Source of the DNA: Balneola sp.
GTDB taxonomy: Bacteria > Bacteroidota > Rhodothermia > Balneolales > Balneolaceae
Assembly (NCBI GenBank): GCA_017640785.1
Contig: JAEPPZ010000001.1
Span: 186,001 to 250,000 of the forward strand
Reading direction: 5' to 3'
Length of the DNA stretch: 64,000 nucleotides
Shown here: one piece after another, positions 1-64,000 of the stretch
How positions within the stretch are numbered: the first letter of the stretch is position 1
Layout: every line of letters starts with the position of its first letter
Made by a program: the position numbers and the translations under genes
Notes under the pieces: model-generated
Database searches by the model: none
The model's input: only the letters and a program-made list of their open reading frames with translations
What the model was told of the DNA's origin: nothing

Positions 1-1057
1 ATATTAAATCCCAATCGATAGTAGAAGCATATGGGTTACCCACTAACGTAAACGCATCGCCTTCGGTATTTAACGTTGGAGAAACATCTCCACTGTTTTC
101 TGTTCCTGAAAGAGATAATGTTTTTGGGAAACCGGCATCTGCTCCTGAATTGGTGTAATCGTCATCACTATATACAAAGGTGATAAACCCGGTTCCGGCA
201 GTCATTGTTGCACCAAGATCGGTAGCAGCAGCAAAATTATCTGTACTGGTGTTATATAATTGAACACTGGCCGTTCCGTTCGATACATCAGCGCCGGCAC
301 CGATTCCTTGTGTCCAAAGATCGCCTAATAAATCATCGTACGTATTATTTGAAGTCGGGGTTGATAACATTCTCCAGCCTTCGGTACCAGTTATTGCAAA
401 TGAAGGATTTGAACTTACAGTATATGATGCGCTTGGAAATGTAAGATTAGCACTTCCACTAGTATTAAAATTTGCAGAATTTGCTGTAGCAACATTAAGT
501 TCAGACTTCGTGCCTGAAGTTATACTTTCATCGTATACAGCATTATCAACGTGAGGACTAATGGATAATGCGTTCACACCTTCACGTAAGTTTGGTGGAA
601 TTGCTGAATTATTGGAACTTGATGCTGTGGAAACAAAGCCACCATTCAAGTCGAGTATGCTTACAAAATTTGTATCAGCTCCATTAACTTGATAAACTAC
701 AATTTGATCTCCACTGGCTGATAAATTTAAACCTGCATCTTCTTCACTGAATCCATTTACTGGTAATGAAAGATTTGCACCCCATGAAATAATAGTTCCA
801 GCAGAAATAGTACCAGAAGCAGTGTATTTTATTATACCCTCAGTTTCACGAAATGTACCATTACTAAAAACACCGTTATCTGTAAATAAAAACTCTGTTG
901 TCGCTTCCAAGTCTTTAAGTATTAAAAAGCTGACTGAGTCTGGAGTATCAGCCTGAAGACCTATAATTGAAATATCTCCAGGTTCCAATATTGTCTGCCC
1001 AAAACTCATCCCTGCCATCAGCATACAGAGTCCGAACGTTAATAAAATGCGTTTCAT
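1..1057 (-). CDS. Secreted surface protein, N-terminal part (3' end outside window)
   Basis: Open frame from an ATG at 1057 running off the left edge, about 352 codons visible. The protein starts MKRILLTFGLCMLMAGMSFG followed by Q, a clear signal peptide with cleavage after SFG or GQ. The mature part is rich in Ser, Thr, Asn and Gly, with no Cys beyond the signal peptide, and reads as stacked beta-rich extracellular sequence. Near the edge it contains LVGNPYASTIDWD, a phrase I associate with large Bacteroidota proteins that end in a type IX secretion sorting domain; the C-terminus needed to test that lies outside the window. The first 120 residues (LEPGDISIIGLQADTPDSV) resemble the start of lamin-tail-like surface domains. 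A purine stretch, AAAAAGGGAA, lies just upstream of the ATG. The function is unknown. Confidence 0.75.
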   Translation of the reverse strand, partial: MKRILLTFGLCMLMAGMSFGQTILEPGDISIIGLQADTPDSVSFLILKDLEATTEFLFTDNGVFSNGTFRETEGIIKYTASGTISAGTIISWGANLSLPVNGFSEEDAGLNLSASGDQIVVYQVNGADTNFVSILDLNGGFVSTASSSNNSAIPPNLREGVNALSISPHVDNAVYDESITSGTKSELNVATANSANFNTSGSANLTFPSASYTVSSNPSFAITGTEGWRMLSTPTSNNTYDDLLGDLWTQGIGAGADVSNGTASVQLYNTSTDNFAAATDLGATMTAGTGFITFVYSDDDYTNSGADAGFPKTLSLSGTENSGDVSPTLNTEGDAFTLVGNPYASTIDWDLI

Positions 1058-1536
1058 AAAATTCCCTTTTTGTGAAAGTTTTTAAGTTGAGAAAGGTTAC
1101 CAAAACCTTCTCAGCACTTCAAGTTTGCAGTATTAACAAACTGTTAGCTTATCTTAAATAAAAAAATCAGTAGAATTTAACAAGTACTGTTTTTATGTGA
1201 TATGAGCATATCTATATACTTTTCATTCCGTCGGAAAATTTAATGTGCACATTGCATTTTTCAGCTTTGACCTTAAAGATTGGAGGTCAATTATTTGACA
1301 TCTTCTCTAAACCTCGAAATACCTTCCCTTCTTTAATTGACCAAATCTGCTTCACCACCAACCATTAGAATCAAGTTCATTAGTGAGGACTTTAGTCCGA
1401 ACAATAAAAGAGCTCCGTGTGCTGACCCACCCCCGTCCCTTCCCTAATTTTAGGGAGGGGCGCTCCTTAGGAACATCTCAATAGTTTATAAAACTAAGGC
1501 AAACGTCGCGAGAGGACTCTCTTGAAATTAATTAAC

Positions 1537-1630
1537 CCAATATCCAACGTTGAACAAGGAACACCCAACATCCAGTTACGAACATCACATGAGCGACAAT
1601 GGACATTGGATGTTCAGTATTGGATGTTGA
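1537..1630. repeat. Interspersed inverted repeat, GAACAAGGAA family (copy 1)
   Basis: The left part contains CCAATATCCAACGTTGAAC then AAGGAACACCCAACATCC. The right part contains the near-complements ATTGGATGTTCAG and TATTGGATGTTGA, so the element can fold on itself. The same words in the same order (AATATTGAATATTGAACAAGG) occur on the minus strand at 31128-31253. The element is non-coding. Confidence 0.6.
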
Positions 1631-1740
1631 TTTATTGCCTGCACGCCGGGCGTGAACGCCCTTCTAGCATACATTTCGTTGCATGATTTTAAACCAGCAG
1701 ATCCTTCAGGTTCTACGGTTTAAGAATTGAATCGTAGTTT

Positions 1741-1807
1741 CCCTCCTTATCCAAGGAGGGGCGAGCTGCTCCGTACAGAAAATATGGTGATGAACCGGGG
1801 AGGTCCG
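1741..1807 (+). repeat. Interspersed repeat, CCTCCTT/AAGGAGGGGCGA family (copy 1)
   Basis: The element starts with the hairpin CCCTCCTT-ATCC-AAGGAGGGG, followed by CGAGCTGCTC, a variable middle, and CCGGGGAGGTCCG. The reverse complement of 16075-16143 has the same parts in the same order (AAGGAGGGGCGAACTACTC ... CCGGGGAGGTCCG). Confidence 0.65.
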
Positions 1808-1834
1808 AGCAACAATGAGCCGTAAAGCTTGAAC

Positions 1835-1867
1835 AAAAAAAAGGTTCCGGTGCAGAGCATCGGAACC
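1835..1867 (-). terminator. Intrinsic terminator of hbd
   Basis: On the minus strand GGTTCCG and CGGAACC form a 7-bp stem with an 11-base loop, followed at once by eight T. It lies 65 bases beyond the hbd stop codon. Confidence 0.8.
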
Positions 1868-1931
1868 AGATAAATAAATCACAACTACCATTCATCAGAC
1901 GGGGCATCTATCAGATCAATATTCTTTAAGT

Positions 1932-2786
1932 TTATTTGTAGTTGTAAAAGCCTTCACCGGTTTTGTTACCGAGTTTTCCGGCATCTACCATTTTTACGAG
2001 TAGTGGCGCCGGGCGGTATTTCGGATCTTTGAATCCTTCATACAACACATTCAGAATATCCAGACAAACATCAAGCCCGATGAAATCTGCCAAACGTAAA
2101 GGCCCCATTGGATGTGCCATTCCGAGCTTCATTACTTCATCTACGTTTTCGGGAGTAGCTACACCTTCATGTACACAAAATATTGCTTCGTTGATCATTG
2201 GCATCAACACACGGTTGCTCACAAATCCGGGGAAGTCGTTTACCGGAACGGGAACTTTGGCTAATAACTTGGAAGTCTTTTCAACAACGTTGTAGGTTTC
2301 ATCATCTGTTTCTAAACCACGAACGATCTCAACCAGCTTCATTACCGGAACCGGATTAAAGAAGTGCATTCCAATGAATTTTTCTGGTCGGCCGGTGAGC
2401 GCTGCTAATTTGGTAATGGAGATAGAAGAGGTGTTGCTTGCAAAAATAGCGTGATCCTGAGCATTCGCTTCAACCGCTTCCCATACACTTTTCTTGATAT
2501 CGAAATTTTCGGGTACTGCTTCCACGATCAGATCAACATCTTTTACTCCTTCTGCAATACTAAGTGTGGCATTAATACTCTCGAGCGTAGTTACCTTTTC
2601 TTCAGCAGTGATCTTTTCTTTGCTGACCATTCTTTCCAGGTTTTTGTCGATGGTTGCCATGGCTTTGTCGGCAAATTCCTGCTTGGTCTCGATTAGGTTT
2701 ACAGGTATTCTGTTCATGGCAAAAACATGTGCAATTCCATTTCCCATGGTACCGCCGCCTATTACTGCTACTTTCTTAATATCCAT
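1932..2786 (-). CDS. hbd: 3-hydroxybutyryl-CoA dehydrogenase
   Basis: Soluble NAD(P)-dependent dehydrogenase that interconverts 3-hydroxyacyl-CoA and acetoacyl-CoA in short-chain fatty acid or butanoate metabolism. The Rossmann motif GGGTMG is at residues 10-15. Further on are SNTSSISITKLA, MHFFNPVPVMKLVEIV with the catalytic His, and FVSNRV, all in family order. The open frame extends to 2855, but I choose the ATG at 2786. It gives MDIKKVAVIGGG and 284 residues, the usual family size, whereas the extra 23 residues match nothing typical. The gene is monocistronic, with its own terminator, and is divergent from the amidase gene. Confidence 0.93.
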   Translation of the reverse strand: MDIKKVAVIGGGTMGNGIAHVFAMNRIPVNLIETKQEFADKAMATIDKNLERMVSKEKITAEEKVTTLESINATLSIAEGVKDVDLIVEAVPENFDIKKSVWEAVEANAQDHAIFASNTSSISITKLAALTGRPEKFIGMHFFNPVPVMKLVEIVRGLETDDETYNVVEKTSKLLAKVPVPVNDFPGFVSNRVLMPMINEAIFCVHEGVATPENVDEVMKLGMAHPMGPLRLADFIGLDVCLDILNVLYEGFKDPKYRPAPLLVKMVDAGKLGNKTGEGFYNYK

Positions 2787-2968
2787 TTCTGAAGTTTTTG
2801 TTCTGTTTCTGATTTCTGTCTGTTTAAGGTACAAAGTTTTGGAAGCGCTTTTCAAACTTTTTGAAGTAGTCAGAATACAGGAGTTCAGAATGTGAGAATT
2901 CTCAACTCCTGTATTCTTCTTCCGATAAATTCAGTAGTTTCTTGTTCAATCATTTAACAGATTTTTCC

Positions 2969-5446
2969 ATGAACACGTTTCTGAAACTTCTCATCTTCTT
3001 TCTTATTCTGATAATAGGTTTTGTAGGATTAGCTTTTTACTGGACCTTCTATAAACCCTTGCCGGATTATGAAGCTACCGTTGAATTGAACAGCCTTCAA
3101 AGTGAAGTTGATATCCACTGGGATGAGTTTGGAGTACCGCATATCTATTCTAATAATGAGTTGGACCTGTATAAAGCGGTGGGATATGTTCATGCTCAGG
3201 ATCGTCTTTGGCAAATGACGCTCTCTCAGATTGCAGCTGAAGGTCGTTTTGCTGAGTTTTTTGGGGCGGACCTGATCGATCTTGATAAACACCAAAGAAC
3301 ATTGGGAATCTGGAAGATCTCAAAGCAGATTGAGCAGAACGAATTAAGTGAAGCTGAACGGGAAATTCTTCAGGCTTATTCGGATGGAGTAAACGAATAC
3401 ATCGAAAACAATCTCAATAAACTACCGGTGGAATTTGCACTTACCGGAATTCAACCTATCAGATGGAGTCCAACCAGATCTGTTGCCATAACCCGGTTAA
3501 TGGCCTGGGAGCTCAATATGAGTTGGTGGACCGAAGTGATGTATGGATATCTTAAATCAGGATTACCTGCTGATCAATTTGAACAACTTCGTCTTAGTTT
3601 TCCGACTGGTGCTCCTACGACTTTGAATGACGAGCAATCCGGAAAGTTTACAGCTTCATTAATGCCGATGCTTCAGCAGGAAATTAAAAAGCGGGAATTG
3701 CTGGAAATGGAAGGAACTCATGTTGGAAGCAATGCCTGGGTTGTGGATGGTTCCAAAACAAATACTGGTTATCCGTTACTTGGCGGAGATCCTCATTTAG
3801 GTTTGGGAATGCCCGGAAAGTGGTATGAAATGCATTTGAACCTGAACGGCAAAAATGTATCCGGAGCAACACTTGCGGGAGTTCCCGGAATCATTATCGG
3901 TCAAAATGATGAAATGGCCTGGTCGCTTACCAATATTATGGCTGACGATACGGATTTCTTTCTCGAACAAGTTGATCCGAACGACAGAGGCAGATACGTT
4001 GCAGATTCGTTATCTGACAGTACAGCGTCTTACTTGTCTTTCGAGAAGATCAGAGAAGTTATTAAAGTAAAAGATGCTGATGATGTTTCGTTGGAGATCA
4101 GGTATACAAAGCACGGTCCTGTTATCTCCGATGTCTATCCCGAAAAAGGGTTAACGGATGGAAAAGTGATAGCTATGCGTTGGACCGGACACGATCTCAG
4201 CAACGAATTTAGAGCTTTATATAAAATTAATTGGGCAACTACTTTTCAGGATTTCAAAGATGCTCTTCCCCATTTTGGCGTGCCCGGACAGAATTTTATG
4301 TATGGTGACAGAGAAGGAAACATTGCCATGTTTTCAACGGCAAGGCTTCCCATCAGAACCGGAGATAAGATCTCGCTAAGAAAAGGTTGGGATCCTTCCC
4401 AAGACTGGCTCGGATATATTCCTCATGATGAAATGCCTTCTGTTATAAATCCGGAAAACGGATGGATCGCCAATGCCAATAATAAGATCACAACGGACAG
4501 TTATGATCACTATCTGGCAACATTCTGGGAACCACCTTCGAGAATTGAGCGCATTGTTGAAGTGCTTGAGTCAAACGAAATATTAACTCCGGAACTCTTC
4601 ATCAGCCTTCAGAACGATAGTTACTCAAAGCATGCCGCCAAATTAACTCCGATCATACTGGATATTATCAAAAACCAGAATGTGTATAATTTTGACAATG
4701 CTGTTTCTTATCTGGAGAATTGGGATTATAAATACACCAAGAACGCTACTGCTGCTTCTATTTTTGATGTTTTCTTAGTTCATCTTACTAAAAACACTTT
4801 GCATGACGATTTTGGCGATGAAGTTTATCAGAACTTTCTCCATCATGAAAATGTACCGGTCAGAACCATGGATGAATTGCTGATGCAAACACCCGCAACC
4901 GTTGACACAAATGCCTTTTCATTCTTTGATAATATCAATACTACAGAGATCGAGACTAAATCTGATATTGTTCTTAAAAGTATGCAGGATGCTATTTTGT
5001 TTTTGAGTGATTCTCTGGGTTCGCAATCTGAAGACTGGCGTTGGGAACAACTTCATACATTAACGCTGCGACCTCCTCTTTTTTCGCAAGCAGCTGATGA
5101 CCCCGATGCTTCCGGAGCACTAAAATTAATTGTAAATAATTTACTCAGTAAAGGTCCTTACGAACTGGATGGCCATGGCATGAGTGTTGATAACGCTCAG
5201 TACAGTTGGCTGAAACCTTATGATATGGTATTAGGTCCGTCTATTCGCCGAATAGTTGACCTATCGAATTTGAGCAGCGTGAGATCTATTACACCGACCG
5301 GACAATCAGAAAGTCCTTTTTCTGAGCATTTCGGAGACCAAACTGAGATGTGGTTAAACGGACAGTACAGAATATTTTATCAGGACAGTGCTTTATTTAA
5401 CAATTCGGATATCAGATCTATGAAACTAATTCCGGCTAAGAATTGA
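2969..5446 (+). CDS. Penicillin acylase family amidase (Ntn hydrolase), membrane-anchored
   Basis: Member of the penicillin/acyl-homoserine-lactone acylase family, which hydrolyses amide-linked acyl groups after autocatalytic removal of a spacer. The ATG at 2969 gives 825 residues; an in-frame TTG at 2942 would add nine residues before it. A transmembrane helix covers residues 3-24 and the rest is probably exported to the periplasm. The family hallmarks are present: VHAQDRLWQM and EGRFAEFFG in the alpha part, then G-S-N-A-W with the predicted N-terminal nucleophile Ser254, DPHLGLGMPGKWYEMHL, and later GQNFMYGD and NANNKI. The substrate cannot be read from sequence; acyl-homoserine lactones, acyl amino acids and beta-lactam side chains are all possible. 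Confidence 0.9.
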   Translation: MNTFLKLLIFFLILIIGFVGLAFYWTFYKPLPDYEATVELNSLQSEVDIHWDEFGVPHIYSNNELDLYKAVGYVHAQDRLWQMTLSQIAAEGRFAEFFGADLIDLDKHQRTLGIWKISKQIEQNELSEAEREILQAYSDGVNEYIENNLNKLPVEFALTGIQPIRWSPTRSVAITRLMAWELNMSWWTEVMYGYLKSGLPADQFEQLRLSFPTGAPTTLNDEQSGKFTASLMPMLQQEIKKRELLEMEGTHVGSNAWVVDGSKTNTGYPLLGGDPHLGLGMPGKWYEMHLNLNGKNVSGATLAGVPGIIIGQNDEMAWSLTNIMADDTDFFLEQVDPNDRGRYVADSLSDSTASYLSFEKIREVIKVKDADDVSLEIRYTKHGPVISDVYPEKGLTDGKVIAMRWTGHDLSNEFRALYKINWATTFQDFKDALPHFGVPGQNFMYGDREGNIAMFSTARLPIRTGDKISLRKGWDPSQDWLGYIPHDEMPSVINPENGWIANANNKITTDSYDHYLATFWEPPSRIERIVEVLESNEILTPELFISLQNDSYSKHAAKLTPIILDIIKNQNVYNFDNAVSYLENWDYKYTKNATAASIFDVFLVHLTKNTLHDDFGDEVYQNFLHHENVPVRTMDELLMQTPATVDTNAFSFFDNINTTEIETKSDIVLKSMQDAILFLSDSLGSQSEDWRWEQLHTLTLRPPLFSQAADDPDASGALKLIVNNLLSKGPYELDGHGMSVDNAQYSWLKPYDMVLGPSIRRIVDLSNLSSVRSITPTGQSESPFSEHFGDQTEMWLNGQYRIFYQDSALFNNSDIRSMKLIPAKN

Positions 5447-5480
5447 TTTGAATAGCTGAAAAACTCTGTTATCATTACTC

Positions 5481-6185
5481 ATGAATTGGAAATTATTAGA
5501 ACAAAGAAGTTATACCCCCTATTCAAATACACCTAAAGCGTGTATTATTGTAGGGAAGTCCGGCAATTATTATCCCGGAGTTCGGGTTGAAAATATTTCA
5601 TTCCCGCTTACCATCCCTGCCATACAAGCTGCTTGTTGTTTTTGTTTGGCTGATGGAGACACTCCTAAATCTGTACTTCTGAAAGACGATAGCTATCTGG
5701 AGCAGCTCGATTTCTGGGTAAAAGAATTTGACCTGAAAAAGGAAGTGGTTACAAACATCGAAAATGTACAATTTGGCGATGCAACCATCAGTCTTGAACC
5801 TTCTCAGGTTAAGAACAAACTGATAGAACTTTTGAAGGATGCAATAACTATTCATTCTGATTTTCCTGTATCAGCTTTACTTTTAACTCCGGCGGGATAT
5901 GTTTCCGGTGTAAATGTAGAAGTAAGCGACTGGACATTGGGAATTTGTGCTGAACGGCTGGCCATCGCAAAAACAATTTCATATGGCATCGAAAATTTAG
6001 AATCAATGAGCCTTCATACTCTTAAAGGTGAATTCAGCAGTCCTTGCGGGGCTTGTCGTCAAGTGATCCATGAACATTTACCGGACAATGAGATCAACTT
6101 TTTCCATGCTGATGGCACACTTTCAGTTCATTATACAAGCGACCTTCTCCCTCTTAGTTTTTCTTCAACTTCATTAACCAAATAA
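5481..6185 (+). CDS. Cytidine deaminase-like protein with two half-domains
   Basis: The protein has 234 residues and looks like two cytidine-deaminase folds in tandem. The C-terminal half has the full zinc site: CAE at 156-158 (Cys ligand and catalytic Glu) and PCGAC with Cys189 and Cys192. The N-terminal half keeps YTPYSN and the strand pattern (YYPGVRVENISFPLTI), but the zinc ligand and Glu positions read PAI instead of CAE, so it should be inactive. In the E. coli-type two-domain enzyme it is the C-terminal domain that is degenerate, so the order here is reversed. The expected role is deamination of cytidine or deoxycytidine in pyrimidine salvage. The next gene begins two bases after the stop, so the pair is probably co-transcribed. 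Confidence 0.8.
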   Translation: MNWKLLEQRSYTPYSNTPKACIIVGKSGNYYPGVRVENISFPLTIPAIQAACCFCLADGDTPKSVLLKDDSYLEQLDFWVKEFDLKKEVVTNIENVQFGDATISLEPSQVKNKLIELLKDAITIHSDFPVSALLLTPAGYVSGVNVEVSDWTLGICAERLAIAKTISYGIENLESMSLHTLKGEFSSPCGACRQVIHEHLPDNEINFFHADGTLSVHYTSDLLPLSFSSTSLTK

Positions 6186-6187
6186 TT

Positions 6188-6832
6188 TTGTCTTATTACG
6201 TAGCACTTATAGATTTTGACCATCTGGATCATCCTGTATTTTTAAAATCACTGGCTCAGTCTTTATCGGCTCATAAAACCAGAAAAGGAATCCTCATCCA
6301 TGGCGACAGTGAGTATACCAACAGATTGATGCAAACCGGAATGATGAGAGAAGACGCCAGAGAAAGAGCGATCATGGATCTGAACCACAGATTGGTTTCA
6401 CTTTTTGCAGATCATGGAGTGTCAACAATTGGGTTGCAGGGATTTCAAAAAGAACTTATTCAAAAAACTGAGTCAGGATTACAATTAAACAAAAAAGTAT
6501 TTGATGGTCTTCCGTACTCCCCTATGCTTTTGATCTCCAGCCTGATTAGTGATGGAGAAGGGAGAACTTATATACCTCCGACGGAGTTGGCTGAATTTTT
6601 AGTACAAGAACTGAAAGATCATGAGTTAGTACTCTTTTCTCAGGACCATGATTCGGATATTTTCACTCAAAATTCCAACGCAAAAGAAGTAAAATGGAGT
6701 GAATTATCTGATGAGTTTAAAGAAAAAAATCTCTCCGAGGAACAACTTCAAATTACCAATCCTGCCATTTTAACTACCGGAATTTCATTTTCGGGATGGC
6801 CGGAACCTGAAAAAGCCACAAAAATCAGGTAA
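6188..6832 (+). CDS. Amino-acid-kinase-like protein, function unknown
   Basis: 214-residue cytoplasmic protein whose frame opens with TTG at 6188, two bases after the deaminase stop; no other start precedes the conserved-looking SYYVALIDFDHL. The segment GILIHGDSEYTNRLMQTG, followed by ARERAIMDLNHRLVSLFADHGVSTIGLQGFQKEL, resembles the N-terminal half of N-acetylglutamate kinase-type proteins, where HGGG binds phosphate and a helix with a short Gly-containing loop follows. The Gly cluster is only HGD here and the usual C-terminal ATP-binding features are not evident, so catalysis is doubtful. Translational coupling to the deaminase gene suggests a related nucleotide or amino acid role. The family call is an inference. 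Confidence 0.5.
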   Translation: MSYYVALIDFDHLDHPVFLKSLAQSLSAHKTRKGILIHGDSEYTNRLMQTGMMREDARERAIMDLNHRLVSLFADHGVSTIGLQGFQKELIQKTESGLQLNKKVFDGLPYSPMLLISSLISDGEGRTYIPPTELAEFLVQELKDHELVLFSQDHDSDIFTQNSNAKEVKWSELSDEFKEKNLSEEQLQITNPAILTTGISFSGWPEPEKATKIR

Positions 6833-6959
6833 AACTCAAAAAAAAACGCACTATTTAGCAAAAAAAGCACATTTTAATTTGACTGAATAGCCCTTATTAT
6901 ATAGCTTCAACGAGTTCCAAAAACGGAAAATAATTTTAACAAACAAACGGAGATACATA

Positions 6960-7136
6960 ATGAGTAGAGTATCAGAACTACAAAGCTTGGTTGACGACAC
7001 AAAAATGGAAATGGAAAAATTCTATGAGAAGGGCAACAAAGCTGCAGGAACAAGAGCTCGTAAGGGATTACAAGATCTTAAAAAATTAGCGCAAGAAATT
7101 CGTTTAGAAATTCAAGCTAAGAAAAACGCTGAGTAA
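6960..7136 (+). CDS. Histone H1-like DNA-binding protein (58 aa)
   Basis: This small gene starts at ATG 6960, after the Shine-Dalgarno-like CGGAG, and ends at TAA 7136. The product is rich in Lys, Glu and Ala. It contains FYEKGNKAAGTRARKG followed by LQDLKKLAQEIRLEIQAKK, the signature of the short Bacteroidota histone H1-like (Hc1-related) proteins, which coat or bend chromosomal DNA. The length matches that family. The gene stands alone with a strong terminator 20 bases downstream, as expected for an abundant small protein. It is shorter than usual ORF cut-offs and easily missed. Confidence 0.88.
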   Translation: MSRVSELQSLVDDTKMEMEKFYEKGNKAAGTRARKGLQDLKKLAQEIRLEIQAKKNAE

Positions 7137-7152
7137 GTTTTTACTGTTTTTC

Positions 7153-7189
7153 AAAAAAAGCCTTTCAAATATTGAAAGGCTTTTTTTTT
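7153..7189 (+). terminator. Intrinsic terminator of the H1-like gene
   Basis: AAAAAGCCTTTCAA and its complement flank a two-base AT centre, and a run of nine T follows. The stem is long and perfect, and the left-hand A-run would allow it to work in both directions. Confidence 0.9.
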
Positions 7190-7212
7190 ATCTGTATTTC
7201 AAATTTGATCTT

Positions 7213-7842
7213 ATGAGAAAAATATACCTGTTACTAATCTTTGTATTCAGCAGCATTACTTTGAATGCTCAAAATACTTTTGAAGGCATCATTGAGTATG
7301 AAATAGTTTATTCAAATTATGATGCACAATATGAGTCAGCAATCGCGATGCAACCCACTTATACTATAATTGAGTATAAAGATGGCATTTCAAGAACCAC
7401 TATGCCTAATATGGCCGGTAAAACCATAATTCTGACTCAGAATAGTACCGGTAAAGTAATTACACTTTTAGATCTGATGGGAATGAAATATGGAGTAAGA
7501 TCTACCTTTGATATTGAAAATACTGAGGCGCCAAATATACAATACACAGAAGGAAAGAAGGATATACTTGGGTATATATGTAAAAAAGCAATTTTAGAAG
7601 AAGATGACATTTCTTATGAGGTGTACTATACAGAAGAAATAAAGACATTTTCTGATGCTAATTTTGGATTTCAAATTCCGGGAACACCACTCGAGGTAAA
7701 GGCTATAAATGAGCTCTATACAGTGATCCATAAAGTAACGAGTATTGAAGAAATGAATTTAGATCCTATTAGAATGATCATTCCTTCTGACTACGAAGAG
7801 AAAACTGAAGAAGAACTAAGAAAAGAATTGGGGGGTATGTAA
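7213..7842 (+). CDS. Secreted GLPGLI/DUF4412-like protein
   Basis: 209 residues with a signal peptide (RKIYLLLIFVFSSITLNAQ, cleaved after NAQ). The mature part begins FEGIIEYEIVYSN and later has KDILGYICKKAIL and YEVYYTEEI. This layout (beta-strand opening, GYxCKKA, a Tyr-rich strand) is seen in the DUF4412/GLPGLI group of periplasmic or outer-membrane-associated Bacteroidota proteins of unknown role. The acidic, Glu-rich C-terminus ends LRKELGGM. It stands between the terminator of the H1-like gene and a small cytoplasmic protein gene. Confidence 0.7.
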   Translation: MRKIYLLLIFVFSSITLNAQNTFEGIIEYEIVYSNYDAQYESAIAMQPTYTIIEYKDGISRTTMPNMAGKTIILTQNSTGKVITLLDLMGMKYGVRSTFDIENTEAPNIQYTEGKKDILGYICKKAILEEDDISYEVYYTEEIKTFSDANFGFQIPGTPLEVKAINELYTVIHKVTSIEEMNLDPIRMIIPSDYEEKTEEELRKELGGM

Positions 7843-7904
7843 AATTCACTCCGCCTGTAAATGATGAACTAATTTTATCACTTTTAAAACCTAAACCAAT
7901 CGAT

Positions 7905-8201
7905 ATGTATAAAGATATGGCTGATGCAGTAGAATCTATGAAAGAGAAAGGTTTTACTCATACTTACAAAATTTCTGAAAACGCTATTACCTGCGAAGAA
8001 CTGGAAAGAGAATTCGATGTTGAAAATCTTTCAATTGTTGACTCTTATTCTCATGACAGTGGTACTGACCCGGGGAGTGAATCTACCGTTTATAGTATCG
8101 AATCGAATGATGGCGTAAAAGGCACGTTGATTCTGGGCTTCGGAATGTATTCTGACCCTAATAAAGCAAAGCTTATTGACCGCTTGCTCAAGAAAGGCTA
8201 A
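7905..8201 (+). CDS. Small conserved protein of the type often labelled phosphoribosylpyrophosphate synthetase
   Basis: 98-residue soluble protein without a signal peptide. KEKGFTHTYKISENAITCEEL, the central ENLSIVDSYSHDSGTDPGSES and the ending VYSIESNDGVKGTLILGFGMYSD follow the pattern of a widespread Bacteroidota family of about 100 residues. In databases this family carries the name phosphoribosylpyrophosphate synthetase. It is far too short for that enzyme and lacks the PRPP-binding loop, so the name should not be taken as function. It lies 26 bases before the beta-lactamase-like gene, perhaps in one transcript. Confidence 0.7.
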   Translation: MYKDMADAVESMKEKGFTHTYKISENAITCEELEREFDVENLSIVDSYSHDSGTDPGSESTVYSIESNDGVKGTLILGFGMYSDPNKAKLIDRLLKKG

Positions 8202-8227
8202 ACATCCATCATTTTAAAATCGGAATC

Positions 8228-9133
8228 ATGAAATTTCACTATTTCACGTTAGTACTATGTCTTTTTATTGCTTGTACGGAGGCTAACAAGTCCTTACAGC
8301 TGAATGAATTAAAGGAAAAAATAGATCTTGAACTCTCTGCACTGGAAGGAGATTTTGCAATAGCATACCAAGATATTAACTATCCGGAACAGCAGATACT
8401 CATCAATGTGGATGAGCGATTCCACGCCGCCAGCACCATGAAAACTCCTGTTCTTATCGAGTTGTATAAAAGAGCGGAAAATACGGATCTGGATCTTAGC
8501 GATTCTATTCTGATCAAAACCGAATTCAAGAGTATTGTGGACGGCTCCCCTTTTTCCATGGAGGTAACTGAAGACAGCGAAAAAGACCTGTATCGTAATC
8601 TTAATAAGAATACAACTTTCTATAAGCTCGCTTATGAGATGATTACCAGAAGCAGTAATCTGGCAACTAATATTCTGATCGATTATTTGGATGCTAAAAA
8701 GGTCACTTCTACTATGCGTGATCTTGGAGCAGACAGCATCAATGTATTGCGTGGAGTGGAAGACCTTAAAGCTTATCGGCAGGGTTTAAGTAACACTACT
8801 ACTGCCAGAGATCTGTTGGTCATTTTTGAGCATTTGAGTTCAGACACTTTGATCAGTAAAGAAGCGAATAAGGAAATGATAGAAATCCTCAAGGACCAGG
8901 TATATAATGATATGATCTCAGCAAAGCTTCCTGAAGGAACCGAAGTGGCTCATAAAACCGGTTGGATCACAAATGTTCATCATGACTCAGGAATAGTATA
9001 TACAAGCAAAGATGAAGGTTATATTTTGATCTTTCTTTCTAAAAATGCGCCGGATCGCGAGGCTGTTTTGGAAGCAGCTGCAAATATCTCATCAATGATC
9101 TACAACTATACTGTTTCCGGATATGAAAACTAA
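8228..9133 (+). CDS. Class A beta-lactamase-like serine hydrolase lipoprotein
   Basis: 301 residues with a lipoprotein signal (VLCLFIAC, lipid Cys at the end). Penicillin-recognising serine enzyme motifs are in order: Ser69-Thr-Met-Lys72 (SxxK), a second motif RSSN in place of SDN, and Lys243-Thr-Gly (KTG). The omega-loop region reads RGVEDLKAYRQGL then NTTTARDL; the Glu is there but the canonical ExxLN spacing is not, so efficient beta-lactam hydrolysis is uncertain. A role as a D-Ala-D-Ala-processing or beta-lactamase-type hydrolase at the periplasmic membrane face is likely. The stop overlaps the next gene by 11 bases, which indicates translational coupling with the VanX-like dipeptidase. 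Confidence 0.8.
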   Translation: MKFHYFTLVLCLFIACTEANKSLQLNELKEKIDLELSALEGDFAIAYQDINYPEQQILINVDERFHAASTMKTPVLIELYKRAENTDLDLSDSILIKTEFKSIVDGSPFSMEVTEDSEKDLYRNLNKNTTFYKLAYEMITRSSNLATNILIDYLDAKKVTSTMRDLGADSINVLRGVEDLKAYRQGLSNTTTARDLLVIFEHLSSDTLISKEANKEMIEILKDQVYNDMISAKLPEGTEVAHKTGWITNVHHDSGIVYTSKDEGYILIFLSKNAPDREAVLEAAANISSMIYNYTVSGYEN

Positions 9134-9812
9134 AGTCTTCAAGTCAGTTCTCATCGTTTCATTTATGATATTGCTCGTAAGCTGTTCTGAATCAAAAAAA
9201 GAACCGGTATGGCATGAGATCTATACCAAACAGGGACTGGAGGTTGTAAAAGCTGACAGCGCAAATATAAAAATTCTCTTAAGATACTCGACCGCCGATA
9301 ATTTTTTGGGTAAAGATGTGTACGGAAATCTTGAAGATGCCTATTTACAGCCTGAAGCACTTTCTAAACTTTATAAAGCTTCTGAGTTACTAAGCAAATC
9401 ACACCCGGAGTTGAAATTACTGATCTGGGACGCCGCCAGACCAAGAAGAATTCAACAAGTGCTGTGGGATAAAGCTGATATTCCGTTGCCTGAACGATCT
9501 CAGTATGTTGCTAACCCTGAATCCGGCTCCATTCATAATTATGGGTGCGCTATTGATCTTACACTCGCTGACAGCGCCGGAAATCCTTTGGATATGGGTA
9601 CCGATTATGATGATTTTTCGGAAACTGCACACATTGATAATGAAGAAGAGTTAGTTTCAAAAGGTGTTTTAACAGACCTTCAGGTACAAAACCGGGCCAT
9701 TCTAAGATCAGTGATGACCAAAGCGGGATTTATTCCAATCAGAAGTGAATGGTGGCATTTCGACGCTTTCTCAAGAGAAGAAACCAAAGCCAGATTCAAG
9801 ATCGTAGAGTAG
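9123..9812 (+). CDS. D-alanyl-D-alanine dipeptidase (VanX/DdpX family, M15D) lipoprotein
   Basis: 229 residues; signal VSFMILLVSC gives a lipidated Cys. The M15 zinc peptidase motifs are complete: SGSIHNYGCAIDLTL (SxHxxGxAxD with the His and Asp ligands) and EWWHF with the catalytic Glu and the last His ligand. LLIWDAARPRRIQQVLW holds the substrate-binding Arg of VanX/DdpX enzymes. It should split D-Ala-D-Ala in the periplasm, for peptidoglycan turnover or use as nutrient. The start overlaps the end of the beta-lactamase-like gene, so the two lipoproteins are made together. No vanHA-like genes are nearby, so vancomycin resistance is not implied. Confidence 0.9.
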   Translation: MKTKVFKSVLIVSFMILLVSCSESKKEPVWHEIYTKQGLEVVKADSANIKILLRYSTADNFLGKDVYGNLEDAYLQPEALSKLYKASELLSKSHPELKLLIWDAARPRRIQQVLWDKADIPLPERSQYVANPESGSIHNYGCAIDLTLADSAGNPLDMGTDYDDFSETAHIDNEEELVSKGVLTDLQVQNRAILRSVMTKAGFIPIRSEWWHFDAFSREETKARFKIVE

Positions 9813-9813
9813 T

Positions 9814-9838
9814 TATTAGCTTTAAGATGAGAAGCTAA
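9814..9838. terminator. Hairpin between convergent genes, possible terminator
   Basis: ATTAGCTT and AAGCTAAT form a perfect 8-bp stem with a 9-base loop in the 32-base gap between two converging genes. There is no T-run on either side, so the terminator role is inferred from position. Confidence 0.4.
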
Positions 9839-9844
9839 TTATGC

Positions 9845-10360
9845 TCATTTGTCCTGATCATATTTTGCAGGAATAGGGTTATCCTCATTTTCAGAAGCCC
9901 AGAATACAGATACTACCCACCATCGGTTGCCGTCATCATATAGTTGGATGCTGTTAATACCTCTGGCAATAATTTCTCCTTCATTAGTATTCTTTGATTG
10001 ATAGGTACTGAATACATGAGCTACATTTCTGAAACGTTGTACTTCTTTTGTGACTTCCGTTTCTATAAACCCGTTTTCTAAAAAAAATGGCTTTACTCTG
10101 GGTATGTATTCCTCAACTCCCCAGGCTGAGTATCCTGCAACGCCTTGGTTGTTTACTCCTGTGGGAATCAGTTTCGCTTCAGGAATAAAGAGATTTCTAA
10201 ACCTGTCCCAATCTCTTTCCTCTCCTTTTTCGCCAGAGATAGAGGCGTATAAAGCTTCGATAATTGAATCAATGGATTCTACATCCTTATCATATTCTGA
10301 TTGTGAAAAAGACGGTGATGAACATAGTATAATTAATAAAACGGTAAGTAATGATTTCAT
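9845..10360 (-). CDS. Secreted NTF2-like (SnoaL/DUF4440-type) protein
   Basis: 171 residues with signal peptide KSLLTVLLIILCSSPSFSQ. The mature part starts with a helix (VESIDSIIEALYASISG), then DWDRFRNLFIPEAKLIPTG, VEEYIPRVKPFFLENGF, and ends with RGINSIQLYDDGNRWWVVSVFW. This cone-shaped NTF2-like pattern of a helix plus a terminal beta-strand with aromatic residues is typical of SnoaL-like proteins. Ligand and reaction are unknown. It is the second gene of a probable two-gene unit, starting ten bases after the stop of another secreted NTF2-like gene. Confidence 0.7.
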   Translation of the reverse strand: MKSLLTVLLIILCSSPSFSQSEYDKDVESIDSIIEALYASISGEKGEERDWDRFRNLFIPEAKLIPTGVNNQGVAGYSAWGVEEYIPRVKPFFLENGFIETEVTKEVQRFRNVAHVFSTYQSKNTNEGEIIARGINSIQLYDDGNRWWVVSVFWASENEDNPIPAKYDQDK

Positions 10361-10370
10361 AGATCTGTTA

Positions 10371-10853
10371 TTAAAGTTCTTCTATACATTCGGTTCTTCG
10401 TCTGGTATCCACTATAGAAATAGCCATCCATCCTTCACTGGTTTTTGCAAACTGGAAGGAGTTTACTCCACAATGTGAGAAATTATCTCCTACATAAAAT
10501 GAATAAGGAACCCAGGCTGTTGCTAAATTATCGTCTATATTGATCTGAATTTTACCTACTCGTTCATCTAGAATATCATTACGAGGGGTAGCAACTGCAT
10601 TTTTAAATCCTGACAACGAACCTTGACTAATTCTTGTGTTCCCTTCTCTATCTTTTGATATCGATTGCATGGTAGCATCGGAGCTAAAAACTTTGGAAAC
10701 AGCTGAACTATCTCCTGCTCTCATTCCATCAAATAGCGTTTCGATCTGTGATAAAATCATTTCTCTGTCAGTCTTTTGAGCATTTACTGTATAGCTGAGC
10801 AGTAACGACATCACAAAGATTCCTGCTGTAACTTTATTAAACCTGTTCTTCAT
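10371..10853 (-). CDS. Secreted NTF2-like protein
   Basis: 160 residues with a signal peptide ending VNAQ. The mature sequence has EMILSQIETLFDGMRAGDSSAVSKVFSSDATMQS, the classical opening of DUF4440/NTF2-like proteins. Later it has IQINIDDNLATAWVPYSFYVG and CGVNSFQFAKTSEGWMAISIVD. It is upstream of, and likely co-transcribed with, the related gene ending at 9845. The two proteins share fold features but little direct identity by eye, so they are old paralogs rather than a recent duplication. Function unknown. Confidence 0.75.
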   Translation of the reverse strand: MKNRFNKVTAGIFVMSLLLSYTVNAQKTDREMILSQIETLFDGMRAGDSSAVSKVFSSDATMQSISKDREGNTRISQGSLSGFKNAVATPRNDILDERVGKIQINIDDNLATAWVPYSFYVGDNFSHCGVNSFQFAKTSEGWMAISIVDTRRRTECIEEL

Positions 10854-10933
10854 AGATATATAATTTAGTTGCAGGTATTTACATAAATAATGGAATTACA
10901 ATTGTTCAAAGATGTAAATCCCAAAAACAGGTA

Positions 10934-13900
10934 TTAAGCAATTATAGGTTCAATAGATTCGCTCTCAAAAGTAAATTCCAGTTTAAACTTATCTTGCGTA
11001 TCAACTGTATAAATTGCATCCAACTGTTGAAGCTGTGTATGAATTAAATTCAAACCCAAATTCTTAGGTTTGTCAAAGTTACTTTCATCTCCAAAACCTG
11101 AACCGTTATCTTCATATAATACAGTTACTTTTTCTCCGTCTGCATTCAACTTAATTTTAATGATCCCTGCCTCTTGATCCTGGAAAGCGTATTTAAACGA
11201 ATTTGTGATCAACTCATTTAACAGAAGTCCTATTGGAATAGCCTGATTGATATTCAGTTTATATTCATCGATCTGAATCTCAAATTCTATGTTTCTGTTA
11301 TGGTCATTCATGGCTGCTGATATTGCAGGTACTAACATATCCAGATAAGACTGAATATTAATCGAGGAAAGCTCCGGAGATTTATACATCAATTCATGTA
11401 CCATTGCAATTGAGATAATCCTGTTAATACTTTGTTCAAATGCCGCGGTTACTTTCTCGTCTTTAACTTCGTTCTTTTGTAACTGCAGAAGACCTGAAAC
11501 AATGGCCAGATTATTCTTTACTCTGTGATGGATCTCTGAAAGTAAAGTTGTTTTCTCTTTCAGTGAGTTTTCAATGATCTTTTCTGATTTTTTCTTCTCG
11601 GTTATATCTTCCACCAAAGACATCACCGTATTTATTTCTCCTGAAGAATTTTTGACTACGGTATTATACCATACACAGTCAATAATTTTCCCCGATTTCG
11701 TGTAATTTCTATTGTGTGAAATATTGGAATCAACACTACCCTTCTTTAATTCATGTGCAACTACCTCAGTTTTGGATTTATCCTGCTCATAAATAAGATC
11801 AAACGCATTTTTTTGTAGTACTTCTTGTTCTGTCCAACCAAATATTTCCTCACATCTTTTAGACCAGCTTATGATATTCAGTTCTCTGTCGTACTCTACT
11901 ACACCCAATGGAGAATTGTATAAATGATTTTGAAGCTGCTGAAGAACTTCTGCGTGTTTTTGCTCTGCTTTCTTTTGTTCACTGATATCAATACCGACGC
12001 CTAATAAGCATTCCTGCCCTTTATAATTCATTGAAACTCCCGTAAAATAATAGGGGATTCTCTCTCCACTTTTAGTCAGTAGATCTGCTTCTACATTATC
12101 TTCTCCTGTTACAAAAACATTTCCAATTTTTTCTATCAGTAACTCTTTTTCATCTTCATGAAAGAAGTTTAACGGATGAGCCTTTTTTATTTCTTCAGAT
12201 GTATAATTCGTAATCTCTTCCAAATTATCATTCCATCTTAAATACTCTCCCTCTTTATTAAACAGATAGAAGACTCCCGGTAAACTCTTTATGATTGAAT
12301 CCGATAACTGTTTTTCAAATATTATCTCTTTTTCAATTTTCTTTTGTTCACTAATATCAAGCCCAATTCCTAGTAAACATTCTTCACCTTTATAATTTAT
12401 TGCAGCACCTGTAAAGTAATATGGAGTCTTGGAGCCATTTTTACTTACAAAGTTAGCTTCTACATTATCTTCACCTGTTACAAATACATTTCCGATCTTT
12501 TCAGCCAACAACTCTTTTTCATCACCATCAAAGAAATCTAACGGATGAGCTTCTTCCATTTCTTTTGAACTATATCCGGTAACCTCTTCAAAGTTTTTAT
12601 TCCATCTGTAAAACTTACCCGCCTTATTATACAAATAGAAAATACCCGGCAAACTATTAATGATTGAATCAGATATCTGCTTTTCCAAAGTGATTTCCTT
12701 TTCAGCTTCAATCCTGTGGGTTATATTGGTTACATATAATGTTAACCCAACAACTGAGTTGTCTTTCGACGTAATCGGAGCAAATCTGTTTTCCCAGTAT
12801 TGATCCGGAAAATTTTCGTTCCCATACTTTTGAATGTATTCAAAATGTTCACCCCCCAAAGCTCTATCAAAATCAGTCTTAAGTTGGTTTTTTATATGCG
12901 GGTCCGGAACATAATCTATCATATTCTTTCCCACCTCAATATCCTGCCCCCAAAGCTTTTTCATCATTTTTTTATGAGATATTGTAAAAGCCAAATAATT
13001 ATAATCGGCATCCAAAGAAAAAATTATCATATCCTGAGGGCTTTCAAGAATAGATTGTAATAACTCTGAGTTCTTTTTGAATTTTTCTCTACTGATGAGC
13101 AATTGCTCTGATTTTTGATGTAGCAGATTCTGTAATTCTTCGGGTCTTCTCAAAAACTTGGCAGTCATTATTGCGCAGAAAAACCCAAATAAAATTGAAA
13201 AGACAACGATTAGCCAAAAACTTGTCACTGCAAATTGGGTATCTAATCGTTTTGCATAAAGCCTCCAATCTCCTTCCGGAAAGTTTATCGATGAGAATGA
13301 ATCAAGCTCAACTTCTTCATTAATGGGAAGAAAAAATTCCTCTTCTCTGGTATTTGGGTTTACCTTAGAAAGCTGAAAATAGTATCTGTCTTTTGGAAAA
13401 CGATTGATTCCTGATTTTTCAATCAAGGTTTCCATGTATACAAGAGTGGCTGAAAATCCCCATAATTCTCCCTCAATAGTTATCGGCAACCTTCCTATTA
13501 CCGCCTGTCCCCCTTGCTTCAGATCAATTGGACCTGCAAAGTACATAGTACCTAACTCTGCAGCTTTAATTACTTCAGCGTTTACTTTAGGATCGTTTTT
13601 AATATCATAACCAACAACCGACTCATTTCCTTCTAATGGGTATACATATTCTATTACACCATCGGGAACCAGTTCCAAAACATCAACTACACTGCTATTC
13701 TTCGATATTTGTTCTGCTACTTTTTCGAAATTCTTTACTTCCCCATCATCACTTACGGTAAGTGCGAGAGTCAAAGCTGCGTTGTAAGATTCCTGAATAG
13801 TTCTTTCAATGTTTTGTTCAATCAGTTCAAGAACTCCCTGCAACTCCCTTTCCTGATGTTGTGTCAAAACCTGATATCTCAATGACGCAATTATGCACCC

Positions 13901-13999
13901 GATTAAAATAATCAGTACTCCAACTATCAATCCCGAAACTCCGGGAGAAAAGTATTTTTTAGATATATTAGTCAAGTTAACACCTACTCTGAAAAACAA
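10934..13999 (-). CDS. CHASE-PAS4-HisKA_2 sensor histidine kinase
   Basis: A 1021-residue membrane sensor. Domain order: TM helix about 21-42, periplasmic CHASE domain about 45-245 (VDVLELVPDGVI, GYDIKNDP), TM helix about 258-280, four PAS domains about 308-430, 434-555, 557-680 and 685-802, HisKA_2 dimerisation with phospho-acceptor near His824 (SEIHHRVKNNLAIV), and HATPase about 915-1015 (LLLNELITNSFKYAF, DNGSGFG). PAS2 and PAS3 are close copies with a 123-residue period. The frame must start at TTG 13999 or TTG 13975; the second has AGGTG just upstream and may be the real one. There is no receiver domain and no adjacent regulator gene, so the phosphotransfer partner lies elsewhere. HisKA_2 kinases often act on response regulators of general stress or output enzymes. 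Confidence 0.9.
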   Translation of the reverse strand: MFFRVGVNLTNISKKYFSPGVSGLIVGVLIILIGCIIASLRYQVLTQHQERELQGVLELIEQNIERTIQESYNAALTLALTVSDDGEVKNFEKVAEQISKNSSVVDVLELVPDGVIEYVYPLEGNESVVGYDIKNDPKVNAEVIKAAELGTMYFAGPIDLKQGGQAVIGRLPITIEGELWGFSATLVYMETLIEKSGINRFPKDRYYFQLSKVNPNTREEEFFLPINEEVELDSFSSINFPEGDWRLYAKRLDTQFAVTSFWLIVVFSILFGFFCAIMTAKFLRRPEELQNLLHQKSEQLLISREKFKKNSELLQSILESPQDMIIFSLDADYNYLAFTISHKKMMKKLWGQDIEVGKNMIDYVPDPHIKNQLKTDFDRALGGEHFEYIQKYGNENFPDQYWENRFAPITSKDNSVVGLTLYVTNITHRIEAEKEITLEKQISDSIINSLPGIFYLYNKAGKFYRWNKNFEEVTGYSSKEMEEAHPLDFFDGDEKELLAEKIGNVFVTGEDNVEANFVSKNGSKTPYYFTGAAINYKGEECLLGIGLDISEQKKIEKEIIFEKQLSDSIIKSLPGVFYLFNKEGEYLRWNDNLEEITNYTSEEIKKAHPLNFFHEDEKELLIEKIGNVFVTGEDNVEADLLTKSGERIPYYFTGVSMNYKGQECLLGVGIDISEQKKAEQKHAEVLQQLQNHLYNSPLGVVEYDRELNIISWSKRCEEIFGWTEQEVLQKNAFDLIYEQDKSKTEVVAHELKKGSVDSNISHNRNYTKSGKIIDCVWYNTVVKNSSGEINTVMSLVEDITEKKKSEKIIENSLKEKTTLLSEIHHRVKNNLAIVSGLLQLQKNEVKDEKVTAAFEQSINRIISIAMVHELMYKSPELSSINIQSYLDMLVPAISAAMNDHNRNIEFEIQIDEYKLNINQAIPIGLLLNELITNSFKYAFQDQEAGIIKIKLNADGEKVTVLYEDNGSGFGDESNFDKPKNLGLNLIHTQLQQLDAIYTVDTQDKFKLEFTFESESIEPIIA

Positions 14000-14163
14000 G
14001 TTTTAAATTATCTACATTTAAATGTTAATGTATGAAAATGCAAATAATAAAGTGCTTGTTCATACTATGAGTTTTCATATGTTTAGGTAGCCATACAAAA
14101 TCTTATTGGTATTCATTCATTTACTATATTCACAAAAAACAGAACTAATTATAACTATCTGCA

Positions 14164-15366
14164 ATGCAAACATTTAGATATTCTCTTTTCATTCTTTTCT
14201 TGCCTCTGGTCTTATTCTCCGGATGTAACAATTCCAAACATTCCAATACTGTAAATACATTAATTACGAATGTAAAAAATGGTTTTGTTCCCGATTCAAG
14301 GGTGGCGATTTTTGATATCTCAACACAGTTAAACTCTAATTCTGTTGTTTTAAAAGGAGAAACTACTCTTCCTGAAGCTAAGCAGGCTTTACTCGATTCT
14401 TTAAGAAGTAAAGAGATCATTTTTGCGGACAGTATCGATGTGCTTCCTGATGCATCTGTAGGTGAGAATTACTTTGCGCTTGTAAATAATTCAGCTGCGA
14501 ACTTACGTTCAGAACCAAAGCATTCTGCTCAATTAGCTACTCAGGCAATATTGGGAATGCCATTAAAAGTTCTGAAAAAGCAAGGTGGTTGGTATCTTGT
14601 GCAAACACCTGAAGATTACCTTTCCTGGGTAGATGGTGGAGGTATTGAACGTATGGACGAAGAATCATATTCCGAATGGGCTGCATCCGAAAAAATTATT
14701 TACCTCGAGACTTATGGTTTCTCTTACAGTAATGCGAACCGGAATTCTGAAAAAGTTTCGGATTTAGTTGCCGGAAGTATTTTAAAGCTATTATCCGGTA
14801 ATGGATCATACTACAATGTAGAATATCCGGATGGACGAAGTGGCTTCATTCATAAATCTGAAGCTCGTTTACTTAACGATTGGGAAAGCAGTATTTCAGC
14901 TACACATGAATCGCTTATTGAAACTGCAAAAACTATGATCGGAGCTCCTTATTTGTGGGGAGGAACTTCTACAAAAGGCATGGATTGCAGTGGTTTCACA
15001 AAAACTATCTATTTCATGAATGGACAAATCATTCCTCGTGATGCCAGTCAACAAGTAAAAGCAGGAAAGCTTATCGACAGCAATAAAGATTGGGATAAAC
15101 TGGAAGTGGGTGATCTACTATTTTTCGGACGTGAAGCTACAGATTCCCGTTCCAGAGCTGTAACACATGTGGGTATGTGGATTGGTGATAACAAGTTTAT
15201 TCATTCCGCCAGTAATGTACATATCAGCAGCGTTGATCCGAACTCTGATATCTATGACAGTTTTAATACAGGTAGATATCTTGAAGCAAGGCGCTATATT
15301 GACAACTGGGAGGGTAATATTATCCCTACCAATAAAATGTACACCGCTTTGGTAGATGCTAGATAA
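14164..15366 (+). CDS. NlpC/P60 (C40) peptidoglycan endopeptidase lipoprotein with SH3b domains
   Basis: 400 residues; lipobox in LVLFSGC. About residues 100-160 hold an SH3b repeat (NLRSEPKHSAQLATQ, GGWYLVQTPEDYLSWVDG) and a second SH3b-like stretch follows (VSDLVAGSILKLL, YYNVEYPDGRSGFIH). The C-terminal NlpC/P60 domain has the catalytic Cys275 in MDCSGFT, the His in THVGMWIGDNKFIHSA and a polar third residue shortly after. The layout matches dipeptidyl-peptidase VI-type enzymes that cut gamma-D-Glu-diamino acid bonds in peptide stems. It probably acts in the periplasm on turnover products. It stands alone, divergent from the histidine kinase gene. Confidence 0.9.
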   Translation: MQTFRYSLFILFLPLVLFSGCNNSKHSNTVNTLITNVKNGFVPDSRVAIFDISTQLNSNSVVLKGETTLPEAKQALLDSLRSKEIIFADSIDVLPDASVGENYFALVNNSAANLRSEPKHSAQLATQAILGMPLKVLKKQGGWYLVQTPEDYLSWVDGGGIERMDEESYSEWAASEKIIYLETYGFSYSNANRNSEKVSDLVAGSILKLLSGNGSYYNVEYPDGRSGFIHKSEARLLNDWESSISATHESLIETAKTMIGAPYLWGGTSTKGMDCSGFTKTIYFMNGQIIPRDASQQVKAGKLIDSNKDWDKLEVGDLLFFGREATDSRSRAVTHVGMWIGDNKFIHSASNVHISSVDPNSDIYDSFNTGRYLEARRYIDNWEGNIIPTNKMYTALVDAR

Positions 15367-15410
15367 TTCGTTGACAAAATTTCTTTATACCAACCTCAAT
15401 ATTGCAAGCA

Positions 15411-15446
15411 GGTCATCCCGTCCGCCAGCTGGCGGACGGGATGACC
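15411..15446. repeat. 36-bp perfect palindrome, copy 1
   Basis: The half-site GGTCATCCCGTCCGCCAG is followed directly by its exact reverse complement, with no loop. The next bases, CCTATAT, then GTTTTACT, are shared with the second copy at 19824-19858. It lies 45 bases after the stop of the NlpC/P60 gene and may help end that transcript, although there is no T-run. Confidence 0.85.
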
Positions 15447-15685
15447 CTATATGTTTTACTATTCATAAACTCTCATATAATTACCTAACATCTAAAGAAA
15501 TGATGGATAGCTACTTCAACGTCTGTCGGGCTTTGCACGGCTGACGGATTTTGCTTGCTAAAATAGAAACAACCTCGGAGTTCGCGCCAATAATTCTTGT
15601 CGGGAGTTTTTGGTACTGGAGCCTGTACTGAGGGAGCTCAGTAGCGGTACAAAAGTACATAGAACCAACGAGCTGAATCCTCTCG

Positions 15686-15802
15686 CCGAGCCTGAAGGTT
15701 CTACTTGTTTAAGGTTTTTTATCAAAATGGTTACCGATAAACAGGATATTTAGGTTCTTACAAACATAGTACAGGGTTGAATCCCATGGAGGATTATATA
15801 CG
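15686..15802 (+). repeat. Direct repeat unit, copy A
   Basis: The unit begins CCGAGCCTGAAGGTTCTAC, then TTGTTTAAGGTTTTTTATCA and AATGGTTA, and ends around TGGAGGATTATA. Copy B at 15929-16027 has the same landmarks in the same order with many substitutions. Part of it also recurs at 1706-1723. Confidence 0.6.
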
Positions 15803-15928
15803 AAGTAGAAATTTAGATGAATAGTTCGTTTGATTTTTGCTTCATCCCATCATTTCGCTGAAAGCGGGGTGATGGAGGCTTGAACAAGGATTTGTTATTA
15901 GTTTGAAAATAAAATGTTAGCCCTTTCT

Positions 15929-16027
15929 CCGAGCATGAAGGTTCTACTTGTTTAAGGTTTTTATCAGAATGGTTATTTAGATTTTTTCAAACAATGCTCA
16001 AGGACAAATCCCTTGAGGATTATGTAC
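15929..16027 (+). repeat. Direct repeat unit, copy B
   Basis: The sequence begins CCGAGCATGAAGGTTCTAC, then TTGTTTAAGGTTTTTATCA, GAATGGTTA, and ends TTGAGGATTATG. It is a diverged copy of 15686-15802. With only two copies and no regular spacing it is not a CRISPR. Confidence 0.6.
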
Positions 16028-16074
16028 AAGACCTTAACAACGTTTTAACTGATTCCGATGCTCCTCTTTGGAAA

Positions 16075-16143
16075 CGGACCTCCCCGGCTCCCAAACAAAT
16101 TTCTAGGTTCTGAGTAGTTCGCCCCTCCTTAACCAAGGAGGGG
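16075..16143 (-). repeat. Interspersed repeat, CCTCCTT/AAGGAGGGGCGA family (copy 2, inverted)
   Basis: Read on the minus strand it has a CCTCC-type hairpin arm, AAGGAGGGGCGAACTACTC, and later CCGGGGAGGTCCG, matching 1741-1807. The middle segment differs between the copies. Confidence 0.65.
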
Positions 16144-16229
16144 AAGTTCCCAAACTGATTCTAAATTATATCAGTAAGTTCCCCTACTGTTACAGAAATG
16201 ATCTAAGTAAAAACCTTTAATATTCTCTG

Positions 16230-17414
16230 TTATATAGCCTGAGCTTTTCCTGCCTTTAAACCGGTATAAAGCTTAAAAAATAAGATCATAAATAAGATAT
16301 AAAGCGCTGTATCCCAGTTTCCGGTTATATCAAAAACAGCCCCGATCAATATTGGACCCGTTGCTGCTAACAAGTATCCGATAGACTGTGACATTCCGGA
16401 AAGCTCTGTTGCCGTTTCCGAATCCGAAGATCTTAATACGATAAATAACAAAGCCAGCCCAAAACTTCCGCCTAATGAAAACCCAATTCCGGAAACCCAT
16501 AAAAATACAGTAGCATTAGTCCCCAACCATAAACCTATTAAACTAATGGCTTCCACAAGAATTAAAGCTGATATATAATTTCTCTGATCATCCCTTTTTG
16601 CGGCAATTACCGGAACAAGCACAGAACCAAGCACACCGGTAACTTGTGACAGCGATAAATACCAACCCGCTTCGGAACTGCTGAAACCTTTCGAGATCAA
16701 GATATCAGGCAGCCATGCAAGTATTACGTAAAAAGCTATCGACTGCAATCCCAGAAACAGAGCCACATTCCATGCCAATGAATTTGATCCCAAATCCTTC
16801 ATAGCCTTTTTAAAACTTCTTTTTGAATTGGTTGGAACGCTGAATTTATTTTGACTTATCCAGACCAGAAATGCCACAAACGAAAAAAATCCCCAAACTC
16901 CCAGCGAGGTTTTCCAGGAACCGGGAAAAGATTCAGCTATTGGCACACTAAGACCGGCTGCCAGAGCAGCTCCTACTCCCATCATACCGGAATACAAGCT
17001 CGTCATAAATCCGGATCTCTTATCGAAATCCCGTTTTACAAGTGCTGGTAAAAGTACGTTTCCAAAAGCAATCGCAATTCCCAAAAGTATAGTCCCCAGA
17101 AACAATAATGGAATATATCCAAAAGCTCTGAGTGTAATACCTAATGTCAACAAGAGCAAAGCTCCTGATAGTGTCTTTTCAATCCCAAATCGTCTGGTAA
17201 AAAGTGGCGTTAAAGTAGACAAAACTCCAAATGCAACCAGAGGAAGTGTTGTCAACAAACCCAACATCGAATTAGAAAGACCTGTTGACTCACGTATCAT
17301 TGCAATCAACGGTCCTACCCCTGATAAAGCCGGCCTCAGATTGAAACCGATAAGTATAATTCCTGTGATTAATAAAACCTGATCTCTTCGGGGGCGATCT
17401 GAATAGGACGTCAA
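16230..17414 (-). CDS. MFS transporter, CynX/NimT (cyanate permease-like) family
   Basis: 394 residues, almost entirely hydrophobic, consistent with 12 transmembrane helices and the loop motif TRRFGIEKT between helices 2 and 3. The N-terminal helix GIILIGFNLRPALSGVGPLI is the hallmark of the CynX/NimT branch of the major facilitator superfamily, which includes carriers for cyanate and 2-nitroimidazole; the true substrate here is unknown. The frame opens with TTG at 17414 and no ATG exists before the first helix, so TTG is taken as start. No cynase or other substrate-linked gene is adjacent. Confidence 0.88.
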   Translation of the reverse strand: MTSYSDRPRRDQVLLITGIILIGFNLRPALSGVGPLIAMIRESTGLSNSMLGLLTTLPLVAFGVLSTLTPLFTRRFGIEKTLSGALLLLTLGITLRAFGYIPLLFLGTILLGIAIAFGNVLLPALVKRDFDKRSGFMTSLYSGMMGVGAALAAGLSVPIAESFPGSWKTSLGVWGFFSFVAFLVWISQNKFSVPTNSKRSFKKAMKDLGSNSLAWNVALFLGLQSIAFYVILAWLPDILISKGFSSSEAGWYLSLSQVTGVLGSVLVPVIAAKRDDQRNYISALILVEAISLIGLWLGTNATVFLWVSGIGFSLGGSFGLALLFIVLRSSDSETATELSGMSQSIGYLLAATGPILIGAVFDITGNWDTALYILFMILFFKLYTGLKAGKAQAI

Positions 17415-17643
17415 TTCAATCTTATATCTGATGAAAATTCATCTGCATAAAGTACGGCAAACTGAGTTGCGATGTGTGGATATTAGCGTGATTGTTATAC
17501 ACTACATTTCTCAAGGATAAACCTGTAATCAATTCCGGGAATGCTACTCATAGCTTTTATTGATAGCTGTTTTAGAACGACTGATAATCCTCACCTGTTT
17601 AATTATTGAAACACAAATAACTTCAATACTAAGGAAACAGTTA

Positions 17644-18588
17644 ATGAAAGCAGCTTATTATAACAAGTTCGGAGAATTAGATAACATTGAAACAGGAGAA
17701 CTGGATAAACCTGAACCGGGCGAAGGAGAAGTTTTAGTTCGCATTAAGGCAGCCGGTGTAAATCCTGTTGATGCTTTTGCAACTCAGGGAATGCTGAAAG
17801 ATGCTATTCCTTCTGAATTTCCCACAATTCCGGGATGGGACGTAGCAGGCGTTGTTGAAAAAAGAGGCCATTCAGCTAGAAGATTTAATGAAGGCGATGA
17901 AGTGTATGCTTATGCACGCCGACCTGTTATCCAACACGGAACTTTCGCAGAGTATATCTCTCTTCCGGAAAGTTATCTAGCTAAACGACCTCAAAAAGTT
18001 TCCATGGAAGAAGCCGGGGGAATTCCTTTGGTTGGACTTACTGCATACCAAGCTCTTTTTGATGCAGCACAAATGGAAGAAGGACAAACATTATTGATTC
18101 TGGGAGCTTCAGGTGGTGTTGGCACATTGGCTATTCAATTAGCTAAGGCTCATGGCATTAAAGTTATTGGTGTGGCCAGTGAGAAGAACCACAATTATAT
18201 GAAAGAACTCGGAGCGGATGCTACTGTTGATTATAAAGACAATCATGTTGGAGAAATGGTAGCAGCTATTGAACCCGATGGCGTTGATGTGATCTTCCAT
18301 TGTTCTCGTGGAGATGCACTTGATCAGGTTATGGAAACCGGAGTACTGAAAGACAACGGACATCTAATCTCCATCACCAACAGCAATCCGGACATCAGTG
18401 ATGATATTAATTTCCAATATGTGTTTGTAGAACCCAACTCTACACAATTACAACATATTCAGGAATTAATCGATGACGGAAAGATCAAAGTTCACGTTTC
18501 AAAAACGTACGATTTAGAAGAAGCTGAACAAGCTCTTAAGGATGTTCAATCCTTGCATACGCGTGGTAAACTAATTATCGCGCCATAG
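17644..18588 (+). CDS. NADPH:quinone reductase-like zinc-independent MDR oxidoreductase
   Basis: 314 residues from ATG 17644, which follows AAGGAAACAG, a good ribosome-binding site; the longer open frame from 17560 adds 28 hydrophobic residues with no family counterpart. Medium-chain dehydrogenase/reductase fold: GroES-like N-terminal half (EPGEGEVLVRIKAAGVNPVD) and Rossmann half with ILGASGGVGTLAIQLAKA and ELGADATVDY. The structural-zinc cysteines are missing, which fits the quinone-oxidoreductase branch. It should reduce quinones or activated alkenes with NADPH in the cytoplasm. Monocistronic. Confidence 0.9.
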   Translation: MKAAYYNKFGELDNIETGELDKPEPGEGEVLVRIKAAGVNPVDAFATQGMLKDAIPSEFPTIPGWDVAGVVEKRGHSARRFNEGDEVYAYARRPVIQHGTFAEYISLPESYLAKRPQKVSMEEAGGIPLVGLTAYQALFDAAQMEEGQTLLILGASGGVGTLAIQLAKAHGIKVIGVASEKNHNYMKELGADATVDYKDNHVGEMVAAIEPDGVDVIFHCSRGDALDQVMETGVLKDNGHLISITNSNPDISDDINFQYVFVEPNSTQLQHIQELIDDGKIKVHVSKTYDLEEAEQALKDVQSLHTRGKLIIAP

Positions 18589-18767
18589 ATATTCAGATAG
18601 CTTTAGATGGGGAGATCAAAATTCTGGTTACGTAGCTCCGGTTGCGTAACCATCTCTCTTCGACTTTGCTATCTATTCTACACATCTGGTTATTGGAAAT
18701 ACACCACGAATACTTCAAATTCGAAATGGTGTAATCACTATCTTTTGATGAATCAAAAATAGTAAGT

Positions 18768-19769
18768 ATGGATCCAGTAACGCATGGATTAGTGGGAGCG
18801 ACTAGTGCTCAATTGTTTTCAGATAAAGACACGTTTAGAACGGCTTCTTTTATTGGCTTTATTGCAGCCTTAGCTCCTGATCTGGATGTATTCTTAGGTT
18901 CGGAATCAAATCCCCTGCTTACACTTGAGCTACATCGCCATTTTACCCATTCTTTTATTTTTATTCCGTTTGGAGCACTAATTGTCTCTTTGATTCTCTG
19001 GCTCTTTGTTAAAAAGAGAATCAGCTTCAAACACACTTACTTTTTTAGTCTGATGGGTTACTCAACGGCTGGTTTAATGGATTATATCACCAGTTATGGG
19101 GTGTATTTATTTTGGCCGTTTTTGGATGAGCGCTACGCTTTAAATATCGTCTCTGTATTTGATCCTCTGCTTAGTATCGGTCTGCTGATCACAGCATCCA
19201 TCGCCTTATACAAAAAGAAGAAGGTATATAGTTACGGTCTTGCAGGATGGCTGTTCTTGTATCTTTGCTTTGCTGGGATTCAAAAATCCAGAGTTGAAAA
19301 TATTGCTACTGATGTACTGCTTGCTGAAAATGATTCCAATACTGAACTTATCATTAAACCCACTATTGGAAACCAAATTCTATGGAGCGTTCGCTTTGTG
19401 GAGGACGGAGAAATATGTAGCTCGGGTATTCGGGCGGGGCTTTTTTCAACTCCACTTGTTTATGAAGGTGAATGTGCAGTCTTAGTTGATTGGGACTCAA
19501 CATATAACCCATTTAATGGTACCGTGATGTATAAAGATATAGAACGGTTTTCCGAGTTATCGGACGGTTTATTAATTCTACATCCAAATCACCCAAATGT
19601 ACTTGGTGATGCCCGGTATTCTATGCTTCCAACTACCACTTCTCCATTATGGGGCATTACCATTGATACTACAAAAACAGATCAACATGTTACATTTAAT
19701 TCCTATCGTAATGCAAGTCCGGAGATCAGAACGAAGTTTTTAGATATGATCTTGGGTCGGGTGGATTAG
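18768..19769 (+). CDS. YdjM/DUF457-like metal-dependent membrane hydrolase
   Basis: 333 residues. The N-terminus MDPVTHGLVGATSAQL, then APDLDVFLG and LELHRHFTHSFIF, carries the His and Asp residues typical of the YdjM (LexA-regulated) family of inner-membrane proteins, classed as putative metal-dependent hydrolases. Four to five transmembrane helices lie in residues 25-170. The remaining 160 residues form a soluble domain of unknown role (WGITIDTTKTDQHVTFNSYR near the end). In E. coli the relative is SOS-induced; no LexA box was recognised upstream here. Confidence 0.85.
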   Translation: MDPVTHGLVGATSAQLFSDKDTFRTASFIGFIAALAPDLDVFLGSESNPLLTLELHRHFTHSFIFIPFGALIVSLILWLFVKKRISFKHTYFFSLMGYSTAGLMDYITSYGVYLFWPFLDERYALNIVSVFDPLLSIGLLITASIALYKKKKVYSYGLAGWLFLYLCFAGIQKSRVENIATDVLLAENDSNTELIIKPTIGNQILWSVRFVEDGEICSSGIRAGLFSTPLVYEGECAVLVDWDSTYNPFNGTVMYKDIERFSELSDGLLILHPNHPNVLGDARYSMLPTTTSPLWGITIDTTKTDQHVTFNSYRNASPEIRTKFLDMILGRVD

Positions 19770-19823
19770 CTGCTCAAGTTCAGATTTATTATTCGATAAC
19801 AGTTTTGATATAAAAATATACCC

Positions 19824-19858
19824 GTCATCCCGATCCGCCAGCTGGCGGACGGGATGAC
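19824..19858. repeat. Palindrome, copy 2 of the CATCCCG/CGGGATG family
   Basis: It is the same element as 15411-15446 with one inserted A in the left arm (CATCCCGATCCGCCAG). The flanking CCTATAA, then ATTTTACT, is also shared. It sits between two converging genes. Confidence 0.8.
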
Positions 19859-19914
19859 CCTATAAATTTTACTGTGTTTCCCTCCCTAGTTCAAGCGCCT
19901 CGCTGGGACTAGCC

Positions 19915-20178
19915 TTACCCTTCCTCAGCATTGTTGAATCTGATCAAAGCTTCTTTCTTCTTCTTAGAAAACTGTTTGATCTCATACTCCCTTTTGCAAG
20001 CCAATGATCGGCTGTCACAATGTTCAACATAAACCATTTCTTTAGGCGTATTCGCTTTTAAATATTTCGCACCCTCCCCTCGATTGTGCTGATTCCAGCG
20101 ACGTATCACATTATTTGTTGAACCGGTATATAAGCTGTTATCGTAGCAGCGAATTATATATACGAACCAGTTTTTCAT
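19915..20178 (-). CDS. GIY-YIG nuclease family protein (UPF0213-like)
   Basis: 87 residues containing the complete small GIY-YIG domain: WFVYIIRCYDNSLYTGSTNN, then RRWNQHNRGEGAKYL, and YEIKQFSKKKKEALI with the conserved Glu. Single-domain GIY-YIG proteins of this size (YhbQ/UPF0213 type) are common; in E. coli YhbQ acts on DNA structures. It is not a homing endonuclease, as there is no intron or intein nearby. Its transcript would run into the palindrome at 19824-19858. Confidence 0.88.
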   Translation of the reverse strand: MKNWFVYIIRCYDNSLYTGSTNNVIRRWNQHNRGEGAKYLKANTPKEMVYVEHCDSRSLACKREYEIKQFSKKKKEALIRFNNAEEG

Positions 20179-20240
20179 TGATGATCAGTTTTTACCTTGA
20201 CGAAGCATCAGTTTCGAGATTATAGTTCTGCTTTTTCATA

Positions 20241-20909
20241 TTAAAAAGCTGAATAAGCAGCAGTAAAGTAGCATAGAAATAACACCACTGATGCAGGTAT
20301 CATCACCATTCTTTCTTTTTTACTTACTGATGCAAGATTCCCAAGAATGCTAAACATAAACATCAACGCAAATCCTGCAACGATGTATCCACTTAATCCT
20401 TCAGGAATAAAACTGATGTAATTTAAACTTAGTAATGAAAGTATACCAATAAGAAGAATAATGGCAGAAACAGCAGATGCCTTTCGAAGTGAGTCCGGAA
20501 GTTCTTTGTTAAAACCACCCCATGCATACTCACCAAGGGGTCTTCCACTTGCCAACGCAATCTGAAAGATCATCAGTAAAAAGGTGCATATACTACCTAT
20601 TAGTATTGTTAATATCTTAAGATCGATGCGTTCTGAAAAGCGTACAGTTGCCACTTCTGTCGTATTCTGCAAATCTACACTGCAGCTAATAGAATAAAGA
20701 TTTTTTATTGAATGAAACCGAAGTTTCCGCCCTTCTAATTTATACTCCAGATGTTCTCCTGTTTCCAATAAACCGTTGACTTTTTCTATGGATTGCCCCG
20801 GCTGAATCATCCCGCATAATATTTCGATTTCTTTCTCCGCCTCAATCCAAAATATACTACTTGCAATCCCTACTAATACTACGAGTAAAGTGACTATATT
20901 TGTTTTCAT
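20241..20909 (-). CDS. Integral membrane protein, unknown
   Basis: 222 residues from ATG 20909 (MKTNIVTLLVVLVG); an earlier in-frame ATG at 20960 adds 17 polar residues before the first helix and is less likely. A TM helix near residues 5-22 is followed by a periplasmic domain of about 80 residues (GMIQPGQSIEKVNGLLETG), then four more helices. Between helices 2 and 3 is ALASGRPLGEYAWGGFNKEL, a motif I recall from uncharacterised small membrane proteins across bacteria. There is a terminator upstream of it, so it probably has its own promoter. Confidence 0.7.
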   Translation of the reverse strand: MKTNIVTLLVVLVGIASSIFWIEAEKEIEILCGMIQPGQSIEKVNGLLETGEHLEYKLEGRKLRFHSIKNLYSISCSVDLQNTTEVATVRFSERIDLKILTILIGSICTFLLMIFQIALASGRPLGEYAWGGFNKELPDSLRKASAVSAIILLIGILSLLSLNYISFIPEGLSGYIVAGFALMFMFSILGNLASVSKKERMVMIPASVVLFLCYFTAAYSAF

Positions 20910-20992
20910 ATTAGCTTTAGTTTCAAAAAAGTAATTGAAGAGCGCGGATAAACTAGGCATTTTATTGATTCAATCAATGACTTTAGGTAAAT

Positions 20993-21031
20993 AAAAAGGT
21001 TCCATTCATAATTGAACGGAACCTTTTTTTT
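20993..21031 (-). terminator. Bidirectional intrinsic terminator
   Basis: AAAAAGGTTCC and GGAACCTTTTTTTT flank a 14-base loop, with T-runs on both strands. It ends the transcript of the lipoprotein gene at 21054-21467. Confidence 0.85.
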
Positions 21032-21053
21032 CATAGCACTATATCTACTTAGT

Positions 21054-21467
21054 TTATTCAAACTCGATGATATCAGCGGTAATAGAAACCGATGCTTTTG
21101 TAAAAACCATAAAGTTCGTCGTGTTGGAGTCATATTGAATGTTAATAAGCGCTAGTGTTCTCCCTTCTATCGATTCCCCTTTTTTCTCGAAGTTATCCCA
21201 AAGCGTTTCACGAGCTTCTTTATATAACATTTTTTTTCCTTCAAGAGGAATTATGCCTACAGAATTAGTGGCAACGCCCCATGAATAACTGGCTCCAAAT
21301 AAATACGATATTTCTGAGGTGCCCGTCACATTTTTAGCCACAATAGTATAGTTCCCTTCTTTTAGCTGAACCTCGGTACTATTAGACGCCATAAACATGC
21401 CTGCGTTTCCACAGCCGGTAAGCAGAAATGCCACGGTCATAAGAATGATAAATGTATAAGATTTCAT
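21054..21467 (-). CDS. Small lipoprotein, DUF6567-like
   Basis: 137 residues; lipoprotein signal VAFLLTGC. The mature part NSTEVQLKEGNYTIVAKNVTGTSEISYLFG and the later LYKEARETLWDNFEKKG and RTLALINIQYDSN follow the TRL-like/DUF6567 pattern of small Bacteroidota lipoproteins, in which a beta-strand, a Gly-rich segment and an amphipathic helix precede a final strand. Function unknown. It starts ten bases after the stop of the NmrA-like gene, so the two form an operon closed by the terminator at 20993-21031. Confidence 0.65.
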   Translation of the reverse strand: MKSYTFIILMTVAFLLTGCGNAGMFMASNSTEVQLKEGNYTIVAKNVTGTSEISYLFGASYSWGVATNSVGIIPLEGKKMLYKEARETLWDNFEKKGESIEGRTLALINIQYDSNTTNFMVFTKASVSITADIIEFE

Positions 21468-21477
21468 ATTGATAAGA

Positions 21478-22353
21478 TTATTTTTGGTTGGATTGTTGTT
21501 TTATTTGTTGTACTTCTTGATTAAAAAAATCCTGTAAGCGATGAGTGCCGTAGCGGGTTGCAATGCTTTCGCGCGCCAAAAGTGTGAGGAAGAACTCAGG
21601 TGGTCCAAATCTTTGCCCGGGAAGAAAAATCTTTGCTGTAGTTAGTATTAATGACCTGATCCATTCCGGAAGGTGAACAATATCAGCCGGTTTATTCCAC
21701 GCGCATAAAGCCATTTCTGCTATCTCATTTTGGGTGAGGATATCTGGTCCGCCTACCGATATCTCTTTATCTTTCTGAGCTATTGCTCGTACACATACTT
21801 CCGCAAGGTCAGCACCATGGATAGGGTTTAGCTTTAACTCTCCATTCCCAAATAACACAACACTTCTTTTTTCGGACATAAGGAGGACTTCCCGTAGATC
21901 TGAAAAAAATCCATTGGGTCGAATGACTGTATATTCTAATCCCGAAGCTTTGAGGGCATCCACAAATCGTTCTTTAGCTTCGGTGATCTTAGGATGACGT
22001 AGCTTGTCTCCGTCTATGACAGACACATATATAAATTTGCTAACCCCGGCTCGTTCTGCTTCTTTCAGTAGGTTTAAATTCGCATGGTAATCGACATCCA
22101 TATAACTGAGCTCATCTTTTGGACTGGTGATACCAACAGTTGATATCACAGTCTCGACATCTTTACAAGCACCACTCAGTGTTTCTGGCCGGGTTACTTC
22201 GGCTTGCACTATCTTGATATTTCGGTTTTTCAAACTTTCCAACTTTTCCGGACTATTTACCAGAGCTACAGCCGGTATCTTCCATTTATGCAGTTCTTCG
22301 AGTATATATTTGCCGAGATAGCCACTGGCTCCGGCAACTAAGATTTTTGTCAT
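21478..22353 (-). CDS. NmrA-like / atypical SDR NAD(P)-binding oxidoreductase
   Basis: 291 residues from ATG 22353 (MTKILVAGASGYLGKYI), preceded by GGAATGCTCC. The open frame reaches 22383 but the extra ten residues fall before the Rossmann strand and are unlikely. GASGYLG binds the dinucleotide; VETVISTVGITSPKDE, SKFIYVSVIDGDKLRHP and YTVIRPNGFFSDL match the atypical SDR/NmrA group, in which the Tyr-Lys pair is altered. PNGFFSD and NPIHGADLAEVCVRA resemble ubiquinone-biosynthesis (UbiA-linked) or NDUFA9-like members. Substrate unknown. First gene of a two-gene operon. Confidence 0.82.
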   Translation of the reverse strand: MTKILVAGASGYLGKYILEELHKWKIPAVALVNSPEKLESLKNRNIKIVQAEVTRPETLSGACKDVETVISTVGITSPKDELSYMDVDYHANLNLLKEAERAGVSKFIYVSVIDGDKLRHPKITEAKERFVDALKASGLEYTVIRPNGFFSDLREVLLMSEKRSVVLFGNGELKLNPIHGADLAEVCVRAIAQKDKEISVGGPDILTQNEIAEMALCAWNKPADIVHLPEWIRSLILTTAKIFLPGQRFGPPEFFLTLLARESIATRYGTHRLQDFFNQEVQQIKQQSNQK

Positions 22354-22559
22354 GGAGCATTCCTTTTTTGATTCCACAGCCAAGATCAGCAGGAAGCATA
22401 TAATAATCGTGCGGAATGATATTTTCGGCGCTTTTTATGAAATCTCGGACTTTTTAGAAAAGAGAAAGGGCTGGTATCAACAGAATGAGAAGAGCAAGGA
22501 ATTGTAAATGAAGATCCTGTTGCAATTTAATACTCAGTAGTGGCCTAGAATCAAGTCTC

Positions 22560-24365
22560 CTACTTATGCTTCTTCAACCACTTGCGTGGGGTAATACCTG
22601 TTTTCTTTTTGAAGTAATCATTGAAAGTGGATTTAGAATTAAAGCCACTTTCAAAAGCTAAACCAAGTAAGGTGAAATTCTTATTAGCGGGATCCACTGC
22701 CTTCTGCTTAAAACACTCCAGCCGGAAATTATTAACATAATCGTTGAAGCTTACCCCAACCTGATCGTTCAGCATCCATGATAGTTTATTTGGGTGAAGT
22801 CCGACTTCAGCAGCCAAGGTCCTCAAAGTTAATTCCGTGTCAAGATAGCGCGCGTCTTCAACCATTAACTGATCGAGTTTTTTTTGAGCCATTTCGATCT
22901 CGTCAGGCTGCATCAATAATCTGGAATCAACCTCATTTTTTCTATGGGCACTTCCGTTACTCAGCTCCTGCCTTGATCGTTTGTTGGGTAATCGGGATGG
23001 TTCAAATGTCTTTTTGACCAACTCTTTAAAACCATCTGTTTCTCGAATTTTGTCAAGAAATGGGCGACTCAGGAAGTTTGCAAACTGACCTCTTTTATCT
23101 CCAACAGCTTCCTCAAGAAGTTTAAGCGCTTTATCCTTTGCTCCATACTGAGCATATAAAAAAGCGGGCCAAGGAGTCAGTGTAAAAACCTCCTCTTGTA
23201 CAAGCTGATCAATCTCTTCAAGTTTGATACCATGATCGACAGGTTGATGAGTCAATGTATACAGCATGCTACATGATTTCGGAGATTGAGCCAGTGCCGT
23301 ATCTCCTAAATAGGCCTCCAAAGCTTCTTTACGGTTTAACTTGATCAGGCTAAGTTGCTTCATAGTGATGGCATGCGTGAAATTCGGATCGATCCGGAGA
23401 GCGGCTTCTGTACTTACAAGGGCCGATTCATAATCTTCCTGCAAATAATGAATGTTTGCTTTGGTAAAATGATGGTTGGGCGAAAGTGGATCTAATTGAA
23501 GGATATGTCTGGTATGATCCATAGCTTCATCGAACCAACCAATAGCTGTATATAATTCAGCTAAGCCTTCCTCGGCTTCCGTATAAGATGGATTTAATGC
23601 CATCGACCTTAGATACAGATTTTCTGCTTCCCGGTAATTCCAATGCCCCCAAAATTCAAGCGTAGCTTTGCTATAGTATCCCAGAAATGACTGATCGTCG
23701 ACCTCAAATCCCCGATTAATATAATCCGCTGCCATATCAAGTGATGTAATATTCGGGGTCCAGGATCCAAACATTGAATGACAATAACCCGCTCCAAAAT
23801 ATGGCCAGGAAAAATCTGGATCCATCTCTATACATTGCTGATAAAACTTCATCGCATTTTCGATCCCTTCACTATCCCAGCGCAAGTGATTATATCGTGC
23901 CTTTAAATAGAGATTATATGCCTGAATATTCTGAGTGGGTACATCCACCAGGCGTTCACCGATCTCCAGATGACCAAAATTTTCCCTGATCTGTTCAGCG
24001 ATAGCTAAGCTGATCTCATCCTGAAGCTCAAAAATATCCTCGATTTCACGATCAAAACGCCCAGACCAAATTTGAAATCCATCGGTCGTTTGTATCAGCT
24101 GAGTTGAGATCCGTACTCTCTTCTTTGACTTACGTACGCTCCCCTCCAATACCGTAGATACACCCAACTGATTACCAATATGACGCACATCCATTTGCCG
24201 CCCTTTGAACGAGAACGAAGAAGTTCTCGCAGTCACCTTTAAACCCTGAATCCGGGTCAAAGCATTTATGATATCTTCGGTAATTCCATCACTGAAATAT
24301 TCATTTTCAGGATCTGAACTGAGGTTCAGAAACGGCAGAATAGCTATAGATTTATTATCGATCAA
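22560..24365 (-). CDS. One-component regulator: FlgO/TolB-N-like domain, TPR repeats, AraC-type HTH
   Basis: 601 residues. Residues 5-130 (SIAILPFLNLSSDPENEYFS, DIINALTRIQGLKVTARTS, LGVSTVLEGSVRKS) are the FlgO-like domain found in adenylate-cyclase- and TPR-linked regulators. Residues about 150-370 are TPR repeats (AEEGLAELYTAIGWFDEAMD; ANIHYLQEDYESALVSTEAA). The last 100 residues are an AraC/XylS helix-turn-helix pair (LAAEVGLHPNKLSWMLND, LGLAFESGFNSKSTFNDYFK). No ATG exists upstream of the conserved start; TTG at 24365 is the only normal start before an in-frame stop. It is divergent from an outer-membrane protein gene across 287 bases, a natural target. No signal-binding domain other than the TPRs is visible. 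Confidence 0.88.
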   Translation of the reverse strand: MIDNKSIAILPFLNLSSDPENEYFSDGITEDIINALTRIQGLKVTARTSSFSFKGRQMDVRHIGNQLGVSTVLEGSVRKSKKRVRISTQLIQTTDGFQIWSGRFDREIEDIFELQDEISLAIAEQIRENFGHLEIGERLVDVPTQNIQAYNLYLKARYNHLRWDSEGIENAMKFYQQCIEMDPDFSWPYFGAGYCHSMFGSWTPNITSLDMAADYINRGFEVDDQSFLGYYSKATLEFWGHWNYREAENLYLRSMALNPSYTEAEEGLAELYTAIGWFDEAMDHTRHILQLDPLSPNHHFTKANIHYLQEDYESALVSTEAALRIDPNFTHAITMKQLSLIKLNRKEALEAYLGDTALAQSPKSCSMLYTLTHQPVDHGIKLEEIDQLVQEEVFTLTPWPAFLYAQYGAKDKALKLLEEAVGDKRGQFANFLSRPFLDKIRETDGFKELVKKTFEPSRLPNKRSRQELSNGSAHRKNEVDSRLLMQPDEIEMAQKKLDQLMVEDARYLDTELTLRTLAAEVGLHPNKLSWMLNDQVGVSFNDYVNNFRLECFKQKAVDPANKNFTLLGLAFESGFNSKSTFNDYFKKKTGITPRKWLKKHK

Positions 24366-24512
24366 AAATAAAGTAGGTGTTTCAGTACTACCCGTTATTC
24401 ATTTATACAGAAAGAAGATATAAAATCATGGGAATAAAGGAACAGAAATAAAATAAAGCCTCCGGTCAGAACTTTTCTCCATAAGCACTTTAAAGTCCAA
24501 AATCTCACAAAT

Positions 24513-24538
24513 ACGTCCGCATTTTCATTTCAGGACGT
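24513..24538. promoter_or_regulatory. Inverted repeat in a divergent promoter region
   Basis: ACGTCC and GGACGT are separated by 14 bases, within the 287-base gap between the AraC-type regulator gene and the outer-membrane protein gene. An operator role is possible, but the element is short and only positional evidence supports it. Confidence 0.25.
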
Positions 24539-24652
24539 TTGACCTACAATTTCTTACGATCATTGATCTGTCGATTCGATAAAGCGGATTTTTAAGACTG
24601 AATCTATCGATAAACATCAAACCATTTATTTAATCATTAAACATTCAGGACA

Positions 24653-25300
24653 ATGAAAACTCTATTAACCATTCTTTTACTTTTTTGCACACATAGTGCT
24701 TTTTCACAAACTAACTCAGAACCGGATAAAGAAAATGAAGTAGCCTATAAGTGGCGGGTAAGTATGCCTTATATAGTTCCAGATGAGATTATCTATGGTT
24801 ATGACAAGCGTACAAGTATTCAAATGGTAGAATTGCATGTAAAACGTAACCTTGATGATAAGAGCATTATAGGAGTGAAGTTTGCCACCTGGCGATTATT
24901 TCAACCCATGGGAATCACCTGGTGGGATGGCGTAGTCGATAAAATTGAGTCCGGGACTGAATACTACGATGGATACTTAAGAGAAACAGGTATTGGTATC
25001 ACCTACCAACGTATGTTATGGAAAGGACTTTTTGCATCTATTGAAGTGCTGCCGCAAATTCAAACCTATACCGATCTAGACGGTGAAAAAATCAAAAATG
25101 GGTTCAAACTTTATAACTCCGTTCATTTGGGCTACCATTTCACAGTTGGGAAGAAAAAAAGATTTTTTATAGAACCTCAGGTTCATATCAACCAGTGGAT
25201 GTTTGATAACAACTCGCCTGCAGGATTTAAAGAGTTCGATGATAAATATGGAAACGTCTTTTGGTTTGAGCCAAATATTTATTTAGGGTGGAAATTTTAA
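24653..25300 (+). CDS. Secreted, probably outer-membrane beta-barrel protein
   Basis: 215 residues, ATG after AGGACA. The signal peptide KTLLTILLLFCTHSAFSQ is clear. The mature part alternates polar and aromatic residues in strands (VELHVKRNLDD, YLRETGIGITYQRMLWKG, LYNSVHLGYHFTVGKKKRFF) and ends IYLGWKF with a C-terminal Phe, the usual end of outer-membrane barrels recognised by BamA. No specific family is recognised. It lies opposite the AraC-type regulator and may be controlled by it. Confidence 0.65.
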   Translation: MKTLLTILLLFCTHSAFSQTNSEPDKENEVAYKWRVSMPYIVPDEIIYGYDKRTSIQMVELHVKRNLDDKSIIGVKFATWRLFQPMGITWWDGVVDKIESGTEYYDGYLRETGIGITYQRMLWKGLFASIEVLPQIQTYTDLDGEKIKNGFKLYNSVHLGYHFTVGKKKRFFIEPQVHINQWMFDNNSPAGFKEFDDKYGNVFWFEPNIYLGWKF

Positions 25301-25412
25301 AGTAAAGTTGCCTCGCTGCAATTGACAGAAGCCCATAAATACACAGATACTGGTCTTAATAAAGGAATGCAGTTTTAAAACCCATTATATAATCAAGATA
25401 AATTCAACAAAA

Positions 25413-25589
25413 ATGAAGAATAAGAAGCAAACTAATTATATAGCCGTAGGAATTGCAATTGGAACCGCAATTGGCGCAGCAATAGGTATTGCCATTGACA
25501 ATCTTGGATTATGGATAAGCCTTGGAACGGCCATTGGTGCAGCGATGGGTTACGCCCAAAAAAATAATTCTACTAAGAAAGACTCTTGA
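25413..25589 (+). CDS. Glycine-zipper small membrane protein (58 aa)
   Basis: ATG 25413 to TGA 25589. The product is MKNKKQTNYIAVGIAIGTAI followed by a second helix, LGLWISLGTAIGAAMGYA, and a Lys-rich tail. The regular G-x3-G and A-x3-G spacing defines a glycine zipper, and both segments are long enough to span the membrane as a hairpin. Short Bacteroidota proteins of this type are common and unstudied. The next gene starts ten bases after the stop, so it is probably co-transcribed with the hydrolase. Below usual length cut-offs. Confidence 0.78.
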   Translation: MKNKKQTNYIAVGIAIGTAIGAAIGIAIDNLGLWISLGTAIGAAMGYAQKNNSTKKDS

Positions 25590-25598
25590 TCTGATACT

Positions 25599-26444
25599 AT
25601 GTTTAAATCCAAACAAGGCAAGAAAGAAATACTTAGCCTTTACGATAAAAAGCTGGAAATCCTCAATCTCGATTTTGAGTACTTAACAGTACAAACCAGT
25701 TTTGGAAAGACCAACATCATAGCTACGGGAGATTCAGAGAACCCGCCGATAATAATTGTTCATGGTTCAAATGGATGTGCCCCTATCGCTCTCGAGACTT
25801 ATTTGAACCTGCATAAAAAGTATAGAGTATTTGCGGTAGATGTACTGGCTCAACCCAATAAAAGTGCCGATACGCGCTTAAGTATGAAAGATGATTCCTA
25901 TGGAAAATGGATGAATGAAATCATCACTGAACTAAAGATTGAATCAGTAACGATGGCAGGATTCTCTTTTGGCGGATTGATCATTCTGAAAACACTGGAA
26001 TATGATGAGAGCAGGATCAAAGAAGTGTACTTATCAGCACCAGCTTATGTCGTAAATGGAAATCCATTGAAAGCCATTTTCAAAGTTTTCATCCCAATGA
26101 AGAGGTATATGAAGACTAAAAAAATAAAGTATGTCGAGAAGTTTCTGTCCCACTTGTTCACCGATCGGGATGAGTTTGCTATCAAATTTCTTTCCAAAGT
26201 CTTTTTAGAATTTGAAATGGACTTTACCCCGGTTCCCTTCATAGATGCTAAGGCAGCCAATGAAATCACAACACCCATTACCATTTTCGCAGCTCAAAAC
26301 GACATTCTGTTTCCCGGAAATAAAATGATAAAACGGGCAGCAAAGATATTTCCATCGCTTAAAAAAAGCACACTTCTTGAACATTCGAAACATGTTCAAA
26401 ACAAAGAACAAAATGAACAGATTGAACAAGAGATCATGAGATAA
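25599..26444 (+). CDS. Alpha/beta hydrolase
   Basis: 281 residues without a signal peptide. Alpha/beta-hydrolase landmarks are IIVHGSNGCAPIALE (oxyanion loop after HG), the nucleophile elbow AGFSFGGL, TIFAAQNDILFPGNK with the acid residue, and LEHSKHV with the catalytic His. The opening KKEILSLYDKKLEILNLDFE and its HGSNG variant resemble esterases of the carboxyl-ester group in Bacteroidota. Substrate unknown. Ten bases separate it from the glycine-zipper gene. Confidence 0.82.
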   Translation: MFKSKQGKKEILSLYDKKLEILNLDFEYLTVQTSFGKTNIIATGDSENPPIIIVHGSNGCAPIALETYLNLHKKYRVFAVDVLAQPNKSADTRLSMKDDSYGKWMNEIITELKIESVTMAGFSFGGLIILKTLEYDESRIKEVYLSAPAYVVNGNPLKAIFKVFIPMKRYMKTKKIKYVEKFLSHLFTDRDEFAIKFLSKVFLEFEMDFTPVPFIDAKAANEITTPITIFAAQNDILFPGNKMIKRAAKIFPSLKKSTLLEHSKHVQNKEQNEQIEQEIMR

Positions 26445-26595
26445 GGCGTGCTAAGTCCATAGTCTTCAAAACGGTGTAACCTTTATATACAATGACCGTT
26501 ATGGTCACTGTCCATGATACTTAAAAGAAGACGTATTGGCTCTCTGACTTGATTAAAAAAACTAAAACCCTGACAGCTTTAATCATTAAAAAAAT

Positions 26596-27189
26596 ATGAA
26601 ATTTCAATTCACAATACTTTTATCTGTAATCATATTTAGTGCTTGTGATAGCCCAAAAAAATCTAACCTTACTCAACAACCGATTCTTGAGGATTATCAA
26701 CTTGGCGAACAATGGGTTTGGAAGTATAAAGGGGTAACTACGGAAGGAGAAGTACGCTCAGACGGTACAGATACAAGAACGATAGTGCGCATGGATGAGG
26801 GTTTAGGCATGACCATTGGTAATGACACTATTCCTCTCGCCGAAATCGTGAAACCGGATGAAAGTGAAACACCAAAATATGACTGGCCATTAGAAGTGGG
26901 TAAAAAGTGGAAATACGAAAATAATTGGACCAGTCAGGATGGTACTACGGGGGCTCAAAATCAAGATGCGGAAGTTTTGTCTTATCAGGAGGAAACAGTA
27001 GAAGCCGGCACATTCATGGCTTATACCATCAAATATACCGGTAAAACTACTAACTCCAGAGGATACAATGCGGATGAAGAGGAAATTTGGTTATATGCTC
27101 CGGAAGTAAAAACCTTTATTAAACTGACTCAGTCTCAAGGTGATTTTTTGTATGTGGAGGAGCTGATCGAATATTCGAAACCAAAATAA
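26596..27189 (+). CDS. Lipoprotein of unknown function
   Basis: 197 residues; lipobox VIIFSAC. The mature part has LGEQWVWKYKGVTTEGE, DWPLEVGKKWKYENNW and TVEAGTFMAYTIKYTGK, and ends IKLTQSQGDFLYVEELIEY plus SKPK. The W-x-Y pattern and the EAGTF-x-AY phrase are typical of small beta-sandwich lipoproteins (DUF3108-like) of Bacteroidota. The C-terminal 33 residues have a close second copy downstream at 28040-28141, which shows that this gene was once duplicated. Confidence 0.75.
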   Translation: MKFQFTILLSVIIFSACDSPKKSNLTQQPILEDYQLGEQWVWKYKGVTTEGEVRSDGTDTRTIVRMDEGLGMTIGNDTIPLAEIVKPDESETPKYDWPLEVGKKWKYENNWTSQDGTTGAQNQDAEVLSYQEETVEAGTFMAYTIKYTGKTTNSRGYNADEEEIWLYAPEVKTFIKLTQSQGDFLYVEELIEYSKPK

Positions 27190-27293
27190 GGAACAAATGC
27201 CAATACCCATGTAAGTGACTATACCGCTATGGTTCACACAGCGCATAAATAGTTATTAGCGCTAATTAAAAAGATGAAAATATTTAAAATTGA

Positions 27294-28034
27294 ATGATAG
27301 AAATGGAAACTAAACACAAGTCATTAACACTAAAGAGGGGAATTCTGGCCATCGTGATCATGTACGCATGTCAACTCCTAGCTGGAATTGCTATCTCTTA
27401 TGGTTTTAAATTCTTTTCACCTACTGATAAAGTTCCTCTCGAAATCTTGGGGCTCACTTCTGCTTTGCTCGGTGGAATTATGATATTGACTTTCTTCTGG
27501 TGGGATATCCATAGATCAGGCCAACCTTTTTATCCAGAGATAGGACTTCAACCAAGTAAGATTAAAAAGAGCAAAGGTCTTTTATTGGTTATAGGTGCAT
27601 TAGCATCAACACACTTTTTAGCGTGGATATATAGATCGGTGATGTTACCTGCCTTAGGTCACGAAGGAATCATTGGGGGCGGCTCCAAAATGTTTAGCTT
27701 CATACAAACAAATGGAGGAGCATTAGAAATGTCTGGTTTTTTACTGCTGGCACTCCTCATCGGACCTATTATGGAAGAGGTAGTATTTAGAGGGTATTTG
27801 CAGTCTTCATTAGCAAAGAAAATACCTGTATGGGCTGCTATATTGATAACTTCGATTGTTTTCACCGTTGGCCATAGTCCCATGATATTATGGCCCATGT
27901 ATTTTTTGTATAGTGTTACCTGGGGTTGGATCTTATTACGTACTGGCTCTTTAAAAATGGCAGTCCTAATTCATATTCTTAGCAACTTGTTTTACGCTAT
28001 TGTAGGTTTTGCAGGATGGAACATTCTTGCTTAA
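27294..28034 (+). CDS. CPBP (CAAX/Abi-type) intramembrane metalloprotease
   Basis: 246 residues with about eight transmembrane helices. Residues 158-168 hold the EExxxR motif (MEEVVFRGYL), followed by FTVGHSP with a conserved His and a third motif ending IHILSNL. The three motifs are complete, so it is probably active in the membrane. ATG at 27294 has an alternative in-frame ATG nine bases later. In bacteria such enzymes cut peptides or membrane proteins and sometimes give self-immunity to bacteriocins; no bacteriocin gene is seen here. The gene lies between a lipoprotein gene and a fragment of a copy of that gene. Confidence 0.87.
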   Translation: MIEMETKHKSLTLKRGILAIVIMYACQLLAGIAISYGFKFFSPTDKVPLEILGLTSALLGGIMILTFFWWDIHRSGQPFYPEIGLQPSKIKKSKGLLLVIGALASTHFLAWIYRSVMLPALGHEGIIGGGSKMFSFIQTNGGALEMSGFLLLALLIGPIMEEVVFRGYLQSSLAKKIPVWAAILITSIVFTVGHSPMILWPMYFLYSVTWGWILLRTGSLKMAVLIHILSNLFYAIVGFAGWNILA

Positions 28035-28039
28035 ATCAA

Positions 28040-28141
28040 ATGGTTTACACTCCTTCTGTAAGAAAATTCATAAAACTCACTCAAAATCAAGGTTATTTTC
28101 TATACGTAGAAGAATTAATCAAATATCCAAAACCAAAATAA
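28040..28141 (+). pseudogene. 33-codon remnant of a duplicated lipoprotein gene
   Basis: The frame from 28040 to TAA 28141 reads MVYTPSVRKFIKLTQNQGYF then LYVEELIKYPKPK. It aligns without gaps to the C-terminus of the lipoprotein ending at 27189 (RKFIKLTQNQGYFLYVEEL against KTFIKLTQSQGDFLYVEEL). Only this tail remains, six bases after the CPBP stop. The coding frame is preserved but there is no signal peptide or N-terminus, so it is treated as the remains of a second gene copy. It may be read through as the end of the CPBP transcript. Confidence 0.8.
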
Positions 28142-28147
28142 TTAATA

Positions 28148-28822
28148 ATGAGTTCATCACATCAATCACTTAAAAAAGATGCCAGAATTACAGGTATCTG
28201 GTATTTGTCCTTAGCAGTTTTCGGAGTATTGGGATTTCTTGTTTTTCATCCCAAAGTGTTTATCACCGGCGACCCTGCTGCAACCCTTCAAAATATCATT
28301 GAAAATGAATCGATTATCCGAACCCGTCTGTTGCTGGAACTAGCGATAGTTTTGTCACAAGTACTTGCTGCTGTTTGGTTTTTTAAATTATTCAGACTCA
28401 TTAATGAATGGGCAGCCTGGTCTTTGGCTATCTGGGGTACCGTTAATGCAGTAGCTATTATGATCAGTGCTATAGCTATGGGGTCGATGATTAATGTTGC
28501 TTCTTCTTCTCTGATGACTGATGAGCAGATCCTGTTAATTTCAGTTTTTCACAACATAATAAGTAATGCCTGGGCTGTTGGAAGTCTATTTTTTGGACTA
28601 TGGCTTATTCCAATGGGACATATCGTTACCCATTCACGCAGAATGCCTGTTTGGTTAGGATATACCCTTATCATCGGTGGCTTTGGTTATATGCTGAGTA
28701 CTTTTTTCCATTATTCAGGAATAGAGTCTTCTTTCACTGAATACCTAACAATTCCTGCTACTGTCGGCGAATTCTGGATGATCGGGTATTTGCTCATTTT
28801 TGGAATACGGCCCAAAGAATAA
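28148..28822 (+). CDS. DUF4386 integral membrane protein
   Basis: 224 residues with six predicted transmembrane helices. The opening KKDARITGIWYLSLAVFGVL, then NESIIRTRLLLELAIVLSQV, and later NAWAVGSLFFGLWLIPMG follow the DUF4386 pattern. No enzymatic residues are recognised and the function of this family is unknown. It begins six bases after the remnant of the duplicated lipoprotein gene and may share the promoter upstream of the CPBP gene. Confidence 0.85.
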   Translation: MSSSHQSLKKDARITGIWYLSLAVFGVLGFLVFHPKVFITGDPAATLQNIIENESIIRTRLLLELAIVLSQVLAAVWFFKLFRLINEWAAWSLAIWGTVNAVAIMISAIAMGSMINVASSSLMTDEQILLISVFHNIISNAWAVGSLFFGLWLIPMGHIVTHSRRMPVWLGYTLIIGGFGYMLSTFFHYSGIESSFTEYLTIPATVGEFWMIGYLLIFGIRPKE

Positions 28823-29025
28823 AGTATTCAAACCTTTGATAGTTTCTAAATTCAGACAATTTACAACAAGCATTTATTCAATATGTACATCTGGAATTCA
28901 ACAACTAATCAAACACCCTTATGCCACGCCTCAAAAATTGATATTAATCTTTACCAAATCCGGCCATACTTTATAAGATCAGACTATAATTGGGGTCGAA
29001 TAATTCTTCTATTCAATCAAGAAAT

Positions 29026-30141
29026 ATGATCTTATCTAAACTCTCACCAAAAACTAGGCGTAATATATCCCGCATTATTCCATTTGGTTTGATCTGGTTA
29101 TTTCTTGGCTGGATTTTTTTAATAAACGATTTATCATTGATCGGTAACCAAGATGTGAATTCAGATTCTGCGATAACTATCTCGGTACCCATATTTATTT
29201 TTGCGAGTCTCGCAGTTTTTTTGGTGGGATTAATAATCGGCACAATGGAGATGATCGTATTTGAAAAACGTTTCACTAACTATAGTTTACCATCAAAAAT
29301 TGCAGCTAAATTCCTGATTTACTCTACCATTTTATTAATGATAATTCTTATCACCTTTCCTATTGCCGGAAGCATTGAACAAGGGGTATCGCCTTTTCAC
29401 CCAACGGTATTGAGTAAAATGGGACGCTTTTTAAGTAGTCTTGTTTTTATGAATACGGCATTGCAGCTTTCCTTTGAATTATTTTTGAGCTTAATCTATG
29501 CCGCTATTAGTGAAAATCTAGGACACAACATTCTTAAAAACTTTTTTACCGGTCGGTATCACACCCCAAAAGTAGAAAAAAGAATTTTCATGTTTTTAGA
29601 TATGAAAAATTCAACCGCTATTGCCGAGAAACTTGGGCATGTAACTTATTTTCAGTTTCTAAGGAAATATTATGAATCACATTCAGATTCAATTATTAAC
29701 CATTTGGGGGAAGTGTATCAGTATGTAGGAGACGAAATTGTGCTTACCTGGGAACTTAAAAAAGGAGTACAAGACAACCATTGGTTGAGATGCTATTTTG
29801 AACTGAAAAAAAACCTAAACGCGCTTAGATCTTCTTTTGAAAAAGAGTTCGGGGTTACACCTGATTTTAGAGCAGGTGTTCATGTGGGAGAAGTTACTAC
29901 TGGAGAAATTGGTGCCTTAAAAAAAGAAATAGTTTACACCGGAGATGTGCTAAACACTGCTGCACGATTACAAAACCTGTGCAAAGAATATTCCGCTGAT
30001 TTAATATTTTCGGAAGATATTAATGGGCTAATTTATAAGCAAAATGAAAACCCCATTAAACCATTAGGCAAGATATTGTTACAGGGAAAATCCAACACAA
30101 CTACTATTTATACTATCGAAAATAGTTTAAACTCTAACTGA
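29026..30141 (+). CDS. Membrane-bound class III adenylate/guanylate cyclase
   Basis: 371 residues from ATG 29026 (MILSKLSPKTRRN); a TTG at 28990 in frame is less likely. Four transmembrane helices fill residues 10-165. The C-terminal cyclase homology domain has both metal-binding Asp residues, Asp192 in MFLDMKNST and Asp236 in YVGDEIVL, the transition-state Asn and Arg in GDVLNTAARL, and RAGVHVGEVTTGEIG. The 44-residue spacing of the two Asp residues is normal, so it should make cAMP or cGMP. No cyclic-nucleotide receptor gene is adjacent. Ends before a bidirectional terminator. Confidence 0.9.
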   Translation: MILSKLSPKTRRNISRIIPFGLIWLFLGWIFLINDLSLIGNQDVNSDSAITISVPIFIFASLAVFLVGLIIGTMEMIVFEKRFTNYSLPSKIAAKFLIYSTILLMIILITFPIAGSIEQGVSPFHPTVLSKMGRFLSSLVFMNTALQLSFELFLSLIYAAISENLGHNILKNFFTGRYHTPKVEKRIFMFLDMKNSTAIAEKLGHVTYFQFLRKYYESHSDSIINHLGEVYQYVGDEIVLTWELKKGVQDNHWLRCYFELKKNLNALRSSFEKEFGVTPDFRAGVHVGEVTTGEIGALKKEIVYTGDVLNTAARLQNLCKEYSADLIFSEDINGLIYKQNENPIKPLGKILLQGKSNTTTIYTIENSLNSN

Positions 30142-30202
30142 AAAACTTGCTAGATTTTTTAGTATAAGCATCATTTGTTTCACAACTGTTTTACTCGAAT
30201 AA

Positions 30203-30248
30203 ATAAAAAAGCTCTAACACTTTATTTATAAAAGTATTAGAGCTTTTT
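30203..30248. terminator. Bidirectional terminator between cyclase and tRNA-Asn
   Basis: AAAAAAGCTCTAACACTTT and AAAGTATTAGAGCTTTTT pair around a short AT loop with one C-A mismatch in the stem. T-runs on both strands let it end the cyclase mRNA and the tRNA transcript. Confidence 0.85.
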
Positions 30249-30253
30249 AAGTG

Positions 30254-30325
30254 CTCCCCGGGTAGGATTTGAACCTACGACCCAGCGATTAACAGTCGCT
30301 TGCTCTGCCCCTGAGCTACCGAGGA
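30254..30325 (-). tRNA. tRNA-Asn (anticodon GTT)
   Basis: On the minus strand the acceptor arm is TCCTCGG paired with CCGGGGA (one T-G pair). The D-arm has GGTAGCTCAGGGGCAGAGC, the anticodon stem GCGACTGTTAATCGC puts GTT (30291-30293) in the loop, and the T-arm is GGGTCGTAGGTTCAAATCC. Discriminator base G; CCA is not encoded. Confidence 0.95.
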
Positions 30326-30392
30326 ATGTTCCCTTGAAGGGGCGACAAATATAAAGAGATTATGGGGTGACTATCAATACTAATTTCGGTTT

Positions 30393-31121
30393 TTAGTAAA
30401 AAACTTTTTCGAGCACTAATGCTTTTGCAGGAGCCGTGAATGATTTCACTTCCGCATCCGGGTTTTCCAACAGTTCAGAAAACTCTGAAACCGTTAATTT
30501 TCCTTTGGCAACCTCTACTATAGTACCTGTAATACGCCTTACCATATTACGCAAAAAACGGTTGGCACTGATTCGATATACCCATCTATCATCAAACTCT
30601 TCGAATGTTGATTTCTGAATTGTACAAAGCGTAGTAAAATTTTCTTCGTTGAATTTTGAGAATCCGGAGAAATCGAACTCCCCGTTTAGCAAAGCTGCGC
30701 ATTCATGTAATTTTGCGCTGTCTAAATCTCCGTTCTGCGACCACCCCAAATGCTCCTGTAACGGAGAGGGATCTTTAAGAATGGTGTATGCGTATTCTCT
30801 GGAAGTTGCATCAAACCGGGCATGGAAATCACTGTGAACTTCCTCTATAGTTTTGATATAGATTTCTTTCCCTGCTAATCCGTTCACTCCGAAAATCAAT
30901 TTCTGAACATCAGCTACATTTTCGAGATCCACATGTGCAACCTGACCTCGAGCATGAACTCCGGCGTCAGTTCTTCCCTGTCCGATCAAATCTACATCGC
31001 GTTGCAAAATCTTTGAAAATGCTTTCTCCAGCTCTCCTTCTACCGTTCGGGCATCTGGTTGAATTTGCCATCCGGAAAATCCGGCTCCATTATATTCTAT
31101 CGTTAGTTTATAGCGAGACAC
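30393..31121 (-). CDS. truA: tRNA pseudouridine(38-40) synthase TruA
   Basis: TruA converts uridine to pseudouridine at positions 38-40 of the tRNA anticodon stem. The catalytic Asp is in GQGRTDAGVHARGQVAHVD; YKLTIEYNGAGFSGWQ near the start and SANRFLRNMVRRITGTIVE near the end are family landmarks. I choose GTG 31121 (VSRYKLTIEYNG), giving 242 residues. An ATG at 31151 in frame would add ten residues encoded mostly by the left arm of an inverted repeat (31128-31144), which suggests that the longer version is an artefact. It follows glgC on the same strand and is separated from it by the repeat. Confidence 0.92.
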   Translation of the reverse strand: MSRYKLTIEYNGAGFSGWQIQPDARTVEGELEKAFSKILQRDVDLIGQGRTDAGVHARGQVAHVDLENVADVQKLIFGVNGLAGKEIYIKTIEEVHSDFHARFDATSREYAYTILKDPSPLQEHLGWSQNGDLDSAKLHECAALLNGEFDFSGFSKFNEENFTTLCTIQKSTFEEFDDRWVYRISANRFLRNMVRRITGTIVEVAKGKLTVSEFSELLENPDAEVKSFTAPAKALVLEKVFY

Positions 31122-31127
31122 GTTTGC

Positions 31128-31253
31128 GAATATTGAATATTGAATTTCCAATAACCAATCTTGAACTGGTACTTATAAATATAATGATTGATAAAACTTT
31201 AATCATGAGATCAAATTCGATATTCAGTATTCCTTGTTCAATATTCAATATTC
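31128..31253. repeat. Interspersed inverted repeat, GAACAAGGAA family (copy 2)
   Basis: Perfect 17-bp arms GAATATTGAATATTGAA (31128-31144) and its complement (31237-31253) flank 92 bases. Read on the minus strand, the inner part after the right arm continues CAAGGAATACTGAATATC, the same order of words as 1537-1630. The right arm overlaps the glgC stop codon. It may fold in the glgC-truA transcript. Confidence 0.7.
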
Positions 31254-32523
31254 AAATAACTGTTCTGTCGGCGATGAATTCTCCTTTTCTGATGATTACA
31301 ATCCCGTCTTTAACGCTGTAATTTTCATGGTCTCCTTCTTCCAGATGATCTCCGCCAACAATTCGCACATCATTTCCGATACATGCGTTTTTATCCACTA
31401 TACAGTTACTGAGGTAGCAACGTTGTCCTATTCCAAACACAGGTCGATCAGCTGAAGCCGCTTCAATGGTTGCCTTATCCTGAAAGTAATCGTTACCCAT
31501 AATAATGGAATTTTCGATCGTCGTTCCTTTCCCTATTCTGGAACGAATACCAATTACAGATCGAACGATCCGGCTTGCTTCAATGATACACCCTTCCGCC
31601 ATAAGTGCATGCTCCAAAGTTGTTCCCATCAGTTTGGATGCCGGAAGCAAACGGGCACGGGTATAAATAAAATTATCATTGTCGTATAAATTGAATTCAG
31701 GAACCGTATCTGCTAATGATAAATTAGCGTCGAAAAATGATTTTATAGTTCCTATATCTGTCCAGTAGCCACCGAATTCATAGCTACTGACACGCAACCC
31801 TTCTTTGAGTGCTTTTGGTATAATTTCTTTTCCGAAATCTGTAGCATCAGGGTTTTCATCAAACAAGTGCTTTAGTGTGTCTTTGTTGAAGATATAGATC
31901 CCCATTGACGCCAGATATTCTTTATTCTGTTCTTTGTATTGCTCCGGTACATCCGACTTCCAATCTCCCAGAACATCTGAATTTGGCTTTTCTATAAAAC
32001 TGTCTATCAATCCCTCTTCATTGGTTTTCATGATTCCGAAACCTGTTGCGTCTTCAGCATTCACCGGGATTGTGGCAATCGTAAGATCAGAATTATTCTC
32101 TTTATGCCTTTGGAGCAGTTTACGATAATCCATTTGGTATAACTGATCCCCGGACAATATCAGAACATGCTCATGCTCATGATTTGACATATGATGAATA
32201 GATTGACGAACCGCATCTGCCGTTCCCTGAAACCAATCCGGATTGGAAGCCGTTTGCTCTGCCGCAAGAATATCAACGAAACCACTACTGAATACATCAA
32301 AGTTGTAGGTGTTTTTGATGTGACGATTCAGTGAGGCTGAGTTAAATTGAGTGAGCACATAAATTCGTCGGATATCCGAATTCAAACAATTTGAGATCGG
32401 AATATCAACCAACCGATATTTACCGCCAATTGGAACGGCAGGTTTAGAACGTTGATCCGTTAGTGGAAATAAACGCGTTCCCCTTCCACCACCTAAAATT
32501 ACTGCCATTACTGAACTTTTCAT
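31252..32523 (-). CDS. glgC: Glucose-1-phosphate adenylyltransferase
   Basis: Makes ADP-glucose from ATP and glucose-1-phosphate for glycogen synthesis. 423 residues from ATG 32523, which overlaps the glgA stop codon by one base (TGATG); an upstream TTG in frame is less likely. The nucleotidyltransferase loop is AVILGGGRGTRLFPLTDQRS, with KPAVPIGGKYRLVDIPISNC next, then HVLILSGDQLYQMDY, a Lys-containing FIEKP, and a left-handed beta-helix C-terminus (GCIIEASRIVRSVIGIRSRI, ENSIIMGNDYFQD). The domain order and length match bacterial GlgC. Translationally coupled to glgA. Confidence 0.95.
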   Translation of the reverse strand: MKSSVMAVILGGGRGTRLFPLTDQRSKPAVPIGGKYRLVDIPISNCLNSDIRRIYVLTQFNSASLNRHIKNTYNFDVFSSGFVDILAAEQTASNPDWFQGTADAVRQSIHHMSNHEHEHVLILSGDQLYQMDYRKLLQRHKENNSDLTIATIPVNAEDATGFGIMKTNEEGLIDSFIEKPNSDVLGDWKSDVPEQYKEQNKEYLASMGIYIFNKDTLKHLFDENPDATDFGKEIIPKALKEGLRVSSYEFGGYWTDIGTIKSFFDANLSLADTVPEFNLYDNDNFIYTRARLLPASKLMGTTLEHALMAEGCIIEASRIVRSVIGIRSRIGKGTTIENSIIMGNDYFQDKATIEAASADRPVFGIGQRCYLSNCIVDKNACIGNDVRIVGGDHLEEGDHENYSVKDGIVIIRKGEFIADRTVI

Positions 32524-33968
32524 CAACCTACCTTCTTGATTAGTTTTCTATAAACATCAATGTATTCTTTAGCAGATCTGTTCCATGAAAAATCCAGTTT
32601 CATGATCTTCGATCTTACCTGACTAAATAAGCTCTGATTTTCGAATAAATCAATAGCTCGATTAATTGCATATTCTGCATTTTCCAGATTAAACTCGTCA
32701 AAGCAAATTCCATAACCGTCTTGCTCACTTATGTCCTTCACAGAATCTTTTAGCCCACCAGTAGCTCTTACTATCGGAATGGTTCCGTAACGCATGGCAA
32801 ACATCTGATTCAGGCCACAAGGCTCAACTCTGGACGGCATCAGAATAAAATCAGACCCGGCATATATTTGATGAGCCAGCTTCTCGTTGTATTCCAAAGT
32901 AGCATCAAAAAATCCTACATGGTCGCTCGACATCCTTTCGAAAATAGCATGAAGTTGGGGATCGCCTGTTCCTAATAATACAAAATTTACTTCCTTCATC
33001 TTTTCCATGAAATGAGCGATCAGATCAGGAAGAAGATCCGCTCCTTTTTCTCTTACCAACCTGCCGATAAATGCTATGGTCGGGAGATCTGGATTGAGAC
33101 CAAACTCATCACAAAGCACTTGCTTATTCTTTGCTTTACCGGATTTTCGGTTTCTGAAAGAAAAATTATAAGCAAGCAACTCATCTTTGGCGGGATCCCA
33201 AACTTCGGTATCGATTCCGTTTACAATGCCTGTGGATTTAGCGGCTTCATTTTTAAACAGATCTTCCAGTCCGTTGCTTTCTGCTCTCAATTCAGTCATA
33301 TAATTTTTGGAAACAGTCGTGATCTGCCAGGCCGTTTTTAGTCCTGCTGCCAGTGAATTCAAGGCACCGTCCCATTCCAGCAAACCAACATTATCAAAAC
33401 TGAAAGCCGGTAACAGTTTGTAGCTCTCCTTATCAAATCTACCCTGATACTCTGCATTATGAACAGTAATTACCGTTGGTATCTGGGATAGTTCTCTGTA
33501 TCGATTACACTCAGAAGTCATAAATGGGATCAATCCGGTATGATGATCATGACAATGAATGATATCAGGTTTCACTGATCTGTTTGAAATCCACTCAAGA
33601 GCAGCGATCTGAAAACTTACAAACCGTTCTTTTTCATCCCAATAAGGCTTACTGCTCCATGGATCTATATAAATTCCCGGCCGATCGAATCTTCCCGGAA
33701 TGCTGACCATATAGATCGGAAAGCCAAATTCATTATCCTTCAAACGCTCAATTGAAAATTCGGTTAGTTCACCCCAAAAATTAAAAGAGCCAGAATAAAC
33801 TTCTTCAAACTCATGATCTTCCACCCAATTAGTTTCGTACTTAGGCATGACCACTTCAGCACACTCCCCTTCCTCATTTAAATACTTTGGAAGTGAACCA
33901 ACAACATCAGCTAGCCCTCCGACTTTAGCAATTGGATAGCATTCTGCACTAATATGAATAATGTTCAT
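32523..33968 (-). CDS. glgA: Glycogen (starch) synthase, ADP-glucose type
   Basis: 481 residues of the GT5 family. It adds glucose from ADP-glucose to the growing alpha-1,4-glucan. The N-terminal KVGGL motif (CYPIAKVGGLADVVGSLPKY) binds ADP-glucose; later SRVEPCGLNQMFAMRYGTIP holds the catalytic Glu and the nucleotide-sugar site. GIVNGIDTEVWDPAKD and FIGRLVREKGADLL are standard landmarks. First gene of glgA-glgC(-truA). No branching enzyme or phosphorylase is in the window. Confidence 0.95.
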   Translation of the reverse strand: MNIIHISAECYPIAKVGGLADVVGSLPKYLNEEGECAEVVMPKYETNWVEDHEFEEVYSGSFNFWGELTEFSIERLKDNEFGFPIYMVSIPGRFDRPGIYIDPWSSKPYWDEKERFVSFQIAALEWISNRSVKPDIIHCHDHHTGLIPFMTSECNRYRELSQIPTVITVHNAEYQGRFDKESYKLLPAFSFDNVGLLEWDGALNSLAAGLKTAWQITTVSKNYMTELRAESNGLEDLFKNEAAKSTGIVNGIDTEVWDPAKDELLAYNFSFRNRKSGKAKNKQVLCDEFGLNPDLPTIAFIGRLVREKGADLLPDLIAHFMEKMKEVNFVLLGTGDPQLHAIFERMSSDHVGFFDATLEYNEKLAHQIYAGSDFILMPSRVEPCGLNQMFAMRYGTIPIVRATGGLKDSVKDISEQDGYGICFDEFNLENAEYAINRAIDLFENQSLFSQVRSKIMKLDFSWNRSAKEYIDVYRKLIKKVG

Positions 33969-34097
33969 TTTTCTGAAACTGATTTGTAATAAATGCGTAC
34001 TTGCTTGCGACTAACAAAACAAGAATCTTTGGGCGCAAGGTAATCAAGAATTACCACACTAAGATTTACTTAAGGTTAAAATTTAAATTTAGGGATT

Positions 34098-35027
34098 ATG
34101 ACGATAATTCATGTTGAAAACATCAGGAAATCGTTTGGCAAAAACAAAGCGGTTGATGATGTCAGTTTCGATGTAGAAAAAGGGCGTATTTTCGGGTTGC
34201 TTGGACCAAACGGTGCCGGCAAAACAACTACCATTCGGATGATCAATAATATTCTTGGACCTGATGAAGGTTCCATCACTATTAATGGTCAGATAGCAAG
34301 TCCGCTTACTCAGAAGATGATCGGTTATATGCCGGAAGAGCGAGGGCTGTACAAGAAAATGAAGGTGGAAGAACAGCTTTTGTATCTCACCCAGCTTAAA
34401 GGAATGAAAACCAAAGCGGCTAAAGAAGCTATTCATTATTGGCTTGATCGTTTTGATGCTTCTGACTGGACTAAAAAAGAAGTGGGTGAGTTATCTAAAG
34501 GGATGTCACAGAAAATTCAGTTCATCGCTACGATCGCTCATGATCCTGACATTTATATTTTTGATGAGCCTTTCAGTGGCCTGGATCCCATCAACAGCGA
34601 CATGTTGAAAGATATTATCATTGAACTCAAGAATAATGGCAAAACTATTTTGTTCTCAACGCACAGAATGGAGCAAGTTGAGCAGATGTGTGATGATATC
34701 TGCCTGTTCAATAAAGGAAAAGCCGTTCTTCAAGGGAAGCTTCGTGAAGTAAAAGCTTCATTCGGTAAAAATACTATCAATCTGGAATTCGATGGTGATG
34801 GATCTTTCTTAGATAAACTTGAAGGTGTTCGCCTGAACAACCGTTCTACTAATTTTGCTGAGATCAGAGTCTTAAACGGACAAAACATGCAGGACATTTT
34901 AAAATTGGCTATGGAGCACGCTGAAATTCATAAGTTTGAACGCATTGAACCTTCTCTAAATGAGATCTTCATCTCAACAGTTGGTGAAGACAACTTAAAA
35001 GCTCAACGACTAGAGGAGGCTCCATAA
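34098..35027 (+). CDS. ABC transporter ATP-binding protein (NatA-like)
   Basis: 309 residues. Walker A is GPNGAGKTTT, the signature is LSKGMSQ, Walker B is IYIFDEPFSGLD and the switch His is in STHRMEQVEQ. The C-terminal 90 residues fit the DUF4162-type extension of NatA/YhaQ-like exporters. It powers the permease encoded next, whose ATG overlaps this stop codon by one base. The pair resembles the sodium-exporting NatAB systems, but the substrate is not known. Confidence 0.93.
   Translation: MTIIHVENIRKSFGKNKAVDDVSFDVEKGRIFGLLGPNGAGKTTTIRMINNILGPDEGSITINGQIASPLTQKMIGYMPEERGLYKKMKVEEQLLYLTQLKGMKTKAAKEAIHYWLDRFDASDWTKKEVGELSKGMSQKIQFIATIAHDPDIYIFDEPFSGLDPINSDMLKDIIIELKNNGKTILFSTHRMEQVEQMCDDICLFNKGKAVLQGKLREVKASFGKNTINLEFDGDGSFLDKLEGVRLNNRSTNFAEIRVLNGQNMQDILKLAMEHAEIHKFERIEPSLNEIFISTVGEDNLKAQRLEEAP
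35013..35019 (+). promoter_or_regulatory. Strong Shine-Dalgarno inside the upstream gene
   Basis: GAGGAGG lies eight bases before ATG 35027 and inside the last codons of the ATPase gene. It fixes the permease start and points to coupled translation. It is unusually strong for this genome, where most genes have weak sites. Confidence 0.7.
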
Positions 35028-36337
35028 TGGATTTTTCAAAAATACTTTTAGTACTTAAGCGAGAATATTTTACCCGGGCTAAATCTAAATCTTTTATCCT
35101 TTCCACTATTCTAACACCATTGGTTCTCATTGGGTTTGGAGCCTTTATGGTTTGGATAATGACAAGTGAAACCGAAACCGATAAAAGTGTTGGTGTATAT
35201 GATCAGACCGGTGTATTAGTAGAGAATCTGATCGCTCTTGATAGTGTTCGGTATTCGAATGTTTCTGATCTACCGATAGATACTGTAAAGGCGATGGTCC
35301 TTCGTGAAGACTTGGACGCATATCTTCTACTGGAAGAAAAGCATATCGAAACTAATGAAAATGCTGAGCTAATTTATGGTGGAAGTGGCGGATTGGCTTT
35401 CTCAAGCAGTGTACGTGGAGATATCAGAGATGTCATTCAGGAAGAACGACTTTCCAGAGCTAATGTATCTGATGAAGTAAAGGAATTATTTGCTCGACGC
35501 CCGGGATTGGATTCCAGAAAACTTACAGCAGAAGGTGAAGCAGAAGATGATAAAGCAGGGTTTATGTCCGGAGTAGGATTTGTACTCGGCTTGCTGATCT
35601 TTATAGGTCTGTTTGGATATGGCGCTGTTTTAATGCGTAGCGTAATAGAAGAGAAGACTAACCGCATTGTAGAAGTGATAACTTCATCACTGAAACCGAT
35701 AGAATTACTAATCGGAAAAGTTGCAGGAGTATGTCTGCTCGGATTTACTCAATTCACCGTTTGGGCTGTGATGTATATTGGTATTTCTATGGCAGCAGTG
35801 CCTATCGCCGGTGTATTGATGCAGGATCAGATCTCTGAAATGGCAGACACTCAGGATATTGAGCAGGTGGCCGCTGAAGCCGGTTTTGATCCCGCTTCGC
35901 TGGAAGTATTGTCCATTGATCCGATGATATTTGTGTACTTCTTCCTGTTCTTTGTACTTGGCTTTTTTATGTACGCGGCCTTATTTGCAGCTGTAGGTTC
36001 TGCTGTAGATTCTGAACAGGACACTCAGCAATTTATGCCAATTCTTATGGTTCCGTTGATGGGAGCCTATATCCTGAATACCAGAATTATGGTTGACCCT
36101 GATTCAACTTTGGCTGTTGTGGCGTCTATGTTTCCTTTGACCTCACCCATCAATATGATCACCAGAATAGCTACAACAGATGTTCCAGTTTGGCAGATCG
36201 GAGCTAGTTTAGCGTTACTGGTTGCCAGCTTCTTTGGTGTAATGTGGGTTAGCGCTAAGATCTACCGTGTTGGTATTTTGATGTACGGCAAAAAAGCTTC
36301 CTTCGGAGATTTTGCTAAATGGATCAGGCAATCTTAG
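35027..36337 (+). CDS. ABC transporter permease (NatB/ABC2 type)
   Basis: 436 residues with the ABC-2 layout. One N-terminal helix (SFILSTILTPLVLIGFGAF) is followed by a periplasmic domain of about 150 residues, then five to six helices from residue 185 on (GVGFVLGLLIFIGLFGYGAV, LLGFTQFTVWAVMYIGI, FVYFFLFFVLGFFMYAALFA). VIEEKTNRIVEVITSSL is the conserved cytoplasmic loop of NatB/YhaP exporters. Partner of the ATPase encoded just upstream. The transcript probably ends at the terminator at 36389-36423. Confidence 0.92.
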   Translation: MDFSKILLVLKREYFTRAKSKSFILSTILTPLVLIGFGAFMVWIMTSETETDKSVGVYDQTGVLVENLIALDSVRYSNVSDLPIDTVKAMVLREDLDAYLLLEEKHIETNENAELIYGGSGGLAFSSSVRGDIRDVIQEERLSRANVSDEVKELFARRPGLDSRKLTAEGEAEDDKAGFMSGVGFVLGLLIFIGLFGYGAVLMRSVIEEKTNRIVEVITSSLKPIELLIGKVAGVCLLGFTQFTVWAVMYIGISMAAVPIAGVLMQDQISEMADTQDIEQVAAEAGFDPASLEVLSIDPMIFVYFFLFFVLGFFMYAALFAAVGSAVDSEQDTQQFMPILMVPLMGAYILNTRIMVDPDSTLAVVASMFPLTSPINMITRIATTDVPVWQIGASLALLVASFFGVMWVSAKIYRVGILMYGKKASFGDFAKWIRQS

Positions 36338-36832
36338 TAAAAACAGTATAGGCGGATGGTCAGCCCGCCACTAAGACTTGATTAAATTAAAAGGCTCCGT
36401 TGTAAAACAATGGAGCCTTTTTTGTTGTACTCATAGATTCGGACTACTATTTATCTAAATCTGTTTTACACTTTTTTACAATTACAAACCTTAAAAAATC
36501 TATATTTCCAAGTACTAATTAAAGGGTGTTTCTTGATAATTCTTTAAATGGTTAAGCGTCATTTTGAAACGTCCCCTTCTATTTAGCTAAACTGCAATTA
36601 ACAATTAACAGCCTCTAGCTATGATACACAAAAACTCCTCCCCTTTATTCAACTTAAGACGCTTTCTATTCTGGAATCACCACAAGTTTCCATCCATAGC
36701 AAAATAATTTCACCGATCTGATTAGACTATTTTTTCGATAAAATAGTAGCACTTTAAGCCATACTTATTTCTAGGGCTAACTGTATTCGATCACTATTTA
36801 AAGTTTAAAACGCTTTAGGGCAGAGGTTTATC
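36338..36832. other. Intergenic stretch with a terminator, otherwise featureless
   Basis: After the terminator at 36389-36423 about 400 bases of AT-rich DNA remain. I see no coding sequence with support and no clear promoter consensus. A 28-codon frame at 36621-36707 has no recognisable features. Confidence 0.6.
36389..36423 (+). terminator. Intrinsic terminator of the ABC transporter operon
   Basis: GGCTCC-GTTGT and ACAA-TGGAGCC form a stem with a small loop, followed by six T. It lies 52 bases after the permease stop. Confidence 0.88.
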
Positions 36833-37078
36833 ATGAAACCCTATATCAAAAATGTTATAACATTACTTTTAAAGCTTTTACTGGCAACTGTAATTGCATC
36901 CATACTAGAATATTTGATCATCACCTTTTTGAGTTCAAAGCCAATTTTAACTTTTAAAGCGCAAATGATATTAGCGGTAGCATATATCGCTTTTCTTTTA
37001 CATATCGGATATAAAATTTGGTGCCTCTTCGACTTAGAAAATCTTTTTTCCAAAAATGGAAAAAACCCACAGAAATAA
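36833..37078 (+). CDS. Small membrane protein, unknown
   Basis: 81 residues with two transmembrane helices (TLLLKLLLATVIASILEYLI and MILAVAYIAFLLHIGYKIW) and a Lys-rich tail. Nothing else is recognised. Its stop lies 23 bases before the permease-EIIA-RCK_C fusion gene on the same strand, so the two are probably co-transcribed; it could be an accessory subunit of that transporter, which is inference. Confidence 0.6.
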   Translation: MKPYIKNVITLLLKLLLATVIASILEYLIITFLSSKPILTFKAQMILAVAYIAFLLHIGYKIWCLFDLENLFSKNGKNPQK

Positions 37079-37101
37079 TTTAAACCAGCAATTAACCTCA
37101 A

Positions 37102-39213
37102 ATGAAATATAAAAAACTAAAAAAAGAACTCGGACTTTGGGATGTATATGCTATCGCTACAGGTGCAATGTTTAGCTCGGGTTTCTTTCTTTTACCCGGC
37201 CTTGCAGCTGCGGAAACCGGCCCTTCTGTATTCCTGGCCTACTTTATTTCAGGACTCATCGTACTTCCCACCATGTTCAGTGTTGCAGAATTGGCGACAG
37301 CTATGCCCAAAGCCGGAGGGACATATTACATCATTGATCGAAGTTTGGGGCCTATAATTGGAACTATCGGAGGTTATGGTTCGTGGCTTGCATTGGTATT
37401 AAAAAGTGCCTTCGCTTTAATTGGAATGGGGGCTTACTTGGCTATTTATTTTGACATTTCAATTGTACCCGTTGCTATAATTCTGACTTTAGTTTTTGGT
37501 GTACTGAATGTAGTTGGGGCAAAAGAAACAACAGCACTCCAAAAAATCTTAGTTGCTACTTTAATTTCAATTATGATTTTCTATATAACACAGGGTGTAT
37601 TTGCTGTTCTTTCACTTGATTTTTTTGAAGTTACTAATCAACAATTTACGCCCTTTTTCACAAATGGAGCTGAAGGTTTTTTTGCTACAGTAGGTATGGT
37701 TTTTGTTTCTTATGCAGGACTTACAAAAGTAGCCAGTATTGCTGAAGAGGTTAAAAATCCGGATAGAAATATTCCATATGGTATGTTTTTATCTATAATT
37801 ACTGCAATCATTGTATATGTAGCTGGTGTATATATCATGGTAGCTTTGTTAGAGCCTTCAGCATTTCGCGAAGACTTAACCCCTGTAGCTTCAGCCGGTA
37901 AAGTATTTATGGATTGGCTACCCAATGACCTGGGTTTACTTTTGGTTGTTGTTGCAGCTGTTGCAGCTTTTGCTTCAACAGGAAATGCAGGGATCATGTC
38001 AGCTTCACGATATCCGCTTGCAATGGCCAGAGATCAATTGATCACCAAAAAATTCTCAAAAATTGGTAAAACCGGCACTCCTTTTTGGGCTATTGTTGCT
38101 ACCGTTTTTCTGATGATATTTTTCCTTGTCACATTCAATGTAGCTGAAGTAGCAAAGCTTGCAAGTGCTTTCCAGCTGTTACTTTTTGCATTACTTAACT
38201 TGTGTGTTATTGTTATGAGAGAAAGCAAAATTGATGGTTATGACCCCGGATTTAATTCTCCTTGGTATCCCTGGGTTCAAATTTCAGGAATAATATTATC
38301 GATTGCTCTTATTCTCGAAATGGGTTTCTTATCAATATTATTTACTCTGGCCGTTTCAATTTTTGCGTTAATCTGGTATTTCTATTACGCTTCTGACAAA
38401 ATAAAACGACACGGTGCTATTTTTCACATTCACGAACGCTTGGGTCGAAGAAAAGACTACGGATTAGAACGTGAAATGAAAGGTATACTTCGTGAAAAAG
38501 GATTGCGAAAAGAAGATCCTTATGAAAGAATAATAAGCAGATCTGTTGTGTTGGACATATCAGGTTCTGACATCAGCTACAGAGATATTATTAAAAAGGC
38601 TTCCGAAAATTTTGCAACTTCTTTTAATATGGATGAAAAACAAATATTCGACTTGTTTTGGGAGAGTCAGGATATAGACACTATTCCGTTCACTCCATCT
38701 ATCGCTTTCAATCATATTAAACTAAAAGGAGATATTTCTTCAGAAATTATATTGGCACGCATTCCAGACTCAGTATTTTTAAAATCGGATGGTTTTGAAT
38801 CACTGAGTAAGGAAAAACAAAAGGAAATTGGAAATCTTCGTGCTATAATCTTTCTAATTAGTTCATCTGAAAAACCCCGTCAACATTTACGTATTCTTGC
38901 ACATTTAGCTGAAATATTTGACGATAATAGATTTATAAAGAGGTGGAAAAAAGCTAAAAATGAAGAAGAAATAAGGGAAATTCTATTACGGGACGACCGG
39001 TTCATCAAACTCACTATTACAGCTGATAACCCCATGGCAGGTAAGCAGATTAAGGAAATAGATCTGCCGGGAGAATGTTTGATCGCAATTATCAATCGAA
39101 ACGGAAAAACTAAAATACCCCACGGTGATACCATTATTCAAGTTAATGATGAACTCGCTTTTATTGGAGAAGAGGAAGACATTCTGTTTCTTAGAAATGA
39201 GTACAATGAATAG
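37102..39213 (+). CDS. APC-family permease fused to a PTS EIIA-like domain and an RCK_C domain
   Basis: 703 residues in three parts. Residues 1-430: APC superfamily transporter (GLWDVYAIATGAMFSSGFFL, the Gly-rich first helix; AGLTKVASIAEEVKNPDRNI). Residues about 480-630: a PTS EIIA type-2-like domain with SISYRDI-like opening, a putative phospho-acceptor His538 in IAFNHIKLKG, and QHLRILAHLAEIFDD with EEEIREILL at its end, in family order. Residues about 634-700: RCK_C/TrkA_C (KLTITADNPMAGKQIKEIDL, GDTIIQVNDELAFIG). Thus transport may be controlled both by phosphorylation and by ligand binding. The substrate is probably an amino acid or cation but is unknown. A small membrane protein gene precedes it. 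Confidence 0.85.
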   Translation: MKYKKLKKELGLWDVYAIATGAMFSSGFFLLPGLAAAETGPSVFLAYFISGLIVLPTMFSVAELATAMPKAGGTYYIIDRSLGPIIGTIGGYGSWLALVLKSAFALIGMGAYLAIYFDISIVPVAIILTLVFGVLNVVGAKETTALQKILVATLISIMIFYITQGVFAVLSLDFFEVTNQQFTPFFTNGAEGFFATVGMVFVSYAGLTKVASIAEEVKNPDRNIPYGMFLSIITAIIVYVAGVYIMVALLEPSAFREDLTPVASAGKVFMDWLPNDLGLLLVVVAAVAAFASTGNAGIMSASRYPLAMARDQLITKKFSKIGKTGTPFWAIVATVFLMIFFLVTFNVAEVAKLASAFQLLLFALLNLCVIVMRESKIDGYDPGFNSPWYPWVQISGIILSIALILEMGFLSILFTLAVSIFALIWYFYYASDKIKRHGAIFHIHERLGRRKDYGLEREMKGILREKGLRKEDPYERIISRSVVLDISGSDISYRDIIKKASENFATSFNMDEKQIFDLFWESQDIDTIPFTPSIAFNHIKLKGDISSEIILARIPDSVFLKSDGFESLSKEKQKEIGNLRAIIFLISSSEKPRQHLRILAHLAEIFDDNRFIKRWKKAKNEEEIREILLRDDRFIKLTITADNPMAGKQIKEIDLPGECLIAIINRNGKTKIPHGDTIIQVNDELAFIGEEEDILFLRNEYNE

Positions 39214-39256
39214 TAATCTACGATAAAGCTAGAGAATTAATAAAAATGGCAAGCGA

Positions 39257-39338
39257 ATCCTCTTTTGAAGGAGATGTCAGCCGACTGGCGGACGGAGGAT
39301 GTTGTTAAGTTTACCAGCTCAGATACAGCACAACATCC
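39257..39338. repeat. Degenerate palindromic repeat
   Basis: The sequence holds a CTCTTTTGAAGGAG arm, then CCGACTGGCGGACGG (a degenerate version of the CCGCCAGCTGGCGG core seen at 15411 and 19824), and GGATGTTGT paired with ACAACATCC at 39330-39338. It lies between two converging genes. Confidence 0.45.
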
Positions 39339-39368
39339 CTCTGATCTCACACAAGTTTTCGAGGAGAT

Positions 39369-39419
39369 AAAATTAAGAATGGGACATATTTCAGTTCGGC
39401 TATTCCCATTCTTAATTTT
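39369..39419. repeat. Perfect 16-bp inverted repeat between convergent genes
   Basis: AAAATTAAGAATGGGA (39369-39384) and its exact complement (39404-39419) flank 19 bases. The right arm ends in TTTT and the left arm starts with AAAA, so it could end transcription in both directions. Confidence 0.7.
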
Positions 39420-39431
39420 GAATTCTTAATT

Positions 39432-41717
39432 CTATAATTCCTCACCGCTCATCAAAACCCTTACATCAAATTCCGAAAGCAACACAGCACCTATAATATT
39501 TTCAGCATCCGTTTCAGATAAATAATTCAAGCCTTCTAAAACTTTCAATCTTATTCTTGGATCGAAATCACTTGACAATTCTACGATCTTATTTCCCCAG
39601 TAATCGCCATCTTCGACATATTCCAGTAATAAATTCAATGCTCCGATTCGCGTAGAGTATGGAAACTCAAACGAAATCAACTCTTCAGCAATTTGCTGCG
39701 ACTGAGTTGTTGTATCTGTAGAAATAATCTCCTTAAGCAATGACAACGAACGAGAACCGGCCGTATCAATTCGGATCATTCTCCTTGTTGCTGATATCTT
39801 TCTCGGAAGATCCGCAACTTCTAAAAAGCTTGTTTTCGCCACTTTAAATACTTCATCGGAAGAAGTACGTTCCATTTTTTGCTGAATCACTCCGGGCACA
39901 TTTTCATCTTCTTTATAATTAGAAAGAGCTTCTAAAGCAGCTATCTGAATTTCTATATAATCACTGTTTACTTCCTGCATAAACTGGATCTCGGTTCCCG
40001 TAGCACCGGCAGTGAACGCCCCTAAGGTGCTTAATAGATTCGCTTTAGTTTGCACATCAGTTTCTGCATTAAGTGCATCTTTCAAGGCTAATTGCAGATC
40101 GGGATTATCTGTATGATAGCTTAATAAACTAGCTGCTATTCTTCTGTCTTCAACATTACTACTTCTCAATTGTGCCAACAAAAACATAACCGGAAATCTT
40201 CCAAGTCTAATTTCTTCAATATCTGTACTTCCCGAGCCGAATCTTACATACTCAACCGTTGCAGGCACTGCTATTTTCACAGAATCTCTTTCTCCGGTGA
40301 AAGTAACTTCTGATGTAGTGCTGTCATCAAAAGTAAATGCAGTCATATCCAGGCTTTGCAGGTCCTCTCCAATTCCGGATAAACTTGTAAAGTAGGCATT
40401 AACTGTGGAGTTGATCTCATCGAATTCTAAATCTAATCCATAAACCGGTTTTTGGTTGTCAGGTATTTCTGATTCTTTATAAGCTTCGAAATCGATCAGG
40501 TGAAATGGAATACCCGTTTGTTCATACCAATGGTCTTTATAGAACGATCCGGAAACAACACCTGACTCTTTCTTGATCAATTCAGTCAGCGACTGCTCTA
40601 TATTATTCTTGAGAAAAGGATCTTCAATTTCACAGCATTTGTTTAGTTCGTTCCATATTGACAAGCTAAACAAACTATCACTATTCCCAATTTCTCTAGA
40701 TTCGAAACCGGAAATATTAAACGCTGACTTTCGGATGAGCTCAAAAACCTCATATTGAGAAGTTACATTCTCAGTGCGCTGATATTGACCAAACCACTGT
40801 GCTACGAGTCCTCGTTGAAGTTGAGTTGTTAAAGCTCCTCTATTTTTAGCCAGATATATCACTCCGGCTGCATCAGCTTTTTCATCCCAAAAATTATCTT
40901 CTAGTATTACCACGTTTAAAGCTTCCCAGGGATATTCAAACGACAGCTCGTTTTCCAGAACTCGTTTACTTCGAATCGCTTCAGATAATATTTCCTGAAC
41001 TTCATCACCGGTAACTACTCCTGTTTCTCCAAAAACTCTCACTTTATTGATTCCGGATTGTGCTTCAGAAGATTCAAACTTCCCAACTACAAAATTAAGT
41101 CCTGTAGCCGGAATCGCAGTATCCACCTTCCAACTTACGGTTTTGGTTTCTGTTGATGTGACTTGATCGGAGACTAAGTTTCCATTAAAAACCACATCTA
41201 AATTTGCAGGAATGGTAATATCGGCATCCACAGAAAATGCGACTCTCGGATGATCGAATACCGGTAGCCAATGCCTTTGTGTTTTTGGATTCAAACTTGA
41301 CCACATGGTCCCGAAACGATCTTTATGCGTTCCGTAGATCGATCTCCCCTGCCAGGTAATTGCCAACTCCGATTCCGATGTCATGCTTAAAGTGTCAGCC
41401 AGATCAATGATCAGAGAATCTCCTGAGACTAAAAATTCCTTCTCATTCCCATCAAATGTAACAGCATCTATTTCCAGAGCAGCGGCATGTAGTATTACTT
41501 CCATTTGCGCCGGAATTTTTGCGCTGATGCTGTAAATTGCCACACCTTTTACTGTTTCATTTACCGGATCAACGGTTATGTCCAGATCCAGATGATTGAA
41601 ATCATAAGTGAGCTTCGGATTTTGTTCATAATCCCAATCTTTTACTGAGCAATCTTGTGCCCCTGTGATGAGGAGAATAACTATGCTTAGATAAGAACTA
41701 AGTTTTATTGATTTCAT
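39432..41717 (-). CDS. M1 aminopeptidase-like exported protein without the zinc motif
   Basis: 761 residues with a signal peptide (SYLSIVILLITGAQDC). Residues 35-215 match the N-terminal saddle of M1 peptidases (TYDFNHLDLDITVDPVNETV; WLPVFDHPRVAFSVDADITI). In the catalytic domain the HEXXH-QWFG motif reads QRGLVAQWFG at 301-310: both His and the Glu are replaced by Arg302, Ala306 and Gly303. The GAMEN exopeptidase region reads ADAAGVIYL. Zinc-dependent peptidase activity should therefore be lost. Residues about 500-760 are HEAT-like repeats (RRIAASLLSYHTDNPDLQLA, QIAALEALSNYKEDENVPG). It is probably a scaffold or binding protein in the periplasm. The large soluble fold is intact, so this is a pseudoenzyme rather than a pseudogene. 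Confidence 0.85.
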   Translation of the reverse strand: MKSIKLSSYLSIVILLITGAQDCSVKDWDYEQNPKLTYDFNHLDLDITVDPVNETVKGVAIYSISAKIPAQMEVILHAAALEIDAVTFDGNEKEFLVSGDSLIIDLADTLSMTSESELAITWQGRSIYGTHKDRFGTMWSSLNPKTQRHWLPVFDHPRVAFSVDADITIPANLDVVFNGNLVSDQVTSTETKTVSWKVDTAIPATGLNFVVGKFESSEAQSGINKVRVFGETGVVTGDEVQEILSEAIRSKRVLENELSFEYPWEALNVVILEDNFWDEKADAAGVIYLAKNRGALTTQLQRGLVAQWFGQYQRTENVTSQYEVFELIRKSAFNISGFESREIGNSDSLFSLSIWNELNKCCEIEDPFLKNNIEQSLTELIKKESGVVSGSFYKDHWYEQTGIPFHLIDFEAYKESEIPDNQKPVYGLDLEFDEINSTVNAYFTSLSGIGEDLQSLDMTAFTFDDSTTSEVTFTGERDSVKIAVPATVEYVRFGSGSTDIEEIRLGRFPVMFLLAQLRSSNVEDRRIAASLLSYHTDNPDLQLALKDALNAETDVQTKANLLSTLGAFTAGATGTEIQFMQEVNSDYIEIQIAALEALSNYKEDENVPGVIQQKMERTSSDEVFKVAKTSFLEVADLPRKISATRRMIRIDTAGSRSLSLLKEIISTDTTTQSQQIAEELISFEFPYSTRIGALNLLLEYVEDGDYWGNKIVELSSDFDPRIRLKVLEGLNYLSETDAENIIGAVLLSEFDVRVLMSGEEL

Positions 41718-41749
41718 TTAATAATGCTGTTTAAAAAATATTCTAAAAT

Positions 41750-41784
41750 CTACGTCATCCCGAATTTATTTCGGGATGACGTAG
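41750..41784. repeat. Palindrome with 15-bp perfect stem, CATCCCG family
   Basis: CTACGTCATCCCGAA and its exact complement flank TTTAT. It shares CATCCCG...CGGGATG with the palindromes at 15411 and 19824. A related half-site (TTCAGGATGACC) follows at 41852-41863. It lies between hisN and the M1-like gene and may form an RNA hairpin between the two. Confidence 0.75.
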
Positions 41785-41874
41785 AGGTATTTCTCTTAAA
41801 ATTATTTCGATTTTTATCAAAGCTTCAAATCGAATCGTAAGATCCTGAAACAAGTTCAGGATGACCAATTGTAT

Positions 41875-42645
41875 CTAACTACATCCTTCAAAAATTTCCT
41901 TTACCAGCGGATATAAATGTTTGTTGGTAGAAAATCCATTTCCGGTATGGATGGTTTCCTTGCCATCAAAATCACTGAATACTCCGCCGGCTTCTTTCAT
42001 AACCGGAAGTAATGCCGCTGCATCCCAGATACTTAAAATTGGGTCGATCATAATTTCTGCTCGTCCGGTTGCTACCATCATATGCCCGTAAGCATCGCCC
42101 CAAGTACGATGTATCTTGGTTTTATCTAAAAGTTCCTGAAACTGTGCCTGCATTCCCATTCTGTTAAAACGATTGATCTCAGTCACTAACACTGTAGCTT
42201 CTTCCAAAGATCGTGTTTCTCTCATTTTGCACGGTTCACCATTAAAAAATACGCCTTCACCAATTCCTGCTGCACATAGTTCATTTAACGCCGGACAATT
42301 GATCACCCCTACAACAGGTTCGTTGTCGATCATCACTCCAACAAGTGTCGTGTAAAATGGGATTCCGTGAATGAAAGATTTGGTTCCGTCGATTGGATCT
42401 AAAACCCATTGAATTTTGCTTTCTTCATTTGTTTTACCGAATTCCTCACCGATGATTCCGTGATCAGGAAACCGTTTTTGGATCTCGGCTCTCATCAGCT
42501 GTTCAGTTTCTCTGTCAGCAATGGTAACCGGAGAATCGTCTTCTTTACTAATTACATCAAAGTCCTTCTTAAAATATTTGAGCGTATGTTCACCGCCAAG
42601 CCTTGCAATTTCTATTGCCGCTTCTAGTAAAGATTTAATATTCAT
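41875..42645 (-). CDS. hisN: Inositol-monophosphatase family phosphatase, probably histidinol-phosphatase
   Basis: 256 residues. Metal-site motifs are in order: GEEFG (Glu), WVLDPIDGTKSFIHGIPFYT (DPxDGT) and WDAAALLPVMKEAGG. The variant FIHGIPFYTTLVG after DGTKS and the WDAAAL ending are those of HisN-type histidinol-phosphatases rather than general inositol phosphatases. HisN removes phosphate from histidinol phosphate in histidine synthesis; hisE is also in this window (60083), though not adjacent. The specific substrate is inferred. Confidence 0.82.
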   Translation of the reverse strand: MNIKSLLEAAIEIARLGGEHTLKYFKKDFDVISKEDDSPVTIADRETEQLMRAEIQKRFPDHGIIGEEFGKTNEESKIQWVLDPIDGTKSFIHGIPFYTTLVGVMIDNEPVVGVINCPALNELCAAGIGEGVFFNGEPCKMRETRSLEEATVLVTEINRFNRMGMQAQFQELLDKTKIHRTWGDAYGHMMVATGRAEIMIDPILSIWDAAALLPVMKEAGGVFSDFDGKETIHTGNGFSTNKHLYPLVKEIFEGCS

Positions 42646-42686
42646 TTGAGTTGAAGTTCTGTTAATTGAGTGAGTACTTTTATCTT

Positions 42687-43322
42687 ATGAATGAAGATTT
42701 TAAAAATGTGATCCAAAGATCTATTTCGACTAAACATACAAAGTATATAATTCTGTTTTTTCACCTTGCTTGTTCATTTTCAGGGGAAATAAATGCTCAG
42801 GAAATTGTTGCGGTCAAGTCAACAATTATGAATGAAAGTAAGTTAAGCATTCTTGGGACTTCTAATGTAACTGATTTTGAATGTTTATATGACAATGATT
42901 TTCGAATTGATACACTTTCACATTACCTGACTTTAGATCAAGAAACAATAAACGTATCAGGTGATACACTTAAATTAAAAATAGAAAATTTTGATTGTGG
43001 TAAAAGAGGTATCAATAAAGACTTTCGGAGTTCTTTAAAAAGTGATGAATATCCATTCATAGATATAAGCCTGATTAGTTTTAAGCAGTCTGATACACTT
43101 TTAAAAGCAGTAAATGTACTCATCTCCTTGGCTGGCTCAGAAAAGCAATTCGAATTAGAATTCAAATCCTCTTATTTAGAAAATGGGATTATAAAAATTG
43201 AAGGAGAACAAGAGTTAACAATGTCAGACTTTAATATTAATCCCCCCAGAGTACTGTTAGGACTGATAAAAGTACGGGATGAATTAACCATTAAATTCGA
43301 ATTGCTTTTAAAAACTATATAA
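42687..43322 (+). CDS. YceI-like periplasmic protein
   Basis: 211 residues from ATG 42687; the open frame has an earlier TTG at 42666. The signal segment is unusually long (HTKYIILFFHLACSFSGEIN, cleavage after INAQ). The YceI lipocalin-like fold is suggested by KLSILGTSNVTDFECLY, DFRSSLKSDEYPFIDISLIS and ELTMSDFNINPPRVLLGLIK, which match the other YceI gene in the window (MTDYGIKPPKAMLGTLK). YceI proteins bind isoprenoid lipids in the periplasm. It converges on the porin gene and faces its terminator. Confidence 0.82.
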   Translation: MNEDFKNVIQRSISTKHTKYIILFFHLACSFSGEINAQEIVAVKSTIMNESKLSILGTSNVTDFECLYDNDFRIDTLSHYLTLDQETINVSGDTLKLKIENFDCGKRGINKDFRSSLKSDEYPFIDISLISFKQSDTLLKAVNVLISLAGSEKQFELEFKSSYLENGIIKIEGEQELTMSDFNINPPRVLLGLIKVRDELTIKFELLLKTI

Positions 43323-43350
43323 AAAAAAGGTGAGTATTTCACAACTCACC
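43321..43350 (-). terminator. Intrinsic terminator of the YceI-porin operon
   Basis: On the minus strand AGGTGAGT and ACTCACCT form a perfect 8-bp stem with an 8-base loop, followed by seven T. The T-run overlaps the stop codon of the convergent YceI gene. Confidence 0.85.
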
Positions 43351-43376
43351 TCTTTGATCTCTTTATCTGTCATTAC

Positions 43377-44618
43377 TTAGAAGCTAATCACTGCTTCAAC
43401 CATAATTCCGCTAAATTCAGCACCTTGATAAAGTGAGCCGTTATAGCCATCACCATCATAACTTTGTTTCACATATTCTAATTTTGTAAGAACATTTTCG
43501 GTTAAAAACCAGCCGCCACCAAAATTGATTCTTGATATTTCAATTTCTGAAGCTGCATCAGTTTGTTCTCCTGTAACCGTATTATATCTACCTCCCAAAT
43601 AGACGTTCTCATCAGCTCCGAATCGGTAAATTAACTCTCCACCCAGTTGAGTAAATCCACCACCTGCATCAGCACCATTATTAACTTGCTCTATTAAGCC
43701 AAAGAACTCAAGACCTTGATATTTAACAAATGGATTGATTTGGAATGCAGTTTGGTAAGCATATCTGGGGTTGAATCTGCCTGAGAAGTCACTTCCTTCA
43801 GCAACGGCATAGTATCGGGAACCTGCTCGGTCTCCGCCGTAGATGTAATCTCTGGTTCCCTTATCTGAACTATTATAAAGTGAACCTGTTAATCGAAGTC
43901 TGAGATCTTCTTGTGGCTGAATATCAAATCCTAGTTTACCAAAGACTACAAAACCATCATCAGTTGAGGTCACACTCTGGTTTAATCTACCGTTAGTTGC
44001 ACCTATTACTCCAATGAAGCCTGAATTTAGCACAGTGACTTCCATGAATGGTTCTGTGGTGAAAGAATCCATAATATAGTTACCTACAAATGGATTATAT
44101 AATGCTGATGCATTGTCACTTCTTCTGAACTGAGCATCACCGTAATTGATTTGATCCATTCCTACTTTTATTCTAACACTCTCCATTAATTCAGAAAGCA
44201 GTCCTTCTTGGATGAAATCAAGATTGTCTATCTGCATATAACCTCCTTTCACATACGCTTCGGTATGGTGACGAGATGATAAGTAGGTTCTCAAATGCAT
44301 TCTCAATCCTTTTTCAAGTTGTACATCTATATTTAGATTGGCAGTTGGCAGATTAAAATTAGATTTAATATCTGCTAAAGAATCCCCTGAATTTTCTTGG
44401 GTTAACCCTTGGAATTGAAGAGCGAAATCACCTCCAACCCAAACATAAAGACCCTCAAACTCAGTGTTTGGAGTCTTCGGAGCTTCAAATACATTGATTC
44501 CAGATTTATCAACACTTCTAAAATTTTGAAGGTTTTTCTTTGCTTGCCCCATTACGCTAACTCCTGCGAAAAGAGACATTACAATTACAAATGTTGTGTT
44601 TTTGGTTAAAGCTTTCAT
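43377..44618 (-). CDS. Outer-membrane beta-barrel porin
   Basis: 413 residues; signal peptide with cleavage after VMGQ. Strands of alternating polarity run through the protein (NIDVQLEKGLRMHLRTYLSS, RIKVGMDQINYGDAQFRRSD, FFGLIEQVNNGADAGGG) and it ends EFSGIMVEAVISF with the C-terminal Phe expected of outer-membrane barrels. The layout resembles phosphate-selective (OprO/P-type) porins in Bacteroidota; specificity cannot be told. It lies 31 bases after the YceI gene and is presumably co-transcribed with it. Confidence 0.78.
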   Translation of the reverse strand: MKALTKNTTFVIVMSLFAGVSVMGQAKKNLQNFRSVDKSGINVFEAPKTPNTEFEGLYVWVGGDFALQFQGLTQENSGDSLADIKSNFNLPTANLNIDVQLEKGLRMHLRTYLSSRHHTEAYVKGGYMQIDNLDFIQEGLLSELMESVRIKVGMDQINYGDAQFRRSDNASALYNPFVGNYIMDSFTTEPFMEVTVLNSGFIGVIGATNGRLNQSVTSTDDGFVVFGKLGFDIQPQEDLRLRLTGSLYNSSDKGTRDYIYGGDRAGSRYYAVAEGSDFSGRFNPRYAYQTAFQINPFVKYQGLEFFGLIEQVNNGADAGGGFTQLGGELIYRFGADENVYLGGRYNTVTGEQTDAASEIEISRINFGGGWFLTENVLTKLEYVKQSYDGDGYNGSLYQGAEFSGIMVEAVISF

Positions 44619-44649
44619 GGCTGTGAAATTAGATTTTGTTATGGTTTGA

Positions 44650-45216
44650 TTAGTTTTTACTGAGGATTACATTGAATACTATTTCTACTTCATCTCCGGT
44701 TTTCAAGGTTCCAAGCATGGCTTTTGGAGGCTTGATGCCATAGTCCGTCATTAGTAGTTTTTTAGTTCCGCTAATTATTAAACTCTGATCGATAGCGATT
44801 GAGTAGCTTGCTTTTAAAGTGATCTCTCGATCTTTTCCGGCAATATTTAATATTCCCTTTGCAGATATAGAGTCTTCAGACACATTGGTAATTCTTTCTA
44901 AATTGAAAAGTATTTGCGGATGTTTATCTTCATCCAAAGCTGAATAAATTTTCTTATCCATCACTCCTTTTCCACTATTGATGGATTTTACATCTACTTT
45001 AAAAATGAGATCATTAATAGAAGCGATCGGGTTTTCTTCATTTAACTGTGAAGTCAATTTAGCTTCGAAAGCTTCGGCATTAGCCTCCCAATCATGCAAG
45101 GATGAAGTTCCTTTGATTAGAATAGTGCTATTCTCTGTATCAAGAGTGTACGCTGATTGAGCTTTTACAGAAAAGCTGGTTAAAAACCCGATTAGTATTA
45201 TGGCTAAAATCTTCAT
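44650..45216 (-). CDS. YceI family periplasmic protein
   Basis: 188 residues, ATG after AAAGGAG. Signal peptide KILAIILIGFLTSFSVKAQ. The mature part has YTLDTENSTILIKGTSSLHD, a core VMDKKIYSALDEDKHPQILF (the XXLxxxxYPxI-type YceI motif) and MTDYGIKPPKAMLGTLKTGD at the end, the classical YceI ending. It may bind a lipid such as a polyprenol in the periplasm. First gene of the YceI-porin unit; a likely regulatory region with repeated ATTCTAATATC words lies upstream. Confidence 0.9.
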   Translation of the reverse strand: MKILAIILIGFLTSFSVKAQSAYTLDTENSTILIKGTSSLHDWEANAEAFEAKLTSQLNEENPIASINDLIFKVDVKSINSGKGVMDKKIYSALDEDKHPQILFNLERITNVSEDSISAKGILNIAGKDREITLKASYSIAIDQSLIISGTKKLLMTDYGIKPPKAMLGTLKTGDEVEIVFNVILSKN

Positions 45217-45351
45217 GAGTAACTCCTTTTGGGTTAAAGGTTTTCTTTAATGAAAAACGTCACATTGAAGATTGATCAATCTATCTAAGTGCTTATTTAA
45301 AATTAGATTTCAAATATGAAGATTATGTGAATAAAGTGATTAAAAACATTA

Positions 45352-45385
45352 ATTCTAATATCCATATTCTAATATCTGTATTAGA
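45352..45385. promoter_or_regulatory. Tandem and inverted ATTCTAATATC words, possible operator
   Basis: ATTCTAATATC occurs at 45352-45362 and again at 45366-45376, and the second copy is part of a perfect inverted repeat TCTAATA-TCTG-TATTAGA (45368-45385). It lies in the 264-base gap between divergent YceI and tex promoters, where an operator would be expected. No regulator is assigned. Confidence 0.35.
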
Positions 45386-45480
45386 TTAATGATTATTTCA
45401 GAATTAAGCAATAAGAATTCGAATATTAGATGAAAAACTTCCTATTTTTGGAATTTAATCAACCAAAAGTTTTCTAAAGA

Positions 45481-47640
45481 ATGACCAATACCCAAATTTT
45501 TGCACGTATTTCTGAAGACCTCAAAATCTCAGCTAAACAAATTAGCACGGTAGCCGGTTTTATCGACGAGGGCGCTACCATACCTTTCCTTGCGCGCTAC
45601 CGTAAAGAAGCCACCGGAGGATTGGATGAAGAACAACTCAGAGATGTTCGTGATGCATTGGAATTTCAGAAAACGCTCGCATCCAGAAAAGAAACCATTC
45701 TTAAATCCATAAAAGAACAAGAAAAACTTACTCCTGAACTGGAAGCTCAGATAAAAGCTTGTACCGATCTTACGGTATTGGAAGACTTGTATCTACCGTA
45801 CAAGCAAAAACGTAAAACCCGTGGCGACAAAGCCAAAGAAAAAGGATTAGAGCCACTGGCTCAGCTTATTTGGGATCAGGAAATCGAATCAGGAAGTCCT
45901 GATGATTATGCCAAAGAGTACATCAATAAAGAAAAAGAAATAGAGACTCTGGAAGATGTGTGGCAGGGAGCAAATGATATTGTAGCGGAGTGGATCAACG
46001 AGCATCTGGAAGTGAGAGAAAAACTGCGTGATATTTTTATGAAGCACGCTACTATCAAGACAAAGAAAAATCCGACTGTAAAAGAGCGAACTAATTTTGA
46101 AGATTATTATGAATTCGCAGCCAAAGTAGACCGCTTAAAACCATATCAAATTTTGGCTATCAATCGTGGTGAAAGAGAAAATGTGCTTTTTGTGAGCACA
46201 GAAGTTTGGGAAGAACGCACGCTGGAAACCATGGATGACATCGTTATCACCAACGATATGAGCATTTTCACCGAGCGTATTCAGGATGCTGTTGAAGATG
46301 CGTTCAAAAGACTGCTCTCTCCTTCTTTAGAGAGGGAATTAAGAAACGCGCTTACAGATAAAGCTGACGAACACGCTATTGAAACGTTTGCAACCAATCT
46401 AGGAAATCTCTTAATGCAGCCGCCATTGGATAAAAAGGTCGTGCTTGGATTAGATCCGGCATACAGATCAGGGTGTAAATTGGCTGTAGTTGACGGAACC
46501 GGGAAATATCTGGACGGAACCACCATCTACCCTACTCCTCCACAAAATAAGATCGCTGAATCTGAGATTGTTCTGGGAAAATTGATCGAAAAACACAATG
46601 TGGAGTTAATCGCGATTGGTAATGGAACCGGAAGTCGTGAAGCCGAACAATTTGTAGCCGATTACATCCAGAAAAGTGGCGCTGATGTCAGTTATTTGAT
46701 CGTGAATGAAGCCGGAGCTTCTGTGTACTCTGCTTCCAAAATAGCCAGAGATGAATTTCCTGATCTGGACGCAGCTCAGCGTGGTAATATTTCCATCGCC
46801 CGAAGAGTTCAGGATCCTTTGGCGGAATTGGTGAAAATCGATCCGAAATCAATTGGTGTAGGTTTATATCAGCATGATGTAAACCAGAACCAGCTTTCAG
46901 GGAAACTGGACGATGTAGTTGAAAGTTGTGTGAATGAAGTAGGTGTAAATCTGAATACAGCTAGTGCTCCATTGCTAACTCATATTTCTGGCTTGGGTAA
47001 AAGGGTTGCTGAAGCAATAGTTAAACAGCGAGAAGCATCCGGAATCTTTACATCCAGAAATGAAATAAAAGAAATTGAAGGTGTGGGAGAATTTCGTTTT
47101 CAGCAGGCAGCAGGATTTATGCGTATTCCTGAATCTAAAAACCCTTTGGATAATACTGCCATTCACCCTGAAAGTTATGAAGCCGCTGAAAAGCTCTGTA
47201 ATCTGTTTGGTATAGACCTAGAAAATCTGTCTTCACAAAAAGATAAGATCGCTTCAAAGTTTGGGAATTTGAACACCAAACAAGTTGCTGAACAACTGGG
47301 AATCGGTGAACCTACCTTAGAACTTATTATCGAAAACCTCCAGAAGCCCGGTCGTGATCCAAGAGAATCACTTCAGAAACCGATCTTGCGAACTGATGTG
47401 GTTAAAATGGAAGACCTCAAAGAAGGCCAGAAATTACAAGGAACCGTACGCAATGTAGTAGATTTCGGTGCTTTTGTGGACATCGGAGTAAAACAAGATG
47501 GATTGCTTCATATTTCAAGCATGAGCAAAACCAAGAAAGTGGAAGACCCTCATGACGTAGTTGGAGTCGGTGATATCATCAATGTAGAAATCACAAAACT
47601 GGATCTTGAACGCGGAAGAATTGGGTTGGAGTTGGTTTAA
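45481..47640 (+). CDS. tex: Tex family transcription accessory protein
   Basis: 719 residues, full length. The N-terminal helical part carries GATIPFLARYRKEATGGLDE, characteristic of Tex. A YqgF-like RNase H domain about residues 320-450 (VVLGLDPAYRSGCKLAVVDG; IAIGNGTGSREAEQFV) is followed by a helix-hairpin-helix region (LLTHISGLGKRVAEAIVKQR) and a C-terminal S1 domain about 640-715 (LQGTVRNVVDFGAFVDIGVK). Tex binds nucleic acids and affects transcription of stress- and toxin-related genes. It is monocistronic, ending before a palindromic repeat. Confidence 0.95.
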   Translation: MTNTQIFARISEDLKISAKQISTVAGFIDEGATIPFLARYRKEATGGLDEEQLRDVRDALEFQKTLASRKETILKSIKEQEKLTPELEAQIKACTDLTVLEDLYLPYKQKRKTRGDKAKEKGLEPLAQLIWDQEIESGSPDDYAKEYINKEKEIETLEDVWQGANDIVAEWINEHLEVREKLRDIFMKHATIKTKKNPTVKERTNFEDYYEFAAKVDRLKPYQILAINRGERENVLFVSTEVWEERTLETMDDIVITNDMSIFTERIQDAVEDAFKRLLSPSLERELRNALTDKADEHAIETFATNLGNLLMQPPLDKKVVLGLDPAYRSGCKLAVVDGTGKYLDGTTIYPTPPQNKIAESEIVLGKLIEKHNVELIAIGNGTGSREAEQFVADYIQKSGADVSYLIVNEAGASVYSASKIARDEFPDLDAAQRGNISIARRVQDPLAELVKIDPKSIGVGLYQHDVNQNQLSGKLDDVVESCVNEVGVNLNTASAPLLTHISGLGKRVAEAIVKQREASGIFTSRNEIKEIEGVGEFRFQQAAGFMRIPESKNPLDNTAIHPESYEAAEKLCNLFGIDLENLSSQKDKIASKFGNLNTKQVAEQLGIGEPTLELIIENLQKPGRDPRESLQKPILRTDVVKMEDLKEGQKLQGTVRNVVDFGAFVDIGVKQDGLLHISSMSKTKKVEDPHDVVGVGDIINVEITKLDLERGRIGLELV

Positions 47641-47659
47641 TAAATGACAAAGGGTTTTT

Positions 47660-47710
47660 AGTGACAGAGTAGCAAAGTTGGTTTCTTGACTACTTTGCAA
47701 CTCTGTCACT
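47660..47710. repeat. GTGACAGAGTARCAAAGT inverted repeat, copy A
   Basis: AGTGACAGAGTAGCAAAGT and its near-complement flank a loop (TGGTTTCTTGACT), with one mismatch. GTAACTTT follows shortly after. It lies between tex and the SDR gene. A similar element at 49944-49990 has paired base changes. Confidence 0.75.
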
Positions 47711-47792
47711 ATGTAACTTTCACCACTTTGATACTTCAATAAATTTAGACAAGAATATTAGAATCAATTACTCCACTCTCTTAACTATTCCG

Positions 47793-47826
47793 TACCTTTG
47801 TTTTTAATATAAATTTGGAAGGAAGA
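47793..47826 (+). promoter_or_regulatory. Bacteroidota-type -7 box and Shine-Dalgarno that place the SDR start
   Basis: TACCTTTG at 47793-47800 is a perfect match to the Bacteroidota -7 consensus TAnnTTTG. Seventeen bases on, GGAAGGAAGA (47817-47826) is a strong ribosome-binding site. It is eight bases before an in-frame ATC at 47834; no ATG, GTG or TTG in frame exists until TTG 47888, which is too far away. The -33 box is not clear. Confidence 0.5.
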
Positions 47827-47833
47827 AACCCAC

Positions 47834-49375
47834 ATCGAAGAAGAAAAGAAATTAAGTCAGGAAGAGATCGATCTGTGTATTTCCGTTTTGGAAACATTGA
47901 CGGAAGATCCAAATCAGATCTTTGAGATTGAAAAGGACAAGAGACTTGAACTTATCATGGCTGCGGGAAAACTATCCCGACCAAGCAGGGAGGAATTCAG
48001 AAAGCGGAAGAAAGATGCTAAGCGAGCCAATAAGAGAAAACTAAAAGAGAAAGATCGCCACGCTCGAAATTCCACCGGTATTAGAAGTGCCCGAGAGGCG
48101 GTAGTTTTTGAAGCTCCAAAAATGATTGGTTTAACAGGAAAGGAAACTGAGAAAGAAATTCCTTTAGAATCTCCACGTAACTGCTACGTTTGTAAGGAAG
48201 TGTTTCACAACCTGCATCATTTTTATGATACGATGTGTAAAGGTTGCGGAGATTTCAATTATGCAAAAAGGTTCCAATCTGCCGATCTAACTGATCAGGT
48301 TGCTCTTGTAACAGGCTCTCGACTCAAGATCGGCTACCATATCACTTTGATGATGTTGCGCGCCGGAGCGACTGTTATTGCGACGACTCGTTTCCCTGTG
48401 GATTCAGCTCTTCGTTTCGCCAAAGAGGATGATTTTCAGAAATGGGGACATCGCCTAAGAATTCATGGGCTGGATCTGAGGCATATTCCAAGTGTGGAAA
48501 TCTTCTGTAATTTTATTGAGCAGGAATACGACCGACTGGATGTGCTTATCAATAATGCTGCACAAACGGTTCGACGTCCGGCTGGATTCTATCAGCATTT
48601 AATACCAAATGAAGAAAGATCGATTTCGGAGCTCCCTCCGTTTGCCCAGGAATTGCTATCTGATCATGATGCTTGTTTGAAAGAATTACGATCACTGAGC
48701 TCAGGATTTGAAGACGGACAGAATAAAAACCTTCCGGTTACTTGGCATGGAAAACAACTTGGAATCGGACTTCGGGCATCTGCAAAACTTTCACAAATCC
48801 CGTACAGCATAGACAACTCTTTAACAGCTGAAGAAGTTTTTCCTCAGGGAAAACTGGATGCTGATTTACAACAAGTGGATCTTCGTAAAACCAACAGCTG
48901 GAGATTGAAACTGGGTGAAATTCATACTAACGAAATGTTAGAAGTTCAGCTGGTTAATTCTGTCGCTCCATTCGTTTTGTGTAATCGATTAGCCGGATTG
49001 ATGAAGAATGAAGATACCGGCCAAAAACATATCATCAATGTTTCGGCCATGGAAGGGAAATTCCATCGCTGGCATAAAGAAGATCGCCATCCGCATACAA
49101 ACATGGCGAAAGCGGCTCTAAATATGATGACGCATACTTCAGCTTCTGATTTCGCTAAATACGGAATTTATATGAATGCAGTTGATACCGGCTGGGTGAC
49201 GGATGAGGATCCGGCTGAGCTAGCAAAACGAAAAGAAGAAGTCCATGACTTTCAGCCGCCACTTGATATCGTGGATGGCGCTGCCAGAGTTCTGGATCCA
49301 CTGTTTGATGGAATTAACACAGGAAAACATTGGTGTGGTAAATTTCTGAAAGATTATAGACCTATAGATTGGTAA
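47834..49375 (+). CDS. Large SDR-family oxidoreductase with N-terminal zinc-ribbon-like region
   Basis: 513 residues if it starts at ATC 47834; the first standard start is TTG 47888 (495 residues), which would remove [12 protein letters not shown] basic region (about 50-90), then NCYVCKEVF and [10 protein letters not shown] (two CxxC pairs, about 130-160) precede the SDR domain. That domain has [20 protein letters not shown] for the cofactor, [11 protein letters not shown] and the active-site Ser in [10 protein letters not shown]. The position of the usual catalytic Tyr in YxxxK reads Thr ([13 protein letters not shown]), so activity may differ from typical SDRs. Function unknown. Own promoter and strong ribosome-binding site upstream. 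Confidence 0.8.
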
Positions 49376-49468
49376 ATTTTGATTACCTAAACAAACAATC
49401 AGTCGATTAAACCATTGTTGGGCTAAGCAATATTCATTAGATTCAGGTTTTAAACCAAATATGATCAT

Positions 49469-49909
49469 ATGAAGTATCATCGAATTCTAACTTTGTGTTT
49501 AGCTTTAATCATTATGTCTGTTGCATCGGTTCAAGCTCAAACCATTCAGGAAATTGAACTTCCCAAAGAACTAAAAAAGGTTCTCACCAACTACGAAACC
49601 CATTGGAAAAACAGTGATGCAAAAGCGTTGGCTTCTCTTTTTACGGAAGATGGATTTATTCTACGTCCCGGGCATGACCTCGTTAAAGGACGGGAAAATA
49701 TTCAAATTTCTTACGAAAATGCGGGTGGTGGAGATCTTGTCTTGAGGGCTTATGATTATTCTGTTCAGGAAAATTTAGCTTATATCATTGGAGGATATAC
49801 TTATGGATCCAGAGTTAAAGATATGGGCAAATACACACTCACTCTAAAAAAGATCAATGGAAATTGGCTGATTCACTCAGATATGGATAACGGGAATCGC
49901 ACTAATTAA
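49469..49909 (+). CDS. Secreted NTF2-like (DUF4440) protein
   Basis: 146 residues; signal peptide cleaved after VQAQ. The DUF4440 opening LKKVLTNYETHWKNSDAKAL, then ASLFTEDGFILRPGHDLVKG and the C-terminal KYTLTLKKINGNWLIHSDMD are typical of the family, whose members form cone-shaped dimers. Ligand unknown. It lies downstream of the SDR gene but 93 bases away, so it may have its own promoter. It is one of four secreted NTF2-fold-like proteins in this window. Confidence 0.8.
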   Translation: MKYHRILTLCLALIIMSVASVQAQTIQEIELPKELKKVLTNYETHWKNSDAKALASLFTEDGFILRPGHDLVKGRENIQISYENAGGGDLVLRAYDYSVQENLAYIIGGYTYGSRVKDMGKYTLTLKKINGNWLIHSDMDNGNRTN

Positions 49910-49943
49910 GAAGTTGGAGAAAGGAAAGTGGCAAAGTGTTTTC

Positions 49944-49990
49944 AATGACAGAGTAACAAAGTAAATTCACTTCTTTGTTATTCTGTCGCT
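49944..49990. repeat. GTGACAGAGTARCAAAGT inverted repeat, copy B
   Basis: AATGACAGAGTAACAAAGTA and TTCTTTGTTATTCTGTCGCT pair around a short loop. Compared with copy A, ACAAAG/CTTTGT replaces GCAAAG/CTTTGC, a paired change that keeps the stem. GTAACTTT again follows. It lies between the NTF2-like and argD genes. Confidence 0.7.
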
Positions 49991-50061
49991 TCGTAACTTT
50001 CTTTAATACAGGTTAAAGTCAATATCTTCAAAACAACCTTCTCTCAAACTAAATAGAATAA

Positions 50062-51231
50062 ATGAACGCCCAGGAGTTAGAAAAAAAACACCACTTTCAG
50101 GTTTATAACCGATACCCAATTACTATTGACAGAGGATCAGGAACCAAAGTCTGGGATACTGAAGGAAATGTGTATCTGGATATTCTGGGTGGAATTGCGG
50201 TAAACAATCTCGGTCATTGTCACCCGGCTATTGTATCAGCTATTAAAGAACAAGCTGAGAAATTGCTTCATGTTTCTAATTTCTATTACACAGAACCACA
50301 AAGTGAGTTTATAGAACGGTTGGCGTATTTATCAGGATTGGATCGCGTATTCCTTTGTAACAGCGGAATGGAGGCGATGGAAGCTTGTATCAAACTGGCT
50401 CGTAAATGGGGTAAGAAAAATGGAAAATCAGGAAATATAATTTCATTAAGTGATGGCTTTCACGGTCGGTCGGTAACTACCATCACCATGAGTAAACCGG
50501 TTTATCAGGAAGATTTTGAGCCGCTACCTCCGGGATTTATTCAATCACCTTACAACGATTTTGAAGCATTAGAAAAAGCGGTTGACGATCAAACCATTGC
50601 TATTGCTTTTGAATTGATTCAGGGAAACAGTGGTGTCCATGTGATTGATGGAGAGTTTCTGAAGAAAGTTCGACAACTTTGCGATGACAAGAACATCCTG
50701 CTCATTATCGACGAAGTTCAGACCGGCGTTGGTAGAACAGGGAAATTCTTCTGTTACCAGCATTTTGATATCAAACCGGATGTAGTTGCTTCAGCTAAGG
50801 CTTTAGCAGGTGGAATTCCTATCGGAGCGGTAATTGCGAAGGAAGAAGTTGCCTCAGCCCTTTCTTTTGGAAACCACGGAACTACTTTTGGAGGTAACCC
50901 TTTTGCTTGTGCCGTAGGCAATGCTTGTCTTAAAACCATTGAAATAGATAATATCTGTGAACAGGCGGCTGAAAAAGGTGAGTACATGATGAACCTCATC
51001 AGAAAGAAAACAGCTCATTTGAATTCTGTAGTTGATGTACGTGGACTTGGATTGATGATCGGTGTAGAACTCAATCAACCTGCCAGACCGGTAGTAGAGA
51101 AAATGTTTGAACATCGAGTGCTTTCAAATGCAGCCGGAGGAAATGTGATACGAATTGTACCTCCACTTGTGATCACAAAAGATGAGATCGACCAGGTTGT
51201 GGATGTGTTGGTTAAATGTTTACAACGTTAA
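50062..51231 (+). CDS. argD: Acetylornithine/N-succinyldiaminopimelate aminotransferase-type class III enzyme
   Basis: 389 residues, PLP-dependent. It has GIAVNNLGHCHPAIVSAI, SFHGRSVTTITMSK-type substrate loop (DGFHGRSVTTITMSK), LIIDEVQTGVGRTGKFFCYQ with the PLP-stacking Asp, and the Schiff-base Lys in VASAKALAGGIPIGAV. VIRIVPPLVITKDEIDQVVD closes the protein. The best fit is ArgD, which aminates N-acetylglutamate semialdehyde in arginine synthesis; related aminotransferases for other amines cannot be ruled out. No other arg gene is adjacent; the next gene's signal peptide starts 44 bases after the stop. Confidence 0.85.
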   Translation: MNAQELEKKHHFQVYNRYPITIDRGSGTKVWDTEGNVYLDILGGIAVNNLGHCHPAIVSAIKEQAEKLLHVSNFYYTEPQSEFIERLAYLSGLDRVFLCNSGMEAMEACIKLARKWGKKNGKSGNIISLSDGFHGRSVTTITMSKPVYQEDFEPLPPGFIQSPYNDFEALEKAVDDQTIAIAFELIQGNSGVHVIDGEFLKKVRQLCDDKNILLIIDEVQTGVGRTGKFFCYQHFDIKPDVVASAKALAGGIPIGAVIAKEEVASALSFGNHGTTFGGNPFACAVGNACLKTIEIDNICEQAAEKGEYMMNLIRKKTAHLNSVVDVRGLGLMIGVELNQPARPVVEKMFEHRVLSNAAGGNVIRIVPPLVITKDEIDQVVDVLVKCLQR

Positions 51232-51275
51232 TTACTATTTTTTTTGACTTTAGATTTTGTTTTATATTTTTAGAC

Positions 51276-52562
51276 ATGTTTAAAGTTTTGAAACTGCTTC
51301 CATTATTATTGCTTATTTCATGTGTCCAAAAGACTCCTGAAGACAAAGTAATTATACACGAATTGCCGATTACTTCTCATGATGGAGTGGGCGATTTCTA
51401 TAAACGTTTTGGTATTATATCTACAAAACCTTCGCCAAATAGTTTTTGGTCTGAAACGCGAGTTGATGTTGAAGGAATTCCGGATTCATGGAAAGAACCT
51501 GTTGTTAAACAAATTTGGTTCGATGCTCATCAATTTGCCTATCAAAACTATAAAGCCGGAAACATTGACTCAGCACGTTTTGAGGACTTAAAAAGCAGCT
51601 GGAATTTTGATCCTGAAATGGATGACGTAACGGAGCAAGCAATCAAGTCTTTTACCCATATAGTAATTAACAAAGACGAATCAGGTAATTTAAGTTACAG
51701 AATTGATAACGACAATGATCTGAGCTTCGAAGATGAAAAGACCTTTTCATCAGTTAATGAAACAGGTTTAAAGAATAGTTCTGACTCTGAAGTACATACC
51801 CTCGATTATCAAAGTCTAAGAAATGATTCCGTTGCTGACCTAAAGACAAATTTAGAAATACGTTTCAACAGATTTGGCTTAATGAACTACTATCCCGTTT
51901 ATTATACCGCTCAGTTTCAGGATTCAATTATTCAAATCAGTAATGGTTTTCAAAGTACCGAATTTCGTTCAGCTACTTCCCTCTTAATTGGTAAAAGAGA
52001 CTCATTGCAGCCACAGCAACCAATTGAATTAAACGAATACATAAGATTTGATGACAAAATCTTTCAAAATCTGGGCGTAGATGCAAATAAAATGGTATTA
52101 CGTCTCAAAGAATTGCCGGAAGATACTATTCTGTTTTCAACTCAGGTAGGTTTTCCCGCAAAACCAATCACCGGAAATGAATTTACATCGGGACAAGAAA
52201 TCAGTTTAAATGATTATAAAGGAAAGTTTGTATTTCTGGATTTTTGGGGAAGTTGGTGTGGTCCCTGTATTGATGAACTTCCCATGCATGTTGAAACTTA
52301 TAGTGCTATAGATAAATCAAAAATTGATTTTTTAGGTGTAGCAGGAAGCGATACTGAAGAAGGACTTTCAAAAACCCTTAAGGAATTTAATGTGCAATGG
52401 AATCAAATACTTTCCAATGAAATTCCGAATCAATATGGAATAACCGGATACCCGACTTCTTACCTTATTGATCCGGATGGAATTATAGTTGCCAAAAATT
52501 TACGAGGACCTAACTTTCCTGATACTTTAGATCATTATTTGAAAAACTATTTCGGCAACTAG
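51276..52562 (+). CDS. TlpA-like thioredoxin-fold lipoprotein
   Basis: 428 residues from ATG 51276; the open frame from 51216 overlaps argD and has no family support. Lipobox in LLLLISC. About 290 residues of unknown structure (possibly a dimerisation or binding domain with mostly polar strands) precede a C-terminal TlpA/ResA-like thioredoxin domain with the redox pair Cys328-Gly-Pro-Cys331 (WGSWCGPCIDELPMH), ending GITGYPTSYLIDPDG. It should act as a periplasmic disulfide reductase in cytochrome or cofactor maturation. A TlpA domain joined to a long N-terminal domain is common in Bacteroidota. Confidence 0.85.
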   Translation: MFKVLKLLPLLLLISCVQKTPEDKVIIHELPITSHDGVGDFYKRFGIISTKPSPNSFWSETRVDVEGIPDSWKEPVVKQIWFDAHQFAYQNYKAGNIDSARFEDLKSSWNFDPEMDDVTEQAIKSFTHIVINKDESGNLSYRIDNDNDLSFEDEKTFSSVNETGLKNSSDSEVHTLDYQSLRNDSVADLKTNLEIRFNRFGLMNYYPVYYTAQFQDSIIQISNGFQSTEFRSATSLLIGKRDSLQPQQPIELNEYIRFDDKIFQNLGVDANKMVLRLKELPEDTILFSTQVGFPAKPITGNEFTSGQEISLNDYKGKFVFLDFWGSWCGPCIDELPMHVETYSAIDKSKIDFLGVAGSDTEEGLSKTLKEFNVQWNQILSNEIPNQYGITGYPTSYLIDPDGIIVAKNLRGPNFPDTLDHYLKNYFGN

Positions 52563-52565
52563 AAT

Positions 52566-53033
52566 TTAGGGAGTTTCATGTTGATGATACACCTTAGCTA
52601 CCACCTTCCAATCATCTTCAAATTTTAACAAAGACAAGTAATCAGTGTAAACATGCTTGCCATTTCGATGAAGCTCTAATTCTACATGAGCTGCATTACC
52701 GGCCACATCTACTCTCTTAAATTTATGCTCCCATTTATTATTTGCGGGATCGAAATTAGGATCAGCCTTTCTCTTCTTTGTTCCTTCTACCCAGTTCGCT
52801 ATTGGATATCGATTTATCTTTCCTTCTTTTCCCGGTGAGAATATTGCAAAGTCTTCATGGAAAGTTTTGGTCATGGCTTCGGGGTTCAATTCATTAAAAG
52901 CTCCATGGACGTAACCTGTTTCAAGAACTTCTTTAATTTCCTCTTCATCGTGATGAATTTTGACCGTTGAGTTGATAGCAAATACTGCCACCAAAACCAT
53001 TGCTAAGCTGAGTGTGGTAATTCGTGATTTCAT
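52566..53033 (-). CDS. Secreted lumazine-binding/NTF2-like protein
   Basis: 155 residues; hydrophobic N-terminus, signal-peptide-like (SLAMVLVAVFAINSTVK). EEIKEVLETGYVHGAFNELN, AMTKTFHEDFAIFSPGKEGK and YLSLLKFEDDWKVVAKVYHQ follow the pattern of the putative lumazine-binding (PF12893) branch of NTF2-like proteins. Function unknown. Its stop lies four bases from the TlpA gene's stop, so the two genes converge. Confidence 0.8.
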   Translation of the reverse strand: MKSRITTLSLAMVLVAVFAINSTVKIHHDEEEIKEVLETGYVHGAFNELNPEAMTKTFHEDFAIFSPGKEGKINRYPIANWVEGTKKRKADPNFDPANNKWEHKFKRVDVAGNAAHVELELHRNGKHVYTDYLSLLKFEDDWKVVAKVYHQHETP

Positions 53034-53116
53034 AATCTTAACTTATTTTGATTAATAGTTCTGGGTTCAATACTGCCAGCTCGTAAAAAGGTTACATTAT
53101 GACAAATTGATTTTGT

Positions 53117-53617
53117 TTACTCTACCTCAATATCACCATAAGAAATCAATCGTTGATTGAAATCAAAAAAGAAAACTCGATGTAAACCTCGCGCTAATGC
53201 GTCCGAATTATCAGGACTTAAAGATTTTGAGTCTAATCGAAAATTATCTACCCCATTAGGTAAAGGATTGTTCGAACTCATATAAATTTGATTTGAAAGT
53301 TGCCCATTCACATCCCGGATAACTACTTGTAGACCATTAACGGGTTGTACACTCGAAACATAATATTCGAACTCTATAACGCCCCCCAGTTCAATTGGGT
53401 TAGGATAAGCCGGCTTTACTTCTATTACTCCTTGAAAAAAAGGGGACGTTCTCCAATCATCAGGATCGATACTCAAAACCTCACCCTGAGAAGTGACTTG
53501 TGTTATTCCTGAAGGATCACGGAAAGCTTCTGATTCAAATTCACGCTGTGCGTCGTTACTTGTGCAACTCAGAAATAGGAAAATAGTTATTAGTAAAAAA
53601 TTTGGAATGATTTTCAT
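53117..53617 (-). CDS. Lipoprotein with an Ig-like region, unknown
   Basis: 166 residues from ATG 53617 (MKIIPNFLLITIFLFLSCTS); lipobox ending in Cys. The open frame reaches 53893, but the extension overlaps the divergent ArsC-like gene and has no signal peptide, so it is rejected. The mature part has AYPNPIELGGVIEFEYYVSS and NGLQVVIRDVNGQLSNQIYM, the PNP and NG strands of a beta-sandwich domain like those at the ends of secreted Bacteroidota proteins, then HRVFFFDFNQRLISYG. Function unknown; 95 bases separate it from the divergent gene. Confidence 0.7.
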   Translation of the reverse strand: MKIIPNFLLITIFLFLSCTSNDAQREFESEAFRDPSGITQVTSQGEVLSIDPDDWRTSPFFQGVIEVKPAYPNPIELGGVIEFEYYVSSVQPVNGLQVVIRDVNGQLSNQIYMSSNNPLPNGVDNFRLDSKSLSPDNSDALARGLHRVFFFDFNQRLISYGDIEVE

Positions 53618-53711
53618 TTTAAGCTTGTGTGAAAACAGGATTGGGGGTTCATTATTGACGATGCAAACCTTATCTTTAACTGAAAATACAAAACTTAATT
53701 GTTGAAATGCT

Positions 53712-54083
53712 ATGTTGCATGTAATTGGTATAAAAAACTGTGATACCATAAAAAAAACCAGAAAATGGTTAAACGAAAATGAGGTCGAATTTGAATTCAT
53801 CGATCTTAAAAAAGAGCCGCTTACAATTGATGAGATAAAAGAACTGGAGTTTAAAGTTGGCTTGGATGTTCTTGTAAATAAAAGAGGCACCACTTACCGA
53901 AATCTGGGTTTAAAAGACAAAAACCTCTCTGATCAGGAAATGATCCAAGCATTGCAGGAAAATCAATCTATGATCAAACGACCTGTTTTGGTTTTAGATG
54001 AAGCAGTTCTTGTTGGATACGATGAAGAGGCATTTAAAAATTTTGTCGGTCTGGAAGACTCAACTGAAAGCCAGATCGTTTAA
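53712..54083 (+). CDS. ArsC/Spx/YffB-like reductase family protein
   Basis: 123 residues. HVIGIKNCDTIKKTRKWLNE has the single active-site Cys of the YffB/ArsC-type family; VEFEFIDLKKEPLTIDEIKE, then NKRGTTYRNLGLKDKNLSDQ and IKRPVLVLDE complete the thioredoxin-like fold. The CxxC partner Cys is absent. True arsenate reductases have nearby ars genes, which are missing here, so a glutathione- or thiol-dependent reductase or an Spx-like regulator is more likely. Next gene six bases downstream. Confidence 0.82.
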   Translation: MLHVIGIKNCDTIKKTRKWLNENEVEFEFIDLKKEPLTIDEIKELEFKVGLDVLVNKRGTTYRNLGLKDKNLSDQEMIQALQENQSMIKRPVLVLDEAVLVGYDEEAFKNFVGLEDSTESQIV

Positions 54084-54089
54084 TTTTAT

Positions 54090-54890
54090 ATGAAATATAT
54101 TTCACTTCTCTTTCTAGGTTGGTTTTTCCTTATTTCTAATGTGTCCGGTCAACACTCTTACCCGGATAATTCTGCTGATCAACCAACAATGGAAGACCTG
54201 TTTTCTGTCAAAGAAACATTTAAATACGAAGTAAAATACGGTTTCCTAAAGCTTGGATGGGTTGAGGTAGAGTTGCTTTCAGACACTCTTTATAATGGAA
54301 CTCTGAATAAGCATTTGGTCACTACAATAAGATCTAACTCCAGAATCCCCTTGGTTGGCAAAGAACTGGATTTATTCCATTCTTTATTCTTTGTTAATGA
54401 AGGCGGTATACCTGTTTCTTCCTATTATTGGAAAGACAATGTTGATGAAGACAATTTCAAAGAGATAGTGTACGAGTTCGATCGAGTTGAAAATGTAGTC
54501 CGTTACAAAGAGGAAGATGACACTCGTGATACTCTTGACTTGGTTGAACCTGCTACTTCAGGGCAGGAAATTTTCTATTTTTCCAGATTATTTGCCGGAA
54601 GTGATCAAAATTCCCGCTTGCCTGTTTATGTAACAAAAAAACTCGGCTATATTAACATGACCAACTCATCTAATATTGAAATGAGGAATTACGCACCTTT
54701 TGATGGGGAAGTAGAAACTTACCTAAGTCAGGGTTCCACCGAAAATATTGACGGACCTTTCGGCTTTTCGGGTGATTTCAGAGCTTGGTTTTTAGCCGAT
54801 GACCTCAGAATACCTCTTGAAGCGAGAGTAAAAGTTCTTTTTGGAAACACTATTGTACGATTAATTGAATATTCACGTAAAGATTTATGA
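54090..54890 (+). CDS. DUF3108 secreted protein
   Basis: 266 residues; signal segment [17 protein letters not shown]. The mature part has [20 protein letters not shown], the DUF3108 opening, [20 protein letters not shown] and [20 protein letters not shown] near the end. The family is believed to be periplasmic with a lipocalin-like fold, but no function is established. It starts six bases after the previous stop and overlaps dut by four bases (ATGA), forming an arsC-like-DUF3108-dut transcript. Confidence 0.82.
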
Positions 54891-55333
54891 ACTCGATTCT
54901 GTTTAAAAAACTCCCACACGCTAAAGATCTACCTCTTCCTGAGTACGAAAGTAAATCAGCAGCAGGCATGGATATCAGAGCTGCGTTAGAGACACCTATT
55001 ACTCTTAAACCCGGTGAAAGGACTTTAATACCAACAGGTCTCCAAATGTCTATCCCGGATGGTTTTGAAGCTCAGATACGTCCGAGAAGTGGTTTAGCTA
55101 TCCGTAATGGAATTACCATGTTGAATTCCCCTGGAACCATTGATGCTGATTACAGAGGTGAAGTTAAAGTAATCGCAATTAACCACAGCAATGAAGATTT
55201 CACTGTTGAACACGGAGATCGCATAGCGCAAATGGTAATTGCACCGGTAACACAATTTCCGGTAAAAGAAGTTGATGATCTCAGCTCAACCGACCGAGGT
55301 GAAGGTGGATTCGGCAGTACAGGAGTCAAATAA
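54887..55333 (+). CDS. dut: dUTP diphosphatase
   Basis: 148 residues, full length for trimeric dUTPase. All five motifs are visible: [33 protein letters not shown] and the glycine-rich tail RGEGGFGST. It hydrolyses dUTP to dUMP, limiting uracil in DNA. Its ATG overlaps the DUF3108 stop codon, so translation is coupled. Confidence 0.96.
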
Positions 55334-55378
55334 TCGCCCTCCTGTTACTCAAATGATCAGCCCTTGTTTTTTAAGACT

Positions 55379-55552
55379 TTAGTAGAATTTTCTTAGGTAA
55401 CTGGTACACTCTTTACAATCCTTACCGTCTTTTCTTGCTTCTTCTTCAGTTTCGAAACCCTGTGTAGAATGCGCTTCTATATCCCCGTTCTTTGCAACTC
55501 TTCTCCATCTCCATTCTTCTTTAACGTCTTGGTATAACTCGCATTTAGCCAT
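55379..55552 (-). CDS. YegP-like (DUF1508) small protein (57 aa)
   Basis: ATG 55552 to TAA 55379, below the usual length cut-off. The product has EEWRWRRVAKNGDIEAHSTQ, then GFETEEEARKDGKDCKEC and ends SYLRKFY. The W-R-W-R-x5-G-x4-S-x2-GF-x3-EE-A pattern is the half-repeat of YegP/DUF1508 proteins, whose role is unknown. It faces dut and is 45 bases from its stop. Four Cys residues are unusual for the family. No terminator was seen. Confidence 0.78.
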   Translation of the reverse strand: MAKCELYQDVKEEWRWRRVAKNGDIEAHSTQGFETEEEARKDGKDCKECTSYLRKFY

Positions 55553-55707
55553 ATATAAGTATCTGTTTTATTGAACTTTATAATCTCCAATGTACTAAAT
55601 ATGACACCTAGTGGCAAAAACCATCAAATCACTTATAAAATATCTATACCCATTCAGCTACTTCTGAATGACTCGTATCTCTAAGACAGACTCAACTGTT
55701 ACGTTGG

Positions 55708-56265
55708 TTATTTAGATTTAGAATAGTTTAAAACGGCAACTCCATATTTTATTTCACAAGAACTACAGATCGATTCCTCACTTAGAGAAATTTCTAAATT
55801 AAACTCTTTATCTATATCATCGAGCATTAAAATATGGTAACTCCACCATCCATTATTTGAATTATCTGTTTCCTGTGGAAGGCTATGACTTGTGTATAAA
55901 CCAGTAGTTCCTTTTCCAGAAACTGCAAGTAATACTACTCTATGTTTACTTTCAGGATATGACATCCTCCAATCAAATCTTCCATTAATAATATCATCCC
56001 AAACATCCCGACTATATGTGAGTATCTTTTTTTCATTTGGTCTTATCGTGTCAAGAACTTCAGGGTTTGTGATCATAGTTAAATCAAAAGTACGATCATA
56101 TTCCTCAGAATACTTCTTCTCTATATATTCAATGAGACTGTCGAATCTCTTAGTTATATCTTGGGCAAATGTTTGTTGATACGAAATCAAATTTATTATC
56201 AGAATAACAATACATGCTGAAGCAACTTTTAAAAAAGTAGTATTTACAGTTCTAAACGATTTCAT
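55708..56265 (-). CDS. Secreted protein, unknown
   Basis: 185 residues from ATG 56265 (MKSFRTVNTTFLK); an ATG six bases earlier is also possible. Signal helix VASACIVILIINLISYQQTF with cleavage after FAQ. The mature part DSLIEYIEKKYSEEYDRTFD, then KHRVVLLAVSGKGTTGLYTS and LEISLSEESICSSCEIKYGV shows two neighbouring Cys pairs (CSSC), which may form a disulfide. No family recognised. It overlaps the end of the OsmC gene by 14 bases, so translation is coupled to it. Confidence 0.7.
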   Translation of the reverse strand: MKSFRTVNTTFLKVASACIVILIINLISYQQTFAQDITKRFDSLIEYIEKKYSEEYDRTFDLTMITNPEVLDTIRPNEKKILTYSRDVWDDIINGRFDWRMSYPESKHRVVLLAVSGKGTTGLYTSHSLPQETDNSNNGWWSYHILMLDDIDKEFNLEISLSEESICSSCEIKYGVAVLNYSKSK

Positions 56266-56668
56266 AATCATAACTAATTTCAGAGCCCTTTTCTAAAGCC
56301 TTGGATACAGAACAATATTTGGTGATTGATAACTCTAAAGCACGTTCTACTTTTTTTACATCCAGATCTCCGGAAAGCTTAAAATGAAGATGGATTTCTT
56401 TGAACTCTGAATATCCTTCTTTCAATTTTACTTTTTCTGAATCTACCTCAACCGTTAGGCTTTTGAGATCTTGTTTTTGCTTTTCGAGTATAGAGATCAC
56501 ATCTATTGCGCTGCACCCACCCACTCCGGCAAGTAGTAATTGCATCGGACTCATTCCACCTTCCAAGCCTCCGATTTGTGTATTACCGTCCATACGGATC
56601 TTTCCGCCTTCTTCATTTCCTGCTTCCATGTGGAAATCTTTTTGTAGCCAGTTTACTGTAATATTCAT
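56252..56668 (-). CDS. OsmC/YhfA family protein
   Basis: 138 residues. GGMSPMQLLLAGVGGCSAID holds the first conserved Cys, and ALELSITKYCSVSKALEK the second, at the right spacing for a thiol peroxidase or redox pair. HLHFKLSGDLDVKKVERALE is the conserved helix before it. The shorter, YhfA-like form suggests a cytoplasmic role in detoxifying or sensing organic hydroperoxides; substrate unknown. The secreted protein gene downstream overlaps its 3' end. Confidence 0.88.
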   Translation of the reverse strand: MNITVNWLQKDFHMEAGNEEGGKIRMDGNTQIGGLEGGMSPMQLLLAGVGGCSAIDVISILEKQKQDLKSLTVEVDSEKVKLKEGYSEFKEIHLHFKLSGDLDVKKVERALELSITKYCSVSKALEKGSEISYDYEIV

Positions 56669-56772
56669 GTATAATTTTTTTATTATCTGATTTCGATCTT
56701 ACGACAAATATATAACTTAGAGGAACATATTGTTGAAATACCGAGATCTTTGTTATAATTAAAATAAACGCT

Positions 56773-57765
56773 ATGAAAACTTACCTCTCTATTCTTGTTT
56801 TGGCAACTTTGTTTTCCTGTACTAAAAGCAATGAGACTTACTCTGAATACCCAACTCCTGAATTCTTTTTAAATCAGGACCAAACTCATAATCGTTGGAG
56901 TAATTCAATAGAACCTGTTATCACCGTGCCGTCCGGTTCAGTAATTGAGGTAGCAACAGAGGAAGCGTCCGATCAGCAACTTAGCGCCAGCTCTGGCATT
57001 AATGATCTCAATAATCTCAGCTTCGACCCTATCCATCCTTTAACCGGGCCTGTATATGTACAAAACGCGGAACCGGGCGATGTACTGAAAGTAACTCTTC
57101 ATAAAATAGAAATGGGAGACTGGGGTTGGACAGCTATTGTACCGGGTTTTGGGTTTCTGGCAGATGAATTTACCGATCCGTACTTAAAAACCTTCGATTT
57201 TTCGAAGGATAAATCTACAGCTAAATTTAGTGACAATATCTCCATTCCTCTAAAACCATTTCCGGGAGTGATGGGAGTCGCTCCTGCCACTTCAGATTCT
57301 TTATCAACCATACCTCCCAGAGCAAATGGTGGGAACATGGACGACCCAAATATTGTGGAAGGAACCGTTGTGTATTTCCCTGTATTTGTAGAAGGTGCTT
57401 TATTTTCAATTGGGGATACCCATGCTGCTCAAGGCCTGGGTGAAGTGTGTGGAACTGCTATAGAAGCACCAATGAAAATTGTTTATGAGGTTGAGGTAAT
57501 CAAGAACGGAAGATCTATTCAGGAACCTCAATATGAAACCGATGAGTATTATGCCGTAACCGGTTTTGGCGAAACCATTGATGAAGCAGCTAAAAAAGCA
57601 ACCCGATATATGATAGATTATCTGGTGGATGAGCATGGATTATCCAGAGAAGACGCGTATGCACTTTGCTCACTTGCCGGCGACCTTAAAATAGCTGAAG
57701 TAGTAGATGTGCCCCATATGTTGGTTACAATGCATATGCCTAAGAATATATTCACAGGGAATTAA
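56773..57765 (+). CDS. Acetamidase/formamidase family lipoprotein
   Basis: 330 residues; lipoprotein signal ILVLATLFSC. FmdA/AmdA family landmarks are HPLTGPVYVQNAEPGDVLKV, FPGVMGVAPATS, PPRANGGNMDDPNIVEGTVV and SIGDTHAAQGLGEVCGTAIE, all present in order. It hydrolyses small amides or related amide bonds; export as a lipoprotein suggests a periplasmic substrate. ALCSLAGDLKIAEVVDVPHM closes the protein, full length. It stands divergent from the OsmC gene. Confidence 0.9.
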   Translation: MKTYLSILVLATLFSCTKSNETYSEYPTPEFFLNQDQTHNRWSNSIEPVITVPSGSVIEVATEEASDQQLSASSGINDLNNLSFDPIHPLTGPVYVQNAEPGDVLKVTLHKIEMGDWGWTAIVPGFGFLADEFTDPYLKTFDFSKDKSTAKFSDNISIPLKPFPGVMGVAPATSDSLSTIPPRANGGNMDDPNIVEGTVVYFPVFVEGALFSIGDTHAAQGLGEVCGTAIEAPMKIVYEVEVIKNGRSIQEPQYETDEYYAVTGFGETIDEAAKKATRYMIDYLVDEHGLSREDAYALCSLAGDLKIAEVVDVPHMLVTMHMPKNIFTGN

Positions 57766-57766
57766 G

Positions 57767-58246
57767 TTATTTCTGGCGTGACATCGTAAAAACTTCTGTT
57801 TCTACTTTACCGTTTCTGTTCAGCTTTAATCTTATTTCCATCAGGTTATCGGTCTTCTTTTCAAAGATCAAACCCTTCATTTCAATTTTAGTGGGGGAGC
57901 AATCGATCATTTGAAAAAATGTAGTTTCATTTTTTTCATCCCAACCTTTTAAATCGGGATGAAAATGTTTCAGTCTCAATCCTGTTTTATCCAGGATCAA
58001 AAACTCATAGAATACAAGTTTATCGTCTTTCAGATGCCTGTACATCCCCATCATAACTCCGTTTTCAGGCTTAGACCAAATTTCTTCAGAAATACCTCCG
58101 AACCCATCTCCCTTCCAAGAGCCTACAAGCCAGGAGTAATCATTGATATCAAATGGGTGAATCTGTTTTTCTGCCTGACTGGTTTCTAATCCCTGAAAGG
58201 AATTCAGTGTTAAAAAAAGGATTAATAGAAATAATGAATGTTTCAT
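57767..58246 (-). CDS. Secreted DUF6265-like protein
   Basis: 159 residues; signal peptide LFLLILFLTLNSFQGL. The mature part begins IHPFDINDYSWLVGSWKGDG, then SEEIWSKPENGVMMGMYRHL and VFYEFLILDKTGLRLKHFHP, the DUF6265 pattern (WLxGxW, W, M-x-G-x-R, lipocalin-like). Function unknown. It converges on the acetamidase gene with a single base between the two stops. Confidence 0.82.
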   Translation of the reverse strand: MKHSLFLLILFLTLNSFQGLETSQAEKQIHPFDINDYSWLVGSWKGDGFGGISEEIWSKPENGVMMGMYRHLKDDKLVFYEFLILDKTGLRLKHFHPDLKGWDEKNETTFFQMIDCSPTKIEMKGLIFEKKTDNLMEIRLKLNRNGKVETEVFTMSRQK

Positions 58247-58305
58247 AGCGATGTATCAGTTGTTTATTATATAACAGTTATTATGAAATTAAAGGGACAG
58301 GCAAA

Positions 58306-58719
58306 ATGAAAAATCTAATTCAGGAATTTAAAAAATTTGTATCCAAAGGAAACGTAATAGAATTAGCGGTAGGTTTGATACTCGCCACTTACTTTGGAGC
58401 TATCGTAAAATCATTTGTGAATGATATCGTAATGCCGCCCGTCGGATATTTAATTGCCGGAGTTGATTTCAGTGAGCTTACAGTTACCGTTTCTGAAAAG
58501 ATCCTTGCTGATGGCACCGTTGAGACTGTTACAATTAATTACGGTGCTTTTATTAATACCATAATTACGTTCTTCATTGTAGCTGTAGCAATTTTTAGCA
58601 TGGTAAAAGTCTATAATAACTTTATGAAGAAAGAAGAGAAAAAACCTGATCCAAAACCGGTTGAACCTACTAAAGAAGAAGTTTTATTAACAGAAATACG
58701 GGATTTATTAAAGAAATAA
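58306..58719 (+). CDS. mscL: Large-conductance mechanosensitive channel
   Basis: 137 residues, full length. The N-terminal amphipathic helix and TM1 read FVSKGNVIELAVGLILATYF, GAIVKSFVNDIVMPPVGYLI leads into the periplasmic loop (DFSELTVTVSEKILADGTVE), and TM2 is INTIITFFIVAVAIFSMVKV. The C-terminal Lys/Glu helix bundle ends EVLLTEIRDLLKK. MscL opens under membrane tension to release solutes on osmotic downshock. Fifteen bases separate it from the next gene. Confidence 0.97.
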   Translation: MKNLIQEFKKFVSKGNVIELAVGLILATYFGAIVKSFVNDIVMPPVGYLIAGVDFSELTVTVSEKILADGTVETVTINYGAFINTIITFFIVAVAIFSMVKVYNNFMKKEEKKPDPKPVEPTKEEVLLTEIRDLLKK

Positions 58720-58734
58720 CTTAAAGCAACAATT

Positions 58735-59094
58735 ATGAAATTGAATAAAACCAGACATGTTCTAGCCGTTCCTGACCTTAAAATTTCATCTGCTTTTTAT
58801 AAAGACCAACTTGGCTTTTCAGTTGACTGGGAAGATGAAAACTGGTGCTTTCTATACAGAGATAGTTTTTATGTGATGTTGGGAGAATGTAAAGATGCCA
58901 TCCCTCCCCATGAACTCGGAGATCACCAATACTTTGCATATGTAGATGTAGAAGATATAGACGAGTTATATAACGAGTTTTCATCCAAAGAAATAGAAAT
59001 CACTTCCCAACTTGCAGACAAACCATGGGGACAACGGGAGTTTGGCATCAAAACCAAAGACGGACACCGAATCATGTTTGGTAAAGAACTCTGA
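58735..59094 (+). CDS. VOC/glyoxalase-bleomycin resistance family protein
   Basis: 119 residues. The two beta-alpha-beta-beta-beta modules are LNKTRHVLAVPDLKISSAFY with GFSVDWEDENWCFLYRD, and HQYFAYVDVEDIDELYNEFS with KPWGQREFGIKTKDGHRIMF. HRIMFG near the end carries the Glu/His-type metal-ligand position. VOC proteins bind metal or small molecules; the substrate cannot be told. Probably in the mscL transcript. Confidence 0.85.
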   Translation: MKLNKTRHVLAVPDLKISSAFYKDQLGFSVDWEDENWCFLYRDSFYVMLGECKDAIPPHELGDHQYFAYVDVEDIDELYNEFSSKEIEITSQLADKPWGQREFGIKTKDGHRIMFGKEL

Positions 59095-59162
59095 ATTAGC
59101 ACATTAATACCCGGAACTTATTGAAACGTACCATGTTCAAGTTAGAAATGAACATAAACAAA

Positions 59163-60023
59163 ATGACAAACATGTTACGATCAGTAATAAATTTCAGAAA
59201 TAAAATATTCGGATTAATTGCACTTTTAGTGGGTTTTGGTCTTACCGCATGCAGTAACGGCGATGGAACAGGGACTATGAGAGTTTCACTTACCGACGCT
59301 CCTGCTGATTATGCAGAAGTAAATATTGAGATCCACCAAGTATTGGTAAAAGAAAATGATGACGATGATGATGACCTCGATGAAACCGAAAATATGGATG
59401 AGGAAGAACTGGAAGACGCAGGTTGGAAAGTAGTATTTAATGACACCATTACAGTTAATCTTCTGGACTACCAAAACGGAGCTACATTAGATTTGGGTGA
59501 AGTTGAACTTGAAACAGGTCGTTACAATCAGGTTCGCCTTGTTCTTGGTGATGAAAATAATGTTGTTCTAAATAATGGAAATACTTTTCAGTTAGATACT
59601 CCAAGTGGACAGACATCAGGCTATAAATTACTTGTACAAGCCGATATTGAAGAAGATCAGGTATATGATCTTGTGATCGACTTTGACGCTTCTAGATCCA
59701 TAGTTGTGACTGGAAACGGAAGTTATAAACTTAAGCCTGTGCTAAAAACAGCAAACCTTACTGCATCGGGTAGTATTTCAGGAACTATTCTTCCTTTAGA
59801 AGCGCACCCGTATGTATATGCTATTGCCGGAACTGATACTTCAGGAACACAAGCAGATGAAAATGGTGATTTCAGAATTATTGGTTTAGATGATGGAACC
59901 TATAAAATCGAAATTAAGTCTACTAATGAAGCTTACAGAGACTCTACCATCACAGATATTGAAGTAGAAGATGGAGAAGATGTAGAACTTGATGAAGATA
60001 TTACACTAGAAGCGAATAGCTGA
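59163..60023 (+). CDS. DUF4382 lipoprotein with a C-terminal Cna-B-like domain
   Basis: 286 residues if started at ATG 59163; the open frame begins at TTG 59121 and has ATGs at 59133, 59148 and 59172, so the start is uncertain. Lipobox VGFGLTAC. The DUF4382 domain GTMRVSLTDAPADYAEVNIE, with VNIEIHQVLVKENDDD, is followed by RYNQVRLVLGDENNVVLNNG and KLLVQADIEEDQVYDLVIDF. Residues about 205-280 form a carboxypeptidase-regulatory-like domain (SGSISGTILPLEAHPYVYAI, DGTYKIEIKSTNEAYRD). The chain is very acidic, with an Asp run at the start of the mature domain, as expected for calcium binding or a halophilic surface protein. Function unknown. Confidence 0.82.
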   Translation: MTNMLRSVINFRNKIFGLIALLVGFGLTACSNGDGTGTMRVSLTDAPADYAEVNIEIHQVLVKENDDDDDDLDETENMDEEELEDAGWKVVFNDTITVNLLDYQNGATLDLGEVELETGRYNQVRLVLGDENNVVLNNGNTFQLDTPSGQTSGYKLLVQADIEEDQVYDLVIDFDASRSIVVTGNGSYKLKPVLKTANLTASGSISGTILPLEAHPYVYAIAGTDTSGTQADENGDFRIIGLDDGTYKIEIKSTNEAYRDSTITDIEVEDGEDVELDEDITLEANS

Positions 60024-60048
60024 TAAGCTATATGTGTGATAGAGAGAG

Positions 60049-60076
60049 AAAGCCCGATTCTTAATTGAATCGGGCT
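60049..60076. terminator. Bidirectional terminator between DUF4382 gene and hisE
   Basis: AAAGCCCGATTC and GAATCGGGCTTT flank TTAA, a strong GC-rich stem with a further T-rich stretch after it. It lies between converging genes. Confidence 0.88.
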
Positions 60077-60082
60077 TTTATT

Positions 60083-60421
60083 TTACTCTCCAATATGTTT
60101 ATGATCGCCTTTACTGTGACGTTTGCGAAGCAATTTTATCACTTTGTGCATAGGAATTTCTTTTTCTGCCAGTAATAACATTAAGTGAAACATCAGATCT
60201 GCAGCTTCGGCAATAGTTTCTCCATCACCTTCATTTTTTGAAGCGATCACTGTTTCTACCGCTTCTTCTCCTACCTTTTGAGCGATCTTATCTAACCCTT
60301 TTTTATACATGGAAGTAGTATAAGAGCCTTTTGGCATGTCTTCCTTCCGCTCGTATAAAAGTTCTTCTAACTCGATCAAAAACTTATAATCTTTCTTTGT
60401 TAACTTTTTAGAAACGCCCAT
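60083..60421 (-). CDS. hisE: Phosphoribosyl-ATP diphosphatase
   Basis: 112 residues; free-standing HisE, second step of histidine synthesis (PR-ATP to PR-AMP). SYTTSMYKKGLDKIAQKVGE followed by EAVETVIASKNEGDGETIAE and AADLMFHLMLLLAEKEI carry the conserved Glu-Glu pairs and Asp of the MazG-like all-alpha fold. In many Bacteroidota HisE is fused to HisI; here it stands alone, with no HisI next to it. It has no other his gene adjacent. Confidence 0.92.
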   Translation of the reverse strand: MGVSKKLTKKDYKFLIELEELLYERKEDMPKGSYTTSMYKKGLDKIAQKVGEEAVETVIASKNEGDGETIAEAADLMFHLMLLLAEKEIPMHKVIKLLRKRHSKGDHKHIGE

Positions 60422-60599
60422 TTAGTTTTTATATACATTTTAAATTTCTGAAGCAAAGGTCTGCATTTTAGAAACCCTAATCAAAGTTTCGAAAAAATTT
60501 AATATTAGCATATCTAGAAAGTTTAATTCATCAGAAAAAGTTCAAAATTATTGTAAGAAATAAGTTAACCCGGGGTACTAACTATTGGGATACCCTTTT

Positions 60600-61112
60600 A
60601 TGATAAACAAAACACAATTAGACATATTTGATCGTTGGATCATAGAATTTAAGCCTCTTCTTTTTAAAGTGGTTCGTGCCTATGCATTTACATATGAAGA
60701 TCAAAACGATCTGTTTCAGGAGATTTCAATTCAGATATGGCGGTCTATTCCTAACTTTAAAGAAAGATCAAAAGTAAGTACCTGGCTTTATCGTATTGCA
60801 CTAAATGTAGCTTTAAACTGGACCAGAAAGAATAAAAAGCATACGGATGGAAAACAGAATATTGAAAGCGTTAAGCATATACTTGAGCATGCAAAAGAGC
60901 CTGTTGATGAACGGTTGGATTGGTTGTACAGAGAGATAGAGAAACTGGATAAAGTTGACCGCTCTATTACCCTGCTTATGTTAGACGGTTTCAGTTATAA
61001 GGAAATGGCAGAAATACTTGGGATCTCAGAAAGTAATATTGGTGTAAAGATTCATAGAATCAAAAAACACCTCACTAATCAATCAAAAACAGAGGAGCGC
61101 CATGCAATTTAA
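60600..61112 (+). CDS. ECF-type RNA polymerase sigma factor
   Basis: 170 residues from ATG 60600. Sigma region 2 reads FKVVRAYAFTYEDQNDLFQE, then IWRSIPNFKERSKVSTWLYR and IALNVALNWTRK; region 4 reads LMLDGFSYKEMAEILGISES and NIGVKIHRIKKHL. Region 3 is absent, as in the ECF group. The stop overlaps the start of a membrane protein gene by 11 bases, the usual arrangement for an ECF sigma with its anti-sigma partner. No autoregulatory promoter was identified with confidence. Confidence 0.93.
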   Translation: MINKTQLDIFDRWIIEFKPLLFKVVRAYAFTYEDQNDLFQEISIQIWRSIPNFKERSKVSTWLYRIALNVALNWTRKNKKHTDGKQNIESVKHILEHAKEPVDERLDWLYREIEKLDKVDRSITLLMLDGFSYKEMAEILGISESNIGVKIHRIKKHLTNQSKTEERHAI

Positions 61113-61680
61113 TGACCTTCAAAAAATATGGGATTCTCAAAACAACAAACCTATGTATGTAATAAGAGAAGAAGTTCTCCATCAAAAAATTATTGCTAAA
61201 GGACGAAAAGCAGGTCGAACTGCGAACATTACAGAATGGATATTAATTTTAACCGGATCAACAGCTGCCGGAATACTTATTTATTTCGACTTTATAAAAG
61301 ATGAAGGCAATACCTTTTCATTTATTTCTGTAGTTCTATTCTCGCTAATTACAGTGTATGGATTAATCAACAGGTTTCTTAGAAAGAATAAAGCAGAAGG
61401 TTTTGTACGGTCAGTTCTCGGTGATCTAGAACATGCCTTATCTGTTTCTGAATATCAGGTTAGTTTGTCTAAGGGTATGTTATACGGATTTTGGCCGGCT
61501 GTTTTTTTTATATCACTTCTCAGCCTGATTATGAGTGATAAACCTATATGGTACTCTATAATATTCGGACTTCTTTTTATAGCAGTAAGTTTTTTATCCC
61601 GATGGGAACATAGATGCTACGTTCATAGAAGAAATGAACTAGCTGCTCTAAAAAAGAAATTAACTGAAGAAACTCTTTAA
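61102..61680 (+). CDS. Membrane protein coupled to the sigma factor, possible anti-sigma factor
   Basis: 192 residues. The cytoplasmic N-terminus DLQKIWDSQNNKPMYVIREE is followed by four transmembrane helices (WILILTGSTAAGILIYFDFI, FISVVLFSLITVYGLINRFL, GFWPAVFFISLLSLIM, IIFGLLFIAVSFL) and a short Lys-rich tail. No zinc-binding anti-sigma motif (HxxxCxxC) is present. Eleven-base overlap with the sigma factor gene implies coupled synthesis, so a regulatory role is likely but not shown. The opening LQKIWDSQ resembles membrane proteins often found beside sigma genes in Bacteroidota. Confidence 0.75.
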   Translation: MQFNDLQKIWDSQNNKPMYVIREEVLHQKIIAKGRKAGRTANITEWILILTGSTAAGILIYFDFIKDEGNTFSFISVVLFSLITVYGLINRFLRKNKAEGFVRSVLGDLEHALSVSEYQVSLSKGMLYGFWPAVFFISLLSLIMSDKPIWYSIIFGLLFIAVSFLSRWEHRCYVHRRNELAALKKKLTEETL

Positions 61681-61689
61681 ACCATCGTT

Positions 61690-64000
61690 CTATTTAGCAG
61701 GTTCTGTTTTTGATACAGAATGTTTTTCGACCATTGAATGAGGTATAAATTTGCTAAAATTACCAGATACTTTTTCCCAATCTGATAATATATATCCTGC
61801 TTTGGAAGAATTAGTCTCTTCGAAATAATCTTCTATTATTTTTCTAAGCTTCTCATTATCTGATTTAGATATTTCAGCTTTTACTATATAATCGGTATTG
61901 ACCCGGGTTTTAGGATCTTCATAAAGAAACAGCTCACCTCCAGTCATCCCCGCTCCTACATTATCTGAAGTATGCCCAAAAATAACAACTGTACCATTTG
62001 TCATATATTCACAAGCATGCAATCCTGTTCCCTCTACAACGGCTGTAGCCCCACTATTTCGAACTGCAAATCTATCACCAGCCTGCCCATATACATAGAA
62101 TTTTCCATTAGTAGCTCCATACAATGCACAATTCCCTATTATTGCGTTGTCTTCCGGTTTATACTTCACATTTTCAGGAGGGACAATTACCGTTTTTCCA
62201 CCACTCATTGACTTACAAACTGAATCGTTAGCTTCACCGATTAATCGAATGTTGACCCCTTTTGTTTGAAAGACACCAAAACTCTGACCAGCACTGCCTC
62301 TAAGAACTAAATTGATCACTTTGTTATATGGTGATTCTACAGAGTTTGATTCTTTTATGGATGCTAATCTGCTTTTACTTTCTTTATCTGCCAGAAGCCC
62401 GAAAAGTGTAGCTAGAGCAGAACGATCTGTGTTAAAAATCTTGTATTCTGCATCAATAGATTCATTCTTATTTATTTTATCTTCCAGCTCACTAATGATC
62501 TTTGTGTTAAACGAACTCACTGAATCAGATAATGATCTCCGGCTTTCTGTTTTACTATACTTCGGAGCGGAGGAAAAGAAACTTAGATCTAATCCCAGCT
62601 CGTTAATGAGTGGTTGGTGCTTATCATCAATTGATAATAAACTGGTATCTCCCATAATCTCCTGAAGAGATTCTATTCCAATATTTGCAAGCTCTCTTCG
62701 TACATCTTCTGCTAAATAGGTTAGTGTATCTACAATATGATCTTTATTTCCTTTGTATTTGGCTTTGAATTTAGGATCATGAGTTGCAATTCCTGTCGGA
62801 CAAGTGTTTTTTTCACAAATTCTTGCCATTACACAACCCTCTGCAATCAAAAGTAACTTACCGAAATCGAATTCTTCTGCTCCAAGAATAGAAGCTAAAA
62901 TAATATCTTTTCCGCTTGAGAGCCCGCCATCAGTTCTTAAGATCACATGATCTCTCAAGTCATTCTCTATCAATGATTGATGCACTTCAAGCAAGCCTAT
63001 TTCCCAAGGCAGGCCTGCATGTTTCATCGAGCTTAGTGAAGCCGCTCCCGTTCCTCCTTCCCCACCGGAAACTTGTATAATGTCAGCTCCTGCTTTTGCT
63101 ACTCCAACTGCTATAGTTCCGATATTGACTCCTGAAACTAATTTAACGCTCACTTTTCCCTCAGGATGCAGTTGCTTTAGATCGTGAATTAATTGCTTCA
63201 GGTCTTCTATGCTATAAATATCATGCAAAGGCGGAGGAGAGATCAAATCAAAACCTGGATTTGCATAACGGGCTCTGGCTATATCTTCGTTTACCTTTAA
63301 GCCCATAAGTTGCCCTCCTTCACCGGGTTTAGCTCCCTGACATACTTTTATCTGGATCTCTTCTCCTGAAACTAGATACTCTGCAGTAACACCAAACCTT
63401 CCTGAAGCAATTTGTTTTACTGAAGCGGAAACTCCTTCTTTGAAATAATATGGGTTTTCTCCTCCTTCACCACTATTACAACGCCCACCTATTTCTTTCA
63501 TAGCGAGGAATATATCTCTCTGAGCTTCAGCACTAATTGCTCCAAAAGACATCGCACCTGACCCAAACTTATTAAGAATATGAGATACCGGACGCACTTT
63601 ATCCAGCGGTAACTTTTGGGAAGAATATTTAGGTTTAAAAAGATGTCTTAATGCAACAGGTTCATCATTTAGTCCAAGTTTAAGATATTCATCAAATAAT
63701 GACATATCTGTTAGATCGAGCTTTTTATCCCGAACTAATTCGTGAATAATTTTAGATCGTGAATTGGTCATTGAATGCTTCTCACCCATTTTACCACGCG
63801 CATGCTCTTTATATTGATAACTCTTGATGGGTTTATATCTTTCCTGTTCTTTTGATGATCTATCCTCTGTTCTTGCCAACACTCTTTCAGCAATCTGATT
63901 GATTTCCAGTCCACCAATCGGGCTTTGAACCTGAGGGAAATACTCATTCACAACATTAGGCCCCAATCCTAATATCGAATACAGTTTCGCACTTTGATAA
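61690..64000 (-). CDS. gltB: Glutamate synthase large subunit, C-terminal part (5' end outside window)
   Basis: The open frame continues past 63966 to the window edge (visible peptide YQSAKLYSILGLGPNVVNEY), so the TTG at 63966 is not a true start. About 769 codons are visible. The FMN domain has KFGSGAMSFGAISAEAQRDI, RCNSGEGGENPYYFKEGVSA, VSGGEGGTGAASLSS and LRTDGGLSSGKDIILASILG. CEKNTCPTGIATHD with an upstream Cys in AEGCVMARI binds the 3Fe-4S cluster. The C-terminal GXGXG-type beta-helix reads GNCALYGATNGKFYVYGQAG and VVEGTGLHACEYM. The enzyme makes glutamate from glutamine and 2-oxoglutarate. The N-terminal glutaminase domain and the small subunit lie outside. Confidence 0.95.
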   Translation of the reverse strand, partial: YQSAKLYSILGLGPNVVNEYFPQVQSPIGGLEINQIAERVLARTEDRSSKEQERYKPIKSYQYKEHARGKMGEKHSMTNSRSKIIHELVRDKKLDLTDMSLFDEYLKLGLNDEPVALRHLFKPKYSSQKLPLDKVRPVSHILNKFGSGAMSFGAISAEAQRDIFLAMKEIGGRCNSGEGGENPYYFKEGVSASVKQIASGRFGVTAEYLVSGEEIQIKVCQGAKPGEGGQLMGLKVNEDIARARYANPGFDLISPPPLHDIYSIEDLKQLIHDLKQLHPEGKVSVKLVSGVNIGTIAVGVAKAGADIIQVSGGEGGTGAASLSSMKHAGLPWEIGLLEVHQSLIENDLRDHVILRTDGGLSSGKDIILASILGAEEFDFGKLLLIAEGCVMARICEKNTCPTGIATHDPKFKAKYKGNKDHIVDTLTYLAEDVRRELANIGIESLQEIMGDTSLLSIDDKHQPLINELGLDLSFFSSAPKYSKTESRRSLSDSVSSFNTKIISELEDKINKNESIDAEYKIFNTDRSALATLFGLLADKESKSRLASIKESNSVESPYNKVINLVLRGSAGQSFGVFQTKGVNIRLIGEANDSVCKSMSGGKTVIVPPENVKYKPEDNAIIGNCALYGATNGKFYVYGQAGDRFAVRNSGATAVVEGTGLHACEYMTNGTVVIFGHTSDNVGAGMTGGELFLYEDPKTRVNTDYIVKAEISKSDNEKLRKIIEDYFEETNSSKAGYILSDWEKVSGNFSKFIPHSMVEKHSVSKTEPAK

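Follow-up and report, generated by a model that had tools for sequence, protein, structure and literature searches.

The window analysed here, a stretch of 64,000 nucleotides of Balneola sp. DNA, encodes a polypeptide of 703 residues that joins an APC transporter, an EIIA type-2-like domain and an RCK_C domain in one chain, each with a Pfam match above its cut-off, as a sequence-only reading of this DNA had proposed. We consider it rather likely that this is an APC-fold transporter with control by the phosphotransferase system (PTS) built into its own chain, a cis version of the control that PtsN exerts on RCK-bearing transporters. Control through a separate PtsN is already known, and the novelty would lie in EIIA-Ntr regulation of transporters having moved into cis and become joined to RCK_C. 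We found no earlier description of the three-domain protein in the open-licence papers that the search covered, and an earlier account is possible.

Architecture of the fusion protein

The reading frame (37102-39213, forward strand) is intact from its ATG at 37102 to its stop codon at 39211-39213, and its parts are given in Table 1. Three Pfam families match above their curated gathering cut-offs: AA_permease_2 at residues 10-404 (E 7.8e-43), PTS_EIIA_2 at residues 494-629 (E 1.4e-11, 45 bits for a gathering score of 27) and TrkA_C at residues 637-695 (E 8.9e-14). The second of these is the EIIA profile match on which the sequence-only reading had staked its proposal. In NCBIfam, no equivalog model reached its cut-off for the fusion protein; APC subfamilies matched below cut-off, TrkA models matched at the C-terminus and PtsN matched weakly.

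Table 1. Features of the fusion gene and of its upstream neighbour (positions in the window)
Feature	Position	Strand	Basis or remark
81-aa membrane protein, candidate partner	36833..37078	+	23 bases before the fusion start codon
APC/LeuT-fold transporter domain, residues 1-440	37102..38421	+	Pfam AA_permease_2; nearest solved structures GkApcT 6f34/5oqt
Linker, residues 441-480	38422..38541	+	Unusually conserved across the 43-homolog alignment
EIIA type-2 (EIIA-Ntr-like) domain, residues ~481-632	38542..38997	+	Pfam, profile, Foldseek
His538 codon	38713..38715	+	Aligns with the phospho-accepting His of PtsN
His595 codon	38884..38886	+	Aligns with the second active-site His of PtsN (HLxxL motif); 40/43 homologs
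RCK_C (TrkA_C) domain, residues ~633-703	38998..39210	+	Pfam, solved relatives, Foldseek

Full-length relatives occur in 32 of the 198 genomes sampled from the phylum. Our alignment holds 43 full-length proteins, the window protein included, which come from many genera, have identical domain order and share 43-98% identity, so that the architecture is neither an assembly artefact nor a chance event. A search with the cytosolic part among 92 genomes within the family gave matches in 58, mostly full length and in open frames near 700 aa. Six linker residues (His442, Arg446, Gly448, Leu455, Glu458 and Lys466) are identical in all 43 homologs. Three APC proteins of about 680 aa (G135:C2, G123:C23 and G077:C9) match the cytosolic profile by their RCK_C part alone and are apparently APC plus RCK_C proteins without EIIA.

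The transporter part resembles GkApcT (6f34, 5oqt) and the CAT branch of the APC family in fold and sequence over residues 4-431 (profile E ~1e-41), and a structure search with the full-length model (pLDDT 81, pTM 0.67) gave 6f34 as best match (TMt 0.84). Several positions in TM3, TM5 and TM6 depart from GkApcT: its TM5 lysine, a residue studied in ApcT and GkApcT for its role in proton coupling, aligns with Leu154, and the Asp-Ala of its TM6 GFDA motif is replaced by Thr208-Lys209. One solved entry among the structure matches is ApcT K158A. Lys101, in TM3 of the fusion, is invariant. By family match (AA_permease_2) and by LeuT/APC fold the membrane part is an APC transporter, and the amino acid or cation substrate suggested for it stays putative.

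An AlphaFold2 model of the cytosolic part (residues 442-703, 38 sequences, mean pLDDT 80, pTM 0.68) superposes best on EIIA-Ntr in Foldseek (1a6j and 2a0j, E ~1e-8 to 1e-9, TMt 0.73-0.80, prob 1.00), followed by RCK_C domains (3jxo, 5f29 and 4ys2, TMt 0.73-0.84). The RCK_C domain announced for the C-terminus is thus backed by both a TrkA_C profile and its fold. The cytoplasmic domains of SLC4/band 3 exchangers also match this model.

Histidines of the EIIA domain

The EIIA part alone found nothing in a sequence search against solved structures, but a family profile of the cytosolic part matched solved PtsN chains (4gqx at 1.2e-11, also 3urr, 2a0j and 1a6j). In the profile alignment His538 falls on the histidine of the IPHG motif and His595 on that of the HLxxL motif, which upholds His538 as a candidate phospho-acceptor. 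The domain is like these PtsN proteins in its fold, its pair of histidines and the presence of an HPr-type donor in the genome. It differs from them in being joined to a transporter, in its remote sequence (15-18% identity to solved EIIA-Ntr), in the Asn that precedes His538 where PtsN usually has Pro, and in that some of its paralogs lack the histidine.

Conservation of His538 among homologs, which the sequence-only reading had expected, was found throughout the protein's own clade and only in part of the wider family. In a tree built from the transporter part only, the window gene belongs to a clade of 20 (SH-aLRT 99), all of which carry both His538 and His595. Within this clade 17 of the 152 EIIA columns are invariant, including both histidines, a coincidence with a chance of about 0.012. 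Across the 43 homologs, position 538 is His in 30, Tyr in nine, Phe in three and Gln in one, whereas position 595 is His in 40 and Asp in three. Position 538 has lost its histidine in an 11-member paralog clade, one sequence of which has His in this column, and in a lineage of three near-identical sequences; the tree, whose deepest lineages retain His538, requires no fewer than three changes. In three genomes (G073, G135 and G187; L046, L043 and L044) a His-bearing copy adjoins in tandem a copy with Tyr or Phe. Since only 30 of 43 homologs keep His538, phosphorylation is probably not universal to the architecture.

The 13 full-architecture homologs with Tyr, Phe or Gln at this position also indicate that the EIIA fold can persist in some other role. 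The domain might be a regulatory or structural module without phosphotransfer, coupling RCK_C to the membrane part as in SLC4 anion exchangers, whose cytoplasmic fold is EIIA-like. This explanation, which we regard as unlikely, draws on the loss of His538 in the tandem paralog clade and one further lineage, while Arg597, Ala603, Phe611 and Trp615 are identical in 43/43 homologs and His595 nearly so; it also draws on the Foldseek matches to SLC4/band 3 and on a weak match of a free PtsN to Band_3_cyto. Yet the window clade, the deepest family lineages and the four cation/proton antiporter (CPA) fusions examined (with A/P-HLR) all retain the histidine, and the clade-invariant columns include Asn537-His538, Arg553 and Gln594-His595-Leu596-Arg597.

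PTS partners, neighbours and kindred fusions

The PTS donors suggested by the sequence-only reading are present in the same genome, which encodes an HPr with LHARP and, adjoining it, EI, together with one free PtsN. A Pfam search of this genome gave no match to EIIC (PF02378) or EIIB (PF02302, PTS_IIB), and we therefore rejected a role in a sugar PTS; judged from its gene content, the PTS of the window genome is regulatory-only. HPr was found in 32/32 genomes with the fusion and in 115/166 of the others (Fisher 3.6e-5), a comparison that is confounded by kinship and uncorrected for it. Three genomes (G163, G054 and G115) have an EIIA_2 match and no HPr match, which may reflect assembly gaps or a PTS-free use of EIIA. 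The free PtsN of the window genome (L061, 7390-7926) has a weak Pfam match to Band_3_cyto (5.7e-6, below cut-off), which agrees with the cytoplasmic domains of SLC4 proteins having an EIIA-like fold.

HPr follows the fusion on the same strand, 11-20 kb downstream, in 16 Balneolaceae genomes and one other. We set aside this linkage with ptsH as functional evidence and regard it as regional gene order, because hisS and variable glycan genes lie in between and the window genome no longer shows the linkage. Relatives outside the close clade of the window gene (L063, L064, L065 and L069, with L070-L073) have the fusion beside hisS and divergent from a gene for a Na_H_Exchanger-TrkA_N antiporter of 613-617 aa, the antiporter domains having been checked in L064 and L065; the fusion of the window genome is located elsewhere. 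The 81-aa membrane protein proposed as a partner proved to be a real and conserved neighbour in only part of the clade: its homologs, which share a conserved Glu in their first hydrophobic stretch, lie directly upstream of the fusion on the same strand in several Balneolaceae genera, at gaps of 23-85 bases, but are missing from many fusion loci.

The EIIA-RCK_C cassette also occurs, with its histidine retained, on an unrelated cation/proton antiporter that has an extra TrkA_N domain. These relatives from the same class (L051-L054, ORFs of 852-886 aa) have the order Na_H_Exchanger-TrkA_N-PTS_EIIA_2-TrkA_C, established by domain scans for L051 and L052 and by alignment for L053 and L054. The motifs FLVSP, HLR and RW are common to the APC and CPA fusions and absent from free PtsN, which supports, at the level of sequence, a single cassette lineage carried by two transporter folds. 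We put forward tentatively a broader possibility, that EIIA-RCK_C is a transferable two-input cassette, reading PTS phosphate and a ligand (possibly c-di-AMP), on the unrelated APC and CPA folds, and that tandem His-bearing and His-less copies are PTS-responsive and PTS-blind versions of one transporter.

The tandem copies of G073, G135 and G187 and the free PtsN of the window genome fit another explanation, that the fused EIIA mainly offers a docking or competing site, by binding HPr or free PtsN or by forming heterodimers with a His-less tandem paralog, and does not switch its own transporter. We find this quite improbable: the window genome has a single fusion copy, which makes such heterodimers impossible there, and two transporter families have the domain covalently joined to RCK_C, which speaks for action in cis.

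Conservation in the 43-protein alignment is highest in the transmembrane part and lowest in EIIA, and among close Balneola relatives dN/dS is ~0.0-0.04 for the transporter, 0-0.04 for RCK_C and 0.09-0.11 for EIIA, which is under purifying selection. That EIIA is a decaying passenger of ordinary multidomain drift, with RCK_C alone regulating, would suit the fastest-changing part of the protein but is very improbable given a dN/dS of ~0.1, the presence of both active-site histidines among the invariant columns and retention in dozens of genomes.

Proposed control in cis and its relation to PtsN

Our preferred reading, PTS control within the transporter's own chain, can be cast as a mechanism. 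A regulatory-only PTS would, through its EI and HPr, phosphorylate the fused EIIA-Ntr-like domain at His538, and the phosphorylation state would alter the packing of EIIA against RCK_C and the membrane part, changing the transport rate. A small ligand or ion bound by RCK_C would serve as a second input, and RCK_C would probably also dimerise the transporter. If the fused domain behaves as E. coli PtsN does towards YcgO and TrkA, the transporter would most likely be restrained by EIIA in its unphosphorylated state.

The RCK_C domain shares its fold, without a three-residue insertion, with S. aureus CpaA (5f29/4ys2) and Thermotoga TrkA (3jxo), and has the PHGDT motif in common with CpaA, whereas RCK_C domains of the KtrA/BusR type need a three-residue insertion to align with it. 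The titles of S. aureus CpaA-type RCK_C entries carry the label CDA, which we take to be c-di-AMP. The window genome encodes a diadenylate cyclase. How an RCK_C domain can bind c-di-AMP is seen in BusR (PMC8517857). For a KtrA/BusR-type c-di-AMP pocket in the fusion, the alignment lengths give no support.

The closest parallel for the control itself is E. coli YcgO, a CPA1 K+/H+ antiporter with RCK_C and CorC, likewise a transporter with a cytosolic RCK_C that is set by EIIA-Ntr. Unphosphorylated PtsN binds the C-terminal region of YcgO, putatively its CorC domain, and inhibits the antiporter, perhaps by keeping the RCK domain from activating it (PMC11808508). TrkA and KdpD are further targets of PtsN, and there is still debate, with models that disagree, over how it controls potassium and nutrient transport in trans (PMC13104625). 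In YcgO the PtsN is separate and acts on the putative CorC domain, whereas in the fusion EIIA lies in cis between the APC transporter and RCK_C.

The sequence-only reading had the PTS cascade and a small ligand both gating one transporter. The domains, His538, EI and HPr that this calls for are present, but His538 is not kept family-wide, and we regard the overall control model as plausible and only partly tested. As a natural fusion, the protein fixes the stoichiometry and geometry of EIIA and transporter, so that what EIIA phosphorylation does to an RCK-coupled transporter would be measurable within one polypeptide, with the His-less tandem paralogs as natural controls.
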